This document shows, in pieces, positions 1 to 64,000 of a DNA stretch of 64,000 nucleotides. Under the pieces are notes generated by a model, which was not told the origin of the DNA, made no database searches, and saw nothing but the letters and a program-made list of their open reading frames with translations. The DNA lies in assembly GCA_013141415.1 (NCBI GenBank), contig JABFQY010000002.1:1-64000 (forward strand), in the 5' to 3' direction. The stretch's first letter is position 1; every line of letters starts with the position of its first letter. Both the position numbers and the translations under genes were made by a program. The stretch comes from Kiritimatiellaceae bacterium (GTDB taxonomy: Bacteria > Verrucomicrobiota > Kiritimatiellia > Kiritimatiellales > Tichowtungiaceae).

Positions 1-59
1 CTGTTGCTCAGCTCCATCGCCACCAGTAACGTATCGCTGTTATGTGAGTTGTCCGTCAT
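1..59 (-). CDS. N-terminus of a probable IS110-type transposase (partial, runs off left edge)
   Basis: An ATG at 59-57 on the minus strand is preceded by a perfect AAGGAGG (65-71). It opens a frame reading MTDNSHNSDTLLVAMELSN before the edge of the window. The phrase LLVAMELSN resembles the first strand (RuvC-like start) of a group of IS110-family transposases that begin with [LV]A[FLM]ELS. Only 19 complete codons are visible, so the assignment rests on this resemblance and the strong ribosome binding site. The DEDD motif and the C-terminal serine region lie outside the window. An 11-bp inverted repeat brackets the ribosome binding site and start. Confidence 0.4.
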   Translation of the reverse strand, partial: MTDNSHNSDTLLVAMELSN

Positions 60-115
60 GCTGTCCTCCTTTTGTTGTTCCACTAAGGATTATAGCGATT
101 GCGGCAACTCACATA
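41..115. repeat. 11-bp inverted repeat around a start codon
   Basis: TATGTGAGTTG at 41-51 is the exact reverse complement of CAACTCACATA at 105-115. In the minus-strand transcript the pair would fold into a stem enclosing the AAGGAGG and the ATG of the edge ORF. This could limit translation of the probable transposase, or it could be part of an element end. Confidence 0.55.
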
Positions 116-139
116 GCATCTACAGTAAAATCCACACTC

Positions 140-164
140 TGTAGGCCGCGTGCCCTCACGCGGC
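140..164. repeat. TGTAG-type hairpin repeat
   Basis: TGTAG followed by a perfect 8-bp stem (GCCGCGTG / CACGCGGC, loop CCCT). The same unit recurs at 2236-2260, and variants with other stem sequences occur elsewhere in the window. It lies downstream of the first PEP-CTERM gene, beyond its terminator. Confidence 0.7.
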
Positions 165-186
165 GTAAAATTAAAAGGACAAAAGA

Positions 187-216
187 AAAGAGCCGCTTCG
201 TTTGAAGCGGCTCTTT
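187..216 (-). terminator. Rho-independent terminator of the first PEP-CTERM gene
   Basis: A 13-bp perfect stem (AAAGAGCCGCTTC / GAAGCGGCTCTTT) with a GTTT loop lies 21 bp past the stop of the minus-strand gene. On the minus strand it is followed by a T-rich run. The same hairpin follows the second PEP-CTERM gene. Confidence 0.8.
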
Positions 217-237
217 CGTCGTCATGCTTTGTTCAGT

Positions 238-990
238 TTATGAACGGCGCAGACGGCGCATCAGCAGGGTACACAGCGCACCCAGACCGAGCATTCCGAT
301 CGTCGCCGGCTCAGGAACCACAGTTCCCTGAATGATGAAGTCCTGGTTGCCATCGCCATATCCGGCAAGGCCGCCGTCGGTAGTAACCGTCGTGGAGGTC
401 ATACCCAAAATTCCTGAAGCGTTCGAGCTCGGTACCGTAGTCGATCTCCAGCCGTAGATACGGTAATAAACCGTGCCGCTGGTTACGCCATTGCCGGCCA
501 GATCAAAGGATAATGTGAGCCCGCTGCCTGTTCCAACGGGCTGAAGCACCTTCGTTGTAGTGGCCCAAGCTGTCAAGAACGCTGCATCGGTGTTTACCGA
601 GCTGATTTTGAGGACAAAGTTGGTCGGACCGTTCGCATTATTGGCTATTGCGCGGTACTGAAGGTTGCTCAGATTGACCGCGTTGCCGCTGGTCGCAGCG
701 ACAAAGCCCTGAAAATAGTCGTTAGACGCTATGGCACCGTCCAAGGTGAAGTCAGAGGTGTTCCAGCCGGTAGCTATAAACCTGTTGGTTGACAGGCCCA
801 TTCCAAGTCCTGCTCCGCGAGTCAGATTGTTTGAGGCAATCCCTGTGGCCTGAGTGGAAAAAGGAGCCCCATTTGTCGGCCCAGTCGGCCCGGTTGCTCC
901 CGCGCCGAAGAAGTTATACGAGACCAGCAGGGTCGCATTGGCCGCACCTGCGACCAGCGCCACCGCTATCATTGCTAATACTTTTTTCAT
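238..990 (-). CDS. PEP-CTERM sorting domain protein, copy 1
   Basis: Predicted exported 250-aa surface protein. A signal peptide (MKKVLAMIAVALVAGAANA, residues 1-19) is followed by a Ser/Thr/Gly/Asn-rich beta-type region. The C-terminus is a PEP-CTERM anchor: VPEPATIGMLGLGALC, then MRRLRRS. In this family an exosortase recognises the PEP motif and the helix-plus-arginine tail; no exosortase gene is in the window. I chose the ATG at 990 because CAGGAG sits 7-8 nt upstream; an in-frame ATG at 996 is too close to it. The gene is divergent from a LacI-type regulator with a palindrome between them, so it may be under that regulator. Copy 2 at 2334-3080 has nearly the same first and last residues but a different middle. 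Confidence 0.85.
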   Translation of the reverse strand: MKKVLAMIAVALVAGAANATLLVSYNFFGAGATGPTGPTNGAPFSTQATGIASNNLTRGAGLGMGLSTNRFIATGWNTSDFTLDGAIASNDYFQGFVAATSGNAVNLSNLQYRAIANNANGPTNFVLKISSVNTDAAFLTAWATTTKVLQPVGTGSGLTLSFDLAGNGVTSGTVYYRIYGWRSTTVPSSNASGILGMTSTTVTTDGGLAGYGDGNQDFIIQGTVVPEPATIGMLGLGALCTLLMRRLRRS

Positions 991-1098
991 TTTCATTCTC
1001 CTGTTTGTTTCATTTCGTTGGTCACTATAACCAACGTCCTCACGCACATAGTTCATGCGTACGTGGAGAGTAAACTAAATCATCTACCGAAAGACAAC

Positions 1099-1115
1099 GC
1101 TTGCCTTGCGCAAGC
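1099..1115. promoter_or_regulatory. Probable LacI-type operator, unit 1
   Basis: GCTTGCCTTGCGCAAGC: 6-bp arms with a 5-bp spacer, 21 bp upstream of the regulator start and between the divergent PEP-CTERM and regulator genes. The same arms and spacing (GCTTGC-N5-GCAAGC) recur at 3198-3214 in the equivalent place of unit 2, and the flank upstream (AAATCATCTRCCGAAAGACAAC) is also conserved. LacI-family operators are usually such palindromes. Confidence 0.6.
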
Positions 1116-1136
1116 ACATGCGCAAAACTGCGCGCC

Positions 1137-2153
1137 ATGAAACAATCAGTCAGTCTGAAAGATATAGCGAAAGCTCTCGGGTTAAATGCTTCGACGGTTT
1201 CCCGTTCTCTTAGCAATCATCCCCGTATTCCGTCAGCGACCCGCGAGCAGGTCAAGGCTCAGGCAGAAAAGATGGGCTACCGGCCCGATCCGGCTTTACG
1301 AAGGCTGGCCGAGCGGCGCTGGGCTTCCCATCCGGCGAAGAGTGCGGCGTCGGTGGCTGTTGTTCAATGGGCACAACCGGATTACGGTTTAGCCGAATTC
1401 AAAAAGCCGCTTGGGATCATGATTCGATCGCTGGGCTACGGGTATGAACAGTTTTTCGTCACAGACTATCCGGATGTGGAGTCTGCCGCGCGGATTATGG
1501 AAGCACGCGGCGTGGTCGGCCTGATTGTTCTGCCGTCTAAAGATCCGGCGGCCTGGCTGAATTTTCCGTGGGAACGGTTTGCCGCCGTTCAGGTGGTGTC
1601 CGGCGAGGAACTGCCCACCGGACTTTCCATGGTTAACTACGATTCGTTCGGAACCATGCTGGACGCCGGACGGCGGGTGGAGCGGGCGCGTCCGGCCTCG
1701 GCGGCCGTGTGTCTGTTCCGCCAGCTGCGCGAGTCGGCGACCGACGAGCAGGATCATGCGGCGGCTCTGCTGGTGGTGGAACGGTGGAAAAAAGCCCGTA
1801 TCGCCTGTAAAGCGCCTCAGTTTTTTTTCGCCAATCCGGACGCTTTACCGCATATGGCCCAGTGGCTTGCCAAAGAGCGCGTTGAGGCGGCCATTATTCC
1901 CAATTCCGCTGTCTGTCTCTGGACAGCGGCCAACGGGAATAAAATTCTTCCCGAAGAAATCAGGACGATCGCCCTGAACAGCCGGTCTGGAGAGGGTTTT
2001 GCCTGTTACGAACATCAGTACGATCACATTGCGCGACGCGCTGTGCAGCACCTTGACAGTCTGATCCGCCATGACGAACGCGGACTGCCCGCCTTGCCGG
2101 AACTGATTTCGATTCCCAATCTCTGGGTTCCGGGTGCCGGCTTCCCGGAATAG
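1137..2153 (+). CDS. LacI-family transcriptional regulator, copy 1
   Basis: 338-aa regulator. The N-terminus is a LacI-type helix-turn-helix (SLKDIAKALGLNASTVSRSL, about residues 5-24), then a hinge-like stretch (ATREQV...GYRPDPALRRLAERR) and a periplasmic-binding-protein-like effector domain to the C-terminus. I start it at the ATG at 1137, because the longer frame would begin inside the palindrome. It is divergent from the PEP-CTERM gene. Copy 2 at 3235-4254 is clearly homologous over the whole length, with a near-identical central region (VVQWAQPDYGLAEFKKP). The effector is unknown; autoregulation and control of the neighbouring surface protein are inferred from the layout. Confidence 0.85.
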   Translation: MKQSVSLKDIAKALGLNASTVSRSLSNHPRIPSATREQVKAQAEKMGYRPDPALRRLAERRWASHPAKSAASVAVVQWAQPDYGLAEFKKPLGIMIRSLGYGYEQFFVTDYPDVESAARIMEARGVVGLIVLPSKDPAAWLNFPWERFAAVQVVSGEELPTGLSMVNYDSFGTMLDAGRRVERARPASAAVCLFRQLRESATDEQDHAAALLVVERWKKARIACKAPQFFFANPDALPHMAQWLAKERVEAAIIPNSAVCLWTAANGNKILPEEIRTIALNSRSGEGFACYEHQYDHIARRAVQHLDSLIRHDERGLPALPELISIPNLWVPGAGFPE

Positions 2154-2192
2154 AGCGGCGTTTAAAACCTTTCGGAGACCCTATAGGGTTGC

Positions 2193-2260
2193 GCCGCGTG
2201 AGGTCACGCGGCCTACAGCCGACGGTTCAATTCTCTGTAGGCCGCGTGCCCTCACGCGGC
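2193..2260. repeat. Pair of inverted TGTAG-type hairpin repeats
   Basis: 2193-2217 is hairpin GCCGCGTG / CACGCGGC followed by CTACA. 2236-2260 is TGTAG followed by the same stem. The two copies face away from each other across an 18-bp gap, downstream of the regulator and of the second PEP-CTERM gene, whose ends converge here. Confidence 0.7.
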
Positions 2261-2282
2261 GTAAAATTAAAAGGACAAAAGA

Positions 2283-2312
2283 AAAGAGCCGCTTCGTTTG
2301 AAGCGGCTCTTT
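2283..2312 (-). terminator. Rho-independent terminator of the second PEP-CTERM gene
   Basis: The same 13-bp stem, GTTT loop and T-rich tail (minus strand) as the terminator at 187-216, again 21 bp past the stop. It was duplicated together with the gene. Confidence 0.8.
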
Positions 2313-2333
2313 CGTCGTCATGCTTTGTTCAGT

Positions 2334-3080
2334 TTATGAACGGCGCAGACGGCGCATCAGCAGAGTACACAGCGCACCCAGACCGAGCATTCCAATCGTG
2401 GCCGGTTCAGGAATCACGGCTCCCTGAATGACCAAGTCGTTCATGCCAAATCCATCGAGGCCTTGGTCAGCAAAATTTCCAGTAATGCCAGTACCACCCC
2501 CTGTGAAACCGGCATTGTTGGCAGCATTCAGTGATCCCCACGTGTAGATTCTGTAGTAAACCGTGGAAGCTGCGGCTAAAGCAGTGCCGTTAAAGGCAAA
2601 TGAATTTGTTCCTGGATTGTATACTGTTGGTTTGGTGTATGTGTCGGAATCCTGATAGGTTCCAGCCCCAAGCCCAAATGCTGCATCTGTGCTGATGCGG
2701 ACAAGATAATTACTGGAAGAGGAGCCGCTCGCAAATGTTACACGGAATTGCATATTGGTAATGGTAAGGGTTTTTCCGCTCGCGGCCGTAACAACACCAG
2801 AAAAGTAGTCATTACTGCTTACCGCATCAGTGAACGACTTAGCTGTCGAATTTCCGGCGAAAAAGCCATTAGATCTGGCGCCCGTAGATGCCCAATAAGC
2901 AACGAGGCTGGGGCCGACGGTTAAAGTAGCGGAAGCAACGCCCGCGTCCACGGGGTTTAGATTAGCCGTGTAAGCGGCGTTGGTGACGCTCTTACCCCAA
3001 AAGTTATACTCAACCAGCAGGGTCGCATTGGCCGCACCTGCGACCAGCGCCATGGCTATCATTGCTAATACTTTTTTCAT
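2334..3080 (-). CDS. PEP-CTERM sorting domain protein, copy 2
   Basis: Predicted exported 248-aa surface protein. The signal peptide (MKKVLAMIAMALVAGAANA) and the PEP-CTERM tail (IPEPATIGMLGLGALC plus MRRLRRS) match copy 1 almost residue for residue. The mature middle (about residues 25-220) is largely different, although both contain a SNDYF motif and a YYRIY[TG]W motif. AGGAG 7 nt upstream of 3080 supports that start; an ATG at 3086 is the alternative. It is divergent from the second LacI-type regulator. Constant ends around a variable centre suggest either strong export and sorting constraint or gene conversion at the ends. Confidence 0.85.
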   Translation of the reverse strand: MKKVLAMIAMALVAGAANATLLVEYNFWGKSVTNAAYTANLNPVDAGVASATLTVGPSLVAYWASTGARSNGFFAGNSTAKSFTDAVSSNDYFSGVVTAASGKTLTITNMQFRVTFASGSSSSNYLVRISTDAAFGLGAGTYQDSDTYTKPTVYNPGTNSFAFNGTALAAASTVYYRIYTWGSLNAANNAGFTGGGTGITGNFADQGLDGFGMNDLVIQGAVIPEPATIGMLGLGALCTLLMRRLRRS

Positions 3081-3197
3081 TTTCATTCTCCTATTATGTT
3101 TCTTTTTCGATCCCGCCAGTCACCTGACTGACGTTCCCGTGTGCAATTGTTCTTATACACAGAAGAGAGTAAACCAAATCATCTGCCGAAAGACAAC

Positions 3198-3214
3198 GCT
3201 TGCAAAATGCAAGC
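3198..3214. promoter_or_regulatory. Probable LacI-type operator, unit 2
   Basis: GCTTGCAAAATGCAAGC has the same 6-5-6 layout as the site at 1099-1115. The spacer differs while the arms are kept, as expected of a protein-binding palindrome. It lies 20 bp upstream of the second regulator. Confidence 0.6.
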
Positions 3215-3234
3215 ACATGCAATATATCGGCTTT

Positions 3235-4254
3235 ATGAGCAGGATGATTACTTTGCAACAGATGGCCGAGGCTCTTGGGCTCAATGCGTCAACGGTTTCG
3301 CGGGCGTTGAGCAATCACCCAAAAATCAAGGCCGCCACCCGGCAGCTCGTTCAGGCCAAAGCGGCCGAAATGGGCTATCGGCCCGATCCGGCGTTGCGCC
3401 GGCTGGCCGACCGCCGCTGGGCTTCCCGTCTTCCGGCGAAGCGTACGGCGTCGCTGGCTGTTGTTCAATGGGCACAACCGGATTACGGTTTGGCCGAATT
3501 CAAAAAGCCGATTGAGATCATGATTCGCTCGCTGGGCTACGGGTGTGAACAGTTTTTTGTCTCAGACTATCCGGATGTGGAGTCTGCCGCGCGGATTATG
3601 GAAGCACGCGGCGTGGTCGGCCTGATTGTTCTGCCGTCTAAAGATCCGGACGCCTGGCAGAATTTTCTGTGGGAACAGTTTGCCGCCGTTCAGGTAATGT
3701 CCGGTGAGGAACTGCCTACCGGACTTTCCATGGTTAACTACGATTCTTTCGGAACCGTGCTGGACGCCGGATTGCGGGTGGAGCGGGCGCGTCCGGCCTC
3801 GGCGGCCGTGTGTCTGCTCCGCCAGCCGCGCGAATCAGCAACCGACTTGCAGGATCATGCGGCGGCGCTGGTGGTGACCGAGTGGTGGAAGCGGGCCGGA
3901 ATCGCCTGTAAAGCGCCTCAGTTTTTCACAGTGGGCCCGAACTCTCTGCGGGGTATGGCCCAGTGGCTTGCCAAAGAGCGCGTTGAGGCGGCCATTGTTC
4001 CTAATCCGGGCGTCGGCGTCTGGAGGTCAGACAGTGGACGGCGAATTCTGCCTGAGGAAATCCGGATTATCGCCCTGAACCGGCAGCGTCAGACGGCTTT
4101 TGCTGGCTATGAGCGTCAGCTGAATCATATCGCCCGGCGTGCCGTGCAGTACCTTGACAGTCTGATCCGCCATGACGAACGCGGACGGCCCGCCTTGCCG
4201 GAACTGATTTCTATTCCCAGTCTCTGGGTTCCGGGCGCCAGCTTTCCGGAATAG
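3235..4254 (+). CDS. LacI-family transcriptional regulator, copy 2
   Basis: 339-aa paralogue of the regulator at 1137-2153. The helix-turn-helix (LQQMAEALGLNASTVSRAL) keeps the same recognition region as copy 1, consistent with the shared palindrome. The effector domain differs mainly around residues 150-300. Start at 3235 (MSRMITLQ) or 3244 (MITLQ); upstream codons of the open frame run through the palindrome and are unlikely to be used. It is divergent from the second PEP-CTERM gene and probably arose by tandem duplication of the ~2.1-kb two-gene unit. Confidence 0.85.
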   Translation: MSRMITLQQMAEALGLNASTVSRALSNHPKIKAATRQLVQAKAAEMGYRPDPALRRLADRRWASRLPAKRTASLAVVQWAQPDYGLAEFKKPIEIMIRSLGYGCEQFFVSDYPDVESAARIMEARGVVGLIVLPSKDPDAWQNFLWEQFAAVQVMSGEELPTGLSMVNYDSFGTVLDAGLRVERARPASAAVCLLRQPRESATDLQDHAAALVVTEWWKRAGIACKAPQFFTVGPNSLRGMAQWLAKERVEAAIVPNPGVGVWRSDSGRRILPEEIRIIALNRQRQTAFAGYERQLNHIARRAVQYLDSLIRHDERGRPALPELISIPSLWVPGASFPE

Positions 4255-4269
4255 AGCGGCTTCCCTCAT

Positions 4270-4317
4270 GGAGGGACGGCGGCCTCGCCGTCTAGTCGCC
4301 GAGGCCGGCGACCCTCC
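4270..4317. repeat. Double-hairpin repeat bounded by GGAGGG/CCCTCC
   Basis: GGAGGG...CCCTCC bounds two adjacent GC-rich stems (ACGGCGGCCTCGCCGT and CGCCGAGGCCGGCG). The design resembles the TGTAG elements but with different ends. It sits just downstream of the second LacI-type gene. The rest of 4255-4511 holds only this and the REP copy at 4421-4499. Confidence 0.5.
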
Positions 4318-4420
4318 AGCCAATCCCGCATGATCTTCGTATCAAAATCACGGCAACCCGGATGGGATAATGACCGCAAAGACTAGAGCATGTAACGAAT
4401 GATACGCCGTAGATAGTAAT

Positions 4421-4499
4421 GTCGGAACTTAGGGCGAAGCCCGTAGATCCGGCAATCTCAGTACGGAAGCCGGATCCACGGCTTCGCCTGAGTTCCGGC
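4421..4499 (-). repeat. REP-like repeat, copy A (tail-to-tail halves)
   Basis: Two ~32-nt halves. Each can fold as GCCGGA...TCCGGC around an inner GGGCTTCGCCC-type hairpin. Half one (4421-4453) is in reverse orientation and half two (4469-4499) forward, the opposite order from copies B, C and D. It belongs to the family flanking the RAYT gene at 60 kb and lies just past the GT2 gene end. Confidence 0.75.
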
Positions 4500-4511
4500 T
4501 GTACCGGCATC

Positions 4512-5264
4512 TCATACCAAACGCGGAAAGCGGCGGGAGCGGAGCAGCCCGAGCCGGCAAAGGCGGAAGCTCATGCCCGTCCAAAGGCAGCCGAAGCCGT
4601 ACCGAAGACTGCGCCGGAAGTTGATCGAAGAGGCTTCCGGAAAATATTTGGTCGGACAGCTTACTTCCGCCACGGTATGTCCGAACCAGAGAATCTGCGC
4701 CAGCATTTGATTGTCGAAGACAAAGTCGTCGGAATTTTCATTCAGCGGGAGTTGGCTGAGAAGTGCACTGGAAAAGGCCCGGTAGCCGGTGTGGTATTCG
4801 GAAAGTTTCGCGCCAAGCAGCAGGTTCTCCGCCAGCGTCAGGACGCGGTTGGAAATATATTTCCACCATGGCATGCCACCCTTGAGCGCATAGCCGCCCA
4901 GAATGCGCGAGCCGAGTACGCACGGATAAAGACCGTTGGCGATCATAGCAGCCATCGCGGGAATGAGTGCGGGGGTGTATTGATAATCGGGATGAATCAT
5001 GATGACAACGTCCGCACTCTCTTCCAGCGCCAACCGGTAACAGGTTTTCTGGTTTCCGCCATAGCCCCGGTTTTCGGGGTGAACATGCATGTAGATGCCA
5101 TCAAGAGTTCCGGCAATCGAAGCGGTCTTATCATCGCTGGCATCGTCCACCAGAATAATCCGGTCAACAACCCCTTGAGCCATCACTTCGTCGTACGTCC
5201 GGCGCAACGTTTTCTCTGCATTATAGGCCGGCATCACCACGACAATTTTTTGACCGTTGAGCAT
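4512..5264 (-). CDS. Glycosyltransferase family 2 (dolichol-phosphate-mannose-synthase-like)
   Basis: 250-aa cytoplasmic or membrane-associated GT-A-fold transferase. The nucleotide-sugar-binding start is VVVMPAYNAEKTL (residues 8-20); DD at 40-41 and the HPDYQY stretch at 91-96 match the metal/sugar-binding acidic motifs of DPM1-like GT2 enzymes. There is no C-terminal membrane domain, so the likely product is a polyprenyl-phosphate sugar or a direct transfer. It follows the TMTC-like gene with a 2-nt gap and is probably co-transcribed with it. This suggests supply of a lipid-linked sugar to that membrane protein; the link is inference. Confidence 0.85.
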   Translation of the reverse strand: MLNGQKIVVVMPAYNAEKTLRRTYDEVMAQGVVDRIILVDDASDDKTASIAGTLDGIYMHVHPENRGYGGNQKTCYRLALEESADVVIMIHPDYQYTPALIPAMAAMIANGLYPCVLGSRILGGYALKGGMPWWKYISNRVLTLAENLLLGAKLSEYHTGYRAFSSALLSQLPLNENSDDFVFDNQMLAQILWFGHTVAEVSCPTKYFPEASSINFRRSLRYGFGCLWTGMSFRLCRLGLLRSRRFPRLV

Positions 5265-5266
5265 TC

Positions 5267-7285
5267 TTATTGTTCTCCCCCTGATTCATGATACGGAATT
5301 CCCGCCTCATAAAGGCGGAGCCGCGCACGAATACCCTCAGCGACAGATTCTTGTCCCGCCGCGAGATCTAAAGCGCGGCGGGCCGTGGCGACCGCCTCCG
5401 GGTATCGTCCGGCCTCGGCGTAGGCGGCGGCCAGCGTATCGAGAACGGGCGCACAGCTTTCGCCGGAAAGACGGTTGACGAAAAGCGCCAGCTCAACGGC
5501 ACGCCGTCCGTCGCGGAGGGTGGCATCGGGACAGGTGGCCAATATCCACGCTAGATTATTTTTTACTTCAACATAGTCCGGATTAATCCGAAGAGCTTGC
5601 TCATAGTGCCAAATGGCCTCGACGAAGTTGCTTTGTCGGAGAAGCAGATCCCCCGCTCTGCAATGGGGTTTCGCGTCGTCCGGATTGATTTCAAGGTATT
5701 TTTTGTAATGCATCAGAGCCTCATCCGGATTCCCAGTCTCTTGAAGGGCAAGGCCTAGGCCATAGTGCGACTTGCCATAATTCGGGTCGATTCCCAACGC
5801 TTTTTTAAAATACAGAATCGCCTTACCAAATTGTCCCATCTGGAGGAATGCAACTCCCGTATTGTGGTATGTGTCGGCAGGATACGGATTGATCTCGATT
5901 GCTTTTTCCAGATGGGAAATGGCCTCCTTGAATTGTCCCCTATCGATCAACGTGGCGCCCAAACTAAGATGGGCCACATCATTTCTGTCTGAGCAGGTCA
6001 CCGCGTGAGTCCAGAGGGAAAAATCGTCGCGCCAATGCCGAGTCTGTTTGTACGCCGCTATCGCCAGAACGGACAGCACCACGACCGCAGCCACCGACAG
6101 CACCGTGCGGCGGTATCGCAGGGAGGTGCACCAATCGGCGATCAGCCAGACTCCTGCCATAACCAGCCCAATCTGCGGAAGATACGTGTACCGGTCTGCA
6201 TGGGCCTGATCCCCTACCTGCACAATTCCGACAACCGGAACCAGCATCCCGAGATACCAGAGCCAACCAATCGGCAGGTACGGATGTTTTTTTCGTCCGG
6301 CAAAGACGCCCCAGGAAATTCCAACCAACAACGTCAGGGAGGCAACGGCTTTCTGCCATGAAATTCCAGCCTCTGCATAAGTGTAAAATGGGGATAGTCG
6401 AATCGGGAAGATCAGCTGTTTGATATAGATGGCATACGAGCAGAGAGCATTCTCAAAACGACGCAGAACAGACAGGGTTTCAACGGAGGCAATCGACTGT
6501 CGTTGCGCCCAGATGGTAACGGCGCAAAAGACAGCCAGCAGCAGCAGGAGCGGAACTTTTTCAAGCACCAGCCGAATAAGCGTCTTTTTTGTTTCCATAT
6601 GCCGGAGCCTTCCCAGCGGCCAAAAGTCCAGCAGTAATAAAACGCACGGCAGAGTCGCCAGCATCGATTTGGACATTAGCCCAAGGACAAAAAACAGAAC
6701 CACCGCCAAGTAACGTCTGCTCGTCACCCGCCACCCGCCACCCGCCACTCGCGCGTAGCGCGTGTACGCTCCGAGCGTCAGCATAAAAAAGAACCCGCTG
6801 AGGACATCTTTCCGCTCCGAAATCCAGGCGACGGATTCAGCCCGGAGCGGATGAATGGCAAATACGGCCGCCACAAAAGCGCTTCGCCAGAGCGAACCCG
6901 TCATCTGCCGCAACACCAGAAAAAGCAAAATCACCGTCGCCATATGGAACAGAACATTTGTGAAGTGGTGCCCGGCAGGATTCAGTCCGTAAAACTGGCA
7001 ATCCAGCATATGGGAGAAGGATGTCAACGGATGCCAATTGCCCACATGAGGATGAGTGACGACCCAGCGCAAGCCTTCCAATGTCACCCCTTTTGAAATG
7101 GCCGGATTCTGATGCACATAGTTGTTGTCATCGAAATTGGTGAACTTATACCGGAGAGTCTGACCGAAAACGCCCCACACCATCAGTGCCAGCAGAAAGC
7201 AGACCGCGAGAACCGTTCGGGTGGAATTCCTTCTATCCGCAGGTTTTCCCATGCGGTATTTATCTGCCATTCCCTTAATGCTCAT
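5267..7285 (-). CDS. TMTC-like multipass membrane protein with C-terminal TPR repeats
   Basis: 672 aa. The first ~430 residues are hydrophobic with many membrane segments. They carry the N-terminal FTNFDDNNYVHQNP stretch and the NWHPLTSFSHMLDC region typical of bacterial relatives of eukaryotic TMTC proteins (GT-C-like glycosyltransferases). The acidic pair in the first loop (FDD) fits the metal-binding acidic motif of GT-C enzymes. From about residue 440 come at least five TPR units (for example AISHLEKAIEINP, AILYFKKALGIDP, ALMHYKKYLEINP). The family is likely to glycosylate exported proteins or to act in cell-envelope assembly; no substrate is visible here. The GT2 gene follows 2 nt downstream. 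Confidence 0.8.
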   Translation of the reverse strand: MSIKGMADKYRMGKPADRRNSTRTVLAVCFLLALMVWGVFGQTLRYKFTNFDDNNYVHQNPAISKGVTLEGLRWVVTHPHVGNWHPLTSFSHMLDCQFYGLNPAGHHFTNVLFHMATVILLFLVLRQMTGSLWRSAFVAAVFAIHPLRAESVAWISERKDVLSGFFFMLTLGAYTRYARVAGGGWRVTSRRYLAVVLFFVLGLMSKSMLATLPCVLLLLDFWPLGRLRHMETKKTLIRLVLEKVPLLLLLAVFCAVTIWAQRQSIASVETLSVLRRFENALCSYAIYIKQLIFPIRLSPFYTYAEAGISWQKAVASLTLLVGISWGVFAGRKKHPYLPIGWLWYLGMLVPVVGIVQVGDQAHADRYTYLPQIGLVMAGVWLIADWCTSLRYRRTVLSVAAVVVLSVLAIAAYKQTRHWRDDFSLWTHAVTCSDRNDVAHLSLGATLIDRGQFKEAISHLEKAIEINPYPADTYHNTGVAFLQMGQFGKAILYFKKALGIDPNYGKSHYGLGLALQETGNPDEALMHYKKYLEINPDDAKPHCRAGDLLLRQSNFVEAIWHYEQALRINPDYVEVKNNLAWILATCPDATLRDGRRAVELALFVNRLSGESCAPVLDTLAAAYAEAGRYPEAVATARRALDLAAGQESVAEGIRARLRLYEAGIPYHESGGEQ

Positions 7286-7386
7286 GCCCGGATTTACTTT
7301 TCTATACCACCTTTAAGATTAGCCTAGGTGGTGCATGGTAGTTGGTGTTGCCGGGTTTGTCCATCCCCGGCTCCGTCCGACAGCCA

Positions 7387-7581
7387 TCATGAACAAAAAA
7401 ACAGGGCCTTATCCACCTCCACATCAAAATTCAAAAACGTTGCAGACCGTCCTGCCAGAACGTGTTCCACCAGCGTTGATTTACCGACCTGCCTTGCTCC
7501 GAGAATCATCCCGACTTTATCGCCGGCAAGAATCTCTTTCAGTGTTTGCTCTGCATCCCTTTTTAGGTACATGTCGCGCAA
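7387..7581 (-). pseudogene. Remnant of a DUF4143-type AAA ATPase
   Basis: 64-aa frame starting MRDMYLKRDAEQTLKEIL, with a Walker A motif GARQVGKST at about residues 28-36 and the following FLNFDVEVDK. This is the N-terminus of the 'ATP-binding protein with DUF4143' family, which is normally about 380-420 aa. The frame stops after VDKALFFCS, and no Walker B or DUF4143 sequence follows. It is therefore a truncated relic beside a repeat-rich gap. Confidence 0.65.
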
Positions 7582-7707
7582 TATAGCCGGTGTTTTTGTA
7601 TAGTTCAGTGGGCAAAATGATGTTTTAAATCCGCGCTCTATACGCCGCTCCGAACATTCGGGGCGATCTAGAGCATTTTAGGAAATTTTGTGGCCGCTGA
7701 CCGGCCT

Positions 7708-7789
7708 TGTAGGGCGGGGGCCGTGACCCCGCCGGACTTGCGGTGGGTGTATTGTTTCCGTTCATCCGCGATCACGGATCGCGGCTACA
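7708..7789. repeat. TGTAG...CTACA double-hairpin element
   Basis: Bounded by TGTAG and CTACA. The first hairpin is GGCGGGG / CCCCGCC, the second CCGCGATC / GGATCGCGG. Close relatives lie at 27169-27224 and 27351-27400. Downstream (7800-7860) are further GC-rich hairpins built on CAGGCTTCCAGCCTG and GGCAGGC...GCCCGCC. Confidence 0.65.
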
Positions 7790-7945
7790 GTTTATCAGTT
7801 TGTGGCGCAGGCTTCCAGCCTGTGCTTAGGCAGGCAAGGATGCCCGCCTCACATTTTAACAGCCAAGCAACCGGCTAGAGTTTTCCTGAATTTGCTCTAA
7901 TCAGTTTCCTTTGCGTCTTCAGTGGTTAACGTTCCTACCGTTAGA

Positions 7946-7965
7946 GCATTTCACGAATGAAATGC
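7946..7965. repeat. 8-bp palindromic hairpin
   Basis: GCATTTCA CGAA TGAAATGC is a perfect 8-bp stem with a 4-nt loop. A degenerate version (AGAGCATGTAACGAATGATACG) occurs near 4386-4407, so this may be another small interspersed family. Confidence 0.5.
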
Positions 7966-7978
7966 CGCACCCATATTT

Positions 7979-8126
7979 TGTAGGACGAGCTTCTCTGTAT
8001 CCAGAGAGCTTGTGTCCCATGCACGGGCAGGAGCACACACGCTCCCGAATACGGGACTCGACCAAGGGGAGAGAGGCTTCACTATCGTGAAGCAACGCCC
8101 GAAGGAAGTGGCAACCGCGTCCTACA
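7979..8126. repeat. 148-bp segment bounded by 9-bp inverted repeats
   Basis: TGTAGGACG at 7979-7987 and CGTCCTACA at 8118-8126 are exact reverse complements. Inside are a hairpin (GAGCTTCTCT...AGAGAGCTTG) and a stem around CTTCACTATCGTGAAG. No coding frame is convincing. The ends carry the same TGTAG/CTACA termini as the shorter elements. The remainder of the 7582-8342 gap has a GAGCTTGTCGAA repeat at 8155-8171 and the hairpin at 8188-8211. Confidence 0.5.
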
Positions 8127-8187
8127 ATTTTCTGTGGGCGCGGATCCGGGCTCTGGTGAGCTTGTCGAACCATGGGCCCGCCAAAGA

Positions 8188-8211
8188 CCGCCCCCACCGT
8201 GGGCGGCTACA
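8188..8211. repeat. Hairpin ending in CTACA
   Basis: CCGCCC...GGGCGG stem followed by CTACA. It is a half-size member of the TGTAG/CTACA family, about 130 bp upstream of the VC0807-like gene. Confidence 0.5.
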
Positions 8212-8342
8212 GAAGACCTATGCTGTGCCGGTTAAATCTCAAGGCAAGCGGGGACGCTTGCGATACGTGTTGCCGCCGGGATAAATTGAAATTCCAATCT
8301 CCGGAAACTCCGCTATGCTGTTTTCCTTTTTGAAAGGAGTCT

Positions 8343-9065
8343 ATGACCAAACCAAAACCCAAAGACGAAAATCCGCTGATCAGCATTATGCTGAATGTCG
8401 TCATCCCCGTCGTCATTCTGACGTATCTGAGCAAAGATAAATATCTGGGGCCGGTCTGGGGTCTGGTGGTCGCACTGATCCTCCCGATCGGCTACGGAAT
8501 TCATACGCTGGTCAAGGAGCGGCGCGCCGATTTTGTTTCAATCATCGGTATCATCAGCGTTCTGCTGACCGGCGTGTTTGGCATCCTGAAACTTCCGCCG
8601 CAGTGGATCGCCGTCAAAGAGGCGGCGATTCCGCTGATTATCGGACTGGCGATTATCATTTCCCTGAAGACACCCTACCCGCTCATCAAAAAAATCCTGA
8701 TGAGCGAAAAGCTTTTCAATGTGCCGCTGCTCCACGAAAAGCTGCGCGAGCAAGGCAACGAGGCGAAATTTGAAAAGCGGCTGGTCGGCCTGACCTGGGG
8801 ATTCGCTTCGTCCATGTTCCTTTCGTCGGCGCTCAACTACACGCTGGCAAAAATTATCCTGAAGAGCGAGCCGGGCAGCGAAGCCTTTGCCGCTGAAATC
8901 GGCAAAATGACCGGGCTGAGTTATATCGTCGTCATGCTGCCCAGCATGACCGTGATGATTCTTGTGCTGATGGCGCTGATCAAAACGCTCACGCACCTGA
9001 CCGGGCTGAAACTCGACGACCTGCTCGCCGCACACCTGCAAGAAGCTTCATCATCAGAAAAATAA
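8343..9065 (+). CDS. VC0807-like integral membrane protein
   Basis: 240 aa with about six membrane segments (for example residues 12-28, 38-55, 65-82, 95-110, 150-170, 195-215) and a short charged C-terminus. The FNVPLLHEKLR and LTWGFASSMFLSSALNY regions match the uncharacterised VC0807 family of bacterial membrane proteins. AAAGGAG lies about 5 nt upstream of the ATG. The sulfatase gene starts 20 nt after its stop in the same direction, so the two are probably one transcript. No function can be assigned from sequence. Confidence 0.7.
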   Translation: MTKPKPKDENPLISIMLNVVIPVVILTYLSKDKYLGPVWGLVVALILPIGYGIHTLVKERRADFVSIIGIISVLLTGVFGILKLPPQWIAVKEAAIPLIIGLAIIISLKTPYPLIKKILMSEKLFNVPLLHEKLREQGNEAKFEKRLVGLTWGFASSMFLSSALNYTLAKIILKSEPGSEAFAAEIGKMTGLSYIVVMLPSMTVMILVLMALIKTLTHLTGLKLDDLLAAHLQEASSSEK

Positions 9066-9085
9066 CAACCTGAGGAAATACCGGT

Positions 9086-10588
9086 ATGAAAAATTCATCT
9101 TCCTGCTTCGCCCTCGCCCTCGCGCTCGCCAACTCAGTTGCCGCCCAGAGTACCGACCCAAAACAAGAATCAAAGAAACCGAACATCCTTCTCATCATGG
9201 CCGATGATATGGGCTATTCCGACCTCGGTTGCTACGGCTCCGAAATCCAGACCCCCAATCTGGATCGTCTCGCCCGGCAGGGGCTCCGCTTTACCGGCTT
9301 CACCAACCACGCCAAATGCGGTCCTTCCCGCACCGCCCTGATCACCGGCAACACCATGCGGACCGAAGGAGGCCGGCGCGATATCAATTTGATCAAGGAG
9401 CTCAATCAGGCTGGCTACCGAACCTATATGACCGGCAAAACCCACGGGTTCTCCCGCGGCGGAACCCGGCGCAGTGCTGTAATGGATTACGGCGCAGGCA
9501 GTTTCTGGGATCTCAGCAGCACCAGCACAGGAGCCAAAACAACCCCCGGACATCTTACGCTCAACGGAAAAATCGTTCCCGATCTGGCCGCCCTGCATCC
9601 GAACTTTTACGCCACAGATATCTGGACCGACTACGCGATCCAGTTTCTCGAGGAAGACAAAGCCGATCCTGCACCGTTCTTCCTCTACGTTGCCTATAAT
9701 GCGCCCCATTATCCGATGCACGCCAAGCCTGCCGACATCGCGAAATACCGCGGAAAATATAAAGAAGCCGGATGGGATAAACTCCGCGAGCAGCGGCACG
9801 ACCGCCTGCTGAAACTTGGAATTCTTCCTCCCGGCACTCCGCTGGCGCCGCCGGATCCCACCGTGCCTGCATGGGATTCGCTCTCCGATGCTCAGAAAGA
9901 TGAGCAGGATCTGCGCATGGCCACCTACGCCGCCATGATTGACTGCATGGATCAGAATATCGGCCGCCTGCTGGCTGAAATTGAAGCAACGGGTCGCCGC
10001 GACAATACTCTGGTTCTTTTCCTTTCGGATAATGGAGGCGCCAGCGCTCTGCACAAGGAACTCGGAAAACCAGGCCCGCAAGGCAGCTGGACTTACGTTG
10101 GCAAACCGTGGGCGCATCTTTCAAACGCGCCTTGGCGTGCTTATAAAACAGAGCATTTCATGGGAGGCCTTCGCACTCCGCTCATCGCCAACTGGCCCGC
10201 CGTTATTCGTCCGGAAACGATGGATCGCAACTTTGGAAGCATTGTGGATGTCACCGCCACGGTTCTTGATCTCGCAGGCCGCCCCGCGCCTGCCATTCTC
10301 GGAAAATCGCTCGCCCCTGCCTTCTACGGCAAACCGCGCGACCTTCACACTGAGTTCAACTGGGCCTGGAATCGCAACAAAGCGGCGCTGAAAGGCGACT
10401 GGAAACTCGTCAGCGTTAAGGACGATCCGTGGCAACTCTTCAATCTGGCCAGTGACCCGGTCGAACTCTGCGACCTTGCGGCCCAGCATCCGGAAAAGGT
10501 GGCGGAACTCCGTCAGCAATGGATCGACTGGGACGCCAACGTCACGTTTGAAGTTGAGCCGCAGGGAAGCGGAAAAATTATTCCGTAA
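9086..10588 (+). CDS. Exported sulfatase (arylsulfatase family)
   Basis: 500-aa sulfate ester hydrolase. A signal peptide (about residues 1-20, ending SVAAQ) is followed by PNILLIMADD, giving the metal-binding Asp pair at 40-41. The signature C78-G-P-S-R is the CxPSR site where Cys is converted to formylglycine. Further on are metal and active-site elements FLSDNGG and HFMGGLRTP, and the family C-terminal GDWKLV...LFNLASDPVE. Length is normal for the family. GAGGAAA upstream supports the start. The substrate is probably a sulfated polysaccharide, but nothing here identifies it. The maturase that activates sulfatases is not recognisable in the window. Confidence 0.9.
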   Translation: MKNSSSCFALALALANSVAAQSTDPKQESKKPNILLIMADDMGYSDLGCYGSEIQTPNLDRLARQGLRFTGFTNHAKCGPSRTALITGNTMRTEGGRRDINLIKELNQAGYRTYMTGKTHGFSRGGTRRSAVMDYGAGSFWDLSSTSTGAKTTPGHLTLNGKIVPDLAALHPNFYATDIWTDYAIQFLEEDKADPAPFFLYVAYNAPHYPMHAKPADIAKYRGKYKEAGWDKLREQRHDRLLKLGILPPGTPLAPPDPTVPAWDSLSDAQKDEQDLRMATYAAMIDCMDQNIGRLLAEIEATGRRDNTLVLFLSDNGGASALHKELGKPGPQGSWTYVGKPWAHLSNAPWRAYKTEHFMGGLRTPLIANWPAVIRPETMDRNFGSIVDVTATVLDLAGRPAPAILGKSLAPAFYGKPRDLHTEFNWAWNRNKAALKGDWKLVSVKDDPWQLFNLASDPVELCDLAAQHPEKVAELRQQWIDWDANVTFEVEPQGSGKIIP

Positions 10589-10635
10589 CCGAAACTTCCC
10601 TGACTCCCCACCTTCCGACCGAGCCGCAGTCTCGC

Positions 10636-11007
10636 TTAGATAATCAGTCCGCCTTCTTTTTTCAGATCGGCGGGGGTGATGATCTTGTTGGCCTGTTCGC
10701 GCTGATACTGCTGCGCCTCTTCGATCATTTTGTTCATCGCGTCTTCCATCGCCTGCGGAAATTTTAAAACGGCTTCTTCGAGCGTCTTGGCTTCGATGGC
10801 GCCTTGCAGCGGAAGCGGGCCGTGCGGACTCATCAGCTGGGTGTGGCCGGTGAATACCGCGTCGCGCGAAGTATCTTCGGTGCCGTCGAGTTTGACCGGA
10901 ACCAGCTTGCGGATTCCGCCGGTTTTAAGATCGGTGTAAGCTTCTTCGCGGTAGAGATTGGCCATGTCCATTTTGACATCGCTCAGTTTTTCGGGTTCGG
11001 TGCTCAT
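10636..11007 (-). CDS. Conserved hypothetical cytoplasmic protein
   Basis: 123-aa soluble protein of unknown function starting MSTEPEKLSDVKMDM at 11007, where AGAAAGGAAA gives a good ribosome binding site. The longer open frame upstream is not used. It has no signal peptide or membrane segment. The middle (AVFTGHTQLMSPHGPLPLQG) looks like a conserved beta-rich core, and the C-terminus (EDAMNKMIEEAQQYQREQANK) is a likely amphipathic helix. It converges on the sulfatase gene and is divergent from the YihY gene. I do not recognise a named family. Confidence 0.65.
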   Translation of the reverse strand: MSTEPEKLSDVKMDMANLYREEAYTDLKTGGIRKLVPVKLDGTEDTSRDAVFTGHTQLMSPHGPLPLQGAIEAKTLEEAVLKFPQAMEDAMNKMIEEAQQYQREQANKIITPADLKKEGGLII

Positions 11008-11131
11008 AGGGTTTCCTTTCTGAAATGAGCGGGGATTAAGCCACATAAGCCCGCACGGGGAAATCCTCTTTTCGGGTTTTATTTCAACCCCGGACGGCTT
11101 ATGCTCGGCGCACCAAACAAGGAGCTTCTCT

Positions 11132-12427
11132 ATGAACAGCAAACCAGCCGGACTCGTCGGAAAAACACAGCAGTTTATTAATCAGGACATCTGGGAACTC
11201 GAACCGGACTCCTTTTCAAAAGCCCGCCGCGCCGGACTGAAATTCCTGCGCGTCTGCACGCTGGTCTTCAAAGGATTCAAAGAAGACAAATGCCCGATCC
11301 ACGCCTCATCCCTGACGTTTACCACGGTCATGGCGATGGTTCCGCTGCTCGTCATCCTTTTCGCCATCGCCAAAGGCTTCGGCTTTGAACAGGTCAGCGG
11401 GATGCTGTTAGAAAAAACAGCCGACATGCCTGCGGCCTTTCAGGACGCGGTCAAAACCATTCTCACAACCGTCGGCTCTGCCAGCGCCGGAGCTCTTGGC
11501 GGTGCCGGGGTGGTGTTTTTTATGTGGGCCGCCATCAAAATGCTCAGCGGTATTGAGGATACCTTCAACATCGTATGGGGCATAAAAACTCCGCGCGCTT
11601 TCATCGAAAAAGTGCGCAACTACATCGTCATTCTGGTTGTTGCACCGATCCTGATGATCGTCGCCAACGCCGGACTTCCCGTCATCATGGGCTTTGCCGG
11701 AAAACTGACCTGGATGGGCCCGTTAGTGACATTCGCGCTGCAAATTATTCCGGTATTGGTCATGGCGCTCACTTTCTCCTTCGTTTACATCATGATGCCC
11801 AACACCAAAGTTAAATTTTCTTACGCCTTCACCGGCGCATTCGTCAGCGCCGTGCTCACCGTTCTATTCCAATTCGCCATCATTAAACTGGGAGTGCTGG
11901 CAACGAACGCCAACAAAACCTACGGGACACTGGCCGCTATTCCGCTGTTCCTCTCCTGGGTGCAAATCAGCTGGCAGATCATGCTGCTCGGCGCGGAAGT
12001 CGCCTTTTCCATACAGAACGCCGGGACGTACGCCCGGGAACGCCTCGCCGTCAACCCGAGCGCCCGCTCACGCCTCTGTCTCGCCTTCGCCCTCATGAAA
12101 AAAATCACCGCCGCCTTTGAAACCGGCACCGGCCCGTTCGATGTCATCGCCTACGGAACCGCCAACCGCGTTCCTGTCCGGCTCATCAACGACGTCATTT
12201 CCATTCTGGCGAAAAACGGACTCGTCGCCGAAGCCGCCGACCGGCAGGGCTGTTATACTCTGCTCCGCGATCCCGCCGACGTTTCCGCCCGCGCCATTGC
12301 CGATGCCATTCTCAACGAAGGGGCCGACCCGAACGAGCTCGGTATGAAAGACGACTTCCCCATGTTCGGGAAAATCACAAACGCCAGTTTCCAAACATTG
12401 GAAAAAGAGGTTCTCAAGAACTTCTAA
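11132..12427 (+). CDS. YihY/BrkB-family membrane protein
   Basis: 431 aa. The family core begins ASSLTFTTVMAMVPLLVILF (about residues 57-76) and continues through six membrane helices, including MWAAIKMLSGIEDTFNIVWG and the LPLFLSWVQISWQIMLLGAEV-type segment near 275-295. Beyond about residue 310 there is a soluble tail with a winged-helix look (VPVRLINDVISILAKNGLV) as in longer YihY proteins. Members were once called ribonuclease BN, a label now regarded as wrong; the role is probably transport or envelope-related. It has its own upstream region. Confidence 0.85.
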   Translation: MNSKPAGLVGKTQQFINQDIWELEPDSFSKARRAGLKFLRVCTLVFKGFKEDKCPIHASSLTFTTVMAMVPLLVILFAIAKGFGFEQVSGMLLEKTADMPAAFQDAVKTILTTVGSASAGALGGAGVVFFMWAAIKMLSGIEDTFNIVWGIKTPRAFIEKVRNYIVILVVAPILMIVANAGLPVIMGFAGKLTWMGPLVTFALQIIPVLVMALTFSFVYIMMPNTKVKFSYAFTGAFVSAVLTVLFQFAIIKLGVLATNANKTYGTLAAIPLFLSWVQISWQIMLLGAEVAFSIQNAGTYARERLAVNPSARSRLCLAFALMKKITAAFETGTGPFDVIAYGTANRVPVRLINDVISILAKNGLVAEAADRQGCYTLLRDPADVSARAIADAILNEGADPNELGMKDDFPMFGKITNASFQTLEKEVLKNF

Positions 12428-12527
12428 TCAAGTCCCAATACTCAATTCTCAAAGCTCCTTGAACATTGTGCATTGAATATTGTTTGTTGTTCATTCGGGT
12501 CGCCGGGCGTGCTTTAATCGGCGGCCT

Positions 12528-14453
12528 ATGAATTTCCGTGAAGAGTTAAACGAAGAGCAGTACGCCGCCGTGACCGCGCCGGACGGGCCGTCGCTCGTGA
12601 TCGCCGCCGCCGGTACCGGCAAAACCCGCACGCTGGTTTACCGCGTCGCGTGGCTGATTGAAAAAGGCGTCGATCCGAACCGTATTCTGCTGCTCACCTT
12701 CACCAACAAAGCCGCCCGCGAAATGCTCGACCGCGCCCACGACATCACCGGCGGCGGAGTCAGCGGAATGCTCGGCGGAACATTTCACCATCTCGCCAAC
12801 CGGCTTCTTCGTCAGCATGCCCGCGAAATCGGCTTCGGCAACGACTACACCATTCTCGATTCCGACGACGCCAAGAAGCTGATGAAGTCCTGCGTCGACG
12901 AACTGGAGCTGGACGACGAACACTTTCCGAAGCCGCAGGTTCTGCTTAGTCTCTACGGCCTCGCCTCCGGCTCGCAAAAGCCGCTCAATGAGCTGGCCTA
13001 CGACTGGTTCAGCGAAGCCCCGATCGACATCGGCAATGTGCTCAAGCTCCGCGACCATTACGAGAAGCGCAAAAAAGAGCTCAACGTAATGGATTTCGAT
13101 GATCTGCTGCTTTACGCGTTGAAACTTTTCCAGACCTCGGACTATGTTCGCAATCTGTATCAGGAACGGTTCCAGTACGTGCTGGTCGATGAATATCAGG
13201 ACACCAACACCATTCAGGCCGAATGGGTTCACCTGCTCGCCGGTAAACATAAAAACCTGATGGTGGTTGGCGACGACTTCCAAAGCATCTATTCGTGGCG
13301 TGGCGCGGACTACCACAACTTTCTTTCGTTCCCGAAGCGCTATCCGGAAACTCAGGTTTACAAACTCGAAGTCAACTACCGCAGCACGCCGGAAATTCTC
13401 GACGTCGCCAACGCCTGCATCAAAGGCAATCCGCTCCAGTTTCAGAAAGAACTGCGCGCCGTCCGCGAAAGTATCGCCGAGCCGACGCTCGCCCTGCTCC
13501 GCGACGGCGACGAACAGGCGCGCTACGTCATTGCCAAAATCGAAGAGCTGAAACGCAAGGGCACGAAGCTTTCCGACATCGCCGTCCTTTACCGCTCGCA
13601 CTTCCACGCCATGGAGCTGCAAATGGCGCTGACTCACGCCCGCTTTCCGTTCCAGGTCACTTCCGGCATCCGCTTCTTCGAACAGGCGCACGTCAAAGAC
13701 GCCTGCACCGTTCTGCGCCTGCTGGAAAATCCGGCGGACGAACTGGCCTTCAAACGACTGATGGAAATGTTTCCGAAGCTCGGGCCGAAAACCGCCGATA
13801 AAATCTGGCAGAAACTCGGCAAGCGCTTTGAAGCGCGTAAACCGGAAGCGCATCTGCAATTGCGCAACGCTTTGCCCGCCGCCGCCGTTTCAATCTGGAA
13901 AGAAATCCAGCCGGTCTTTCTCGCCTACGAAACCGAATCGCTCAGCGAAGATCCCGGCGAACTCATCTACCGCTTCAACAAAGCATTTTACGGCGAGTAT
14001 CTCGTCGAAACCTTCGACAACGCCAAGCACCGGCAGGAAGACCTCGATAGCCTGATCGACTTCACCGCCCGCTTCGAATCCTGCTCCGCCTTCCTCAGCG
14101 AAATGGCGCTGCTGACCAATCTCGACGCCGAAGCCGAAACTGCACCGTCCGGACAAGACGGTGTACGACTCAGCACCGTCCATCAGGCCAAAGGTCTGGA
14201 GTGGAAAGCCGTCTTCGTCATCTGGCTGAACGAAGGACTCTTTCCCAGCTCCAAGTCCGTCGAACAAGTCGGCGGAGAATCCGAAGAACGCCGGCTCTTC
14301 TACGTCGCCATCACGCGCGCCGAAGACCGGCTGTTCCTCTGCGCTCCGCAAGTCCGCCGCAAACACGATGGCGGCGTCATCTTCTACGAGCCCTCGCAGT
14401 TCATCCGCGAAATCCCGCCGCACCTCCTGAAACAGGACGGCGGATTTTTTTAG
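12528..14453 (+). CDS. UvrD/Rep/PcrA-type superfamily 1 DNA helicase
   Basis: 641-aa 3'-5' ATP-dependent helicase for DNA repair or replication restart. Q motif LNEEQYAAV (7-15), Walker A AGTGKT (28-33), motif Ia LLLTFTNKAAREM, motif II DEYQD (221-225), motif III VGDDFQSIYSWRGA, motif IV NYRSTPEIL, motif V STVHQAKGLEWKAVF, motif VI RRLFYVAITRAEDRL are all present. Start at 12528 follows the family N-terminus; upstream codons in frame are unlikely. It is shorter than UvrD (about 720 aa), closer to Rep-like proteins. The 12428-12527 gap shows only low-complexity ATTGAATATTG-type sequence. Confidence 0.9.
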   Translation: MNFREELNEEQYAAVTAPDGPSLVIAAAGTGKTRTLVYRVAWLIEKGVDPNRILLLTFTNKAAREMLDRAHDITGGGVSGMLGGTFHHLANRLLRQHAREIGFGNDYTILDSDDAKKLMKSCVDELELDDEHFPKPQVLLSLYGLASGSQKPLNELAYDWFSEAPIDIGNVLKLRDHYEKRKKELNVMDFDDLLLYALKLFQTSDYVRNLYQERFQYVLVDEYQDTNTIQAEWVHLLAGKHKNLMVVGDDFQSIYSWRGADYHNFLSFPKRYPETQVYKLEVNYRSTPEILDVANACIKGNPLQFQKELRAVRESIAEPTLALLRDGDEQARYVIAKIEELKRKGTKLSDIAVLYRSHFHAMELQMALTHARFPFQVTSGIRFFEQAHVKDACTVLRLLENPADELAFKRLMEMFPKLGPKTADKIWQKLGKRFEARKPEAHLQLRNALPAAAVSIWKEIQPVFLAYETESLSEDPGELIYRFNKAFYGEYLVETFDNAKHRQEDLDSLIDFTARFESCSAFLSEMALLTNLDAEAETAPSGQDGVRLSTVHQAKGLEWKAVFVIWLNEGLFPSSKSVEQVGGESEERRLFYVAITRAEDRLFLCAPQVRRKHDGGVIFYEPSQFIREIPPHLLKQDGGFF

Positions 14454-14498
14454 AATCGCCACGAAAAACACAAAAGGCACGAATAGTTGCCACCAAAA

Positions 14499-14564
14499 TG
14501 TAGACGCGACGCCCTCGTCGCGTTTTCCAACAACAAACAACGCGACGAGGGCGTCGCATCTACG
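14499..14564. repeat. TGTAG...CTACG double-hairpin element
   Basis: TGTAG at 14499 and CTACG ending at 14564 bound two stems: CGCGACG-CCCT-CGTCGCG and GCGACGAGGGCGTCGC. The stem sequence differs from other copies but remains self-complementary. It is followed at 14619-14655 by a GCCTGCGGTGAGCTTGTCGAA repeat seen again at 37512-37551. Nothing else is evident in 14454-14719. Confidence 0.6.
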
Positions 14565-14719
14565 TTTCCCTAAAACAAAATTCGGCGGCGCTGACAGAGC
14601 AACCCCTGGTGACTTCGCGGCCTGCGGTGAGCTTGTCGAACTCGCTTTGCGCGAGATGATCCAGGCGAATCGCCCTCTTCCATTGACCCGGACGGATTGC
14701 GCGTGTTAAGAAGCGTTCC

Positions 14720-15679
14720 ATGAAAACTTCCTTTTTTCTCCGGCTGATCCCTGTCCTTCTGTGCGGCTCACTGCGCGCCGCTGAATACGTCACGGTTCCG
14801 GACGGCGTCGAGAAGGCGCTGCAGGCCGCGAACACTCCGGCCGAATGGGCCAAGCTGATGCCTGAGGCCAAACAGTACATTTACAAGCAGGTCGGCGACC
14901 TCGCCATGCCGCTGTACGTTTTCCCCGCCAAACCGCAGGCAAACCGAAAACCCGCCGTGCTGGTGCTGATGGCTGGCGGCGCGTTCCGCGACGGGAAACC
15001 TTCATATTACCGCCATGCGCTGGAATATTCCGCACGCGGAATCACCGTGGTGACGCCGAAGTACCGGGGCACCGACGCGGATAAAGCGCAAGTGATAGAC
15101 TGCTACCGCGACGGACGGGACGCGGTGATCTGGGTGCGGGATCACGCCGACGAGATCGGCGTGGATCGCGACCGGATCGTGGTCGGCGGTTCTTCCGCCG
15201 GATCGCTGATTGCGCTCGCACTGGCCACGCTCGATTTTCTGCACGAGGAAGTCGGCAATCGCAAAGCGGTGCCCGACGCTCTGCTACTTTACGATATCGC
15301 CAGCGGCGGCGCGATGACCGCTCCGGTCGAAGGCGATCCGATACTCGGCCCGGAACCGGCCCGCTTCTGGAACTGGTACACCAAGGAACGGTTCGGCATG
15401 GATCCGGTTCTGCTTTCGCCGTTTCACCACCTGAACGACAAACTGCCGCCCGCCTGTCTGTTCTTAGGCGGGAAAGAAAATATGCGCCAGCAGTACGGCG
15501 CGTGGCTTTTGTATTCCACCGCCACGGGAAAAGGCGCCAGCTGGGATATGCATTTCGTCGCAAAGATGCCGCACGCCGCCATGGTCAATTCGGCAGCCTG
15601 GGCGCCGGAGGTTTACCGGACGGTCGTGAACACCACCACCCTGTTCTTGCGCCGGTACGATTTTCTTCCCAAAGAATAA
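14720..15679 (+). CDS. Exported alpha/beta-hydrolase (esterase/lipase-like)
   Basis: 319 aa. A signal peptide (about 1-20) is followed by a hydrolase core: oxyanion-hole region VLVLMAGGAFRDG (where HGGG is usual), YSARGITVVTPKYR, nucleophile elbow GGSSAG, and a late His in MPHAAMV. This matches the BD-FAE/acetyl-esterase type of hydrolase, so a small-ester or acyl-decorated sugar substrate is plausible but unproven. It stands alone between the helicase and YifB genes. Confidence 0.8.
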   Translation: MKTSFFLRLIPVLLCGSLRAAEYVTVPDGVEKALQAANTPAEWAKLMPEAKQYIYKQVGDLAMPLYVFPAKPQANRKPAVLVLMAGGAFRDGKPSYYRHALEYSARGITVVTPKYRGTDADKAQVIDCYRDGRDAVIWVRDHADEIGVDRDRIVVGGSSAGSLIALALATLDFLHEEVGNRKAVPDALLLYDIASGGAMTAPVEGDPILGPEPARFWNWYTKERFGMDPVLLSPFHHLNDKLPPACLFLGGKENMRQQYGAWLLYSTATGKGASWDMHFVAKMPHAAMVNSAAWAPEVYRTVVNTTTLFLRRYDFLPKE

Positions 15680-15757
15680 TCGGTCTTGCCGAGACTTCTT
15701 TCAAACTGCAAGATGCCGCAGCGAACTGGTTAATGTTCTTCTGCGGAGATTCTGCTT

Positions 15758-17284
15758 ATGCTCGCCAAAGTTTTTTCGGGCGCCGTTTTCGGCGTCGATG
15801 CCTACACAGTGGAGATTGAGGTCAACAGCGGACACGGCGAGCCGAAGACGGTAATCGTCGGTCTGCCCGATATTGCGGTGAAAGAGAGCGAGCACCGCGT
15901 GATTACCGCGCTGATCAACTCCGGCTTCACGCCGCCGCAAGGGCGCGTGACGATCAATCTCGCTCCGGCCAATATCAAAAAGGAAGGGCCGAGTTTCGAT
16001 CTGCCGATCGCGCTCGGCATGCTGGCGGCGGAAAACGACATTAAGCCCGACCTGCTCGACCGCGCCTGTATCATCGGCGAGCTGGCGCTTTCCGGCGCGG
16101 TGCGCCGTGTGCGCGGCGTTCTGCCGATTGCCCTCGCGGCCCGCGCCGCCGGGCGCAAAGCGATCATCGTGCCGGAGGAAAACGCCGAAGAAGCCGCCGT
16201 CGTGGATGGCATCAAAGTGTTCGCCGTAAAAAATCTGCGCGAGGCGGCGGATTTCCTGAATATGGAGCTGACGCTGAAGCCGCACGCCGTTGACTTGAAC
16301 AAAACGTTTAATACGCACAATCAATACGCCGCCGACTTTGAAGACGTGAAAGGACAGGAATACGCCAAACGCGCGATCGAAGTCGCCGTCGCCGGAGGCC
16401 ATAATCTGCTGATGATCGGGCCGCCGGGAACCGGCAAGACGATGCTGGCCAAACGGATTCCGTCCATCCTGCCGCCAATGACGCTCGAAGAGGCGTTGGA
16501 GACCACGAAGATTCACAGCATCGCCGGAAAGCTCGACGCGCATGAATCGCTGATTGCCACGCGCCCTTTCCATTCGCCGCATCACACGGTTTCCGACGCC
16601 GGACTGCTCGGCGGCGGAACCCATCCGGTTCCCGGCGCGGTGAGCCTCGCGCATAACGGAGTTCTCTTTCTCGACGAACTGCCGGAGTTTCACCGTAACG
16701 CGCTGGAAGTTTTGCGCCAGCCGCTCGAAGACGGCGTCGTCACCATCGCCCGCGCCGCGGCCAGCGTGACGTTTCCTTGTCGGTTCATGCTGGTGGCGGC
16801 GATGAATCCGACGCCCGACGGTTATTTTCCCGACGATCCGCGCTCTACTTCGACACCGCTGCAAGTCAGCCGGTATCAAAGTAAAATCTCCGGCCCGCTG
16901 ATGGATCGTATCGACATTCACATCGAAGTGCCTTCCGTGGATTATCAGAAACTGTCCGGCCTTGAAAAAGGCGAGCCGTCGGCCTCCATCCGGAAGCGGA
17001 TCGTTGCCGCGCGGAAAATTCAGCAGGAACGTTACGCCAAAGACCGGCATGTCCACAGTAACGCCGGAATGCAGCCGAAGCATTCGCGTAAATACTGCCG
17101 TCCGTCCGACGATGCGGCGCAACTGCTGAAAACTGCCGTGTCGGAAATGAATTTCAGCGCCCGCGCCTACGACCGGATTCTGAAAGTCGCCCGAACCATC
17201 GCCGACCTCGCCGGTGTAGAACAGATCGGCACCGACCATATTGCTGAAGCCATTCAGTACCGCACGCTGGACCGGATGGGATAG
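15758..17284 (+). CDS. YifB/ComM-type Mg-chelatase-like AAA ATPase
   Basis: 508 aa, normal family length. N-terminal ChlI-like domain (FGVDAYTVEIEVNSG...VGLPD), Walker A GPPGTGKT (221-228), Walker B LFLDE (to residues 306-307), sensor region MLVAAMNPTPDGYFPDD, and C-terminal SARAYDRILKVARTIADL. ComM is a DNA helicase that promotes branch migration in natural transformation; whether that role holds here is inference. No competence genes are nearby. Confidence 0.9.
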   Translation: MLAKVFSGAVFGVDAYTVEIEVNSGHGEPKTVIVGLPDIAVKESEHRVITALINSGFTPPQGRVTINLAPANIKKEGPSFDLPIALGMLAAENDIKPDLLDRACIIGELALSGAVRRVRGVLPIALAARAAGRKAIIVPEENAEEAAVVDGIKVFAVKNLREAADFLNMELTLKPHAVDLNKTFNTHNQYAADFEDVKGQEYAKRAIEVAVAGGHNLLMIGPPGTGKTMLAKRIPSILPPMTLEEALETTKIHSIAGKLDAHESLIATRPFHSPHHTVSDAGLLGGGTHPVPGAVSLAHNGVLFLDELPEFHRNALEVLRQPLEDGVVTIARAAASVTFPCRFMLVAAMNPTPDGYFPDDPRSTSTPLQVSRYQSKISGPLMDRIDIHIEVPSVDYQKLSGLEKGEPSASIRKRIVAARKIQQERYAKDRHVHSNAGMQPKHSRKYCRPSDDAAQLLKTAVSEMNFSARAYDRILKVARTIADLAGVEQIGTDHIAEAIQYRTLDRMG

Positions 17285-17294
17285 CAGGGAAATC

Positions 17295-17336
17295 GCGGGC
17301 GCCCGTACTTGGTCTGCAGTCCCGTAAGGCGCCCGC
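17295..17336 (+). terminator. Possible terminator hairpin after yifB
   Basis: GCGGGCGCC / GGCGCCCGC, a 9-bp perfect stem with a 24-nt loop, lies 10 bp past the stop. It lacks a clear T run, so it may be a repeat hairpin rather than an intrinsic terminator. Confidence 0.35.
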
Positions 17337-17348
17337 TCTCTCCAAAAA

Positions 17349-17462
17349 TCACCACAATGCGATTATTATGATGGCAACCACTATGCCAGCCACGACCAGC
17401 AGGAAGCCAAGAATTGTCCGCACCGTTTCCCGTATCTGCAAGATGAACGACTCATTCTGCAT
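17349..17462 (-). CDS. 37-aa single-span membrane peptide
   Basis: A short frame (MQNESFILQIRETVRTILG at the start) ends in an uninterrupted hydrophobic span of about 20 residues (FLLVVAGIVVAIIIIALW). AAAGG lies 9 nt upstream of the ATG. It begins 6 nt after the stop of the ribbon-helix-helix gene at 17469-17636, so the two look like one transcript. A charged head and one helix match small membrane toxins or membrane-protein partners. The function is unknown. Confidence 0.55.
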   Translation of the reverse strand: MQNESFILQIRETVRTILGFLLVVAGIVVAIIIIALW

Positions 17463-17468
17463 TTTAAA

Positions 17469-17636
17469 TTACCTTTCCATCCGTCTTTCTTGGACATAAA
17501 CACAAACGGCTCTATCGAGCATCCGGCGGAGCGGCTGTTTGCGCTGGCGACTGTATTCCTGAAGCCTTTTTTTGACCTCTTTTGCAATCCGCACGCTCTC
17601 CGAACTGCCTTCCAGACTGGCGTCTGCTTTGCTCAT
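17469..17636 (-). CDS. Small ribbon-helix-helix-like DNA-binding protein
   Basis: 55 aa: MSKADASLEGSSESVRIAKE, then VKKRLQEYSRQRKQPLRRML and AVCVYVQERR. The SVRI strand followed by two helices is the CopG/Arc layout. It resembles the divergently encoded protein at 17731-17928 (SVRISKELKQQLKQMAQ...). This type is common among antitoxins and plasmid repressors. It lies in tandem with the 37-aa membrane peptide; a regulator/membrane-toxin pair is an inference. Confidence 0.55.
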   Translation of the reverse strand: MSKADASLEGSSESVRIAKEVKKRLQEYSRQRKQPLRRMLDRAVCVYVQERRMER

Positions 17637-17648
17637 GGCGACAAGTTG

Positions 17649-17660
17649 CCACTATTGTGG
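17649..17660. promoter_or_regulatory. Candidate operator between divergent ribbon-helix-helix genes
   Basis: CCAC TATT GTGG is a perfect 4-bp-arm palindrome, 13 bp from the minus-strand start and 71 bp from the plus-strand start. Short palindromes like this suit ribbon-helix-helix dimers, but the assignment rests on position only. Confidence 0.35.
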
Positions 17661-17730
17661 TAAATTTTAAAACAAAATGATCAAGAAATTTAGGGCTTGG
17701 GTTCGGTGGGATTTTTACTACATTCGCGGC

Positions 17731-17928
17731 ATGGGAGACACCGAGTCAGTCCGCATCAGCAAAGAGCTGAAGCAGCAGTTGAAACAGATGGCGCAGTCCA
17801 TGCGTCCCCGCACGGCAGTTCAATATCTGATTGAAGATGCTATTGAGCAATATCTCAACCGGGTTGCCGAAGAAAAAGGCCCTTCCTATCAGGTCAAGAC
17901 GTCGGCCAAGTCGGCCAAAAAATCATAG
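17731..17928 (+). CDS. Ribbon-helix-helix-like protein
   Basis: 65 aa starting MGDTESVRISKELKQQLKQM. SVRIS forms the expected beta strand, followed by helices LKQQLKQMAQ and AVQYLIEDAIEQYLNRVAEE, then a Lys/Ser-rich tail. I prefer the ATG at 17731 over an upstream ATG at 17677, because the family begins just before the strand. No toxin-like gene follows: the next gene is the convergent phosphatase. Confidence 0.6.
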   Translation: MGDTESVRISKELKQQLKQMAQSMRPRTAVQYLIEDAIEQYLNRVAEEKGPSYQVKTSAKSAKKS

Positions 17929-17940
17929 TCTGCCTCCGGC

Positions 17941-18447
17941 TTATATGATTTCCCGGTGCACAAGTTCGTGAACCAGCCGGTCGGCCTCGATGTGCGCGGT
18001 TTCGATAAACGCCTTGAAGTCCTCAACATTTTTCCCGGTCGGATCAGGCACGTCGAGTGTTTCTACCGCGTCTTCGCCCTGCCAGCCGTACTCCATCAGC
18101 CGGAAAACTTTTGCCTCCGCCTCCGGCCATTTCTCGAGAATGAAATCTTTGTGTTCCTGCTCCATCACCAGAATCAAATCAGCGCGTTTCATCAGGCTGT
18201 CGGAAAGCGGCTCCGCCGTATGCTGGCGCAGACTGAAACCGTGGTTGCGCGCAATCAGCGCAACAACATCATTGACCCGCCCGCCGCCGGAGGCCTTTGT
18301 GCCCGCCGAAGTGATTCTGACGCGCTTCAGTGCCGTTGGCCGGTATTGCGCCAGATAATGTTTGAGATAACCTGCGAAATAGGCGCTGCGCGTGCGGTTC
18401 GCCGTGCAAACGATGACCAGATGGAACTTCTTCCGAAAGAAAAACAT
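17941..18447 (-). CDS. Low-molecular-weight protein tyrosine phosphatase
   Basis: 168 aa. The catalytic P-loop near the N-terminus is C14-TANRT-R20-S, the CX5R(S/T) motif; the general-acid Asp lies in DVPDPTGK near residue 135. Such enzymes dephosphorylate tyrosine or arginine residues on proteins, often linked to exopolysaccharide kinases, which are not seen here. It lies 15 nt downstream of the amidotransferase gene in the same direction and is probably co-transcribed. Confidence 0.85.
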   Translation of the reverse strand: MFFFRKKFHLVIVCTANRTRSAYFAGYLKHYLAQYRPTALKRVRITSAGTKASGGGRVNDVVALIARNHGFSLRQHTAEPLSDSLMKRADLILVMEQEHKDFILEKWPEAEAKVFRLMEYGWQGEDAVETLDVPDPTGKNVEDFKAFIETAHIEADRLVHELVHREII

Positions 18448-18462
18448 GCGCTGAGTGATAAA

Positions 18463-19125
18463 TCAAAACAGCCGTTTTAACAAGTCAAACATCCGCTGGT
18501 TGCAGTTTCCAAGCATCCAAAAAAACGGCTTCATCTTTTCCAAGGTCTGGATAAACGACCCGCTGGCCACTTCGACTTGGCAGTGTTCGTAAAGCGACAG
18601 CAAACTTTCTTCTGTCGTTTCGAGATGAAACTGCAGTGCCAGTACGTTGTCTTTATAGATGAATGCCTGGTTCTTGCAACCAGTGCTCGACGCCAAATGT
18701 ACCGCGCCGTCCGGAATACCGAAGGTGTCGCCGTGCCAGTGAAATGCCGTAAACTCCGCCGGGAATATTTTTCCGTCGCCGGTCAGAGGAAAAAAACCTA
18801 TCTCGCGTTGATCGTTTTTTCTCACCGTTGCGCCAAGCACTTCAGCGATAAGTTGCGCGCCGAGACAGATGCCAAGCACCGGCTTGTTCTGCGCGATGAT
18901 TTGTTTGATGAATGCTTTTTCCGCCGCCAGCCACGGATAAATGGCTTCGTCATAAACACCCATCGGCCCGCCCATCACAATCAGGCCGTCCACGGTTCCG
19001 ACATCCGGAAGACGATCGCCCGCCCAAAGCCGCGCGCAAGTAACGTCGTATCCGTTGCCAGCCAACCACGGCTCAATACAACCAAGCCCCTCAAACGGAA
19101 CGTGCTGAAGCCAGTAAATTTTCAT
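18463..19125 (-). CDS. Class I glutamine amidotransferase (GMP-synthase-like, stand-alone)
   Basis: 220 aa. Nucleophile Cys87 lies in GICLGAQ; histidine and glutamate of the triad lie in LQFHLETTEE. VMGGPMGVYDE and HWHGDTF also match the family of stand-alone GATase1 proteins annotated as GMP-synthase-like. It lacks a synthetase domain, so it may be a gamma-glutamyl hydrolase or an amidase partner of an unknown enzyme. It is followed by the phosphatase gene. Confidence 0.8.
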   Translation of the reverse strand: MKIYWLQHVPFEGLGCIEPWLAGNGYDVTCARLWAGDRLPDVGTVDGLIVMGGPMGVYDEAIYPWLAAEKAFIKQIIAQNKPVLGICLGAQLIAEVLGATVRKNDQREIGFFPLTGDGKIFPAEFTAFHWHGDTFGIPDGAVHLASSTGCKNQAFIYKDNVLALQFHLETTEESLLSLYEHCQVEVASGSFIQTLEKMKPFFWMLGNCNQRMFDLLKRLF

Positions 19126-19266
19126 AGGAGAGAATTAGCGGAACGATGAAATATTGGAAAGCCGGAACGTACTGCAAAGAACTGAAAATCAAGCAGTCCC
19201 GGTTTGCCACAACCGAATCGCCGCGCTACATTCGCGGCATTATTACTTATTGGCGAAAGGTGGAGT

Positions 19267-20511
19267 ATGACTACGACTATAACCCGTTTGTTAAACCTGT
19301 ACTTGATCACGATCGCCGGAGTCATCGTCCTGGCTTGTTCAGCAGGCGCCGCAGACTGGCCTAATTTTCTCGGGCCGAACACCAACAATATCTCCTCTGA
19401 AAGCGGCCTGAACAAGTCGTGGAGCAACCAGCCGCCCCGCACGCTCTGGACGGTTGCTTTGACTGACGACGGTTACGCAGCTCCATCCGTCGCAGGCGGC
19501 AAGTTGTTTATCGTCGATCATCTGGGATCAAACGACATTGTTCGGGCCCTTGATATTGCTGACGGCCATGAACTCTGGCGTTATGAATATCTGGACGCCA
19601 CCGCCCCGAAGCAGGGCTTCACCGCCAGCACTCCGCTGGTTGCAGGAAACAAGGTCTATACGTTCAGCCGCCTCGGCAAAGTGTACTGTTTCAATACGGA
19701 GTCCGGCAAAATGCTGTGGAACCGCGATCTGGCCGCCGAGTACAAAAGCAAAAGACCGCCGTGGCTTTTTTGCGCATCACCCGTTGTTGATGGTGACAAA
19801 TTGATTTTCATCCCAAGCGGCGAAGCGTGCGGACTTCTCTTTCTGGATAAAAACACCGGAAAGGTGCTGAAGGAAGCCGCGCCCGGTTTTCGAACCAGCT
19901 ATGCCACGCCGGTCATCGCAACGTTCAACGGAGTCCGTCAGTATGTCTTATTCGGCACCAACGACATGGCCGGGTTTTCTGCCGACGACGGCAAAGAGCT
20001 TTGGCAAGTTCCGTGGCCAACCAAGTTCGGCGGGAAAAAAGGGCCTACTCCGCTATTGCTGGGCGACAACCGCATTTTTGCCGCCACCACGGAAGGCGGA
20101 GACACCGGAGTCATCGATCTTTCCTCCGGCTCGCCGGTTGTGGTGTGGAAGCATCAGCAAATGCAGGATCATTTTCCCACACCGGTTTTCTACCATGGCC
20201 GCATCTACGGTTCTTCCGATCCGAAGTTTTTAGTCTGCCTCGATCCTGCGGATGGGCGCATCCTGTGGAAAGAGCCGACAGGCCAATACACGTCCGTCAT
20301 TGCGGCTGACGACACAGTCATCGCTTTGTCCGGCTCCACCGGGGACTTAATCATGCTGGATGCCACGGTTCCGGAATACCGCGAACTGGGTCGAATCACA
20401 CCACTGGGCGGAACGAGCTGGACCGCGCCGATCCTGTCCGATGGCCGCCTCTATGTGCGGAACAAAGGCGCAATCGCATGTATTGATCTGAGGGCGTCCG
20501 GCGGAAAATAA
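19267..20511 (+). CDS. Exported PQQ-like beta-propeller protein
   Basis: 414 aa. Signal peptide to about residue 29 (VLACSAGAADWPNF). The mature start DWPNFLGPNTNNISSESGL is the hallmark N-terminus of the PVC-group propeller family. It is followed by repeated blades of the form GKLFIVD..., DGHELWRYE..., GKMLWNRD..., GKELWQVPW, DGRILWKEP. Blades of this type bind no recognisable cofactor residues here, so PQQ binding should not be assumed. GGTGGAG precedes the ATG at 19267. It is a paralogue of the propellers at 42.7-58.2 kb but isolated from them, converging on the GH36 gene. Confidence 0.8.
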   Translation: MTTTITRLLNLYLITIAGVIVLACSAGAADWPNFLGPNTNNISSESGLNKSWSNQPPRTLWTVALTDDGYAAPSVAGGKLFIVDHLGSNDIVRALDIADGHELWRYEYLDATAPKQGFTASTPLVAGNKVYTFSRLGKVYCFNTESGKMLWNRDLAAEYKSKRPPWLFCASPVVDGDKLIFIPSGEACGLLFLDKNTGKVLKEAAPGFRTSYATPVIATFNGVRQYVLFGTNDMAGFSADDGKELWQVPWPTKFGGKKGPTPLLLGDNRIFAATTEGGDTGVIDLSSGSPVVVWKHQQMQDHFPTPVFYHGRIYGSSDPKFLVCLDPADGRILWKEPTGQYTSVIAADDTVIALSGSTGDLIMLDATVPEYRELGRITPLGGTSWTAPILSDGRLYVRNKGAIACIDLRASGGK

Positions 20512-20526
20512 CCGGCTGGATCATAA

Positions 20527-22509
20527 TTACATTTTAATCATGATATCCAGCCCGGTTCCGACAGGCAGCTTCAGCGTGAAGATTCCCGTGACGGGATCGT
20601 GAGTTCCACTCACCGAAACCCCGTTTGCAAAAACTTCTGCCGGCGGTTGCGCGCACCAGAACAGAACTGTTCCGCCGTCGAGCAGGCGTCCGGACCAGGT
20701 TTTTCCACCCAGATTTTTCCAGGATTTAAATATGGCCGGGCCGTTAAATTTTCCAGCCAGCCCCAGAGGCGCGATACCGTCTGCAACAGGCGATATCCAG
20801 AAAATTTCCCAGCCCATTGTTTCGAGCGTCACCGTCAACCGGTCGTGTGTTTTGGCCGTACAGACTTCGCCGGTAGAAACGCGCAGCACAGCCCAAACGG
20901 TGTCGGCCTCACGAAATTCCGGCAAGGCAACGTCTGCCGGCGATACGGTTGCGGAAACCGTGCCGTCGTGACGGCAGCAATGAAAAGCGGTCACCAGCGC
21001 ACCCGCCCCGCTGCGGGCAAACAGCTTCATCGGCAGGGCTTCGTCAAATGCCGGAGCAAAGATGGAGTCTTCACAGGGCACGGCCGGTTCGGGGCAGCGA
21101 AGAACTTTACCGGAGCCTGTGAGCAGTTTTGCGATAAGTTCGGGATTGTGGCTGCCGACATCGTCGCCGATATAGATCGGGCCGCCGGAAATGGCGCGAG
21201 CGACTGCATGATAAACTCCTTCAGGATCACCGCTGTTAAACATGTCCCAGTCGAGGATCGCAAAACTAGACGCCCAGACCGCGTTAAGCGAGTTGCTGTA
21301 AATATGATACTGCTGCTGCAGATTTACTGCCCGTGGATGGTAGTCGTGTGAATTGCGCCACACGGAGGTGTTCAGCATGTGGAAGGCGACATCCGCGCTG
21401 TGCGACATGCAGGTGATCACCTCGCCGGGGAAATGCACGCCGGACGCCCCTTGCAAGGCCTGCTGATAAGCGCGCATGACGGCACTGCGGTTAAGTTTGC
21501 CCTCCGCAAATCGTATGACTCCACCTTGGTTGTCCACTTTGACCATGTCCACGCCAGCCTTGTGAATAAGATCGTACCACTCACGGTAGAACTCGCAGAT
21601 TTGGGCTGGGTCAATCAAATGAAGGTCGTTTACCCCGTCAGCTCCAGCCGTTTCCGGTCTTAGTTTTCCGCGGTTGTCGATACAACGATAGCGCTTCGCC
21701 AACTCTCCTTCGGGATGAAGGCCCAGCCAATATCCCTGCAAGGCGTGCCAAATACCAACACGGGGAACACCAAGCTCATGTACCGCACTGACCATTGCAG
21801 CCAAGCCGCCCGGGAACCTCTTCAGGTTGGCGTCGAAGCCTTTGAGCATATCCGCTTCGGCATCAAGCCAGCCGTCGTCAAGAATCAGAAAATCTACAGG
21901 AATTTGCGCGGCCTTGAGGGAGCGCAACCCGTCCAGTGTTTTTTCGAGAGTGAGGTCTTCATGAAAGGCGTTCCATGTGCACCAGCCAAATTCATCAAGG
22001 AAGGCCGGCTCCGCCTTGTCTTTGCGAACGCGGAAGCTGCGCAGCAATTCGGATACTGTGCGCATGGAGCTTTCAATCAACTCGTAAGGATGGCGACCGC
22101 GGGCGGCAAAGAGCGCGCGGGTCCGGGATATTGTTTCTCCGTCGGCCAGTCCTTCAACGCGGAGTTGCAGCCCTTCGGCGCAACCTTCGATGGTGCAGCA
22201 ACTGAACTCGTCCACCAGCGGAAGGACAAAGCCGTATTCTCCGTCCGCCATGCGATAAAGGAGCGCCTGTGTCGTTTTGGGAACCGCCGCAACCGACTTG
22301 AGTATATGCGGATGCATCCAGTGAACCGCACCGCGGACTATGGCCAAAATTTCAGTCGTCGCAGGAATTTCGAACGGACCAAACGTCTGATTGTTGCGGA
22401 TAGTTCCGGACAGACTGATTAAGGTTCCGTCGGCCAAAGGTGTGCAGGAAACGCCGGGTATCGACTTGGGAATCGCAATAGCAGGACTGGGAACTAGCTT
22501 AGTTTTCAT
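20527..22509 (-). CDS. GH36-type glycosidase (raffinose synthase/Sip1-like)
   Basis: 660 aa. The N-terminal beta domain precedes a TIM barrel carrying FGWCTWNAFHEDLT (about residues 174-187), ILDDGWLD, and VKVDNQG, whose Asp is the expected nucleophile of GH36. WDMF and GGPIYIGDDVG lie later in the barrel. The sequence is closer to the raffinose synthase/seed-imbibition (SIP1) branch than to classic MelA. It therefore probably acts on alpha-galactosides by hydrolysis or transfer. There is no signal peptide, so it is cytoplasmic. No transporter or regulator is adjacent. The 22510-22621 gap shows nothing notable. Confidence 0.8.
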   Translation of the reverse strand: MKTKLVPSPAIAIPKSIPGVSCTPLADGTLISLSGTIRNNQTFGPFEIPATTEILAIVRGAVHWMHPHILKSVAAVPKTTQALLYRMADGEYGFVLPLVDEFSCCTIEGCAEGLQLRVEGLADGETISRTRALFAARGRHPYELIESSMRTVSELLRSFRVRKDKAEPAFLDEFGWCTWNAFHEDLTLEKTLDGLRSLKAAQIPVDFLILDDGWLDAEADMLKGFDANLKRFPGGLAAMVSAVHELGVPRVGIWHALQGYWLGLHPEGELAKRYRCIDNRGKLRPETAGADGVNDLHLIDPAQICEFYREWYDLIHKAGVDMVKVDNQGGVIRFAEGKLNRSAVMRAYQQALQGASGVHFPGEVITCMSHSADVAFHMLNTSVWRNSHDYHPRAVNLQQQYHIYSNSLNAVWASSFAILDWDMFNSGDPEGVYHAVARAISGGPIYIGDDVGSHNPELIAKLLTGSGKVLRCPEPAVPCEDSIFAPAFDEALPMKLFARSGAGALVTAFHCCRHDGTVSATVSPADVALPEFREADTVWAVLRVSTGEVCTAKTHDRLTVTLETMGWEIFWISPVADGIAPLGLAGKFNGPAIFKSWKNLGGKTWSGRLLDGGTVLFWCAQPPAEVFANGVSVSGTHDPVTGIFTLKLPVGTGLDIMIKM

Positions 22510-22621
22510 AAATATTTCAAAAGGTTACTTTGGGCTGTGCTGTACACCCGTAACGCACAAGGCCGTCAAAGCTGGCAAAAGAGGATGAGAAAAACAAGCG
22601 TGATTGTTTGAGCAAAGGTTC

Positions 22622-22951
22622 TCAGCGCTCCGAGCGGATCATAATCAGCAGCATTTTGAACGGGGCTTTGGCCGCCTGCACGTCGTGCGGAATGTTGGCG
22701 GGCATAATAATCATTTCGCCGGCTTTGACCGTTTTTGGTTCGCCCGCGATGATAAATGTTCCTTCCCCTTCAACGACTTCGACGACGGCGTCGAACGGCG
22801 ACGTGTGTTCGCTCAGCCCTTGCCCCTTATCAAAAGAAAAGAGCGTGATATTGCCGGTTTCTTTTTTTAACAATGTGCGGCTGACTACCGCGCCGTTGGA
22901 ATAATCCACCAGCGTTTTCAGATTGAGCGCTTTGCCTTTTAATTCATTCAT
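22622..22951 (-). CDS. Cupin-fold protein
   Basis: 109 aa, single cupin barrel. Conserved motif 1 is compressed to SEHTSPFDAVVEVVEGEG and motif 2 is MPANIPHDVQA. The remaining His/Glu residues (H in SEHT, E in VVEVVEG, H in PHDV) could bind one metal. The ATG at 22951 has AAGGAGAT 5-6 nt upstream, which decides it over 22969. It follows the ferredoxin gene in the same direction with 128 bp between, filled by four hairpins; similar cupins often accompany 4Fe-4S proteins in anaerobes. Confidence 0.75.
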   Translation of the reverse strand: MNELKGKALNLKTLVDYSNGAVVSRTLLKKETGNITLFSFDKGQGLSEHTSPFDAVVEVVEGEGTFIIAGEPKTVKAGEMIIMPANIPHDVQAAKAPFKMLLIMIRSER

Positions 22952-22978
22952 CTCATATCTCCTTACCAACTTTGGACT

Positions 22979-23068
22979 GCGGCGGCTTGCCGCCGCTTTT
23001 CATCGCAGAGCTTGCTCTGCGCCCCGCCGAAGCAAGCTTCGCCAAACAAAGCGCAGGCAAGCCTGCGC
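22979..23068. repeat. Array of four hairpins with a common GCTTGC/GCAAGC core
   Basis: Four perfect hairpins in 90 bp: 22979-22996 (GCGGCGGC TT GCCGCCGC), 23004-23021 (CGCAGAGC TT GCTCTGCG), 23028-23041 (CGAAGCAAGCTTCG), 23051-23068 (GCGCAGGC AA GCCTGCGC). Stems differ, but each is centred on GCTTGC or GCAAGC. It sits between the ferredoxin and cupin genes. Confidence 0.7.
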
Positions 23069-23079
23069 ACTCCATATTT

Positions 23080-23799
23080 CTAATCCAGTCTCTTAATTTC
23101 GCGCAGTTCTCCGTCGAGGCCAATCACCGCTTCTTCCACAACCAGATCGCTTCGCCCGCTCCGCCGCGCCGCTTCCCTGACCATCATCGTCAGCCCGCCG
23201 CAACACGGAACTTCCATACGAACCACGATCACTTTCGGAATTCCGTTCGAAGCCAGAATGGCCGCCAGCTTTTCGACATATCCCTCGGTACGGTCCAGTT
23301 TCGGACAGGCAATGGCAATGGCGCGTCCGCGAATAAACCGCCAGTTGACATCCGGCGACGCCGATGGTGAACAGGTGCTAAGAACAACCAGCTCGCGGTT
23401 TTTGAAAAACGGAGCTTCAACCGGAACCAGATGCAACTGCGTCGGCCACTGATTGAGTTCAGAGGGAATAACTTGTCCTGAAACTGCTGATGCAGCAGGC
23501 TTCGCCTTCTGCTGTCCGAATCGAACTTGAAGGCCGGGGCATCCACCGGCAGGCGGCGTCTTTTTCTGCACATGTTTCTGCACGGCGGCTTCGTCAAATT
23601 CCGGCGCTTCGCGTTCAATAATCTTTAATGCTCCTGTCGGGCATTCCCCGATACAGGCTCCGAGGCCGTCACAGAAAACTTCGCTCACCAGCTTGGCTTT
23701 ACCGTTCACAATAGCCAGCGCGCCCTCGGCGCAACCGGTAACACACGCGCCGCATCCGTTGCATTTTCCTTCGTCAATCTCAATAATTTTGCGTTTCAT
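23080..23799 (-). CDS. 4Fe-4S dicluster protein with a C-terminal domain of unknown role
   Basis: 239 aa. The first 60 residues hold two 4Fe-4S motifs: CNGCGACVTGC near residues 11-21, and a second variant CDGLGACIGECPTG. A linker with HVQKKTPPAGGCPG follows, then a ~150-residue domain with conserved-looking cysteines in VVLSTCSP, AIACPKLD and EVPCCGGLT. This is the layout of stand-alone ferredoxin-type proteins in anaerobes, probably an electron carrier or cluster-dependent enzyme. Start at 23799 with GGAGAAAAGG upstream; the long in-frame extension is not coding. The cupin gene follows. Confidence 0.8.
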   Translation of the reverse strand: MKRKIIEIDEGKCNGCGACVTGCAEGALAIVNGKAKLVSEVFCDGLGACIGECPTGALKIIEREAPEFDEAAVQKHVQKKTPPAGGCPGLQVRFGQQKAKPAASAVSGQVIPSELNQWPTQLHLVPVEAPFFKNRELVVLSTCSPSASPDVNWRFIRGRAIAIACPKLDRTEGYVEKLAAILASNGIPKVIVVRMEVPCCGGLTMMVREAARRSGRSDLVVEEAVIGLDGELREIKRLD

Positions 23800-24027
23800 G
23801 CCTTTTCTCCATTTACTGCCGCAGATTCTACCACACCGGCAAAGCGGCGCATTGACCCGCGTCAAGTTTTGGAACCGCACCAAATATCGTGTAGGGAACG
23901 GCCCTACAAAAAAGTTCTTCCCTGTGCGCTCGTATCCGGTATTGTCCGCTTCAGAGTTTCGAAGAAGAAAGCACTTAGGGGTTTGTTGCTGGCTTCTCCG
24001 TTTCTTCCAACTAAAGGAAGACTCCAC

Positions 24028-24064
24028 CCTCCGCAATCGGTTCGCCCGGCTGCGGAGGTTTTTT
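24028..24064 (+). terminator. Orphan rho-independent terminator
   Basis: CCTCCGCA / TGCGGAGG, an 8-bp stem with a 15-nt loop, followed at once by TTTTTTATTT. No plus-strand gene precedes it: 23800-24027 has no coding frame and the ferredoxin gene reads the other way. It may end a small RNA transcribed from that 228-bp stretch, which also contains a TGTAGGG-AACGG-CCCTACA hairpin near 23891-23909. Confidence 0.55.
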
Positions 24065-24147
24065 ATTTCCGGAAACAAGTGATATCAAAATTTGGTGGCG
24101 TTTGGCGCGCCGGATATCCATCATACCGGCCCATTTTACAAAAACGC

Positions 24148-24182
24148 CCGGGTGGCGAAATCGGTAGATGCAAGGGACTTTC
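24148..24182 (+). pseudogene. 5' fragment of tRNA-Leu(UAA)
   Basis: 35 nt equal to nucleotides 1-35 of the intact tRNA-Leu at 24515, with one change (GATGC for GACGC in the D arm). It stops at the first anticodon base (U34). The sequence then switches to a TCCGCCTCCGGCGGA palindromic insert, followed at 24232 by AAAATC, which matches the start of the 3' side of the anticodon loop. Confidence 0.75.
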
Positions 24183-24248
24183 CGCCTCCGGCGGATCTGC
24201 CGACTTGTCCGCCGAAGGAGGAAGGCAGAAAAATCTTCAATTGGAAGA

Positions 24249-24509
24249 ATGAAAGAACTGGAACACAAACCAGCCGCTTACGCGCTTTGCGACGAAGATC
24301 AACGATGGATCTATAAGGGTTCAACCCGCGATCTGGCCGAACGGATTGCCGCCCATTTAGCTGGCAAGGTGCCGCGTACAAAAAGCAGGTTGCCTCTGAA
24401 ATTGGTTTACTGCGAGTACTTCGACAATTATACAGATGCTCGCCGTCGCGAAATCTGGATGAAGAGCGGCCAGGGGCGCGAATGGTTAAAGCAGAAGATT
24501 GAACAATAG
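24249..24509 (+). CDS. Small GIY-YIG nuclease-domain protein
   Basis: 86 aa, the size of a stand-alone GIY-YIG domain (UPF0213/YhbQ-like). The motif is degenerate: AYALCDEDQRWIYKGSTRDL, where a canonical member has GIY/VY...YIGxTxDL. The following RIAAHL, TKSRLPLKLVYCEYF and REIWMKSG match the family, including the catalytic Arg and Glu positions. Stand-alone members are mostly uncharacterised; related domains serve in homing nucleases and UvrC. The gene lies between a tRNA-Leu fragment and an intact tRNA-Leu 6 bp downstream, suggesting a mobile cassette targeting tRNA genes. A weak GGAAG precedes the ATG. Confidence 0.75.
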   Translation: MKELEHKPAAYALCDEDQRWIYKGSTRDLAERIAAHLAGKVPRTKSRLPLKLVYCEYFDNYTDARRREIWMKSGQGREWLKQKIEQ

Positions 24510-24514
24510 AATTT

Positions 24515-24601
24515 GCCCGGGTGGCGAAATCGGTAGACGCAAGGGACTTAAAATCCCTTAGTAGTAATACTGTGCGGGTTCGAGTCCCGCCCCGGGCACC
24601 A
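24515..24601 (+). tRNA. tRNA-Leu (UAA)
   Basis: 87-nt tRNA with a 7-bp acceptor stem (GCCCGGG / CCCGGGC), class II long variable arm, anticodon loop CTTAAAA giving anticodon UAA (24549-24551), T arm GCGGGTTCGAGTCCCGC and an encoded CCA (24599-24601). It appears intact and functional. Confidence 0.95.
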
Positions 24602-24622
24602 AAAGAGGAAGAAAAAAACCGA

Positions 24623-24733
24623 AAAGGACTTTCCGCCTCCGGCGGATCTGCCGTAGGCAGAAAAATCCCGCGACCGAAAGGTCGTGCGGGTTTCCGCCTG
24701 CGGCGGACAGGCAGAATCCCGCCCCGGGCACCA
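24623..24733 (+). pseudogene. 3' part of a tRNA-Leu broken by two small palindromic insertions
   Basis: Reading through: GGACTT, then a ~30-nt insert (TCCGCCTCCGGCGGATCTGC...GGCAGA), then AAAATCCC, a different variable arm (GCGACCGAAAGGTCG), TGCGGGTT, a second ~23-nt insert (TCCGCCTGCGGCGGACAGGC...), and finally TCCCGCCCCGGGCACCA. Removing both inserts leaves a plausible tRNA-Leu from the anticodon arm to CCA. The inserts fall in the anticodon loop after U34 and in the T loop. Confidence 0.65.
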
Positions 24734-24748
24734 TCTTAGAGAAAGATT

Positions 24749-26533
24749 ATGGAACTCAACCAGTTGACCAAACATAAAGATGAACAAGCTCTCATTGCCG
24801 AACTGCTGAAAGATGGACAAGAACATCTTTTTACCGGCTGGGATGCCGCCGGAACCAACGATGAGAAGAAGGCCGAGTTCCTGAAAAGCCTCACTCGCAT
24901 CAACAGCTCCTACCCCGGCGGACTGACCGGCTATATTTCCAACGCCCGGAAACTGCTCGCTGAAGCAAAAACCGGAGCCAATCCGTTTGAAGGCTTTGTC
25001 CCGCACCAGCCAGATAAGATTGATCTGACAAAATTTGATGCCGCCTACGACCGCTACGAAGCCCTCGGTAAAACCTACTTCAGCAAAACCGCTGTCGTGC
25101 TCGTTGCTGGCGGACTCGGCGAACGGCTTGGCTATTCCGGCATCAAGCTGGATATTCCGGTCGAGGTCACCGAAAACACCTCCTATCTCGCGCATTACGC
25201 CGCCAACCTGAAGGCGATGGAAGCGCGCATGGAAAAGCCGACACCGGTGCCGTTCATCATCATGACCTCCGACGACACCAACGCCAAAACAGTCGCCGCG
25301 CTCGAAGCCAACAATTGGTTCGGTCTGAAAAAAGAGCAGGTTCACATTCTAAAACAAGAGCTGGTTCCGGCCATCGCCGACAACGACGGACACCTTGCGC
25401 TGGCGGAGAAGTACAAACTCATCCTCAAACCGCACGGCCACGGCGACATTCACATGCTGCTCCACACCAGCGGGCTCGCCGCCAGACTGCACAAGCAGGG
25501 AATCGAATACTTCGTCTATGTTCAGGACACCAACGGACAGGTCTTTAACGCCATTCCCGCCGCCATCGGCGTTTCCGCCGAAAAGAATTTTGATTTCAAT
25601 TCGATTGCCGTCAACCGCATCCCCGGCGAAGCGTGCGGCGGACTGACCAAACTGGTCGGCAACGGCAAAGAACTGACGATCAACGTGGAATACAACCAGC
25701 TTGATCCGCTGCTCCGCGCCACCGTCAGCCCCGCCGGTGACGTACCGGACGAGCAGGGTTTTTCCATGTTCCCCGGCAACATCAACATTCTGGTTATTAA
25801 GGCTTCTTCCTATGTGCAGATCCTTGAACGCACACAGGGCATCATCGCCGAATTCGTGAACCCGAAATATGCCGACTCCACGCGCACCTCATTTAAGAGT
25901 CCGACGAGACTCGAAACCATGATGCAGGATCTGGCGAAACTGTTCGGCCCGGATGAAAAAGTCGGCGTTTCCGTTTTCGACCGCCGCTGGTCGTTCTCGG
26001 CCAATAAGAACAACATTAAAGACGCCGCCGCCAAACATGCGGCGGGCGGACCGCCGGAATCCGGCGCAACAGCCGAATCCGACTTCTACCTCGCAGGCCG
26101 GATGAAACTATCCGCCGCCGGCATGAACGTTGAAACGGCAAAAGAAAAACTCATCCTCGGCATACCGTTTACGTCCGGCCCGCGCGTCCTGCTTCGTCCG
26201 TCATTCGCCATGACGCTCGATGAAGTCCGTGAAAAAATCAAAGGCGGGAAAATCTCCGGCGACGCCACGCTGGTACTCGACGGCAAAAACATCACGCTCG
26301 AAAACGTCGAGATCACGGCAGGTTCAGCGCTGGTGATCAAAGCGTGCGACGGCGCGAAAGTAACCGTCAAAAATCTGAAGGTTGAAAACGGCGGCTTCGA
26401 ACTCGTCCCGCTCACCGCCGACGAACAAAACAGTTCCGCCACACCGGAATACCTCCGCCTGCGCGGCTACCGCATCGTCAACCGCGCCGTAAAAGTTTGT
26501 GAATTCAATCAGCCGGGTGAATACAGGCTTTAA
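24749..26533 (+). CDS. UDP-sugar pyrophosphorylase (USP-like, UDPGP family)
   Basis: 594-aa cytoplasmic nucleotidyltransferase making UDP-sugars from UTP and sugar-1-phosphates. The nucleotide-binding loop is VLVAGGLGERLGYSGIK (residues 117-133), the variant typical of plant and protist UDP-sugar pyrophosphorylases rather than bacterial GalU. The substrate region includes KPHGHGDIHMLLHTSG and QDTNGQVFNAIPAAIG. The C-terminal third contains a beta-helix-like stretch (ENVEITAGSALVIKACDGAKV). Length is as in eukaryotic USP. It starts 15 bp after the tRNA-Leu relic and has its own weak leader. Broad sugar specificity is likely from family knowledge. Confidence 0.8.
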   Translation: MELNQLTKHKDEQALIAELLKDGQEHLFTGWDAAGTNDEKKAEFLKSLTRINSSYPGGLTGYISNARKLLAEAKTGANPFEGFVPHQPDKIDLTKFDAAYDRYEALGKTYFSKTAVVLVAGGLGERLGYSGIKLDIPVEVTENTSYLAHYAANLKAMEARMEKPTPVPFIIMTSDDTNAKTVAALEANNWFGLKKEQVHILKQELVPAIADNDGHLALAEKYKLILKPHGHGDIHMLLHTSGLAARLHKQGIEYFVYVQDTNGQVFNAIPAAIGVSAEKNFDFNSIAVNRIPGEACGGLTKLVGNGKELTINVEYNQLDPLLRATVSPAGDVPDEQGFSMFPGNINILVIKASSYVQILERTQGIIAEFVNPKYADSTRTSFKSPTRLETMMQDLAKLFGPDEKVGVSVFDRRWSFSANKNNIKDAAAKHAAGGPPESGATAESDFYLAGRMKLSAAGMNVETAKEKLILGIPFTSGPRVLLRPSFAMTLDEVREKIKGGKISGDATLVLDGKNITLENVEITAGSALVIKACDGAKVTVKNLKVENGGFELVPLTADEQNSSATPEYLRLRGYRIVNRAVKVCEFNQPGEYRL

Positions 26534-26610
26534 GCATCTCTGCCTCCGAATATCCGCCGCAGGCGGAGCCTGCGAATAGAGTGAACGCGCTGGTTGGACA
26601 TTATTATTTC

Positions 26611-27066
26611 CTATAGAAGTGATGGCTTGTAGTTTCGTTTCCACCACACATTACCTTCTTCGCTCATAAATTCCATACCAAGCATCCATATCCACGTCTT
26701 GGCCCCGGGCGCAAGATCCATGTATATGTAACACGGCTTCATCATTGATTTTGAGATTGCTATACCTCCCGGCACTTGCTGTGAGTCTGTATTTTCACCT
26801 TGTTTTACTGTGTAGACAGGAGGGGTCGGTGCTTCAAAGTAGAAGTGAGAGTTGTCGGTTGCCACATGTTTATAAACACCTGCAGGAAGGTAGATATATC
26901 TCCCAGACTTGTGTGGGCGGACAATTTCTTGGTGAAGCGTTATGGTTTTGTCTGAAGTCTCTGGAGTTACCGTTTTGTTTTCCCACATTATGGGGCTAGG
27001 AGGAGGGAGTAGGCCACACCCAGACAGGAGTATTGTGGCGAAAAGAATCAGTATTATTTTTTTCAT
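26611..27066 (-). CDS. Hypothetical lipoprotein
   Basis: 151 aa. MKKIILILFATILLSGCGLL contains a lipobox (LSGC, Cys17), so the mature protein should be lipid-anchored in the envelope. The rest is beta-rich (YIYLPAGVYKHVATDNSHFYF) with no family I recognise. I chose the ATG at 27066 because it begins the signal sequence. The base composition is AT-richer than the neighbours. The gene is isolated, flanked by repeat-rich gaps, including a TCCGCCGCAGGCGGA palindrome at 26553-26567. Confidence 0.6.
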   Translation of the reverse strand: MKKIILILFATILLSGCGLLPPPSPIMWENKTVTPETSDKTITLHQEIVRPHKSGRYIYLPAGVYKHVATDNSHFYFEAPTPPVYTVKQGENTDSQQVPGGIAISKSMMKPCYIYMDLAPGAKTWIWMLGMEFMSEEGNVWWKRNYKPSLL

Positions 27067-27168
27067 ATTTATTTTACTCCAACAGTTTATTAGGCAGGCC
27101 AACGTGAACCCCGAATGCGGGGATGTTTTAGCAGGGAAGCGTGAAGAGAGCAACCGGCTTTACCAATC

Positions 27169-27224
27169 TGTAGGGCGGGGGCCGAGACCCCGCCGAATTT
27201 CCGCGATCATGGATCGCGGCTACA
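27169..27224. repeat. TGTAG...CTACA double-hairpin element
   Basis: Bounded by TGTAG and CTACA, with stems GGCGGGG / CCCCGCC and CCGCGATC-ATG-GATCGCGG. It is nearly the same pair of stems as at 7708-7789. It is one of three palindromic elements filling the 27067-27404 gap, which contains no convincing gene. Confidence 0.7.
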
Positions 27225-27252
27225 AGTTTTTCCAAACCTTGGAAAAGCATCT

Positions 27253-27348
27253 GGTGGAGCGGGCGCTCCGCGCACGCTTGCTTGTCCGCCGCAGGAGGAA
27301 ACGCGCCCGGCCCTTCGATGAACTCAGGGCAGGCCGGCGCGTTCCACC
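27253..27348. repeat. GGTGGA-bounded element, copy 1
   Basis: GGTGGA at 27253 and TCCACC ending at 27348 bound GC-rich inverted arms and an internal CCTTCGATGAACTCAGGGCA repeat. A homologue in similar layout lies at 37932-38010. Confidence 0.55.
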
Positions 27349-27350
27349 TT

Positions 27351-27400
27351 TGTAGCCGAGGTCCTCGACCTCGGTTCCGCGATCATGGATCGCGGCTACA
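27351..27400. repeat. TGTAG...CTACA double-hairpin element
   Basis: TGTAG and CTACA bound stems CCGAGGTC-CTC-GACCTCGG and CCGCGATC-ATG-GATCGCGG. The first stem differs from the copy at 27169 while the second is identical. Confidence 0.7.
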
Positions 27401-27404
27401 ATTC

Positions 27405-28316
27405 TCAGCAACTCTGCGAGGATTTCTTTTCCCAGAGATTTGCCGGATAGACGCCAGCGTTGACGAGAGCGCGGATGCCGGCCATGACTTGCGGTTTGTC
27501 GTCGGCGTAGGTGACGCCCATCCATTTTTCATTGGTCGGCAGAACATCAACTTGCGCGTCGCCGCGCTGGATCATGCCGTCGACCACTTCGAGCAGGTAA
27601 AATTCACTCTTCGGTTCCGATCCTTTGGCCGCGAGGAATTCCTGAAAGCCGCGTTCCAGAAAATCGAACAGTTTCGGCGTAAAGCCCCAGGTGTTCATGG
27701 AAACCATGTCGTCGTCGGCCATTTCTCCGCCGTCGTAGCGGATCACGCCGTCGGCTTTGCGCTCGATGTTATAGCGTTCGACGATGTGTTGAAGTTTCCC
27801 GCCTTTGACATCGCAGTAGCCGCGCGCCACGCCGCCGTGCTCTGAAAGAGTATTCTTGATATAGAACCCGGCCATGCAGAAATCAGTTCCATTCACGTCG
27901 GCGGCTTTCAACCGATCGGCCACCACGCGAAGCGACTCGCGGCCGTAAAAGTCATCCGCGTTAATCACAGCAAACGGCTCGTGAACGACCGGCTTCGCCA
28001 TAAGAACGGCCTGTCCGGTTCCCCAAGGTTTCGTGCGTCCGGCGGGAACAGAAAATCCGGCGGGCAACTTATCCGAAGTCTGAAAAACGTATTCGACCTG
28101 AATCCGGCCATCCAGTTTATGGCCGATTACTTCTTTGAAGGCTGCTTCGATGTCGGGCCGGATGATGAAGACGACTTTGCCGAAGCCCGCCTGAATGGCG
28201 TCGTACACGGAATAGTCGAGGACGATTTCGCCGGACGGGCCGACCGGATCAATTTGTTTGAGTCCGCCGTAGCGGCTGCCGATTCCGGCGGCCATGATGA
28301 CAAGAGTCGGCTTCAT
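27405..28316 (-). CDS. Sugar-nucleotidyltransferase-like protein
   Basis: 303 aa of the NTP_transferase (RmlA/GlmU-N-like) fold: MAAGIGSRYGGLKQIDPVGP near the N-terminus corresponds to the nucleotide-binding GxGTRLxP..K loop, VINADDFYG holds the metal-binding Asp pair, and GVARGYCDV/SMNTWGF are later core motifs. A nucleotidyl transfer to a sugar phosphate is likely; the substrate is unknown. Its ATG overlaps the stop of the upstream gene (TAATG at 28318-28314), so it is translationally coupled to the HAD-UbiA protein. Confidence 0.8.
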   Translation of the reverse strand: MKPTLVIMAAGIGSRYGGLKQIDPVGPSGEIVLDYSVYDAIQAGFGKVVFIIRPDIEAAFKEVIGHKLDGRIQVEYVFQTSDKLPAGFSVPAGRTKPWGTGQAVLMAKPVVHEPFAVINADDFYGRESLRVVADRLKAADVNGTDFCMAGFYIKNTLSEHGGVARGYCDVKGGKLQHIVERYNIERKADGVIRYDGGEMADDDMVSMNTWGFTPKLFDFLERGFQEFLAAKGSEPKSEFYLLEVVDGMIQRGDAQVDVLPTNEKWMGVTYADDKPQVMAGIRALVNAGVYPANLWEKKSSQSC

Positions 28317-29755
28317 TACATACTCCCAAGAATTAAAACTGCGGCGCTGAGCGCGCCAATCAGCCACGTTTGCGGATCGCGGGCGGCAAAGTCGAGCGGG
28401 TCGTCTGAAAGTTCGCCGCGGCTGGCGAGCAGCCAGACCCGGGCAATCCAGTAAAGCAGCAGCGGGCAGAGCAGCCAGAGCGCGGCAGGGTGTTTGTAAA
28501 ACTGCACAACCTTGTCGCTGTTGATGTAGAGGGCGAACACCAGCACGGAAACACAGCCGCTGCCCGCGCCGAAACCGGCCAGCAGCGGCAGATCGTTTTT
28601 GCAGTAGCCGCGTCCGCGGGCGCGCACCGCCTCGGAATTCCCCTGCGACAGTTCGCGCAGTTCGGCGTAGCGTTTAACCAGCGCCAGACTGAAGAAGAGG
28701 AAAATGGAAAAGGCGATCAGCCATGTCGAAGTTTCCACGCCGTACGCCGCCGTACCGGCGAGAATGCGGATGGAGTAAAGTCCGGCAAGTGTCATTACAT
28801 CGAGCAGAGCGAGCTGTTTCAGACGCCACGAATAAAGCGTGGTGATGACCAGATAGATCAACAGTACGCCGGTAAAAGCAACCGGCAGCATCCGTGCAGT
28901 TGCGAGCGCGGCCAGCACAAGAACCGGTGCGGCGATGGCGGCGGCCAGCAAGCTCAAGTTCCCCGCCGCAAACGGCCGGTTTTTTTTGCGCGGATGATGC
29001 TGGTCGGCGTGCAGATCAAAAAGGTCGTTAAAAATATAAATGGCGGATGCGGCGAAGCTGAAGGCGAAAAATGCCAGCGTCGCTTTCAGATACAACGCCG
29101 GCGTCGTCAGTTCATGCGCCAGCAGCATCGGCAGAAAAACCAGAATGTTTTTCGTCCACTGGTGAACCCGCAGTGCTTTCAGCCAGACTTTCAGCCGCGC
29201 CGGACGGTCTTCAAAAATCTGCGCCGAACGGTTTTTCAACGCACGGCGAACCTTCGCGCAGGGATTGACCGCAATGATTCCGGCGGCGGACTCCCAAACC
29301 GGCAGGTCATCGGTGGCATTACCGGCATAATCAAAACCCTTTTCGCCGAAACGGGCAATCAGCGCATCGCGTTTGCGCTCCGCTTTCAGGTTGATGATTC
29401 CGTCGCTGGCCATGACATCGGTAAAAAATCCGAGATGCGAGGCGACCGCGCGGGCGGGAATCTCATCGGAGGCGGTTGCTAGAATCAGCTTCCGGCCCTT
29501 TCCGTGTTCGCTCTTCAAAAAGGCGAGCAGTCCAGAGTGAAACGGAAGCGCGGCAGGGTCCAACTGGACTTCCTGAGCAACCGACCGCTTGAAAGCCGCC
29601 AGCCCGGCGGAAACCCGGCGCAGTGTGGCAAAAAACGTTACGGGCCGGGTGCGGATGAGCAATAGCAGTGCTTGTGCAAAAGTGTCGGTCTTCACCAAAG
29701 TTCCGTCGAGATCGACGCAAAGCGGTCGCGACGAGGATATGGAGGCTTCATTCAT
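28316..29755 (-). CDS. HAD phosphatase fused to UbiA-type prenyltransferase
   Basis: 479 aa. Residues ~10-185 form a HAD-type hydrolase (DLDGTLVKTD with nucleophile and acid Asp; ILATASDEIPARAV; YAGNATDDLPVWESA). Residues ~195-479 are a multipass UbiA membrane domain with NDLFDLHADQHHPRKKNRP, the Asp-rich prenyl-diphosphate site. UbiA relatives with an N-terminal HAD occur near decaprenyl-phosphoribose synthases of arabinan pathways. So it may transfer a polyprenyl group to a phosphosugar and remove the phosphate in one chain; this role is inferred. The coupled nucleotidyltransferase gene follows. Confidence 0.85.
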   Translation of the reverse strand: MNEASISSSRPLCVDLDGTLVKTDTFAQALLLLIRTRPVTFFATLRRVSAGLAAFKRSVAQEVQLDPAALPFHSGLLAFLKSEHGKGRKLILATASDEIPARAVASHLGFFTDVMASDGIINLKAERKRDALIARFGEKGFDYAGNATDDLPVWESAAGIIAVNPCAKVRRALKNRSAQIFEDRPARLKVWLKALRVHQWTKNILVFLPMLLAHELTTPALYLKATLAFFAFSFAASAIYIFNDLFDLHADQHHPRKKNRPFAAGNLSLLAAAIAAPVLVLAALATARMLPVAFTGVLLIYLVITTLYSWRLKQLALLDVMTLAGLYSIRILAGTAAYGVETSTWLIAFSIFLFFSLALVKRYAELRELSQGNSEAVRARGRGYCKNDLPLLAGFGAGSGCVSVLVFALYINSDKVVQFYKHPAALWLLCPLLLYWIARVWLLASRGELSDDPLDFAARDPQTWLIGALSAAVLILGSM

Positions 29756-29862
29756 TGCGCGGGAGTATTCAGAAGATTGACGGTGAGTTCAACCCAGTTT
29801 TACGCCGGTCTTCTTTTGCATTGCCGGTTCACTTACCAATCTGTTCAAATCAAAGTCAGATT

Positions 29863-30633
29863 ATGAATCCACTCGAAAACATCCGCGTTGTGCTGGTCGA
29901 TCCAAAATATGCCGGGAATATCGGCTCGATCTGCCGCGTCATGATGAACATGGGCGTCACCGATCTGGCCGTCGTCGCGCCGGGCGAACACCTCGATTGG
30001 GCGGAGGCGCGCAAACTGGCTTTCCGCGCCGAAGAGATGCTCGACCGGATTAAAATTTTCAAAACTCTGGAAGAAGCCGTTGCCGACTGCACCGTCGTGG
30101 CCGGAACCAGCGCCCGTACCGGCCTCTACCGCGACCACGCCTATCTGCCGCGCGAAATCGCCCCCATCGTGCTCGACTCCGCCGCGCACCATAAAGCCGC
30201 GCTGGTTTTCGGCCGCGAAGACAAAGGGCTTTTCAACGAAGAAATCGCCGTCTGCACCCACATCATCAACATTCCGTCGAGCGAACTCTACCGCTCGCTC
30301 AATCTCTCGCACGCTGTCATGGTCTGCTGTTACGAACTGTTCCTGCTGGCCAGCAACCCATCGTATGTTCCGCCGGAAGAAGGTTCGCCGGAGGCCGACG
30401 GCGCGATGCGCGAACGACTTTATGCCGCGTGGAGCGCCATGATGCTCGAAACCGGTTTCTGCGAAATCGAAAAACTCGACCACATGATGCTCGGACTGCG
30501 CCGCATCTTCAGCCGCGGCAAACTCACCGATAACGACGTAAAGATTCTGCTCGGCCTCGCCAAGCAATCGCGCTGGGTCGCTCAGCAGCTTGAACCATTA
30601 CGAAATTCACGGATTCATCCGCCCGCGCCTTGA
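29863..30633 (+). CDS. TrmJ-like tRNA/rRNA 2'-O-methyltransferase (SPOUT)
   Basis: 256 aa. SpoU-type knot motifs: VLVDPKYAGNIGSICRVMMN (motif 1), ALVFGREDKGLFNEEI (motif 2) and IPSSELYRSLNLSHAVMVC (motif 3). These and the C-terminal helical extension match TrmJ, which methylates ribose 32 of tRNAs. I started it at 29863; the longer frame overlaps the divergent HAD-UbiA gene. No strong ribosome binding site is visible. Confidence 0.85.
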   Translation: MNPLENIRVVLVDPKYAGNIGSICRVMMNMGVTDLAVVAPGEHLDWAEARKLAFRAEEMLDRIKIFKTLEEAVADCTVVAGTSARTGLYRDHAYLPREIAPIVLDSAAHHKAALVFGREDKGLFNEEIAVCTHIINIPSSELYRSLNLSHAVMVCCYELFLLASNPSYVPPEEGSPEADGAMRERLYAAWSAMMLETGFCEIEKLDHMMLGLRRIFSRGKLTDNDVKILLGLAKQSRWVAQQLEPLRNSRIHPPAP

Positions 30634-30696
30634 CCTCGGCATAGACGACAAACTACGATTCGCGGCCTAAGGTCTTTTGGATTTCAGGAGTGTACC

Positions 30697-33357
30697 GTGC
30701 TTAAATCTCTCTTCGCAAAAATATCCCCGGCACTGGTGGTCAAAGAGGCTACCGCAAAACACGCGATGTCGGAACATGAACAGCGGCTCGCCGACCTGTG
30801 CGCCCGGCCGGTGGATGCTGTTTTGCGTACGCTGAATTCCCGGATGGAAGGACTTTCTGAGGGAGAAGTTGAAGCCCGGATGGAAGAGTACGGGCGCAAC
30901 GAACCGGCCCACGCGGCGATCGATGGATTCTGGCGCGACATTCTGCGCCGCTGCCGCAGTCCGCTGGTCATTCAACTGCTGGCAATCGGCGGAATTTCGG
31001 CGGCGATGGGTCAAATGGTTTCGGCCACCATCGTCGGCGGCATGATTGTACTGAGCGTCGGCCTCGCCTATGTTCAGGAGCGGAAGTCCGGAAAGGCCGT
31101 CGAAAAACTTCGCGCACTGGTGCAGGCGCAGGTGGCCGTGATCCGCAAAGGGAAAGAAGTTGAAATTCCGATGGCGGAAGTGGTGCCGGGCGATATCGTC
31201 GTTCTGGACGCCGGTGCCATTATCCCCGCCGACCTGCGGCTTCTGTCAGCAAAAGACCTTTTCGTCAGCCAGTCGGCGCTGACCGGCGAATCGATGCCGG
31301 TAGAAAAAAATGCCGCACCGGCAGCGGCAGATGATCAAGGGCTGCTTGCATCCGCCGCCGCGTGTTTCCAAGGAAGCACGGTGATGAGCGGCACAGGCCG
31401 CGGCGTAGTGGTTAATACCGGCGCCCGCACCTATTTTGGTTCGATTTCCGAGCGACTCGCGCAACGCCAGACCGACACCAGTTTCGACCGCGGCATACGC
31501 GGATTCACCATGCTGATGATCCGCTTCATGGTCGTGATGGTCGGCGTAGTGTTTTTCGTGGTCGGACTTTCGCGCGGCAATTGGGGCGAGGCACTGCTGT
31601 TCGGTCTGTCCGTGGCGGTAGGTCTGACGCCCGAAATGCTGCCGATGATTGTGACGGTGAATCTGGCCAAGGGCGCACTGGCGATGTCACACAAGAAGGT
31701 CATCGTTAAACAGCTTTCGGCCATTCAAAACCTCGGCGCGATTGATGTGCTGTGTACAGACAAAACCGGCACGCTGACGCAGGATCGCGTCATGCTGGAG
31801 CGGCATGTGGATGTGACGGGCCGCGATAGCGACGACGTCCTGCGCTACGCCTACATGAACAGCTACTACCAGACCGGCCTGAGGAATCTTCTCGACCGCG
31901 CCGTGCTGTCGCACAGCGAGTTGGACGTGGAGCACAGCTGCCGCAAGGTGGACGAACTGCCGTTTGATTTCCAGCGCCGCCGTATGTCGGTGGTGATCGA
32001 GCACGAAGGCGATCACGTTCTGATCTGCAAAGGCGCGGTGCATGAGATTTACGCCTGCTGCGACCGCTATCAGGTCGAAGATGAAATTTTTCCGCTGATT
32101 GACATGATCCGTGACGACCTTTTTGACGAAGTCGCGGACTTAAACCGCGACGGCTTCCGCGTGCTGGCCGTCGCCTACCGGGAATATCCGCGGGAAAAAC
32201 CGGTTTTCGGCGTAGCCGATGAAACCGGGCTGATCCTGCTCGGTTATATCGCTTTCTTCGATCCGCCAAAGGAATCCACCGCACAGGCTATCGCTCAACT
32301 GCATGAAGCAGGCGTTGCGGTAAAAATTCTGACCGGCGACAATTCGCTGGTGACGCGCAAAGTCTGCACCGATGTGGGACTGGACGCGCAGCATATCCTC
32401 ACAGGCGACGAACTGGCGAAGCTGTCTCAGGATGCGTTTGCCAAAGCGGTAGAAGAAATAAACGTCTTCACACGGCTGTCGCCGAACCAGAAGGAACAGA
32501 TTATCCGCCAGTTACAGGCGGCGGGCCACGTCGTGGGCTATCTGGGCGACGGCATCAACGACGCCCCGGCGCTCAAGACGGCGGACGTGGGAATTTCGGT
32601 GGACTCGGCGGTGGATGTCGCCAAAGAAGCGGCTGATATCGTTCTGCTGGAAAAGAGTCTGCTCGTGCTGGAAGACGGTATCCGGCAGGGGCGGCGCGTT
32701 TTTGCCAATATCATCAAGTATGTCCGCATGGGTGCCAGCTCCAACTTCGGCAACATGTTCAGCGTTGTCGGCGCGAGCTACTTCCTGCCTTTTCTGCCCA
32801 TGCAGCCGGTGCAGATTCTACTCAACAACCTGCTCTACGATTTTTCGCAGATAGGAATTCCGACCGACAGCGTGGATGCCGAGCTTGTAGCAAAACCGCG
32901 CAAATGGAATGTCCGCAACATCGGTCGCTTTATGACATTCATCGGCCCGATCAGCTCGATCTTCGACTACGCTACGTTCGGGCTGATGCTGTTCTTCTTC
33001 CATTGCAGCGACTTTACGAAGGTCGGCATTTCCGCGGCGGATAAAGCCGGGTTCGAACGTCTGTTCCAGACCGGCTGGTTCGTCGAGTCGCTGTTAACAC
33101 AGACACTCATCGTTCATATCATCCGCACCAAACGCGTTCCGTTTTTCGGCAGTCGGGCTTCCCTGCCCATGACGCTGACCACGCTGGCCATCATGGTGAT
33201 CGGCGCGTGGCTGCCCTACTCGCCGTTCGCCGAATCGCTGGGCTTCGTGCCGCTACCGCCGATCTACTGGGTGTGGATCAGTTGCTTCCTGCTCATCTAT
33301 AGTGTACTGACACACACGGTCAAGGTATGGTTCCATAAACGCTACGGAGACGATTGA
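30697..33357 (+). CDS. mgtA: MgtA-type magnesium-translocating P-type ATPase
   Basis: 886 aa, normal for P-IIIB Mg2+ importers. Phosphorylation site D355KTGTLT, actuator TGES, hinge YLGDGINDAPALKTADVGIS, and ten predicted membrane spans. The GTG start at 30697 has CAGGAG 6 nt upstream. The stop at 33357 is separated by one base from the ATG of the EIIA-like gene, so the two are translated together. I see no Mg-sensing leader in the 63-bp upstream gap. Import of Mg2+ across the inner membrane is the family function. Confidence 0.9.
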   Translation: MLKSLFAKISPALVVKEATAKHAMSEHEQRLADLCARPVDAVLRTLNSRMEGLSEGEVEARMEEYGRNEPAHAAIDGFWRDILRRCRSPLVIQLLAIGGISAAMGQMVSATIVGGMIVLSVGLAYVQERKSGKAVEKLRALVQAQVAVIRKGKEVEIPMAEVVPGDIVVLDAGAIIPADLRLLSAKDLFVSQSALTGESMPVEKNAAPAAADDQGLLASAAACFQGSTVMSGTGRGVVVNTGARTYFGSISERLAQRQTDTSFDRGIRGFTMLMIRFMVVMVGVVFFVVGLSRGNWGEALLFGLSVAVGLTPEMLPMIVTVNLAKGALAMSHKKVIVKQLSAIQNLGAIDVLCTDKTGTLTQDRVMLERHVDVTGRDSDDVLRYAYMNSYYQTGLRNLLDRAVLSHSELDVEHSCRKVDELPFDFQRRRMSVVIEHEGDHVLICKGAVHEIYACCDRYQVEDEIFPLIDMIRDDLFDEVADLNRDGFRVLAVAYREYPREKPVFGVADETGLILLGYIAFFDPPKESTAQAIAQLHEAGVAVKILTGDNSLVTRKVCTDVGLDAQHILTGDELAKLSQDAFAKAVEEINVFTRLSPNQKEQIIRQLQAAGHVVGYLGDGINDAPALKTADVGISVDSAVDVAKEAADIVLLEKSLLVLEDGIRQGRRVFANIIKYVRMGASSNFGNMFSVVGASYFLPFLPMQPVQILLNNLLYDFSQIGIPTDSVDAELVAKPRKWNVRNIGRFMTFIGPISSIFDYATFGLMLFFFHCSDFTKVGISAADKAGFERLFQTGWFVESLLTQTLIVHIIRTKRVPFFGSRASLPMTLTTLAIMVIGAWLPYSPFAESLGFVPLPPIYWVWISCFLLIYSVLTHTVKVWFHKRYGDD

Positions 33358-33358
33358 C

Positions 33359-34165
33359 ATGAACAGCCTGCTGGAAGCACTGCAAGAAGGTCGAATGGTC
33401 GAGCTGCCGGATGGAAATAAAGATCAGGCGCTGACCATTCTCGCGAACCTGATCGAGGCCATTCCGTCGGTTCCGGCCGGCACAGACATGACCGGCGCCG
33501 TAATGACCCGCGAAGGCTCCGGCAGCACCGCGCTGGGAAAAGCCTGGGCCTGCCCTCACGCACGGCTCGGAAATGAAGGCGATCTGGTGTGCGCCGTCGG
33601 CTGGAGTCCGTCGGGAATCGAATACGGCGCGCCGGACGGGCGTCCGGTACGCATCGTGGCCATGTATCTCGTGCCGCTTAACCAGAAGAATGCTTTTCTC
33701 CGCGAGGTTTCCGGTGTCGCCAAAGTTCTGCAGGCTCAGCCCGACGATACGATGTGGGCCAACATACGCGACCTGACTCAAGCCAGAAACGCCTTGCTGG
33801 ACATGATTACCGCCGGCGGCGAATCAGCCGTTCCGGAAGCGCGGGCCCGCATGATCCGGCTGGAGACCCGGCGGGCGGCCGTCGAAATGCCGGCCGTTGC
33901 AGTGGCCGGCCTGACCGTTCAGGCAGTCACCATCATCGCCGGATCGGCACTCAAACCGGTGGTTCTTTCCCAGCATCAGGATTTAACCGCCCGGCTGGAA
34001 GCGGTCGCCGACTTAACGGGCCTGCTGGCACGGAACGGTTTTCTGGATGTCGGCGGCTGGCGCATACTCAGCCGCGGAACAACGCCCTATGCGGCGGATC
34101 GCGTCATGCTCGACTGTCTGGCCGTAAAAGGCGCGCCGGAACGTCCGGCGACACCACAGGTCTAA
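33359..34165 (+). CDS. PTS EIIA-type-2-like protein coupled to mgtA
   Basis: 268 aa. Residues ~1-145 match the PtsN/mannitol-type EIIA fold: VMTREGSGSTALGKAWACPH, with His67 at the phosphorylatable position, then IVAMYLVPLNQKNAFLREVSGVAKVLQ. Residues ~150-268 are an added domain with no family I recognise (AVAGLTVQAVTIIAGSAL...). PtsN-type proteins regulate K+ and other transporters by direct contact. One-base spacing after an Mg2+ pump suggests this protein controls that pump; this is inference. No EI or HPr gene is in the window. Confidence 0.7.
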   Translation: MNSLLEALQEGRMVELPDGNKDQALTILANLIEAIPSVPAGTDMTGAVMTREGSGSTALGKAWACPHARLGNEGDLVCAVGWSPSGIEYGAPDGRPVRIVAMYLVPLNQKNAFLREVSGVAKVLQAQPDDTMWANIRDLTQARNALLDMITAGGESAVPEARARMIRLETRRAAVEMPAVAVAGLTVQAVTIIAGSALKPVVLSQHQDLTARLEAVADLTGLLARNGFLDVGGWRILSRGTTPYAADRVMLDCLAVKGAPERPATPQV

Positions 34166-34179
34166 AAACGGCCGGGGTT

Positions 34180-34665
34180 CTATTGCCCGCCGCGCACCGG
34201 CCACACGTGGAAGGCGTAGGTCTTCTCGCTGTCGTACACGCCGCCATTACCCATACTCACGCCCCACGCATCTGTGCTGTACGGACGGAACGTCCCCGCC
34301 CAGTAGTAGTAATAGTCTATCACGCCGGTGAAGTGTGCTTTTGAGTGAAATTGCGCCGCCAACTCGCTCTTGCTTGGCAGTCGCCAGTCGGAATATCCGG
34401 CATAGATTAAACTGCCGCAGTAGCTCACCGCGCTATCCCAGTCTTTTTTGCCGCCCAGACTCGCGTTATGAAGCCACATCAGTCCGGTCTCCCGGTCGCT
34501 CATGGTGATGTCGCCGTTGGCGTACGTATTCTTTGTCCAGCGGACATCGATCACCTCATTGGAAACTGCCGACGGATCACCCGGAACCTGAGCAGATGCA
34601 TCCAGCGCAACAGCGCCAGCGGCGAACCCGGCAAACAGCATCACCAGCAGACCTTTGAGTTTCAT
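34180..34665 (-). CDS. Exported DUF1566 (Lcl C-terminal) domain protein
   Basis: 161 aa with a signal peptide (about residues 1-25, ending DASAQ) and one DUF1566 domain: MSDRETGLMWLHNASLGGKKDWDSAVSY in outline, then YSDWRLPSKSEL and a C-terminal YAFHVWPVRGG. The fold is C-type-lectin-like and the role unknown. GGAGGGCG precedes the ATG. It converges on the EIIA-like gene. A larger two-domain relative lies at 36275-37561. Confidence 0.75.
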   Translation of the reverse strand: MKLKGLLVMLFAGFAAGAVALDASAQVPGDPSAVSNEVIDVRWTKNTYANGDITMSDRETGLMWLHNASLGGKKDWDSAVSYCGSLIYAGYSDWRLPSKSELAAQFHSKAHFTGVIDYYYYWAGTFRPYSTDAWGVSMGNGGVYDSEKTYAFHVWPVRGGQ

Positions 34666-34683
34666 AACGCCCTCCAGAAAAGT

Positions 34684-34760
34684 TGGTGGGCCCGCTCGGA
34701 CTTGAACCGAGGACCAAGAGATTATGAGTCTCCTGCTCTGACCAACTGAGCTACGGGCCC
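34684..34760 (-). tRNA. tRNA with CAU anticodon (Ile2 or elongator Met)
   Basis: 77 nt including encoded CCA. The acceptor stem is GGGCCCG / CGGGCCC; anticodon loop CTCATAA gives CAU. The GGAGA anticodon stem with CTTGGTC after it resembles tRNA-Ile(CAU), whose C34 is changed to lysidine; elongator tRNA-Met cannot be excluded by eye. The G-U pair ends and D arm do not look like an initiator. Confidence 0.93.
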
Positions 34761-34859
34761 GAAGAGTGCTGAAAGATAGTTTGCTCCCCGTTTCGACGCA
34801 AGCACTTCTCCGCCTGTTCAGCAGACCAGCTCCGGCAATAGATTCCCTTCCCGGACGTT

Positions 34860-35828
34860 TTACGGGAATGTCGCGCGAATGAACTCAATGTCTTCCCTGC
34901 TGAGAGACCGTCCCGTTCCGGCCAGATTGCAACTGACCTGCCGCTCATTGCGGAAGCCGGGAATAACGCATCCGACATTCGGGAAGCTTAGAACATAGTT
35001 GAGAGCAACCGCGGCCAGGTCTTCCGTTGACGAGCCGAAGCGCGCTTTGATTTTTTCGAGCTTCGGTTTCACGGCGCGCAGATATTCCGTCGTAAAGCGC
35101 CTGTCACCTTGGCGATGATCGCCTTCTTCAAATTTCGGCGGATTTTCCGGATCAAACTTGTCGAGCAGCACGCCCTGACAGAGCGGGCTGAAAGCGACGA
35201 AGGACATTCTGTATTTTTCGAGCAGGCTGGCGACCGGCGAGCCGGGCGTGACGAACTGAACGTCCAGCGCGTGCGCCCAGCTTTGGAGCACCATCGGTTT
35301 AACAACCGGAACCGCACGCTCGAAGTCGGCAGCAGAATACGCCGACTGTCCTTTGATGCGCACTTTGCCTTCTTTGACCAGCGCGTCCATGGTCGCGGCG
35401 GCCTCGTCCAGATGTGCGCCAAAATTTCCGTGATGGAAATAATAAATGTCGATGTACTCGCGTTGAAGATTGATCAGCGACTGTTCGCATTGGTGACGGA
35501 TGTGCGCCGGTTCGTAAGCATGCTCTGCTGTACCGGAGAAATGGCCGACTTTAGTGGCAATGATGAAGTCCTCACTTTTAAGTCCCAACTTCTTGAGTAC
35601 GCGCGCCAGCATCCGCTCGGCTCTGCCATCGCCATAGACGTCGGCATTATCGAAATGATTAACGCCCGCATCGGCCGCCTTCTTTACAGCGTCAACCACT
35701 TCGTCCTCATTCACATTCGCCCAGCCATTCGGTTTGCCGTCTTTCCAATTCAAACCGCCAATCGTCCAGCAGCCGAGACTGATTTCAGAAACTTCAATGT
35801 CACTGGTTCCCAGTTTGCGATACTTCAT
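34860..35828 (-). CDS. Aldo/keto reductase
   Basis: 322-aa NAD(P)H-dependent oxidoreductase of the AKR superfamily. Catalytic tetrad: Asp and Tyr in FDNADVYGDG (near residues 59-68), Lys in IATKVGHF, His in YYFHHGN. The C-terminal GCVIPGFRNERQVSCNL binds the cofactor phosphate. The substrate is unknown. The ATG overlaps the stop of the DUF3820 gene (ATGA), so the pair is translationally coupled. Confidence 0.85.
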   Translation of the reverse strand: MKYRKLGTSDIEVSEISLGCWTIGGLNWKDGKPNGWANVNEDEVVDAVKKAADAGVNHFDNADVYGDGRAERMLARVLKKLGLKSEDFIIATKVGHFSGTAEHAYEPAHIRHQCEQSLINLQREYIDIYYFHHGNFGAHLDEAAATMDALVKEGKVRIKGQSAYSAADFERAVPVVKPMVLQSWAHALDVQFVTPGSPVASLLEKYRMSFVAFSPLCQGVLLDKFDPENPPKFEEGDHRQGDRRFTTEYLRAVKPKLEKIKARFGSSTEDLAAVALNYVLSFPNVGCVIPGFRNERQVSCNLAGTGRSLSREDIEFIRATFP

Positions 35829-36073
35829 GATTGCTTCCTTTCGGGATTCTGTGCGCCAGAATAAAAAAGATATTCCAGCCCGTTGGCTTTGATGGTGTAC
35901 ACGGTTTCGAGCATCTGCCCCAGTTCGCCTTTCGGGAAGCCCTTCTGCTTAAACCAGACGACATACGGTTCGGGCAGATCAACCAGCCGCCGTCCGGCAT
36001 ATTTTCCGAACGGCATAACCGCCTTCGCCAGCTTGATAAAGGCCTCGCGATCGGGCTGAAGCTCCTGACTCAT
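35825..36073 (-). CDS. DUF3820 family small protein
   Basis: 82 aa with VMPFGKYAGRRLVDLPEPYVVWF, the DUF3820 core. Members are uncharacterised and have been tagged as putative quorum-regulated virulence factors. It overlaps the aldo/keto reductase by 4 nt. Upstream, 36074-36274 holds no gene; it includes a GTGG...CCAC imperfect palindrome near 36162-36179 and otherwise nothing I can name. Confidence 0.75.
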   Translation of the reverse strand: MSQELQPDREAFIKLAKAVMPFGKYAGRRLVDLPEPYVVWFKQKGFPKGELGQMLETVYTIKANGLEYLFYSGAQNPERKQS

Positions 36074-36274
36074 ACGCCGGAGTCTCTTTCATCGCGCAAC
36101 AGGCGGCAAATAAAAAATCAGCCGAAGGCGGCAGAGATGCGCGCACTTAGGGGTTAGGAGTGGCATGCGAGTACCACGTTGCACAATCTCTACCGATCCG
36201 GCTGTGAAAGAATAACGTCTGAGGAATTCTTTTATTGTGCAGTAAAATTCATATCTTCATGACGTGGGTTTTTA

Positions 36275-37561
36275 CTAAAGCGTGTTTCTCACAAGGCGAA
36301 CGCGATTGTAGATGCGGATGACGTCGCCCTGCGGCCCGCGACCTTGCGGAAATTGCGCCGGATCGCCGACCTTCGGATCGCTGCGTTGGGCGCCGGCACC
36401 GTGGACGTCGAGAAGTTTGACATCCGGCGACGGCGGCAGCTTCATCCAGCCGGTGGCTTTGCCGAATGTAACGTAAACGGCGGCGACGCCGCGCCGGTCG
36501 ACAGGGCCGTCAAGGTGTGAGGTGCCAGTCCAGTACCATGCTTCCGGATCGCTCATTTTGAAGAACTTTTGATCAATAGCGGGAACGGCTGAATAATCCA
36601 CAATGCTTTGCAGTTCTTTTGCGTTCGGCAGCCGCCAGTCGTTGTGTCCGAGATAATTTCCGGCGTTCATTTTTTGAACCCACGCCAGCGCCTCCTGCCA
36701 GTTCAGTCCTTTGCCGCTGTCGCTCTGCTGCCACATCAGACCGGTGGCGCGGTCGATGACCGTGCCGTCGGCATTATCTTTGAAGTCATTTTTCCCGTAG
36801 TCCTGGTTGCCGCGTACATAGCGCATGAACAGTTTGTTTTCGCCGCGCGGACTGGATTTCGGATAGCCCTTGATGCGGCCGTCGGCGAAGTTTACGCCGA
36901 AGACAGTGGGGTTGCCGTTCATCGTTGTGCCGATGTATTCCGTCGCTGACCAGTCCTGACAGTCGATGATGCGCACGCCTTTGGATTCGTCGCCGTAAAC
37001 AAAGTCGAAATATTTTGTGTCGATATACGGCGTTGAACTCGCCACCGTTCCGGCGCACCCGCCGTTGAAGTTGATCAGCGAATAAAGTTCCTTGATCGTC
37101 GGCATCCGCCAGTCGTCATAACCGCCGACGCGACACGTCTTCGCGCCCGCGACAGCGAAGTCCCAGTTCGTCTTTTCGCCGCGCACTTTCACCCACATCA
37201 GTCCGGTGTTGAGATCGCTGACGGTGCCGTCGCCGTTGTCTTTGTAGCTGGGCGGGTTCACGCTGTGTTGCGCATCCTGACCGTAGAACGGCTGACCCGG
37301 TTGCGGTGCCGCGATCTCGCTGCGGTCATCATAGCACTTCGTCTGTCCTGTACCGACGACGACATAAGTCGGTTCAGCAGCAAACACCGAACCGGCGATG
37401 AGAGTAACAGTGGATGCAATCAAAGCTAACAGAACGGTTTCTCGCCCGCTTCCCTTCAGTCGCTCAAGGCGCGAAGGCGCAGATAATTTCAAAATGATGC
37501 TTGGCGTCTTAGCGGCCTGCGGTGAGCTTGTCGAACTCGCTTTGCGAGAGCAGATATTCAT
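36275..37561 (-). CDS. Exported protein with two DUF1566 domains, repeat-derived N-terminus
   Basis: 428 aa. AAGGAGG 5 nt upstream supports the ATG at 37561. Residues ~4-40 are encoded by interspersed-repeat DNA (a TTCGACAAGCTCACCGCAGG unit and ACGCCAAG/CGCCTTCGCGCC units). The real hydrophobic signal core is VLLALIASTVTLIAGSVFA near residues 43-61. The mature part has two DUF1566 domains: DLNTGLMWVKVR...YDDWRMPTIKELYSL and DRATGLMWQQSD...HNDWRLPNAKELQSI. Function unknown, presumably carbohydrate or surface binding. A long positively charged N-region is unusual but could still export. Confidence 0.7.
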   Translation of the reverse strand: MNICSRKASSTSSPQAAKTPSIILKLSAPSRLERLKGSGRETVLLALIASTVTLIAGSVFAAEPTYVVVGTGQTKCYDDRSEIAAPQPGQPFYGQDAQHSVNPPSYKDNGDGTVSDLNTGLMWVKVRGEKTNWDFAVAGAKTCRVGGYDDWRMPTIKELYSLINFNGGCAGTVASSTPYIDTKYFDFVYGDESKGVRIIDCQDWSATEYIGTTMNGNPTVFGVNFADGRIKGYPKSSPRGENKLFMRYVRGNQDYGKNDFKDNADGTVIDRATGLMWQQSDSGKGLNWQEALAWVQKMNAGNYLGHNDWRLPNAKELQSIVDYSAVPAIDQKFFKMSDPEAWYWTGTSHLDGPVDRRGVAAVYVTFGKATGWMKLPPSPDVKLLDVHGAGAQRSDPKVGDPAQFPQGRGPQGDVIRIYNRVRLVRNTL

Positions 37562-37799
37562 GCGAGCCTCCTTGTTAACGGTGGAAGAATAACACGCAGG
37601 CCGCCGGATAAACCACGAAAACTCTATTACGGTTCAGTAATCTGCCGCCGACAGATTGGAATTCAGTATTGGATTGAGCGTCCGGCAAACGACGGCTAAA
37701 GAACTCGGAAAAGCTACCGGCCTAGAAATGCCTTCCGTCGCAATGCGGAAAGAAGATCTTGTTCAACAAAAGCACCTACGTCCCGATGGTCAGTTACCT

Positions 37800-37923
37800 C
37801 TACTCTGAGCTCAGGTTAATGTTCTGTGTGGGAATGTTCACACAGAAGACCGTCTCGCTTGCACCGCTGTCTTTCAGTTCCAGCGTACCGCCGTGAGCGC
37901 GGGCGATTTCGCAGGCCAGAAAT
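37800..37923 (-). pseudogene. C-terminal remnant of a histidine kinase
   Basis: The minus-strand frame reads FLACEIARAHGGTLELKDS, then a VFCVNIP-type final strand and a stop at 37802-37800. This is the G2-box end of a HATPase_c domain (usual form: REIVRAHGG.L.......GT.F.L.LP). Nothing upstream continues it: a GGTGGA-type repeat follows directly. The 37562-37799 stretch holds no gene I can support. Confidence 0.6.
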
Positions 37924-37931
37924 TATTTCAA

Positions 37932-38010
37932 GGTGGAACGCGAACTCCGTGCGCGTTTTAAGCGTGCTCGACCATTCGGCTAAGCTCAGGGCAGGCGGGC
38001 CCGCTCCACC
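37932..38010. repeat. GGTGGA-bounded element, copy 2
   Basis: GGTGGAACGCG...CCCGCTCCACC: 79 bp with GGTGGA/TCCACC ends and an internal CGGCTAAGCTCAGGGCAGGC unit. It is homologous in design to 27253-27348. It separates the kinase remnant from the dinD stop by a few bases. Confidence 0.55.
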
Positions 38011-38015
38011 AAAAA

Positions 38016-38873
38016 TCATTCATCTTCTCCCATCGGAAAAGCCGATGGGTTTTTGAGCGACTTCTTTCCTTCGGAAGCGATGCGGCGTTGGACTTTTTTG
38101 ACATCCTCGGCGGCGGGCAGGTGTTCGGGACGAATGCCGCGTTCAAGCAGCGTGTCGCGTACGGCTTTATTGTTGGTGACATGTTCATCCGAAATGGCCG
38201 CTTCACTGGTCATGCCGTGCTGCCGGGCGTTGAAGATGGTGATTTCGGCGGCAAAGTCCTTGGCTTTAAGAATGATGGTCGGAGCAAAGTCGGCCAGCGG
38301 ACGGTTGTCCGGTACTTTCCACTGCGCTTTCATGGCGCGGGTGCTTTTGCTGAACAACGCCTGATCACCTTTACTGCGGATCAGGGCAAAGTCCTCATTC
38401 CCGCCGGTTTGTTCATAGATAACCTCCGACAGCTCTTTTTCGGTGACGCTGAGTTTTTTCCGCGCTGAAACCCGTTCGGCTTCCAGAAGGCGCTGTTCAA
38501 TGATTTCCGCACGACGGGTCTGGATGGCAAAGTAAGTCTGAGCAAAAGCGATCTCCTGTTTGCGCGGATCACCGTTCTGGGCGATCAGGTAGCAGGCGTA
38601 GCGGGTAAGCATGATGTCCTCAATCTCCCGCTGACTGCCAGAACCAAGAACAACCATTTTGTTGACGCCAACAAAATGGTCTGCAACAGGATGTCCGGAG
38701 TGTTCACAGGCGGTTTTTGCTCTGGAAACGGCAGCGCTATTGAAGTTCCGCCATTCTGTGTAGCCGAGCAGGGCTTGAAGGTCTCGGGCGAGCCAGTACT
38801 CCACACCGCCTTCGGTTTGCTGGGCGTGCGCCTCAAAGGTTGATGTCAGGCTTTGGATAAGTTCCGTTTTCAT
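38016..38873 (-). CDS. dinD: DinD-like DNA-damage-inducible protein
   Basis: 285 aa. The N-terminal BRO/KilA-N-like region (EYWLARDLQALLGYTEWRNF) is followed by the DinD core (DHFVGVNKMVVLGSGSQREI, FAIQTRRAEIIEQRL) and the C-terminal SEAAISDEHVTNNKAVRDTL. In E. coli DinD inhibits RecA filament activity and is under LexA control; no LexA box could be recognised upstream. Start at 38873 gives the family N-terminus. Neighbouring remnants suggest an accessory island. Confidence 0.8.
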   Translation of the reverse strand: MKTELIQSLTSTFEAHAQQTEGGVEYWLARDLQALLGYTEWRNFNSAAVSRAKTACEHSGHPVADHFVGVNKMVVLGSGSQREIEDIMLTRYACYLIAQNGDPRKQEIAFAQTYFAIQTRRAEIIEQRLLEAERVSARKKLSVTEKELSEVIYEQTGGNEDFALIRSKGDQALFSKSTRAMKAQWKVPDNRPLADFAPTIILKAKDFAAEITIFNARQHGMTSEAAISDEHVTNNKAVRDTLLERGIRPEHLPAAEDVKKVQRRIASEGKKSLKNPSAFPMGEDE

Positions 38874-38983
38874 ATCTCCAGTCTCCGTGCTGTATGGTGA
38901 ATTTTTTCCAAACAGTTTAGTGAGCGAACCGCAAACCGTCAATTTAAAGGCTGGAAAGAAGATTAAAGTTTAAAAATCGCGAG

Positions 38984-41900
38984 CTATTCGTTGCGCAGGC
39001 CGCGCAATGCATCGCCGCGCAGCGAAACGCGGATCGCGGCGCTCATACAAACCGCGCCGCAGATAACAACGACGGCCAGCAGATCGAACAGAAATCCGAC
39101 GGAAGTTTGCGACTTCGAAATGATCAGCGCCGGAGTCATCGCCACAACCGACGCGATACCGCCGACACCGAGTCCCGCCGCGAAAAGCAGTCCGTGTTCG
39201 ATGAAAAGTAGTTTCCGCAAGTCGCCGTTTCGGTAGCCGACCGCACGGAGCAGCGCGATTTCGGCGCGACGATCCTGCACATTGCGCAGAACCACCACGC
39301 CCATGCCCATACTGCCGACGGCCAGCCCCAGCGCGCCCAGCAGCAGAAACATCGCAAGGTATGTCGATTCGACCGCGTAAAATTCCATCAGCCGTTTTGT
39401 CGAAGGGACAACGTCCATTCCGTCCCGCGCATACTTCTTCATCGCCGCGGCATCAGCAGCCTGATCATCGAACAGAAACATGCGGTAGCCTTCTTCGCCG
39501 GGAAACTTTTCAACAAACCGCTGTTCGGAAATCAGAAGCGTTCCCTGGAAAACCGACAGGCGCATCGGCAGGCGTCCGACCAGTCTGACCTTGAAATTAT
39601 TTCCGGCTTCGTCGCGATAGTCGAGCAATGCGCCCTGCTCCACGCCAGTCTTCGCTTCCAGTCCCCACATCGCCGTGTCCGAGTCGCCGACCAGCGCCGG
39701 AACCACACCGTCCGGCAGTTCGAGTTTCAGTAACTGCCAAACATCTTCGCCGTTTAAAAATGCTTTGCGCTTCGACATCACATCTGGATCGACGCCCAGC
39801 AGGCGCGGCGAGCGGGCGCGATTCAGATTGAGACAGCTGGCGTCGTCGCCGTCGCGGACGCGTAGCCGGACTCCGCCCGGATTATCAGTGACCGGCAGCG
39901 TGGATTCACCGAACCACTGAAACCCGCCGGTGCCGGACCACGGTTTATCGGCGTGCGCCGTTATATCTTCCTTCATCGACGAAACCGCGAAGACCAGAAA
40001 ACATCCGCAGGCCAGCAGACCGATCACCGTCAGACTGCGTCCGCGCCGCCGTGTGACATTGCGCAATGCCATGCCGGTGAGACCGGACAGGCTTCCATTC
40101 CGTCCTGTCCGGCGTAGCACGATGCCGCAAAACAGAACTCCCGAAACCAGTAGCAAAGCGCCCGCGCCGAAAAACGGCATCGTGACACTCTGCACTTCGC
40201 CGAACAGTGCACAGGCAACCGTTCCGGCCGCGCCCAACCCGCACATAACAGCAACAAATCCTCCGGCGCGCCGCGGCGTTGACGGAGGCGGCTGCGAAAA
40301 ATCGGCCGTCAGCAATTCGCGAGCGGAATGCTTTGTCTGCCGCCGCATCGCGATGCCGATGGAGAGGATCGCGCAAACGAAACTCGCCGCCGCGCCGGTC
40401 AGCACCGTACCGGGCCGGGCAAAATATTGAATCGCCGAGTTGGCTACAGCGCCCTGCCAGCAGGTAGCCAGTCCAAGAATCAGCAGTTTTGTATAGACGG
40501 TTCCGAGTCCTGAGCCAATCAGCGAACCCGCCAGCGCAATCGCGCCGCCTTCTAAAAAGAAAAGGCGGCGGACGGCGGACGGCATCCAGCCGGTCGCAAG
40601 CAGAATTCCCATTTCTTCCGCGCGCTGCTGAATACCAAAAACAAAAAGCAGACCGGTCAGCATCAGCGCGGCGGCGATCAGGAAAAAGCTCATACCGACA
40701 AACAGCTGGCCGAAATCCATCGCGTTATTGACCGATGCCAGCGCCTGTTCGCGCGCCGGCTGAAAAACAAATCCGGCCGCCGCCGGAACAAATCGAGCGC
40801 GGAACTCTTCCGCCACCGCGCCGCCCTGCGGCCAGCGCACCGACGTTAAATTGCCGAAGCGGTTCGCCCACATCGCCTGCCCGGCTTTCAGCGAGACAAT
40901 GGCTTTCGGCGTCTGCCGGTATTCGTCCCAATACGCCTTGTTCGCTTCATTATCCAGTTGCGCTTTCTCCATCGGGATTCCGACATCCCAATCCGCGCAA
41001 CGCTCGACATCCGTCAGACCGGGAAACTCCGGCGCCAGTTCGCGCTCAACAGCCAGTTCATTCATTTCCGCAATCCGGCGGACGGTGAATGTGCGTTCGC
41101 GTTCAACAAACCGTCCAGACGGCTGCACCTCAAAATAGTTCATCGCCACCGGGTCGCCCGGCTTCGCGCTGAGTTCATCCGCCAGCCAGCGGCTCAGGAT
41201 GATTTCATCGTCGCGCAGTTCGTCACCGTCCTTAGCGATGACAAACGAATACGGCGTCGACTTCTGCTCTTTTGAAATCGAATTCACCAGATAGGTCAGC
41301 GTTCCTTCTGCGCCTGAAATCGAAAGCGCCGCGCGAACCGCCTCCGGTTCCAGATAAACCTGATCGGACTCCAGCTGTATCAGCGCGCCATGCTGGCGGA
41401 ACCGGAAACCGAAATCGTCAAGTGTCCAGTTCTGTTTAAGCGCTGCGGCCGCATCGGCGGCGGTCAGCAGCAGATTGGCTTTACCTTGAAGCTCTGTTCG
41501 ATTTTCCAGTTCCTGTAAATTCACGAAGGCGTTGTACGGCGCCACCTGATTGGCCGACAGACTGAAGCGGCCCAGCTCGTCGTCACTGAGAATGCGCCTG
41601 ACGGTAAACCGCGCGCGCACGGTCTGGTTGTCTTTTTGTGAAGCCAGCGGCGCATCACCCGGCAACAGTCCCGGCTTTTCGATCCGCAGCGAAATCTCGT
41701 CGCCGACCCGAACGCCGAGTGCCGCCGCCAGTTTTTCGTTCAATGCCGTCTCGTTCTCCGAGAGCTGAATATCTGTTCCGGCAAAATTCCAGAAATTGGA
41801 ATCGGTGCCGACAACCTGCACGCGATTGATCTGCTTACTATCCGTGATCGCGATACCGCGCAATTGAAGCACCGCCGCACCGTCTGGAATTTTTTCAGCC

Positions 41901-42109
41901 AGACTGCGCGAAAAAAAACGGTGCGGCGTGTACATCGCCTGCCGGATTCCGCCCAGCCGCTGCAGCGCAAACTTGTTCAGCGACCCCTTCACCGAATCGC
42001 CCACCAGCAGTGAGCCGGTCAGCACCGCCGCCGCCAGAACGGTTCCCAGCAGTACGCCAAGATGCGCCCGCCAGTAGAATCGTAAACTGTTCAGCAACAG
42101 CTTGGTCAT
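38984..42109 (-). CDS. FtsX-like ABC transporter permease (large)
   Basis: 1041 aa. N-terminal helix (about residues 17-37), a large extracytoplasmic region (to ~470), three helices around 470-600, further helices at ~640-720, a second extracytoplasmic region, and a C-terminal FtsX triplet (YLAMFLLLGALGLAVGSMG... to the end). This is the duplicated-FtsX layout of DevC/LolCE/MacB-type mechanotransmission permeases. The ATPase gene overlaps it by 4 nt. Lipid, lipoprotein or small-molecule export is the family role. A propeller gene lies upstream in the same operon. Confidence 0.8.
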   Translation of the reverse strand: MTKLLLNSLRFYWRAHLGVLLGTVLAAAVLTGSLLVGDSVKGSLNKFALQRLGGIRQAMYTPHRFFSRSLAEKIPDGAAVLQLRGIAITDSKQINRVQVVGTDSNFWNFAGTDIQLSENETALNEKLAAALGVRVGDEISLRIEKPGLLPGDAPLASQKDNQTVRARFTVRRILSDDELGRFSLSANQVAPYNAFVNLQELENRTELQGKANLLLTAADAAAALKQNWTLDDFGFRFRQHGALIQLESDQVYLEPEAVRAALSISGAEGTLTYLVNSISKEQKSTPYSFVIAKDGDELRDDEIILSRWLADELSAKPGDPVAMNYFEVQPSGRFVERERTFTVRRIAEMNELAVERELAPEFPGLTDVERCADWDVGIPMEKAQLDNEANKAYWDEYRQTPKAIVSLKAGQAMWANRFGNLTSVRWPQGGAVAEEFRARFVPAAAGFVFQPAREQALASVNNAMDFGQLFVGMSFFLIAAALMLTGLLFVFGIQQRAEEMGILLATGWMPSAVRRLFFLEGGAIALAGSLIGSGLGTVYTKLLILGLATCWQGAVANSAIQYFARPGTVLTGAAASFVCAILSIGIAMRRQTKHSARELLTADFSQPPPSTPRRAGGFVAVMCGLGAAGTVACALFGEVQSVTMPFFGAGALLLVSGVLFCGIVLRRTGRNGSLSGLTGMALRNVTRRRGRSLTVIGLLACGCFLVFAVSSMKEDITAHADKPWSGTGGFQWFGESTLPVTDNPGGVRLRVRDGDDASCLNLNRARSPRLLGVDPDVMSKRKAFLNGEDVWQLLKLELPDGVVPALVGDSDTAMWGLEAKTGVEQGALLDYRDEAGNNFKVRLVGRLPMRLSVFQGTLLISEQRFVEKFPGEEGYRMFLFDDQAADAAAMKKYARDGMDVVPSTKRLMEFYAVESTYLAMFLLLGALGLAVGSMGMGVVVLRNVQDRRAEIALLRAVGYRNGDLRKLLFIEHGLLFAAGLGVGGIASVVAMTPALIISKSQTSVGFLFDLLAVVVICGAVCMSAAIRVSLRGDALRGLRNE

Positions 42110-42756
42110 TTCAGCTTTCCGCTCTCAAGCGTCAGCACCCGATCCATCTTTTCTGCCAGACGTGTCGAATGCGTCACCATAATCAGCGCCAGATTTTCTT
42201 CGCGGTTGAGTTCCAGTAAAAGCTGTACCAGCTGTTCAGCTCCTTCGCGGCTGAGCGAGCCGGTCGGCTCGTCGGCCAGCAGTAATTGCGGACGGTTCAT
42301 CAGCGCCCTCACCACCGCCACACGCTGACGCTCGCCGCCGGACAGTTGTCCCGGACGGTGATTCAGCCGTCCGGAAAGACCGACCCGCTCCAGCAATTGC
42401 AGAGCACGCGCTTTGGCGGCGGCGGAGTCTTTGTTCACCAGCGTTGGCACCAGCACATTTTCCAGAATCGAACATTGCGGAAGCAGATGGTGCAGTTGAA
42501 AAACAAAACCGATCTGCCGGTTGCGGAACTCCGCCGTTTCTTTTTCATTCAGCGCCAGCAGATTTTTTCCGGCGAACTCCAGCGTGCCCGCATCGGGGCG
42601 CTCCAGGGTTCCGATGATATTCAGTAGTGTGCTCTTGCCGCATCCAGACGGCCCGGTAATCGCCACGCTTTCGCCAGCCATCAACGAGAGATCAACGCCG
42701 GACAGCACCGGGGTTTTCTCGTCATACCGTTTTGAAATGTTTTTAAGGCTCAGCAT
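42106..42756 (-). CDS. LolD/MacB-type ABC transporter ATP-binding protein
   Basis: 216 aa. Walker A GPSGCGKST (35-43), Q-loop FVFQLHHLLPQCSILENV, signature LSGGERQRVAVVRALMN, Walker B LLLADEPTGSL, H-loop VTHS. The sequence between motifs is that of MacB/LolD partners of FtsX-like permeases. It overlaps the permease by 4 nt and the upstream propeller gene by 14 nt (ATG at 42756, stop at 42743). Confidence 0.9.
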   Translation of the reverse strand: MLSLKNISKRYDEKTPVLSGVDLSLMAGESVAITGPSGCGKSTLLNIIGTLERPDAGTLEFAGKNLLALNEKETAEFRNRQIGFVFQLHHLLPQCSILENVLVPTLVNKDSAAAKARALQLLERVGLSGRLNHRPGQLSGGERQRVAVVRALMNRPQLLLADEPTGSLSREGAEQLVQLLLELNREENLALIMVTHSTRLAEKMDRVLTLESGKLK

Positions 42757-43957
42757 TATTTATCTCCCCGTAAGCACCCACCGTTCCGTCATCCGCGCCG
42801 ACCACCAGCAGTCCGCCGATCAGCGCAGGCGAACTGATTCCGTCGCTGACTTCCTGCGACCACAGCTTCCGGCCGTCGGCCAGATTCAGCAAATACAAAA
42901 CGCCATCCGACGAAACCGCGACTTTGTCCTTCGCCACGACCGGCGAGGTCGGCAGGCCACTGGCATTAAAGCTCCACAGCAGACGGCCATCAGCACGAGT
43001 TACCGCATAAACAAAACCGTTGTCGGAAGAGTAAATCACTTTATCGCCCGTCACCGCTGGGGTGGAAAACGTCTGCTCCTTCGACTCCGCACTGCTCCAG
43101 ATGATTTTGCCAGTCTCCATGTCAGCGCAAATCAGACTTCCGTCGCGCGTTCCGGCAAAAATCAGGTTTCCATCCACCGCTGCGCCGCCAGCCACCTGCG
43201 AGTCGTCGCCGACCTCAATGTCACGCAAATGACTTCCGTCCGCCGCCGAATAGACATGTAGCGCGGACATGCAGCTGCCAAAAACAATCCGTCCGCTTCC
43301 AACTCCCGGCGAACCGTCGCTCCGCTCCATGCCATCCGTTTTCCACAGTAGCTTTCCGCTGGCAAGATCCAGACCATGCAGCACACCGGCTGACTGATCG
43401 ATGACTACGACCTGGTTTGTATTAATCCAGTTTGGCGAACCGACAATCACGCCGCCAGTATCATAGCGCCATTTTTCCACGCCGGTTTTTACATCCAGCG
43501 CGATCAGCATGCCGGATGCCGTTCCGGCGAGTACGGTGCCTTCAGCACAGATCAGCGGCGCATCGAACCGAACCGGCATCGTCGCGCCGGTTTCGTTCGT
43601 GCGTGTAAAATTTTTCTTCCAGACTTCGGAACCTTTCAAATCGATAGCGGTCACCAGTCCTTTTTTTGCCGTGAAGAAAATCCGCTCGCCGTCCGACACC
43701 GGTGTGTTATTAACCGCGCCGCCTGCGTTGTACCGCCACAGCCGTTGCGGCGTTTCCGGCAAAGCCGCTTCCGAGACGCCGCGCAAATCCGCTCCGCCGT
43801 GGTAGGTTCCCCACTCCGCAAAAACCGGCGTGGCGGAACAGGCCAACAAAACAACCACGATGGATGACCGCAAAGACGCTAAGACACGAAGGCCACAGAA
43901 TCTTTGCGCCTTGGCGTCTTTGCGGTCAGTTTCTGGATTTTTTTTGTTCGCGCTCAT
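42743..43957 (-). CDS. Exported PQQ-like beta-propeller protein with repeat-derived signal region
   Basis: 404 aa from the ATG at 43957 (a GTG at 43960 is the alternative). The N-terminal stretch DRKDAKAQRFCGLRVLASLR is encoded by a perfect 60-bp hairpin (see 43867-43926), and is followed by the hydrophobic core SIVVVLLACSATPVFA and a mature start EWGTYHGGADLRGV. Repeated blades follow (GSEVWKKNF, GVEKWRYDTG, GKLLWKTDG, GKIIWSSAE, GRLLWSFNA, GRKLWSQEV). Such proteins resemble BamB as much as quinoproteins. Overlap with the ABC ATPase gene suggests a shared envelope-export task. Confidence 0.8.
   Translation of the reverse strand: MSANKKNPETDRKDAKAQRFCGLRVLASLRSSIVVVLLACSATPVFAEWGTYHGGADLRGVSEAALPETPQRLWRYNAGGAVNNTPVSDGERIFFTAKKGLVTAIDLKGSEVWKKNFTRTNETGATMPVRFDAPLICAEGTVLAGTASGMLIALDVKTGVEKWRYDTGGVIVGSPNWINTNQVVVIDQSAGVLHGLDLASGKLLWKTDGMERSDGSPGVGSGRIVFGSCMSALHVYSAADGSHLRDIEVGDDSQVAGGAAVDGNLIFAGTRDGSLICADMETGKIIWSSAESKEQTFSTPAVTGDKVIYSSDNGFVYAVTRADGRLLWSFNASGLPTSPVVAKDKVAVSSDGVLYLLNLADGRKLWSQEVSDGISSPALIGGLLVVGADDGTVGAYGEINNAEP
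43867..43926. repeat. 60-bp hairpin with 13-bp arms inside a coding sequence
   Basis: ACCGCAAAGACGC at 43867-43879 and GCGTCTTTGCGGT at 43914-43926 are exact reverse complements. The element lies in the 5' coding end of the propeller gene (codons ~11-31). Related sequence (GACCGCAGAGACGCAAAGAC) lies in the 5' coding end of the polyferredoxin gene at 53812-53831. Confidence 0.75.
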
Positions 43958-43995
43958 CACTCCCCTTATTCCACGCCCGTCAGTCCGTTTTTCAA

Positions 43996-44076
43996 GCCGG
44001 ATCTACGGGCTTCGCCCTAAGTTCCGGCTTTACTGCAGTACTGCCGGAACTCAGCCGTACCCGGCGTGGATCCGGC
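43996..44076 (+). repeat. REP-like repeat, copy B
   Basis: Forward half GCCGGATCTACGGGCTTCGC... ending AGTTCCGGC, a 14-nt spacer, then the reverse half GCCGGAACTCAGCC...GTGGATCCGGC. The outer ends GCCGGATC and GATCCGGC are complementary. It lies between the GT4 stop and the propeller start. Confidence 0.8.
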
Positions 44077-44113
44077 AAGTCAAATCCCCGGTTCCCGTCG
44101 ATGCGGTCAAAAT

Positions 44114-45388
44114 TCATTTTACCAGTCCTTTGTAAACCGAAACCATCTTCTGCGCCATCGTCTCGACGCTGAAGTTTTTCATTACCGCCGTGCGGCCTTG
44201 TTGTCCGAGCCGCCGAAGTTCTTCCGGATTCGTCAACAGTTCACGCAGCGCAGACACCAGATCGTGATAAATGACTCCACCGCCGGTCGCTTCGATCAGT
44301 TCGGGAAACGCCCCGGCATCCGGCTGAACCACCGGCACGCCCGCCGCCAGTGCTTCGATAATAAAAGTACCGAACGCCTCGCCCTGCTCCACAGGCACAC
44401 ACATCACCGACAGCGATTTTAAAAACGCCTGCCGGTTTTCGCGGCTGAAGTCCTCAATAAACTCCGCATCGTCCGCGAGTCCGCACGCCGCCAGTTTTTT
44501 CTGAAGACCGGCAACAAACGTTTTATTTGTACCGACCGCACCGCCTGTCGCGCGCAACTTCAGGTTTTTCAATTCCGGAACTTTCTTCAGCTCAATAAAC
44601 GCATCCACCAAACGGTCAAACCCCTGCGCCGGACTCATGCGCGAAAGATAACCCAGCACCGGCGGATTCAAATCAAGCGCCGCCGGTTCGTAGCCGTTTA
44701 AATCAATGCCGATATGCACCACGTCGATTTTGTCCCGCGCAATTTTGAGCCGCGCACTCATCCGGTCGGCAAACCAGCGGCTCACAGAAATAAACCGGTC
44801 AACGTCTTTGCAGCGGGCCGCGATGGCCTGCCAGCAGGACTGATTGAACGGCGGATTAATTTTATCCAGCCATTCGTCCTCGTCCTGCAACATGCAGACC
44901 ACTGGGACATTCAGCGCGGCTTTAATTTCTCCCGCCAATCCGATCAGTAATGCGTTCGAGAGCTGCACCACATCCGGCTTTTCGTTTTCCGCCAGCCATT
45001 GCACCAGCCGCACGACTTCTTTACGCTGATTTCCGTCCGAACCTTCCAGCATCGAAAGAGTCATCTTGCCCAGTCCTGCCGCTGAAGTCGTCCCTTCCAT
45101 TTGCGCCGCACGCCGCAACATCCATTTTGAATCAAGCCACTGATCAAGCCAGCGCGGCGTTTTGCGGAACAGAGGAATCTGCTGCTGAAGCCAGACATTG
45201 ATGCCGCCGAAGAAAACCGGCGTATGATCCTGCACCGGACTGCCGTCAACGAACATCGGCAGATACATCGGTACCATCACCACATCGACACCCTGCCGCC
45301 GCAACGCCTGTACCAGCGCCGCGTCGCGCATACAGTTCTGGCAGTAAAACGTACCGCCGGAACCGGGAACTATGTGTACGACTTTCAT
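44114..45388 (-). CDS. Glycosyltransferase family 4
   Basis: 424 aa, GT-B fold. N-terminal HIVPGSGGTFYCQNCMRD; the donor-binding half has GIDLNGYEP, LGYLSRMSPAQGFDRLVDAF and the EX7E-type PVEQGEAFGTFIIEALAAGVPVV stretch near residues 335-357. GT4 enzymes use NDP-sugars with retention. The CQNCMRD cysteines are unusual for the family. Start at 45388 by comparison with family N-termini; GAAGG lies upstream inside the end of the HipT gene, 10 nt away. Whether it belongs to the surrounding operon or came with the HipBST insertion is unclear. Confidence 0.8.
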   Translation of the reverse strand: MKVVHIVPGSGGTFYCQNCMRDAALVQALRRQGVDVVMVPMYLPMFVDGSPVQDHTPVFFGGINVWLQQQIPLFRKTPRWLDQWLDSKWMLRRAAQMEGTTSAAGLGKMTLSMLEGSDGNQRKEVVRLVQWLAENEKPDVVQLSNALLIGLAGEIKAALNVPVVCMLQDEDEWLDKINPPFNQSCWQAIAARCKDVDRFISVSRWFADRMSARLKIARDKIDVVHIGIDLNGYEPAALDLNPPVLGYLSRMSPAQGFDRLVDAFIELKKVPELKNLKLRATGGAVGTNKTFVAGLQKKLAACGLADDAEFIEDFSRENRQAFLKSLSVMCVPVEQGEAFGTFIIEALAAGVPVVQPDAGAFPELIEATGGGVIYHDLVSALRELLTNPEELRRLGQQGRTAVMKNFSVETMAQKMVSVYKGLVK

Positions 45389-45398
45389 TTTGCAACCT

Positions 45399-46346
45399 TC
45401 ATCCGAACAAACGGGCGGATCGCTCCGCAATCAAGGCCCGGTACCGAACTTTCATTTCGCCGGAGCAGAAACTTCTCTCAATCAGAGCGAGTCCGGAATC
45501 CATGGCCGTGCTGATTCTTCGAAGACTGTTTTGAATCTGCCGTTCGGTCAACTGCAGCGCGGTACCGAATTTCAGAAAATCTTCCGGTTTCAATTTTCGT
45601 TTTTTTCCGTTCAGCGTCAGCGCCGTTTCTTCCGGATCTTCCGGCAGCAGCAGAACGGACGGAAGCAGGTCGTAGGCCGGGGCCAGCCGGATTTCACGGC
45701 CCGGCGCATAGAGCAGTGAAAAGTTTTTCAGATGCATATCGGCATTGCCGGTCAGGAAGCAAAAGACGGTCAAATCAAACAGCCGCAGGGCTTCAAACAA
45801 CGGATTGGAACAATAGCGCAGAACGGCCCGGCCGGCCTGCTCCATGGAGCTGCGGTATTTCTGCTCCGTCAACCGGTCGGTCAGCTGACACAGGTCTTCC
45901 ATGTGCAGTTTGTTTCCATCGGGGCGATCCATGCGGCGGGTAATAAAGGCCCGTTGTCCGTCCTCCAGCGGAACCAGTCCGCATTCGGCGGTCTCGATCC
46001 CGAATTGCCGCGCCATGAGCATCGTCAAATGCTCCAGTTCAGGCATTTCGGGGTAGCGTGCAACCGGCGGCTTGAGAATATATCCGCCCTCAAGCCCGAC
46101 GAGAGTCAACCGTCCGCCTGAGGTCTTCCCCTGACGATCCAGATGCAGCGACAGTTTAGGCTGAACTCCCGGAACCGCGACATGCTGCCGGATCACTTGC
46201 TCCGCCAGCGAATTCAGCCCTTCCCAGGTGTACGGTAAAATCGGCTGCTCATTCGTACCGAACAGCTTTTTGCAGCATGCCGTATGGGACGCCGCGTCTC
46301 CTTCACGCAACGCATCCAGACAAATCGGGCAGTTTCTGTCACTCAT
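45399..46346 (-). CDS. hipT: HipT-like serine/threonine kinase toxin
   Basis: 315-aa HipA-fold kinase lacking the N-terminal subdomain, which is encoded separately upstream. The N-terminus carries CPICLDAL...CCKKLFG, a cysteine-rich start seen in HipT proteins. The nucleotide loop is VAVPGVQPKLSLHL (family: S.SGVQ.K.S); it has no serine at the two regulatory positions of E. coli HipT. The catalytic loop is NADMHLKNFS and the metal site AYDLLPS. In known HipBST systems HipT phosphorylates an aminoacyl-tRNA synthetase (TrpS). It overlaps hipS by 8 nt. Confidence 0.8.
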   Translation of the reverse strand: MSDRNCPICLDALREGDAASHTACCKKLFGTNEQPILPYTWEGLNSLAEQVIRQHVAVPGVQPKLSLHLDRQGKTSGGRLTLVGLEGGYILKPPVARYPEMPELEHLTMLMARQFGIETAECGLVPLEDGQRAFITRRMDRPDGNKLHMEDLCQLTDRLTEQKYRSSMEQAGRAVLRYCSNPLFEALRLFDLTVFCFLTGNADMHLKNFSLLYAPGREIRLAPAYDLLPSVLLLPEDPEETALTLNGKKRKLKPEDFLKFGTALQLTERQIQNSLRRISTAMDSGLALIERSFCSGEMKVRYRALIAERSARLFG

Positions 46347-46671
46347 GATCAGTGCTCTCCGCCGGAACAACGCTGACCGCGCCGATGCAGTCACGGCAGC
46401 AGGCCAGCAATAATCCCATCCGATCCCGCGGATCCAGTTTCCAGGTTTTTTCTGCGAGATCCAGCAGCCAGCCCTCCGGAATCAATCCATCGAAAAATGG
46501 AAACAGACGCTTGTCTTCATACGGCTCATTCTGAAGCGGGAGCGACAGACTGATCGCCATGGCGCCGGCAGAAGACACATACGCAGATGAATAGGAGAAA
46601 CGATATCCCTGATCATGCTCTTCCAGAATCCCCGCCTGACGATTAAAGAGATAGATTTCAGCGCGCCTCAT
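46339..46671 (-). CDS. hipS: HipS-like protein (HipA N-terminal subdomain)
   Basis: 110 aa matching only the first subdomain of HipA: QAGILEEHDQGYRFSYSSAY, ISLSLPLQ, FPFFDGLIPEGW and CCRDCIGAVSVVP. In tripartite HipBST loci this free subdomain is the antitoxin against HipT. Here it sits between hipB (14-nt overlap) and hipT (8-nt overlap), the same order as in E. coli O127. Confidence 0.8.
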   Translation of the reverse strand: MRRAEIYLFNRQAGILEEHDQGYRFSYSSAYVSSAGAMAISLSLPLQNEPYEDKRLFPFFDGLIPEGWLLDLAEKTWKLDPRDRMGLLLACCRDCIGAVSVVPAESTDHE

Positions 46672-46879
46672 TTTTCAGCTCCAATTGAAAGGGAACGGGT
46701 TCCATCCGCCGGCCAAACAAAGCTAAAACCTGATTCACTTTATCGAGCCGCAGAGACTCCTTGCCCTGCTCCAGATCGCGGATAAAACGAAGCCCGACTC
46801 CCGCCCGGTCTGCGAGATCGTGCTGAGTCAGTCTCAACTCCCTGCGCTTCTCTTTAACGAATTGAACCAGCGGTTTCAT
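46658..46879 (-). CDS. hipB: HipB-like Xre/Cro HTH regulator
   Basis: 73 aa. HTH_3 domain (LVQFVKEKRRELRLTQHDLA through RFIRDLEQGKESLRLDKV) and a short C-terminal strand (RRMEPVPFQLEL). AGGGG upstream of the ATG at 46879 lies inside the first of three palindromes, so binding there could block both transcription and translation. First gene of the HipBST operon. Confidence 0.85.
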   Translation of the reverse strand: MKPLVQFVKEKRRELRLTQHDLADRAGVGLRFIRDLEQGKESLRLDKVNQVLALFGRRMEPVPFQLELKNEAR

Positions 46880-46884
46880 ATTAG

Positions 46885-46981
46885 CCCCTGTCGGGTATAT
46901 TAACTTTCTACCGGATTTATATTACACCCTTTCGGGTATATCAAATGTTAATTAATAATTTTTTATCCCCGATAGGGTATA
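46885..46981 (-). promoter_or_regulatory. Three probable HipB operators
   Basis: 46885-46900 (CCCCTGTCGGGTATAT), 46925-46941 (CACCCTTTCGGGTATATC) and 46964-46981 (TATCCCCGATAGGGTATA) share a CCC-N4-GGG core next to TATA. They lie in the AT-rich region upstream of hipB and resemble the TATCC-N8-GGATA operators of E. coli HipB. Spacing between cores is about 40 bp. Confidence 0.65.
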
Positions 46982-47025
46982 AAGATATCCGATAATCCGC
47001 TCTTCACGGCATGCACCTATGCGGC

Positions 47026-48360
47026 TTAATTTCTATACGCAAGTGCGCCGGTCGGGCAGGCCGCGACGCATTCGGCGGCGGCGATCCGCAGGCCGTTTTG
47101 CAATGATTCGCCGAACGGAACGGTGACTTGTGTGTTAAACCCGCGTCCGGCGAACGCCAGCCCGAGCGCTTCTCCGGCGCGTTTGGTAATCCGCACGCAC
47201 AGTCCGCACTTAACGCACTTGCCCGGCTCGAACACCACCGCTTCGTTATGTCCGATCAGTTGAACATGCTTGCGTTCATCGGCAGGAAATTCGCGTTGAT
47301 CGGCGCCATACTGCTCGGCATACCGGCGCAGTTTACAGCTCTCCGGTTTGCGGCAGTCGCAATGCAAACATCGCGCCGCCTCAATCTGTAAAGCTGAGGT
47401 TCCTGCCTGCTCATGACAATTCTTCGTCAGCTCCTGCAGTTCACTGTCGCGCAGTTTTCCAATCTTCGAATCAAACCGGTCTGCGGTTTCAATTCCGTTC
47501 AAAGCGCGCGCCGCCGCTTTGCCGTTGGCCACCGCTTTGACCGCCAGCTTATGTTCTTCCGGTTCAATCACCGCATCGAAGCCGTCCGCTGATGGAACGG
47601 CTCCCAGTCTGAATTCAATTCCGGCGGACTGAAGGCTACGAATTTCCGCATCGAGAATTTCCGGCGGCAACGCTGTTTCGGCGCGAAGCGAGCCGCCCGC
47701 CACCGGATTTACATCGAACACCGTGCAGTCATAACCCAGCAGCCGCAGGTTCCACGCGCAGGAGAGTCCCGCCGCGCCTGATCCGATTACCGCGACCTTT
47801 TTCCCGTTCTTCGGAAAGTCATTGCATGACGGCACATATTTATCTGCATTCTGCCGGTGCAATGCGCGGATGGTGATCGTCTGATCGACCTGTCCGCGAC
47901 GGCAGCCCTTTTCGCACGGCGCGGGGCAGATGGTTCCGAGCACCGTCGGAATCGCCAGATCGCGCTTGGCAATCCATGCGGCGGCTTCAAAATCGCCGCG
48001 CTCAATTTCTCGCAGCATCAGCGGAATATTCAGATGCGCCGGACAGATGCGTTTACACGGCCCTTCGCAGTCACCGGTATGTTCACTCAGAAGCAGATTC
48101 AGGATATCGCGCCGCGCCGCCTGAACTTCGGCGCATTCCGTGTCGATGTCCATGCCGTCGGCGGCACGCGCCGAGCACGCCGGAATCATCCGCCTGCTGG
48201 CGTTGTCTTTTACCACGCACAGCATGCACGACGTATCCGGCGAACAGCCTTTCAAGTGGCACAGCGTCGGAATGTCGATCGAAAGCTTTTCCGCCGCCGC
48301 GAGCACAGTCAAGCCGGGCTCCACGCTCACCGCAATTCCATCTATTTTTAAATTAGGCAT
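47026..48360 (-). CDS. 2Fe-2S/4Fe-4S FAD-type oxidoreductase lacking a complete NADPH domain
   Basis: 444 aa. N-terminal [2Fe-2S] ferredoxin with C34, C39, C45, C48 and C62. Then the GltD-like 4Fe-4S region (CEGPCKRICP, CPAPCEKGC) and one FAD-binding Rossmann motif VIGSGAAGLSCAWNL. The second, NADPH-binding Rossmann half of GltD-like proteins is missing or reduced to about 80 residues. A C-terminal region with CVKCGLCVRIT and CVAACPTGAL adds cysteine clusters as in hydrogenase/Nuo accessory subunits. The adjacent NuoEF gene suggests that the two form a soluble NADH-linked complex. Confidence 0.75.
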   Translation of the reverse strand: MPNLKIDGIAVSVEPGLTVLAAAEKLSIDIPTLCHLKGCSPDTSCMLCVVKDNASRRMIPACSARAADGMDIDTECAEVQAARRDILNLLLSEHTGDCEGPCKRICPAHLNIPLMLREIERGDFEAAAWIAKRDLAIPTVLGTICPAPCEKGCRRGQVDQTITIRALHRQNADKYVPSCNDFPKNGKKVAVIGSGAAGLSCAWNLRLLGYDCTVFDVNPVAGGSLRAETALPPEILDAEIRSLQSAGIEFRLGAVPSADGFDAVIEPEEHKLAVKAVANGKAAARALNGIETADRFDSKIGKLRDSELQELTKNCHEQAGTSALQIEAARCLHCDCRKPESCKLRRYAEQYGADQREFPADERKHVQLIGHNEAVVFEPGKCVKCGLCVRITKRAGEALGLAFAGRGFNTQVTVPFGESLQNGLRIAAAECVAACPTGALAYRN

Positions 48361-48393
48361 AACAATCCTTCTTCACTCCTCTCCATCTTTTAA

Positions 48394-48474
48394 GCCGGAT
48401 CTACGGGCTTCGCCCTAAGTTCCGGCTTTACTCCAGTACTGCCGGAACTCAGCCGTACCCGGCGTGGATCCGGC
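48394..48474 (+). repeat. REP-like repeat, copy C
   Basis: 81 bp, nearly identical to copy B (GCCGGATCTACGGGCTTCGC ... GATCCGGC). It lies between the NuoEF stop (4 bp away) and the FAD protein start (34 bp), interrupting an otherwise tightly packed operon. Confidence 0.8.
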
Positions 48475-48478
48475 ATAG

Positions 48479-50824
48479 CTACTTCACTTCCACCGCATCG
48501 ACAGGGCAAACCTTCCGGCAGTTATCGCACCGCACGCAAACTGCGGGATCAATTTCAAATTTTGAATACGGCTCGCCTTGAATGGCCTCCACCGGACATT
48601 CGACGGCACACTTGGTGCAACCGATGCAATCATCACTGATCGAATAGGTAATCAGCTTTTTGCACTTGCCCGCCGGACAGAGTCCGGCGATGTGCGCCTC
48701 AAACTCTTCACGGAAATACCGAAGTGTCGTCAGCACCGGATTCGGCGCGGTTTTACCAAGTCCGCACAAACTTTGCGACCGGATCGTCTCGGCAAGCTGT
48801 TCCAGTTTTTCAATATCACCCGGCTTACCTTTGCCGTCGCAAAGCCGCGTCAGAATTTCGAGCATACGCTTGGTGCCGACGCGGCAAGGCGTGCATTTGC
48901 CGCACGATTCGTTTTGCGTGAACGATAGAAAATAGCGCGCCATCTCGACCATGCAGTCGTGGTCGTCCAGCACCACGAAGCCGCCGGAGCCCATCATCGC
49001 GCCGACTTCTTTCAGCGCTTCGAAGTCGACCGTGGTGTCGCCAAGCGACGCAGGAATACAGCCGCCGGACGGGCCGCCGATCTGCACGGCCTTAAACTTC
49101 CGTCCGTCGGCAACGCCGCCGCCGATCTGGTTCACCACGTCGTTGATCGTGATGCCCATCGGCACTTCGATCAGCCCGCCGCGTTCAATTTTACCCGCCA
49201 GCGAAAACACCTTGGTGCCTTTGCTACGTTCCGTGCCGAACCGGGCGAACGCCTCCGCGCCGTGGCGGAAAATCCACGGTACCACCGCATAGGTTTCCGC
49301 ATTATTCACCAGCGTCGGGCAACCATGCAGACCCTGCTCGGCCGGAAACGGCGGACGGTAAATCGGCATGCCGCGCCGCCCTTCGAGCGAAGCGATCAGT
49401 GCCGACTCTTCGCCGCAGACGAACGCGCCAGCACCTTCGAAAATTTTCAGTTTCAGGGAATGTCCGCTGCCTAAAATATTTTCGCCCAGCAAGCCCGCCT
49501 CTTCGCAGTCGGCCAGCGCTTTGCGAACCCGCTTCACCGCCAGCGGATATTCCGCGCGGATATAAAGAACACCTTCCGTCGCGCCGACGGCGAACGACGC
49601 GATGATCATTCCTTCGATGGCGCGATAAGGATACGATTCCAGAATCATCCGGTCCATGAATGCGCCGGGATCCCCTTCGTCGCCGTTCAGGATGATATAT
49701 TTTTTTGCGCCGGGAGCTTTGCGAACGGTCGCCCACTTGCGGGCCGTCGGGAATCCGCCGCCGCCGCGGCCGCGCAGTCCGCTTTTTTCAATTTCCGAAA
49801 TCAGTCCCTCGGGATTTTTTCCGGACAGCGCCGTCCGGAGCGCTTCGAATCCACCAAGGCGTTTATATTCCGCCATGTCGGACGGATTCAGCAAGCCGCC
49901 GAACTCGGTGGCAATGTGCCGCTGCTGTCCGAGATAGTCGGCGACCGGTTTTTCGCGCACATCAATCGAGTAACGCTCCGGAACATCGCGCGCTTCGTCG
50001 GTGTAGAGTTTTTTAAGCCAGCTCTCCGCCGCCGCGCGAACCTTGATAAACGGTTTGTCCGGATGAAAGTGCCGTTCGATAATTTCGGGAACGTCCTCCG
50101 GCTTCACCTTGGCATACAGAATCGGCTCGGCGCCCGGAATCACAATTTCCATCAGCGGTGTGCGGTGGCACATGCCGACGCAGCCGACCGGTTTGATCTC
50201 CACTTTGCAACTCAGCGCGGCAAGGGAGTCTTCCAGTGCATCGCGGATTTTTGCGCTGCCGCCAGCCACACAGCACGAACCCAGACCGATCCGCACCTCG
50301 CCTTTCGACACGCCGTCTTCCGAGGTTTGAAAATTGCGCGGCGTCCGGTTGGCTTCGTTCTCCAGAAAATCGGTGAGCATGTTCGACACGGTATCCGTGC
50401 GCACATGGCCGTAGGTTACGCCGTCAATCTGCACCGCCGGCGCCAGCGTGCAGCAGCCGAGGCACGCCACCTTTTGAACTGTAAAAATTCCATCGTCCGC
50501 GGTGTCGCCGGTTTTAATACCCAGCGTGTTCATCACGGAACTGTACACCGCGTCCGCTCCTTTAACGTGGCAGGCCGTACCGTCGCAAACGCTGATCATG
50601 TGTTTGCCGACCGGCGACCGGCGGAACTGCGAAAAGAACGAAGAGACTCCTTCGATCTGTGCCGGAGTAATTTCACTAATCTCGCAAATCCGCCGCAGGG
50701 CCGATTCCGGAAGATATTTAAATTCCTTCTGCACCGCCTGCAGAATCGGAATCACCATCGATTCGTCACGGCCAAATTCCGCGACGATCCGATCCACTTC
50801 CAAAAGGTTAATTTCGTCGTTCAT
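48479..50824 (-). CDS. NuoE-NuoF fusion (NADH-oxidising subunit, HndA/HndC-like)
   Basis: 781 aa. Residues ~1-160: NuoE-type thioredoxin-fold [2Fe-2S] domain (CDGTACHVKG, CLGCCTLAP). Residues ~170-260: a second thioredoxin-like domain (GSCCVAGG, VGCVGMCH) as at the N-terminus of HndC. Residues ~310-700: NuoF with FMN/NADH sites (SGLRGRGGGGFPTARKW, NGDEGDPGAFMDR) and 4Fe-4S motif ESCGKCTPCRVG. Residues ~720-781: two 4Fe-4S clusters (CIGCTKCAVECP, CVRCDNCRKVCP). The fold oxidises NADH and passes electrons to ferredoxin, hydrogenase or a membrane acceptor. No hydrogenase is visible. It overlaps the upstream propeller gene by 4 nt. Confidence 0.85.
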   Translation of the reverse strand: MNDEINLLEVDRIVAEFGRDESMVIPILQAVQKEFKYLPESALRRICEISEITPAQIEGVSSFFSQFRRSPVGKHMISVCDGTACHVKGADAVYSSVMNTLGIKTGDTADDGIFTVQKVACLGCCTLAPAVQIDGVTYGHVRTDTVSNMLTDFLENEANRTPRNFQTSEDGVSKGEVRIGLGSCCVAGGSAKIRDALEDSLAALSCKVEIKPVGCVGMCHRTPLMEIVIPGAEPILYAKVKPEDVPEIIERHFHPDKPFIKVRAAAESWLKKLYTDEARDVPERYSIDVREKPVADYLGQQRHIATEFGGLLNPSDMAEYKRLGGFEALRTALSGKNPEGLISEIEKSGLRGRGGGGFPTARKWATVRKAPGAKKYIILNGDEGDPGAFMDRMILESYPYRAIEGMIIASFAVGATEGVLYIRAEYPLAVKRVRKALADCEEAGLLGENILGSGHSLKLKIFEGAGAFVCGEESALIASLEGRRGMPIYRPPFPAEQGLHGCPTLVNNAETYAVVPWIFRHGAEAFARFGTERSKGTKVFSLAGKIERGGLIEVPMGITINDVVNQIGGGVADGRKFKAVQIGGPSGGCIPASLGDTTVDFEALKEVGAMMGSGGFVVLDDHDCMVEMARYFLSFTQNESCGKCTPCRVGTKRMLEILTRLCDGKGKPGDIEKLEQLAETIRSQSLCGLGKTAPNPVLTTLRYFREEFEAHIAGLCPAGKCKKLITYSISDDCIGCTKCAVECPVEAIQGEPYSKFEIDPAVCVRCDNCRKVCPVDAVEVK

Positions 50825-52575
50825 TTTCCAACGCAGTAAAGATTCTTCTCGCCGCGGATGTAGATGCGTCCGTCCATGAACGCGGGTGTGGCAAAAACCG
50901 GTTCGCCCATGGCTATGGTTCCGATTTCTTTATATTCCGCTTCCGCACCGAAAATGTGCACGACGCCGGTGATATCAATGACGTAAACGCGATCGCCGAC
51001 CAGCACCGGCGACGAGCTGAATCCTTTCTTGAATTCCTGCTCCCAGTTCGCCTTGCCTGTCGCGGCGTCCAGACAGACCACATCGCCTGACGACGTGGCG
51101 ATGAAGAAAAGGTTTTCCGATGCAACCGGACTGCTGATTTCCGGCAGATATTCATCGTACGTCCACAGAGTTACCGGTGTGCTGACGGTCAGTTTTAATG
51201 CACTGGCTTTGGCATATTCGTTCGCCACAAAAATAATGTCTTTGCCGTTGAAGGCAGGCGACGGAGCAACTTCTCCGCCCAAACAGTTCACCGTCCAGAT
51301 CAATTTTCCGGAGACCGGATCATAGGCGGTCACATTTTTTTCATCATTCAGAATCAGCTGCCAACCGGCGGCGGTTTCGATCAGTGCCGGACTCGACCAC
51401 GAAATATCTTTGCGCGCCGTCTGCCAGACCGGATTGCCGGTCGCGCCGTCGAACGCCATCACCTTCTGCCCGGACTGGTGATCGTACTGCACGAACAGCC
51501 GTTCGCCGTCGCTGATGAGCGATGATCCCATGCCGTACGGATTTTCCGGAACGCCGAGATTTTTCTGCCAGACCGGCGTGCCATTCAAATCAAATGCCGC
51601 CAGCTCGCCCGTCGCGAAAATAACAAATACGCGCCGTCCATCCGTCGCCATGGTCGGCGCGGCATACCCCGTATCTTCCGTCACTTCAGGAAACTCAACG
51701 GCGGCTTTCACTTTCTTTGTCCAAAGCGGTTTGCCCGTGTCGGCATCAAAACAAAAAACTTCCTGCCCTTCCTTGTCGGCACCCGATATGAAAACACGAC
51801 CGGCCCAGATAATCGGCGAACTGAGTCCCTGAAGCGGGATTTTGGTTTTCCATAAAACGCCTGCGCCGGTTGTAACATTCCAGCTGACCGGCGCATTTGT
51901 GAAGTGCGCTACGCCGATGTTCCCCGGTCCACGTAGCGACGGCCAGTTGTTTTTCGCTTCGGCCATAAACTGCACCGGCTGGGCCGCCGACGCCGTTTGC
52001 ACGGCTGGTGCGGGTTGCTCTGCAGGCGCGGCTTGCGCGACTGGTTGCTCAAGCACAACCGCTAAATCGCTTTTCACCGCGAAAGCCAGCAGCGGAGAAA
52101 CGGCCAGCAGCAAAAGTCCTGTTCCGGCCAGCAACTGTCGAAACAGCGCATTGAGATCGTTGTAGTTCACCGGCTCCGCTTTGCCCCTTCGACTCCCTTG
52201 TCGCTCAGGGCAGGCAACTTTTGGAAGCTCCGGTTTCCAGAGTTTGGAAAGTTTCAGCGCGATGAAACAGATGGACGCGCCGCCGAGCAGCAGAAACCCA
52301 CCCATGCGGCGCTGTTCCTGATTACTGAAGAATGCGCGGCGCGCATAGAAATCAAACGTACGAACTTCTTCAACCAGCGCTTGGTTATCGCCGGTCGAAA
52401 CGGCAAGTTTTTCACGCAGTTGCAGCAGATGCGGGTCGTTCAGCGGATCCATTTTTTGAATCCGCACGAAATCGGCAATCAGCAGAATGCAGAGGATAAG
52501 AGAGAACGTCGCCGCCACCAGAGCCGTGCTCTGCGCCGCCAGCGCCAAAACCGGTCGTTGTTTGAATTCATTCAT
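50821..52575 (-). CDS. Membrane-anchored PQQ-like beta-propeller protein
   Basis: 584 aa. Three hydrophobic segments in the first ~190 residues (about 10-32, 95-112, 148-170) anchor a Pro/Ala-rich linker (VAQAAPAEQPAPAVQ) and a propeller beginning NNWPSLRGPGNIGVAHF. Blades: GKPLWTKKV, GTPVWQKNL, GNPVWQTAR, GKLIWTVNC, GKANWEQEF. This is the only propeller here with several membrane helices. The gene ends inside the NuoEF start (ATGA) and begins 3 nt after the polyferredoxin gene. Confidence 0.8.
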   Translation of the reverse strand: MNEFKQRPVLALAAQSTALVAATFSLILCILLIADFVRIQKMDPLNDPHLLQLREKLAVSTGDNQALVEEVRTFDFYARRAFFSNQEQRRMGGFLLLGGASICFIALKLSKLWKPELPKVACPERQGSRRGKAEPVNYNDLNALFRQLLAGTGLLLLAVSPLLAFAVKSDLAVVLEQPVAQAAPAEQPAPAVQTASAAQPVQFMAEAKNNWPSLRGPGNIGVAHFTNAPVSWNVTTGAGVLWKTKIPLQGLSSPIIWAGRVFISGADKEGQEVFCFDADTGKPLWTKKVKAAVEFPEVTEDTGYAAPTMATDGRRVFVIFATGELAAFDLNGTPVWQKNLGVPENPYGMGSSLISDGERLFVQYDHQSGQKVMAFDGATGNPVWQTARKDISWSSPALIETAAGWQLILNDEKNVTAYDPVSGKLIWTVNCLGGEVAPSPAFNGKDIIFVANEYAKASALKLTVSTPVTLWTYDEYLPEISSPVASENLFFIATSSGDVVCLDAATGKANWEQEFKKGFSSSPVLVGDRVYVIDITGVVHIFGAEAEYKEIGTIAMGEPVFATPAFMDGRIYIRGEKNLYCVGK

Positions 52576-52578
52576 AGG

Positions 52579-53880
52579 TTATTCCTTCACGGGACAATAT
52601 TTAAAACAGCGTCCGCAACTGTAGCAGGCGCCGCGATTCGGTTCATAGTCTGTGCGTTTTCTAAAAACAGAAACGGAAATCAGTTTACATCCGACAACCA
52701 GTCCGATGAATGCGCCGAACACCATTCCGCCGAGGCCGAATTTTTCCTTAAGACCAACGGCTTCCGCATAAAGTTTTTCGTTCGGTGTGTCCGACGCGCG
52801 GAAAGCGGCCGACTCGATCGTCGTTCCTTTGTAGCGGCCCAGCTCTTCGCCGGCAATACGCTCGGCCAGCCGGACGGTTGGATGCATCCGCGAAAGCGGT
52901 TCGCGCAGCAGGCGTCCGGCGCCTGCGCCGGTCACAATAAGAACCGGAATCAGCAGAATCAGAAGACCGAGCCGCCGCGCGCCTTTGCCGCGGCTTTCCG
53001 GAACCGTTGCCGTCATCGGTTTGTTGATGGCGTTGTACGGACACGAGTCGGCGCACAGTCCGCACTGGATGCAATCTGCCGGTGTGATGACAGCGTGGCG
53101 GCGCGAAAGTTTTGACGCCCAGTTGAGCAGTACACCGTACGGACAAAGAAACCGGCAGTAGGGCCGTGCGACAAAGATTCCCAGCGCCAGCATGAGACCG
53201 CCGAAGATCAGCAGACTCGAACTCGCCCCCATACGAAAGAATCCGACGAACGGATCGTACTGGCAAATGATAAAACCTGATCCCATGGCCACCGAAAGCA
53301 TTGCCAGTCCGAGATAGATATACGGAACGATGGAGAAAACTTTTTCAACCGCCAGCGGAACTTTCACCGGCTTCACCGCAACCGCTTCCTGAATGGCGCC
53401 GAGCGGACAGACCGCCGCACAGAAAACGCGACCGAACAGCAGCGCAAAAATCAGCGGCGCGGCGAAAAAGATCAGTACCGTGAGCGGCACGCCGTAAGCG
53501 GAGTTGCAAAGTCCCGCCGCCACATTCTGTATCGAACCGACAGAGCAGACACAGCCGTTGCGCACAAAACCGAAATAGAGCAGCGAAAACAGCGTGAGCA
53601 AAAATATTTCCCGGCGCTTGCGGCGCTTCAAAACAAACACTGCAGCCAGCGTCAGAGTTGCCAGCAGAACCACGATATCCCAGCCGACCATCGCCGTTGA
53701 CGGCCCGGGCGTGTACACCGGCGGATGTTTATAGCCGGACGCGAACTCCGGCATCGGGAAACGAAACTCGGCGTGCGCCGGAACGGCGAAGAACACCAAC
53801 AAGAGAATGAGTGACCGCAGAGACGCAAAGACGCGAAGAAGAAAAAAATCAGAAATCTTAAATCGGAAATCGGAAATCAT
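52579..53880 (-). CDS. NapH/MauN-like membrane polyferredoxin
   Basis: 433 aa. A signal-like N-terminus encoded partly by repeat DNA (FRFKISDFFLLRVFASLR), then helices and the NapH signatures FCAAVCPLG and YCRFLCPYG, a 4Fe-4S pair CIQCGLCADSCPYNAI, further helices, and a C-terminal cluster CYSCGRCFKYCP. Proteins of this class pass electrons between quinol and periplasmic or cytoplasmic ferredoxin partners. GGAGGATCTC upstream fixes the ATG at 53880, which overlaps the stop of the Tat-ferredoxin gene. Confidence 0.85.
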   Translation of the reverse strand: MISDFRFKISDFFLLRVFASLRSLILLLVFFAVPAHAEFRFPMPEFASGYKHPPVYTPGPSTAMVGWDIVVLLATLTLAAVFVLKRRKRREIFLLTLFSLLYFGFVRNGCVCSVGSIQNVAAGLCNSAYGVPLTVLIFFAAPLIFALLFGRVFCAAVCPLGAIQEAVAVKPVKVPLAVEKVFSIVPYIYLGLAMLSVAMGSGFIICQYDPFVGFFRMGASSSLLIFGGLMLALGIFVARPYCRFLCPYGVLLNWASKLSRRHAVITPADCIQCGLCADSCPYNAINKPMTATVPESRGKGARRLGLLILLIPVLIVTGAGAGRLLREPLSRMHPTVRLAERIAGEELGRYKGTTIESAAFRASDTPNEKLYAEAVGLKEKFGLGGMVFGAFIGLVVGCKLISVSVFRKRTDYEPNRGACYSCGRCFKYCPVKE

Positions 53881-54506
53881 GAGATCCTCCGTTCCTGATT
53901 GGATTTCAGCAGATACGGATCGGAGGCGGGTACGCGCCGGAAAGCATCGGATGGACAGGCGCGGGCAATGGAACATTCGTTGCAGTTAACGCAAAGATCG
54001 TGCTTCACCTGCAAATAGAGCGAACCGTTGCCGAACATGCCGCACCCTTTCACGCATTTGCCGCAACCGATGCAAAGTTTTTCGTCAATCGTGTACTGAT
54101 AGTACGGCTTCTCGATAAACTTACGCCGAATCGCCGCTGTCGGGCAGAGCTGGTTTTCCGCGCCGGTATTACGCCCCTTCGCGTCAGAACGCTGATACCC
54201 GCCACACAGATCGCAGTAGCCGCACATGGAATAAGAGTGAAAACATTTCACAGCCGACATGGATAGAACGCAGTGTGTTGCACAGCGTCCGCACTGGGTG
54301 CACTTCTCCGGATCGATCTGCCAGACAAATCCGTCTGATCCCAGCGGACACGCTCCGCCGTTATCTGGCTTACACGTGCCGCAACGCCCGTTGCATTGAT
54401 ATTTATTTTTACGCGAAACCAGCACACCAAAAACTCCGGCAATACCGGCCAGCAGAGCGCCCCGTGTGAGGGTTTTAATGAAATCACGCCGTCCGGTCGT
54501 TTTCAT
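53877..54506 (-). CDS. Tat-exported NapG-like ferredoxin
   Basis: 209 aa. The N-terminus GRRDFIKTLTRGALLAGIAG is a twin-arginine signal (RRxFIK). The mature protein has several 4Fe-4S motifs: CTQCGRCATHCVLSM, CIGCGKCVKGC and CVNCNECSIARACP, plus an extra NGRCGTCKP group and MCGYCDLCGG. This layout matches NapG/NrfC-type periplasmic electron carriers. It overlaps the NHL gene and the NapH-like gene by 4 nt each, so a membrane-bound pair is likely. Confidence 0.85.
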   Translation of the reverse strand: MKTTGRRDFIKTLTRGALLAGIAGVFGVLVSRKNKYQCNGRCGTCKPDNGGACPLGSDGFVWQIDPEKCTQCGRCATHCVLSMSAVKCFHSYSMCGYCDLCGGYQRSDAKGRNTGAENQLCPTAAIRRKFIEKPYYQYTIDEKLCIGCGKCVKGCGMFGNGSLYLQVKHDLCVNCNECSIARACPSDAFRRVPASDPYLLKSNQERRIS

Positions 54507-55453
54507 TTTTTCTCCTCGAAAATCCGAACCTTGCCTCGGGAAGGATCCAGCACATAGATGCGCCCCTGACGATCCGCCGCCACATCAAGTCCCTCTGCGT
54601 CTGCGTCAAACTGATTCGGTGCCACCACCACGCAACGCAGCGAACCGTCCAAATTGTAAATTTTAACGCGCGGAATTTTCTTTTCCGCTGTAACAAACGC
54701 GCCGTCGGACAGAAGCGCGAAGTTCGCCGGATTGCAGCACCCGACGAATCCTTCGATATTGAGTGAATTCTTTTCCCATGACGAAATCAGCCGTCCGTCC
54801 GGACTGTAATTTTCCAGCGCGTGGTAACCTGGATTGACAACCCAGAGCGAACCGTCGGTGCCGATATCGAGGTCAAAGAACGGACTGGGGACATTAAAGC
54901 CGTGTACGCCGTTCGCTTCATCTTTCGTGCCGATCTCCAGCGGTTTGCCGCCGGACTTGCTGTAGCGCAAAACGCGGCGTCCGCCCGCATCGGCGGCATA
55001 GACATACCGGTCGTCCACCGCGATGGATGTCAGCCAGGTTTTTTCGCCAGGCGACGGCCAAGCCGTTTTTTTCCAATCGCTGGAGAAAACTTCGACGTGA
55101 TCCTGCATGCCGGCAAACAGCGTACCGTCGTCGTCCACCGCGAGACAGGTTGCAGCACCGCCAACCGGGTGAATCGTTTTGTCCGGAAAAATTTCAATGC
55201 CGCTTTCTCCGCCGACATAAATCTTTCCGTCGGGCGCAATGGCCAGTGCGGAAAGTTTTCCGACGGCTGGAACAATCGGCGCAACTTCCGTGTAGCGGAT
55301 AAGGGCGGGATCAACCCGGCGATACTCTTCGACGGAATAAGCAAAGCCTTGACCGAGATCGGCCCGGCGGCTCATTCCCAGATAAACTCCGGCTCCGACG
55401 ATCAATAGCAGAATCGCGGCGAACCAAATCCAGCTTTTTTTCGCATCGTTCAT
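54503..55453 (-). CDS. Membrane-anchored NHL-repeat beta-propeller
   Basis: 316 aa. A single N-terminal anchor helix (about residues 8-26) is followed by NHL-type blades: KLSALAIAPDGKIYVGG, WLTSIAVDDRYVYAADAGG, FFDLDIGTDGSLWVVNPG, NFALLSDGAFVTAEK and AEGLDVAADRQGRIYVLD. NHL propellers usually bind proteins or ligands and lack catalytic residues. Coupled by 4-nt overlaps to a propeller gene upstream and the Tat-ferredoxin gene downstream. Confidence 0.8.
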   Translation of the reverse strand: MNDAKKSWIWFAAILLLIVGAGVYLGMSRRADLGQGFAYSVEEYRRVDPALIRYTEVAPIVPAVGKLSALAIAPDGKIYVGGESGIEIFPDKTIHPVGGAATCLAVDDDGTLFAGMQDHVEVFSSDWKKTAWPSPGEKTWLTSIAVDDRYVYAADAGGRRVLRYSKSGGKPLEIGTKDEANGVHGFNVPSPFFDLDIGTDGSLWVVNPGYHALENYSPDGRLISSWEKNSLNIEGFVGCCNPANFALLSDGAFVTAEKKIPRVKIYNLDGSLRCVVVAPNQFDADAEGLDVAADRQGRIYVLDPSRGKVRIFEEKK

Positions 55454-56889
55454 TTCACGCCTCCGAGTTCTATGCAGACCATCCGGGTCGCGTCGCGCAA
55501 TAACATGCGGGTTCCGGCAAGCGCAATCGGCCCCCAGGCATCCTGTCCGTCCAGCACCTTGTGCTGTGAGAGCTGTTCATATCCGCTCCGGCTCACCTTC
55601 AGCATGGTCAACGTTCCGCTGTCGTCCAATATAAAAAATTTTCCGTCCGCCATAAAAAACGGGCCGAGGCCGAACCGGTGCGTCTTACCGCTCGACCAGA
55701 CCGGTTCGGCAACCGTCGGATCGTAGCAGACAAACTGCTGTTTCAGCGCGCCGCCGTCTTTCGGCATAATGCCGTACAACAGGCCGTCGTACAGAATCGG
55801 CGTCTGCTGTTCGCAGGCCAGCCAATCCGCCGGGCTGGTGCGCGAAATCTCTTTTGCGGCGAACCCATCGGCTGTCTTATCAATCTGCACCATCAGACTG
55901 CCCGCGCCATAACCGGCGGTGATGAAAATTTTATTTCCGGCAATCGGAACCGGCGACGGCGCGACAACCGAAGCGTTCCACGGAATTTCCCACAGAACTT
56001 TTCCGGCGGTGGAAATGCCGACCATGCCGCCGACGGCGGCATAGACGTACATTTTCTCGCCATGCAAAGTCAGCGGAAGAATGGACGAGTGCGACATTTT
56101 CCAGCCTTTTGGATTCGGCACCTTCCAGACGACCGCGCCGGTTTTGCAATCCACCGCCATCAGCAACACATCGGGGCCGCCGGGCGCAAGAAGCGCCAGT
56201 CCGTTATCAATCAGCGGGCACTGCCCGGTAAACCACAGCGGCTCGGTGGTGCCATATTCCTTTTGCAGGTCGATGCCCCAGCGGAATTTCCCGGTTGCTG
56301 TTTCGACACACGAAACATGACAGCGCGGCCCGACGGTTACGATACAGTCTTCCGTGACCGCCGGAATGGTGCGCGAAAGGCCGTGGTTCCGTTTAGCGGG
56401 CACGGTGTAAGACCGCCGCCAGATTTCCTTGCCGTCGGTCAGCGAAAAACAGCGCAACGCATCGGCGCGCTTCGCTTCGTCGTAATCGAACAGATAGACA
56501 CAGCCGTTGAACACGGCGGGCGCGGCGTGCCCTTCGCCCAGCGTCACCGACCAGAGAACTTTCGGGCCGGATTCCGGCCAGCTGTCCGCCAGCTTCACAT
56601 CGGCCTTGCAGATATTGTCAAAATCGGCACCGCGGAACCGCGGCCAGCTGCCAGGCAGACTGGATGGCACTCCGTCAAAGGTTTCCAGCTTGCCTGCAAG
56701 ATTCACTTGAGATTCGTCCGCAACGGCCCGTTCTGATTCGGATGGCCCGCCGTCCATACCGGGCAGACTGCGCGTCAGACTGCGCGCCGGATCGTACGAG
56801 AACCAGCGGGAAAGCAAAAGTACCGATACCCATCCGCATAGAATCAGGACGGGTATGGCGACAAGTAGATTGGCGGTTTTTTGTTTCAC
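55450..56889 (-). CDS. Membrane-anchored PQQ-like beta-propeller protein
   Basis: 479 aa from a GTG at 56889. One N-terminal helix (about 8-28), then a propeller with SWPRFRGADFDNICKADV at its start and blades DGKEIWRRS, GKFRWGID, GAVVWKVPN, GKVLWEIPW. It contains the family phrase EGHAAPAVFNGCVYLFDYDE in outline. Position between two more propeller-type genes suggests the products assemble together outside the membrane. Confidence 0.8.
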   Translation of the reverse strand: MKQKTANLLVAIPVLILCGWVSVLLLSRWFSYDPARSLTRSLPGMDGGPSESERAVADESQVNLAGKLETFDGVPSSLPGSWPRFRGADFDNICKADVKLADSWPESGPKVLWSVTLGEGHAAPAVFNGCVYLFDYDEAKRADALRCFSLTDGKEIWRRSYTVPAKRNHGLSRTIPAVTEDCIVTVGPRCHVSCVETATGKFRWGIDLQKEYGTTEPLWFTGQCPLIDNGLALLAPGGPDVLLMAVDCKTGAVVWKVPNPKGWKMSHSSILPLTLHGEKMYVYAAVGGMVGISTAGKVLWEIPWNASVVAPSPVPIAGNKIFITAGYGAGSLMVQIDKTADGFAAKEISRTSPADWLACEQQTPILYDGLLYGIMPKDGGALKQQFVCYDPTVAEPVWSSGKTHRFGLGPFFMADGKFFILDDSGTLTMLKVSRSGYEQLSQHKVLDGQDAWGPIALAGTRMLLRDATRMVCIELGGVK

Positions 56890-56910
56890 TCTGCGCGCGC
56901 TATGGCTGTT

Positions 56911-58221
56911 TTATTTCAAATTCAGACACTTCATCACTTTATGATCCCGGACAAGCAGTTTTCCATCCGACAGCGCGATCGGGGCCAATGCCTGCCCTGC
57001 TTCATCCAACACCTTCGCGGAAGCCAGTTTGTTAAACGCTTTCGGCGTCGCTTCGATCAGATGCAACATTCCCGATTTGCTATCGAGTCCGACCAGCATT
57101 CCGTCGACCGCAATCATGTTCAAGCAAGTGAGCTTTAGAGCTCCGGCATCCCATTTTGTATTTCCATCCAGATCAATACAGACCAGCCCTTTGCCGGCAG
57201 CTTTACTCGTTCCGCTGACAAACAGGCAGTTATTTACAAAAACCGGTTGAGAAACTGATGTCGCTGCATTCTCGGTTTTAAACAGTTCTTTCGCTTCATA
57301 CCCTTTATCGGTTTTTTCCACCTTGATCATCGCAGAAATAGATTGATAGCCGGACGTGATGAACAGCGTATTGGATCCCACCTGAATCGGACCCGGAATC
57401 GGCTTGGTGCAAGACCAGCCTAAATAAGTCCAAAGAACCTTGCCGTCCTTCGGCGAAACAGCAAACACATAGGTGGTGCGCGGTTCTTTCCCGCCCGTCT
57501 CATCATCATCGCTGGAGCGAGCAGGACTTCCGGCGGCTTCAGCGGGCGCCACCATAAGAACCTGATCCTCTCCATCAACAGAAATAATTGATGGCGAAAC
57601 GAACGCGGTGCTACCGCCGAACCCCGGGGTTCGCCAGACATCCGTCCCGGTACGTTTATCCAAGGCCACGACGCTGCTTGCTTTCGACAGAGGCGCAACA
57701 ATCACCAGATCGCCGTGCACCAGCGGAGATTGCGCAAAGCCGCTGGCACCGGCTTTTGCCCCGAACTCTTTCACCAACTGGCGCTTCCATTTTATTTTAC
57801 GGGAATCCAGATCAACGCAAATCATTGTGCCAAAGAGTGTCGCAGCATAAATCGAATCGTCGGTCACAGACGGCGTACCGCGGGTTCCCGGATACAGTTT
57901 ATTCATCGGTGTGCCTGAATCAGCAAAAGAGACCGTCCAAAGTTCTTTTCCGGAATCAAGTTCGAGCACCCGAAGGATGCTGTTGGTTCCGTCATAATCC
58001 ATCAGATACACCTTGCCGTCTTTGACAACCGGGCTGGCATAGCCGCTTGTCACATTGATGGTCCATAACACTTCCGGGCCTGCCGCCGGCCAGCTTCGGG
58101 CCAGTCCGGTTTCTGTCGAAATATTATTCCGTTTCGGCCCGCAAAACTGCGGCCAGTCGGCGGCAAAAACCACCGCCGTCATCAGAGTTCCCGCTAAAAT
58201 GCACGCACCTGTTTTTTTCAT
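56911..58221 (-). CDS. Exported PQQ-like beta-propeller protein
   Basis: 436 aa. Signal peptide to about residue 20 (VVFAADWPQFCGPKRNNIST), the same mature start as the propeller at 19267-20511. Blades: GKVYLMDYDG, GKELWTVSF, GTDVWRTPG, GKVLWTYLG, NTKWDAGALK. An acidic insertion (SDDDETGGKEP) interrupts one blade. GGGGTTGAG precedes the ATG. It starts 1 nt after the terpenoid cyclase stop, so translation of the two is probably linked. Confidence 0.8.
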   Translation of the reverse strand: MKKTGACILAGTLMTAVVFAADWPQFCGPKRNNISTETGLARSWPAAGPEVLWTINVTSGYASPVVKDGKVYLMDYDGTNSILRVLELDSGKELWTVSFADSGTPMNKLYPGTRGTPSVTDDSIYAATLFGTMICVDLDSRKIKWKRQLVKEFGAKAGASGFAQSPLVHGDLVIVAPLSKASSVVALDKRTGTDVWRTPGFGGSTAFVSPSIISVDGEDQVLMVAPAEAAGSPARSSDDDETGGKEPRTTYVFAVSPKDGKVLWTYLGWSCTKPIPGPIQVGSNTLFITSGYQSISAMIKVEKTDKGYEAKELFKTENAATSVSQPVFVNNCLFVSGTSKAAGKGLVCIDLDGNTKWDAGALKLTCLNMIAVDGMLVGLDSKSGMLHLIEATPKAFNKLASAKVLDEAGQALAPIALSDGKLLVRDHKVMKCLNLK

Positions 58222-58222
58222 C

Positions 58223-59854
58223 TCAACCCCTTTTGTTTTCCGTTTCGCACCGGTTCAGCGCATCCACCGTAAAGATCAATGGATACAGCCTCTCAGAGTA
58301 CCATAGACTCGCAAAATACAGGCCGATCGGGCCAGCAGAAAACTCTGTGCCGTTTTTTGTCATCGCCGACAGCACATCCAGCCCCTTACCGGTCACCCCG
58401 ACGGCCAGTGCCGTTTCTTCGAGCGATCCGCCCCAGCTGCCGTCCGGATTCCGTGCGCCGTCCAGCCACTGAATTCCTCGCCGGTTCATTTTTGCAACGC
58501 TTGGGAACTCCGCTTCGTCGAGTTCCTGTAACGCCTCAAGTACACGCACGGTACCGTAAACCGGATTTTCATAATTCGGATTATGCTGACTTCCGAACCA
58601 CAGAGGGAGCCATGACCCGTCGGCGCGCTGCTGCTTTTCCAGATAATGGAGACTGCGACGGATCGAACGCTCCATCTTTTTCCAAAGCTTAGAATTCACC
58701 TCGGCGCGCCAAGCGATAAAGGCACGGATGGCGTGCGCCGTCAGGTCCGGACAGCTTCGGTCAAATGGGAGCCTGCCCCAGCCTTTACAGAACGTCGGCA
58801 TGCCGCCGTCACGGTTCTGCAAATCCAGCAACCATTGAATACCTTTTTCAACAACAGAGACTTCACACCCCAACAGCCGAAGTGCAATCAGCGCGGCGGC
58901 GGTGTCGTCGGCATCAGGCACTCCGCCTTGAGCATACGTCCAGCCCCAGCCGCCGGGCGCCGCATGAGTCAGCGGATGTTCCTCTTTCCACTGAAGCTGT
59001 AACAGGTTTGTCCGGATGCGGTTTTTCTGCTCATCAGAAAGTTCGTCCGCCAACGCCCGAACCGCCAGCGAGGTCACCCACGAAGAAAGGTTCACATCAA
59101 TCGGCCAACTGCCGTCTGTGCGCACCGTGTTTTCCAGAAAGCGAATACAGGCCCGCGCCGCCGGATGCTCGCCGAATCCGGCGCCGATCAGACTCATGCC
59201 GACAAAACCGGTCAGCGGTGCCGCTTCGAGATAGCCGCCGCTGGCGGGCTGTATTTTCCGAAGGATATTCAGCATTCGCGGAATCAGCCGGTTCCGGATA
59301 AACGAACCGCGCGCCGGACGATTCACATGCCGGACGAGTCCTATGGCAATCAGCGCGGGAAGCGCATAGCTGACCACCGGCAGCCGAATGAATTTGTAGA
59401 AACGGTGCGGCACGGCGGCCAGCTCAAACGGAAGTTGCGGAACAACCGACCAGTCGTCGCCCAGCTTTCCCGTCAGCATGCACATCGTTAAAATCGGAAC
59501 CGAAAACGTACGGTCGTCGCCGTAGTGCTCAAGAATCGACCGAACGATTTCTTGCGGCGAGCCGGTTTCTTCATTCAGCACACAGCGGCAGAGCAGCGTT
59601 GCGGTAAAGTTACTCGGACTCTCCGGACTGTCGCCCCAGCCGCCGTCGGCGTTGCGGTGATTTTTCAGCCACTGGCATCCGCGCTCAGCCAGATCGGTTT
59701 TGCCCGCCAGCTTCAAGGCAAACGAAGCGACCGCGGTCGCCAGCGCGGAACTCGACAGCTCGCCTTCCCAACGGCCTTCCGGCGTCAGTTCGGCGAGCAG
59801 CAACTTCCGGGAAGAAGCCAGCACCGCGTCAAAATGTTTTTTCTCCGCACCCAT
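58223..59854 (-). CDS. Squalene-hopene-cyclase-like terpenoid cyclase
   Basis: 543 aa, class II (protonation-initiated) cyclase family. The catalytic DxDD motif is D314-A-D-D317 in GGVPDADDTAAALIAL. Six QW-type repeats are visible (GGWGDSPESP, DGSWPIDVNLSSWVTS, GGWGWTYAQG, DGGMPTF, DGSWLPLWFG, DGSWGGSLEE). It is shorter than bacterial SHC (about 630 aa), so it may act on a different chain. I start it at 59854 (MGAEKKHF); the longer frame begins inside a REP copy. The polyprenyl synthetase fusion and prenyltransferase-like gene upstream point to a cyclised isoprenoid product. Confidence 0.8.
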   Translation of the reverse strand: MGAEKKHFDAVLASSRKLLLAELTPEGRWEGELSSSALATAVASFALKLAGKTDLAERGCQWLKNHRNADGGWGDSPESPSNFTATLLCRCVLNEETGSPQEIVRSILEHYGDDRTFSVPILTMCMLTGKLGDDWSVVPQLPFELAAVPHRFYKFIRLPVVSYALPALIAIGLVRHVNRPARGSFIRNRLIPRMLNILRKIQPASGGYLEAAPLTGFVGMSLIGAGFGEHPAARACIRFLENTVRTDGSWPIDVNLSSWVTSLAVRALADELSDEQKNRIRTNLLQLQWKEEHPLTHAAPGGWGWTYAQGGVPDADDTAAALIALRLLGCEVSVVEKGIQWLLDLQNRDGGMPTFCKGWGRLPFDRSCPDLTAHAIRAFIAWRAEVNSKLWKKMERSIRRSLHYLEKQQRADGSWLPLWFGSQHNPNYENPVYGTVRVLEALQELDEAEFPSVAKMNRRGIQWLDGARNPDGSWGGSLEETALAVGVTGKGLDVLSAMTKNGTEFSAGPIGLYFASLWYSERLYPLIFTVDALNRCETENKRG

Positions 59855-59870
59855 TTCGCATCTTTCACAA

Positions 59871-59957
59871 GCCGGATCTACGGGCTTCGCCCTAAGTTCC
59901 GGCTTTACCGCCCAACAGTACTGCCGGAACTCAGCCGCAACGCGGCGTGGATCCGGC
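59871..59957 (+). repeat. REP-like repeat, copy D (3' of the RAYT gene)
   Basis: 87 bp with both halves and GCCGGATC...GATCCGGC ends. It begins 16 bp upstream of the cyclase start and ends 10 bp before the RAYT stop. Confidence 0.8.
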
Positions 59958-59967
59958 AATCTCCAGA

Positions 59968-60591
59968 TCAGATTAATTCCTTAACCGATTCATCCAGACA
60001 ATACCACGGCCAGTCCTGCCAGTCCGCCACCAATCCGGCCTTCACAGGATTGTTCAAAATATACCGAACCGTTCCCTCAAATTTTTCACGATTCCGAATC
60101 CAGTGATCAAAATTCTCCCGCGCCCAGAACGGCCCGCTGCGGCCCAGCATCTGATTTGCCATGCGCCCCGAAAACCGTTTGAAATCAGCCATATCTTTCA
60201 GGAGGTCGCCTGATCGTCCGTCCTCACTGCGCATCAACAAATGGAGGTGTGTTGACATTACAACGCCGGCATAGATTCGCCATCCGCGTTCAGCCCGGAA
60301 CCAGTCCAGATTCTTCAAAACCATCGCAGCAACATCAGGATTGGCCAGCCACGTATTTCCCGTTTCGCACGAATCCAGAATTTTTTCCAATCGCAGAAAT
60401 TGCCTGCGCTGCAATTCCAGCAGCTCCGTCGAGTCCGGCGGCGCGTCTTCCAGATGAGCCCGCTCTTGCTGAAAAGCCCGCACAACGGTTTTCGGAAGTG
60501 TTCTGTGGAGGCGGATGGTAACGAAGTATGACCGGTCAGATACCAGCCAGTGAGGCAGGTTCCGCCTGAAAAACTTCATTGTATTTTCCAT
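59968..60591 (-). CDS. REP-associated tyrosine transposase (RAYT, TnpA_REP)
   Basis: 207 aa, Y1/HUH superfamily. The His-hydrophobic-His motif is HLHLL in VVMSTHLHLLMRSEDG; the catalytic Tyr is expected in the helix VRYILNNPVKAGLV, with GPFWARENFDHWIRN before it. This is the single-domain RAYT pattern and has no TnpB partner. Such enzymes nick and join REP hairpins in vitro and are tied to their spread. GAGGGAGAGAAGA precedes the ATG at 60591. REP copies lie 10 bp downstream and 17 bp upstream, and the unit interrupts the terpenoid operon. Confidence 0.85.
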   Translation of the reverse strand: MENTMKFFRRNLPHWLVSDRSYFVTIRLHRTLPKTVVRAFQQERAHLEDAPPDSTELLELQRRQFLRLEKILDSCETGNTWLANPDVAAMVLKNLDWFRAERGWRIYAGVVMSTHLHLLMRSEDGRSGDLLKDMADFKRFSGRMANQMLGRSGPFWARENFDHWIRNREKFEGTVRYILNNPVKAGLVADWQDWPWYCLDESVKELI

Positions 60592-60608
60592 TCTTCTCTC
60601 CCTCTGAA

Positions 60609-60737
60609 GCCGGATCAAAGTCCCAGCTTTACTCAAGTACTGCCGGAACTCAGCCGTACCCGGCGTGGATCCGGCAAAGTCCCTGCCGCCCGACCCGCCC
60701 GCAAGCCGGATCTACGGGCTTCGCCCTAAGTTCCGGC
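60609..60737 (+). repeat. REP-like repeats, copies E and F (5' of the RAYT gene)
   Basis: 60609-60675 is a copy with a degenerate first half (GCCGGATCAAAGTCCCAGC) and a normal second half. 60705-60737 is a single forward half (GCCGGATCTACGGGCTTCGC through TTCCGGC). Together they fill most of the gap between the RAYT start and the prenyltransferase-like gene. Confidence 0.8.
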
Positions 60738-60754
60738 TTTACTGCAGCTCAAAT

Positions 60755-61534
60755 TCATTGCATGAGGCAACCAACGCTAAGCAGTGCATAAAAAGTGTAC
60801 TCGACATCTTCAAATTCATCCGTCGTATTCCCGGCGAAGCCGCCACTGTCGCGCCAGAGCGATTCAACAAATTCCAAACACGGACGGCGAATTGAATCCA
60901 AATCGGCATGGAGACTCCGTAAGGCGAACAGCGCGGTGGCGGTAGAAAGCAGATCGGCAATATTCAGACGATCCGTCGCGGCAAATCCGCCGGAACTGCA
61001 AAATCGGTTGAGCAAAACTTCAGCCGCCGCTTTGTCCGCCGATCGGCTTACGATAATCGCCGCCGCAAGACTGGGCGTCGGATCGGTGAATACAATCGGT
61101 CGCGGCGCAATCGGCAGTCGGGCAAGGCCCAAACTGTCTCCGGCCAACTGTTTCATAAAAAAGTCATACGCAGATTCGGCGTGGCGGGTTTCCAGCATTT
61201 GGAAAAACCGGCGGCGCGTTTTCCCGAACATCGGGAACGCGGAACGCAACCGGATTAAACAGGACAGGTGAACGAGATCGAGTTCTTCGCCCACGCCAAA
61301 ACGGCGGACATAGTTCCAGAGTTTCAGCGCGGGAACCGGCGCGCCGAGCGCCTTGAGTCCGGCAGCGGCAAAAACCGTGTAGTAAAGGTCGCTTTCCGCG
61401 CCCTTCCCCCGGAAGCCGCCATCCGGATTTTGACGGCTGAGAATAAAGCGGGCGGTTTGTTTGAGCGACTCTTTCTCCAGAAAACGCCGGGCGCAAGCAG
61501 CAGTACGAATCAGGCGGTCGTCGAGAGATTGCAT
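60755..61534 (-). CDS. Prenyltransferase/squalene-oxidase-repeat-like protein
   Basis: 259 aa with alpha-alpha barrel repeats of the protein prenyltransferase beta-subunit/terpene cyclase superfamily: SRQNPDGGFRGKGAESDLYY, SSGGFAATDRLNIADLLSTA, SGGFAGNTTDEFEDVEYTFY. There is no DxDD motif; the typical Asp-Cys-His zinc ligands of prenyltransferases are not obvious. It may be a non-catalytic or divergent partner of the cyclase. It begins 6 nt after the DUF116-polyprenyl synthetase stop. Confidence 0.7.
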   Translation of the reverse strand: MQSLDDRLIRTAACARRFLEKESLKQTARFILSRQNPDGGFRGKGAESDLYYTVFAAAGLKALGAPVPALKLWNYVRRFGVGEELDLVHLSCLIRLRSAFPMFGKTRRRFFQMLETRHAESAYDFFMKQLAGDSLGLARLPIAPRPIVFTDPTPSLAAAIIVSRSADKAAAEVLLNRFCSSGGFAATDRLNIADLLSTATALFALRSLHADLDSIRRPCLEFVESLWRDSGGFAGNTTDEFEDVEYTFYALLSVGCLMQ

Positions 61535-61540
61535 GGCCTT

Positions 61541-63040
61541 TTATCTCCCGCTCAGCATTTTGGCGGCGATGCGCCGGAGCAGACTTTTGAGCAGCGCATT
61601 TTTAACCGGATTGAGCGCACGAACCGCTTCATTCTTGTAGTGCTCCAGCAGCTGCGCCGCCTTTTCGACAACCATGAGTTCTTCGAAGGGAGGCGTGCCG
61701 CCTCCGGGATGAGCTTCGCTGGCAAGCGCGAGCAGAAGCGAGGCGCGCAGATCGCGGGCTTCGCCGGTTTTGTATTCTTCCAGATCGTCGCGAATCTGGT
61801 AGGCGATACCGAGCGACTCGCTGAACGATTGCAGTGTTTCGAGCAGTTCGCGATCCGCCCCGGCGGCGACAGCTCCCAGCAGGAGCGAAACGCCGAAAGC
61901 AGGCGCGGTTTTGCGCCGGAAAATTTCAATGATCTCTTTGGATGTAAACGGATTTCCGTGCGCGAGGCCGTAAAGTTCTTCGCCCTGACCCAGACAGAGT
62001 GTGCGGTGGTTTTCGGCGGCAATGCGCAGCAGTTCCGCCGTGCGGACTTCGACGGAAGTGATCCAGCGATAGCCCTCGCCGACAAGCAGGTCGCCGGCAT
62101 TGATGGCGACCGGAATGCCGTACTGCCGGTGAAACGTCGGCTCGCCGTAACGCAGATCATCGCTGTCTTCAATATCGTCATGAATGAGCGAAGCCTTATG
62201 GAAACATTCGACCGCAATGGCAAGGCGGCGGACTTCATCGGGCAGATCGGTGATTCCGTCGCTGAGTGCGCTGTAGGTGCAGGCGAGCAGATAGGGCCGC
62301 CAGCGCTTGCCGTCCTTGAGCAGCCAGTCAACCGCAATCTGTTCGGTGCGGGTTTCGGTTTTCCATGCGCCGGAATCTGCGAACCACCCGTCAACGACTT
62401 GATGCAGGCGTTCCGTGTCGAGCGTGTTTTTCCAAGGCGTAGAAGATTTCAGCCGGATGGCGTCGCGAACGTGATCCACATCCATCTTGGTGCCGATACA
62501 CCCGTCAACCGTGAGCGGGACGGCCAGACCGGGAATCGCGCCATCCGCCATCTGCGGAAAAGATTTTTCGAGCGCGTTCAGACAGCTGACGCCGACGACG
62601 GCATCCACCTTGCCGCCATCCAGCAGCTTGGAAACAACGGTGGAGCCTTCAGCGACGAGGACGACATAGCCGAGATCTTCGGCGAGCGACTGAAGTTCGC
62701 CGATATGGCAACATCCGCAGGCTTCGCATAGCAGACCGAATTCATCCATTTTAGCCGGACAGTCCCGCTGACTGCGCAGACATTGCGGAAGGAGAAGAAG
62801 GCGGCGTTCGTAGGGAATGGAGGCAACCGTGTCGCGCCAGACTTCGTTGTTGAGCAGTACCATCACATAGCCGATCGCGCCTTGGCCCGGTGCGATCTGT
62901 TCAGCATGGTCGCGCAATTCTTCCATGGAAAGCGGCGGCACGAGCTGGTGTTCCGCGGCATAAACGGAAACCTCGCGCATAAGCTGGTCGCGCTCGAACC
63001 GTTCCGCCGGAACTCCGTACTTTGGTTGGGTCTGCTGCAT
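61541..63040 (-). CDS. DUF116 domain fused to a polyprenyl synthetase
   Basis: 499 aa. Residues ~1-190 are DUF116-like with CLRSQRDCPAKMDEFG, CEACGCCHIGEL and CLNALEKSF, whose Cys suggest metal or Fe-S binding. Residues ~210-499 are a trans-isoprenyl-diphosphate synthase: first Asp-rich motif IHDDIEDSDD, GYRWI... and second motif QIRDDLEEY, where DDLEE replaces the usual DDxxD. Chain length is not predictable by eye. The ATG at 63040 overlaps the radical SAM stop (TGATG). Cluster context: supply of the chain to the downstream cyclase. Confidence 0.8.
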   Translation of the reverse strand: MQQTQPKYGVPAERFERDQLMREVSVYAAEHQLVPPLSMEELRDHAEQIAPGQGAIGYVMVLLNNEVWRDTVASIPYERRLLLLPQCLRSQRDCPAKMDEFGLLCEACGCCHIGELQSLAEDLGYVVLVAEGSTVVSKLLDGGKVDAVVGVSCLNALEKSFPQMADGAIPGLAVPLTVDGCIGTKMDVDHVRDAIRLKSSTPWKNTLDTERLHQVVDGWFADSGAWKTETRTEQIAVDWLLKDGKRWRPYLLACTYSALSDGITDLPDEVRRLAIAVECFHKASLIHDDIEDSDDLRYGEPTFHRQYGIPVAINAGDLLVGEGYRWITSVEVRTAELLRIAAENHRTLCLGQGEELYGLAHGNPFTSKEIIEIFRRKTAPAFGVSLLLGAVAAGADRELLETLQSFSESLGIAYQIRDDLEEYKTGEARDLRASLLLALASEAHPGGGTPPFEELMVVEKAAQLLEHYKNEAVRALNPVKNALLKSLLRRIAAKMLSGR

Positions 63041-64000
63041 CACCCGTAGGCTCCAAATCCGAAAAACCAGTTTTTCTTGGCAAAGCGATACGCCCAACTG
63101 CGCTCCGGAATTTCGCTGCCGGGCTGATGATGACTGCCGCACGGACACATCTGGTTCAGCTCGGCCAGCAATGTGCCGCGCCCGGAGCTATCGACCGCGT
63201 CTTCGTCTTTGATGAATCCGGCAAGCTGTTTCGGGTTCTCCATGATGATGCAACCCTGCGTGGTCTTGCAGCACATGGTGCGGAATTTTTTTAGAAATGC
63301 CGATTCGTTGAATAGCTTGTATAGTCCGGTGCCGTCGCCGATATTATCTTTGGCAAACTGAAGCGGCGGACACGGCTCGACGAAGCCGTCGGGGCTGACG
63401 TGATTAGCGATGCCGACCGCCGCCGGACAAAGCGCCCTGCCCTTATCATCCCAATAAGCATCAACGACCACGACCGGTGCCGTGAGGCGGATATCCACAA
63501 TGAAGCGGCGCAGCGCTGTGACCTGTCCGGCGTCGAGCGCCAATTCGGGCGACGCATTCGGGCCAACGGGACGGTAGATGTAATACCAAAGATAATGCGC
63601 GCCGAGCGCGGCGATTTCGTTCACAAACTTTTCGCTGGCGAGGTCGGCGATGTTGGACTTGCAGACGCTGGTGCAGACGCCGGTGACGAGGCGATGCTTT
63701 CGGCAGTTCGCCAGCCCCGCCAGCGTCTGTTCGTAAACGTTTTTTCCGCCGCGCCGCTCGTCGCTCACTTTTTCAAGCCCTTCAATACTAATGAGCGGGC
63801 TGATGTTGCCGATCCGGCGCATTTCTTTGGCAACGGCATCGGTGATCAGCGTGCCGTTGGTGAAGAGTAGAAAATAACAGTCGGGATGTTTTTCGAAAAC
63901 TTCAAAGAGGCCGTCGTAGAGCAGCGGTTCGCCGCCGAGAATTCCGAAGAAGCAAGAGCCTTGCGCTTTGCATTCGCGGATGACGTTGTCGAGCGTGCCA
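63040..64000 (-). CDS. Radical SAM protein (partial, 5' end beyond window)
   Basis: About 320 codons visible. The frame continues unbroken to the right edge (visible upstream: FFGILGGEPLLYDGLFEVFE and FLLFTNGTLITDAVAKEM), so the CX3CX2C cluster site lies outside. Visible motifs: GGEP for SAM binding, the ISIEGL strand, and C-terminal auxiliary-cluster-like cysteines (CTSVCKSN, CPPLQF, MCCKTTQGC, MCPCG). C-terminal Cys of this kind resemble SPASM proteins. Translational coupling to the polyprenyl synthetase fusion suggests a role in modifying or building the isoprenoid; a peptide substrate is not visible. Confidence 0.8.
   Translation of the reverse strand, partial: GTLDNVIRECKAQGSCFFGILGGEPLLYDGLFEVFEKHPDCYFLLFTNGTLITDAVAKEMRRIGNISPLISIEGLEKVSDERRGGKNVYEQTLAGLANCRKHRLVTGVCTSVCKSNIADLASEKFVNEIAALGAHYLWYYIYRPVGPNASPELALDAGQVTALRRFIVDIRLTAPVVVVDAYWDDKGRALCPAAVGIANHVSPDGFVEPCPPLQFAKDNIGDGTGLYKLFNESAFLKKFRTMCCKTTQGCIIMENPKQLAGFIKDEDAVDSSGRGTLLAELNQMCPCGSHHQPGSEIPERSWAYRFAKKNWFFGFGAYG

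Follow-up and report, generated by a model that had tools for sequence, protein, structure and literature searches.

A tRNA-Leu gene split by a GIY-YIG nuclease gene, double hairpins and a second, whole tRNA-Leu belongs to a recurring class of putative homing-type cassettes in bacteria

A native tRNA-Leu(UAA) gene of a Kiritimatiellaceae bacterium is broken in its anticodon loop, and its two halves are separated by a double hairpin, a GIY-YIG gene encoding 86 aa and a complete tRNA-Leu(UAA). Analysis of the window, the whole stretch of 64,000 nucleotides, and comparison with other genomes show that this mosaic at 24146-24733 is real and that it belongs to a class of elements that recurs. The anatomy of the locus, the empty sites in relatives, the replaced tRNA, the recurrence, the rule that breaks fall in loops and the covariation of the hairpins are shown. 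We consider it likely that the mosaic represents a selfish, homing-type cassette, about 0.5 kb long, that has specialised in tRNA genes; cleavage, mobility, expression and the function of the hairpins are inferred. The locus is made up as follows.

24146-24733, plus strand: mosaic tRNA-Leu locus, native tRNA-Leu(UAA) split in the anticodon loop after U34
24146..24180, plus strand: 5' half of the original tRNA-Leu(UAA), 35 nt, last nucleotide U34 (repeat D2)
24181..24229, no strand: left double hairpin, about 19 extra nt in the loop of its second hairpin
24230..24235, plus strand: AAAATC, the opening hexamer of the tRNA 3' half, retained behind the left hairpin (repeat D5)
24249..24509, plus strand: GIY-YIG nuclease gene, 86 aa and stop (Pfam PF01541, E 1.4e-9)
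24515..24601, plus strand: intact tRNA-Leu(UAA) with CCA (ARAGORN; Rfam RF00005, 62 bits)
24624..24631, plus strand: AAGGACTT, short repeat of the 5' side of the anticodon stem (repeat D1)
24632..24661, no strand: right double hairpin, TCCGCCTCCGGCGGA-TCTGCCGTAGGCAGA
24662..24692, plus strand: displaced native tRNA-Leu 3' part, consisting of AAAATCCC, the variable arm GCGACCGAAAGGTCGT and GCGGGTT
24693..24715, no strand: third hairpin insert, inside the T loop
24716..24733, plus strand: tRNA 3' end with CCA (repeat D3)

The 5' half is identical to the intact tRNA at 34 of 35 positions, with a single mismatch, and its position matches that of the intact tRNA-Leu of a congener (G007). A short leader separates AAAATC from the start of the nuclease gene, the stop codon of this gene is only five bases away from the intact tRNA, and a purine-rich spacer of 22 nt leads from there to AAGGACTT, which is one G shorter than the native sequence. 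The hexamer AAAATC also follows the hairpin in five other loci (L022, L040, L047, L070 and L076). A direct repeat, AAGG(G)ACTT-hairpins-AAAATC (D1, D5), thus flanks the nuclease gene and the whole tRNA on both sides. The palindrome core occurs in the window four times without mismatch and five times with at most one, where shuffling expects 0.06 copies. A sequence-only reading had already listed the tRNA pieces, the inserts, the nuclease and the intact tRNA, all of which are present. Its start for the 5' fragment, 24148, was off by 2 nt, and its direct repeat AAGG(G)ACTT held but was incomplete, lacking the AAAATC of the left copy.

The gene downstream of the mosaic is present in 12 of the 14 genomes of the genus, counting the window genome. 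In G007, the same ferredoxin-like and UDP-sugar pyrophosphorylase-like genes flank a single uninterrupted tRNA-Leu(UAA); the upstream region with the ferredoxin-like gene is about 70% identical to that in the window, and the downstream gene is shared. Immediately before the same downstream gene, three further congeners (G003, G004 and G010) carry one intact tRNA-Leu or, where the contig stops, the 3' end of it. The variable arm of the cassette tRNA, TTAGTAGTAATACT, differs from the GCGACCGAAAGGTCGT of the outer 3' part and was found elsewhere only in the congener G012 among 388 genomes of the phylum. There, an intact tRNA with one mismatch in 87 to the cassette tRNA, at the last base, adjoins the same ferredoxin-like gene, without nuclease and without hairpin. 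The nuclease-free allele is hence seen in G007 at the same site, and in G012 at a site placed by its upstream neighbour only. With this, the uninterrupted tRNA-Leu that the earlier reading had proposed to look for in relatives has been found.

The displaced 3' part carries a GAAA-capped variable arm of a type that also occurs in G007 and G003. The tRNA in the cassette is of the G012 type, while the outer 3' part is capped as in other congeners, which means that a tRNA gene was disrupted and its role passed to one of a kind present in a relative. As to coconversion of flanking sequence from a donor, a feature of free-standing homing endonucleases, the comparison shows a cassette tRNA of the G012 type and a differing displaced 3' part but does not establish the direction of transfer. 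An anticodon-loop pattern search, on which our judgement of uniqueness rests, did not find another intact tRNA-Leu(UAA) in the window genome, which is 95.5% complete; a second GACTTAAAATC site in the genome was rejected as a tRNA. As a separate observation, three congeners (L011, L012 and L017) have a tRNA-Leu(UAA) upstream of the same downstream gene on the opposite strand, possibly through local inversion or independent relocation.

The layout recurs well beyond this genome. The closest relative of the nuclease, at 60% identity and in the same genus (L022), has an equal layout: a tRNA-Leu 5' half ending in ACTT, a different double hairpin, AAAATC, the nuclease and an intact tRNA-Leu, the last truncated by the contig end, with a degraded copy of the unit preceding the whole. 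Within the same order there are tRNA-Leu versions (L040, L041), one of which, L041, is a mirror form with whole tRNA, nuclease, GGACTT-hairpins and tRNA 3' half, and tRNA-Ser versions with the anticodons UGA (L043, L044) and CGA (L042). Among 84,980 species genomes scanned, members of Kiritimatiellota, Nitrospirota, Patescibacteria, Bacteroidota and UBP2 have the layout, at tRNA-Leu, Ser, Gln and Glu. A profile built from 17 members matched 86 of the 146 genomes of the class. It should be kept in mind that the relatives were collected with profiles of the nuclease family seeded by tRNA-associated members, and that most loci come from metagenome assemblies, although some lie on long contigs of near-closed genomes (G100, G042 and G116, for example).

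With known duplicates removed, the survey comprises 101 loci. An intact tRNA lies within 300 bp of the nuclease in 74 of them, each time on the strand of the nuclease. For comparison, the window has three tRNAs in 64 kb, and about 3% of its positions are within 300 bp of a tRNA. In about a quarter of the loci an intact tRNA is missing from the vicinity, in part because contigs end there; several of these loci have tRNA fragments or stop at a contig edge. Before duplicate removal, 51 of the 77 loci with an intact tRNA nearby carried a fragment of the adjacent tRNA, so that GIY-YIG genes abutting tRNA fragments, which had been suggested as a check, turned out to be the rule among relatives. The nuclease clades follow tRNA isotype (45 changes, against 64.7 when shuffled). 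Tandem arrays also occur: seven near-identical GIY-YIG units of 379 bp, every one with its own tRNA-Leu 3' half, stand behind one intact tRNA-Leu (L090, G116:C2:286500-291500), and triple arrays are present at tRNA-Asp and tRNA-Thr (L091, L092). At another locus (L073, 332-556), a tRNA-Leu that is complete on both sides of a hairpin block in its anticodon loop lies upstream of a GIY-YIG gene; the stretch read contains no intact tRNA.

The tRNA fragments are sharp-ended, and the breaks nearly always adjoin a tandem hairpin. Fragment ends fall in unpaired positions of the cloverleaf, that is in loops or arm junctions, in 55 of 59 cases, and the four ends inside helices compare with 23.3 expected. 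Some of the 59 breaks are not independent of each other; of the 39 distinct isotype/position combinations, however, 35 follow the loop rule. Breaks are mostly at nucleotides 34-36 in Leu, Ser and Tyr, in the T loop in Gln, Glu and Asn, and at arm junctions in Thr, Met and Arg.

Anticodon nucleases cut tRNA at nucleotides 34-36, and the nuclease could be imagined as a toxin of this kind, acting on tRNA, with the extra tRNA as antidote or decoy. The breaks at 34-36 in Leu, Ser and Tyr and the tRNA copy that is usually nearby would fit. Against this, the fragments are in DNA, other isotypes have ends in the D and T loops, and the intact copy equals, bar its last base, the ordinary tRNA of the cassette-free congener G012 and is no resistant variant. 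We regard a toxin as very unlikely.

U34/A35 is also a known site of group I introns in tRNA-Leu(UAA), and the hairpin sits within an anticodon arm that could otherwise be rebuilt, which brings to mind a relic of such an intron, hinted at in the earlier reading, or a split tRNA that is spliced. However, the inserts are 30-nt hairpins without an intron core, the halves enclose a complete tRNA where a group I intron would have its core between exons, and other isotypes break in other loops. An Rfam search of the window found no group I intron match. Splicing of a split tRNA fares no better, since bacteria are not known to have the archaeal splicing endonuclease. The intron hint is not supported, and we give this explanation very little credence.

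Another alternative is that tRNA genes merely duplicated in tandem and decayed, a cellular GIY-YIG gene being a bystander. tRNA genes often duplicate and decay, and UPF0213-type GIY-YIG genes are common among bacteria, which speaks for it. It does not account for the equal architecture across several phyla, for breaks that are almost confined to loops and have hairpins at them, for the shared strand in 74 of 74 loci, or for isotypes that follow the nuclease clade. The recurrence contradicts it, and we hold it to be highly improbable.

The double hairpin is a constant part of the element and not decoration; its function is undetermined. Folding energy beside the break is -30.3 kcal/mol, compared with -19.7 kcal/mol elsewhere in the same loci. 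The 15 members of Leu/Tyr type have two tandem hairpins of 15 nt, with the pattern YYYGCC-NNN-GGCRRR twice. In these, 100% of the cells are paired, two-sided changes occur in 6 of 12 pairs and the GCC/GGC core is invariant. Other isotypes have different stem sequences and retain the two-hairpin design. The window genome (G000) has four exact double-hairpin copies, including that of the mosaic, and a control with the reversed pattern gave none in all 14 genomes of the genus. Solo double hairpins outside tRNA genes are at C1:12733-12762, C2:281327-281356 and C5:206921-206950, and a single palindrome distant from tRNA genes is on the minus strand at 26553-26567 of the window. Solo hairpins and palindromes are frequently flanked by TT...AAA, with further cases in congeners (L135-L145).

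These solo copies are at the heart of the strongest rival, in which the mobile unit is the double hairpin itself, REP/MITE-like and inserting in hairpin-forming DNA such as tRNA arms, while the GIY-YIG protein is a transposase-like helper and the tRNA duplication a by-product kept by selection. Several observations favour it: the dispersal of solo double hairpins in the genus with recurrent TT-hairpin-AA flanks, the three hairpins at the mosaic locus, one of them solitary in the T loop, the pairing kept despite sequence change, breaks that track cloverleaf loops, and the match of the nuclease profile to SLX1, a structure-specific nuclease. On the other hand, no relocation event was caught, three genomes (G006, G009 and G012) have double hairpins without a GIY-YIG match to the window protein, although a distant helper is possible, and the hairpin alone leaves the carried tRNA halves unexplained. 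We consider this combined explanation unlikely. As solo hairpins are scattered at TT/AA sites in the genus, it is nevertheless possible that they move independently.

We now return to the nuclease of the proposed homing cassette. GIY-YIG is the sole Pfam match of the window protein, which has the catalytic residues of the domain, as a free-standing GIY-YIG homing endonuclease should; Y11, Y22, G24, R32 and E68 are invariant in 17 aligned members. Sequence matches of the family in the PDB are UPF0213 and SLX1, and an NCBIfam search of the window protein assigned no family. The 86-aa protein contains little beyond the catalytic domain and no visible DNA-binding domain, which is atypical of homing nucleases and counts against the homing reading. 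The cassette has no other protein-coding gene. Carriage by phage or plasmid was rejected, as searches with the window protein gave no match in a phage collection, no relative in viral contigs, nothing significant in PHROGs and a single weak match among plasmids.

We suggest the following model for the spread of the cassette. The nuclease would cut a cassette-free tRNA-Leu gene at the anticodon loop, and break repair, using the conserved tRNA halves as short homology arms, would copy the cassette in. Because tRNAs hardly change, such arms would be usable across species. The cassette would bring its own tRNA half (in the window a whole tRNA), so as to restore an intact host tRNA gene immediately, and the native 3' half would stay behind as a remnant. 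Since the nuclease gene is on the same strand as the tRNA, it would probably be transcribed via the tRNA's transcription. The double hairpin, in this model, marks the insertion junction and may be a recognition signal for the nuclease or a block to re-cutting. The loci come in two basic forms. In form A, a 5' half is followed by the hairpin, a short 3' stub, the nuclease and the whole tRNA; form B starts with the whole tRNA, after which come the nuclease, a short 5' stub, the hairpin and a 3' half. Features of both meet in the window, whose cassette holds an entire tRNA. In either form the tRNA is whole again because insertion at a tRNA loop brings a copy of one half, and by inference both match the expected outcome of a nuclease cut followed by break repair on tRNA-half arms. 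Repeated cutting of the restored tRNA could generate tandem arrays, and those observed are consistent with it by analogy with phage SegB (PMC13096335). A difficulty is that the restored tRNA retains the presumed target, and self-cutting must therefore be tolerated. The earlier proposal, in which a small homing-type cassette disrupts a tRNA gene and provides a second one, is thus supported by sequence comparison and remains likely, with cleavage and movement inferred; there are no cleavage, splicing or movement data. A bolder reading, which we regard as no more than possible, is that autonomous elements of bacteria across phyla consist of one small nuclease, one double hairpin and one tRNA half, use the cloverleaf structure of tRNA genes as their guide to insertion, restore the tRNA every time and shed their double hairpins as a second, non-autonomous mobile family.

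The closest precedent in logic is found in mobile-ORF gene hybrids of fungal mtDNA (Allomyces atp6; Glomus atp6, atp9, cox2 and nad3), in which an endonuclease ORF, of GIY-YIG type in Glomus atp9, brings along a foreign copy of a gene end, the gene is restored as a hybrid, and the native end is displaced downstream (PMC3630166). The cassette shares this combination of an endonuclease ORF with a foreign gene terminus that restores the gene and displaces the native one. However, the hybrids concern mitochondrial protein genes, whereas the cassette is in tRNA genes on bacterial chromosomes, its nuclease has only about 80 aa, and its junction carries a double hairpin. SegB of phages T4 and T6 is closest in enzyme and target: it is a free-standing GIY-YIG homing endonuclease among tRNA genes, without intron, and its motif RAWTSGAAC is the T-loop GTTCSAWTY on the opposite strand (PMC13096335, PMC2988022). 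T6 SegB has been shown experimentally to cut inside tRNA genes and to drive tandem amplification of tRNA and segB (PMC13096335). It differs in being phage-borne and intergenic, and the relevant sections do not describe split tRNA halves or hairpins (PMC13096335, PMC2988022). Closest in placement are intron-unlike insertion sequences encoding GIY-YIG in rRNA genes of CPR bacteria, mostly at the top or base of stem-loops; these are in rRNA genes, and the main text mentions no tRNA, restored copy or hairpin (PMC11270868). Double-hairpin elements of Allomyces mtDNA are tandem like those of the cassette and have been suggested to be mobile (Paquin et al. 2000, cited in PMC5910586), but they are mitochondrial, and no link to a nuclease or to tRNA loops is claimed (PMC5910586). 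Another nuclease aimed at a tRNA anticodon region, as that of the cassette is presumed to be, differs in being encoded in a self-splicing group I intron.

Judged by the defining features tested, the cassette belongs neither to the group I introns nor to integrase-driven islands or RAYT systems. An integrative element using a tRNA attachment site was rejected, as there is no integrase gene and breaks are in loops, not at the tRNA 3' end. For a REP/RAYT-type system, dispersed palindromes resembling gene-flanking ones do exist in the genus, but no Y1 (HUH) transposase was seen, the only Pfam match being GIY-YIG. The class as such has a fair chance of being new: bacterial tRNA-splitting GIY-YIG cassettes are not described in the literature searched, although most subscription journals and preprints were outside that search.

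A second arrangement deserves mention in its own right. At L003 (G000:C7:9974-10171), L028, L030, L032, L033, L036 and L118-L123, an intact tRNA is followed by a repeat-rich stretch, often starting with CCAGYCTTCG, and, 100-270 bp downstream, by a GIY-YIG gene with the same orientation; tRNA fragments were not detected at these loci. Possibly this is a related element targeting tRNA 3' ends. Because its tRNAs are intact and without fragments, tRNA adjacency alone is no proof of the homing mechanism. A further GIY-YIG gene of the window genome lies about 60 bp downstream of a tRNA-Ser(GGA) on the same strand (L002, G000:C2:112000-112224), and a tRNA fragment was not found there either.

The element class looks little-noticed; it appears to invade tRNA genes without killing the host, is present in several phyla and is nearly always marked by a double hairpin. 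Homing by a catalytic domain of about 80 aa and the role of the conserved double hairpin at the junction are now testable. If the homing reading is true, splitting essential, near-unchanging tRNA genes while returning a working copy would make this element a selfish design reduced to the minimum. It would account for the short GIY-YIG genes beside tRNA genes in many uncultured bacteria, and would be a source of tRNA gene fragments, duplicates and arrays, as well as a route by which a relative's copy replaces a tRNA gene.
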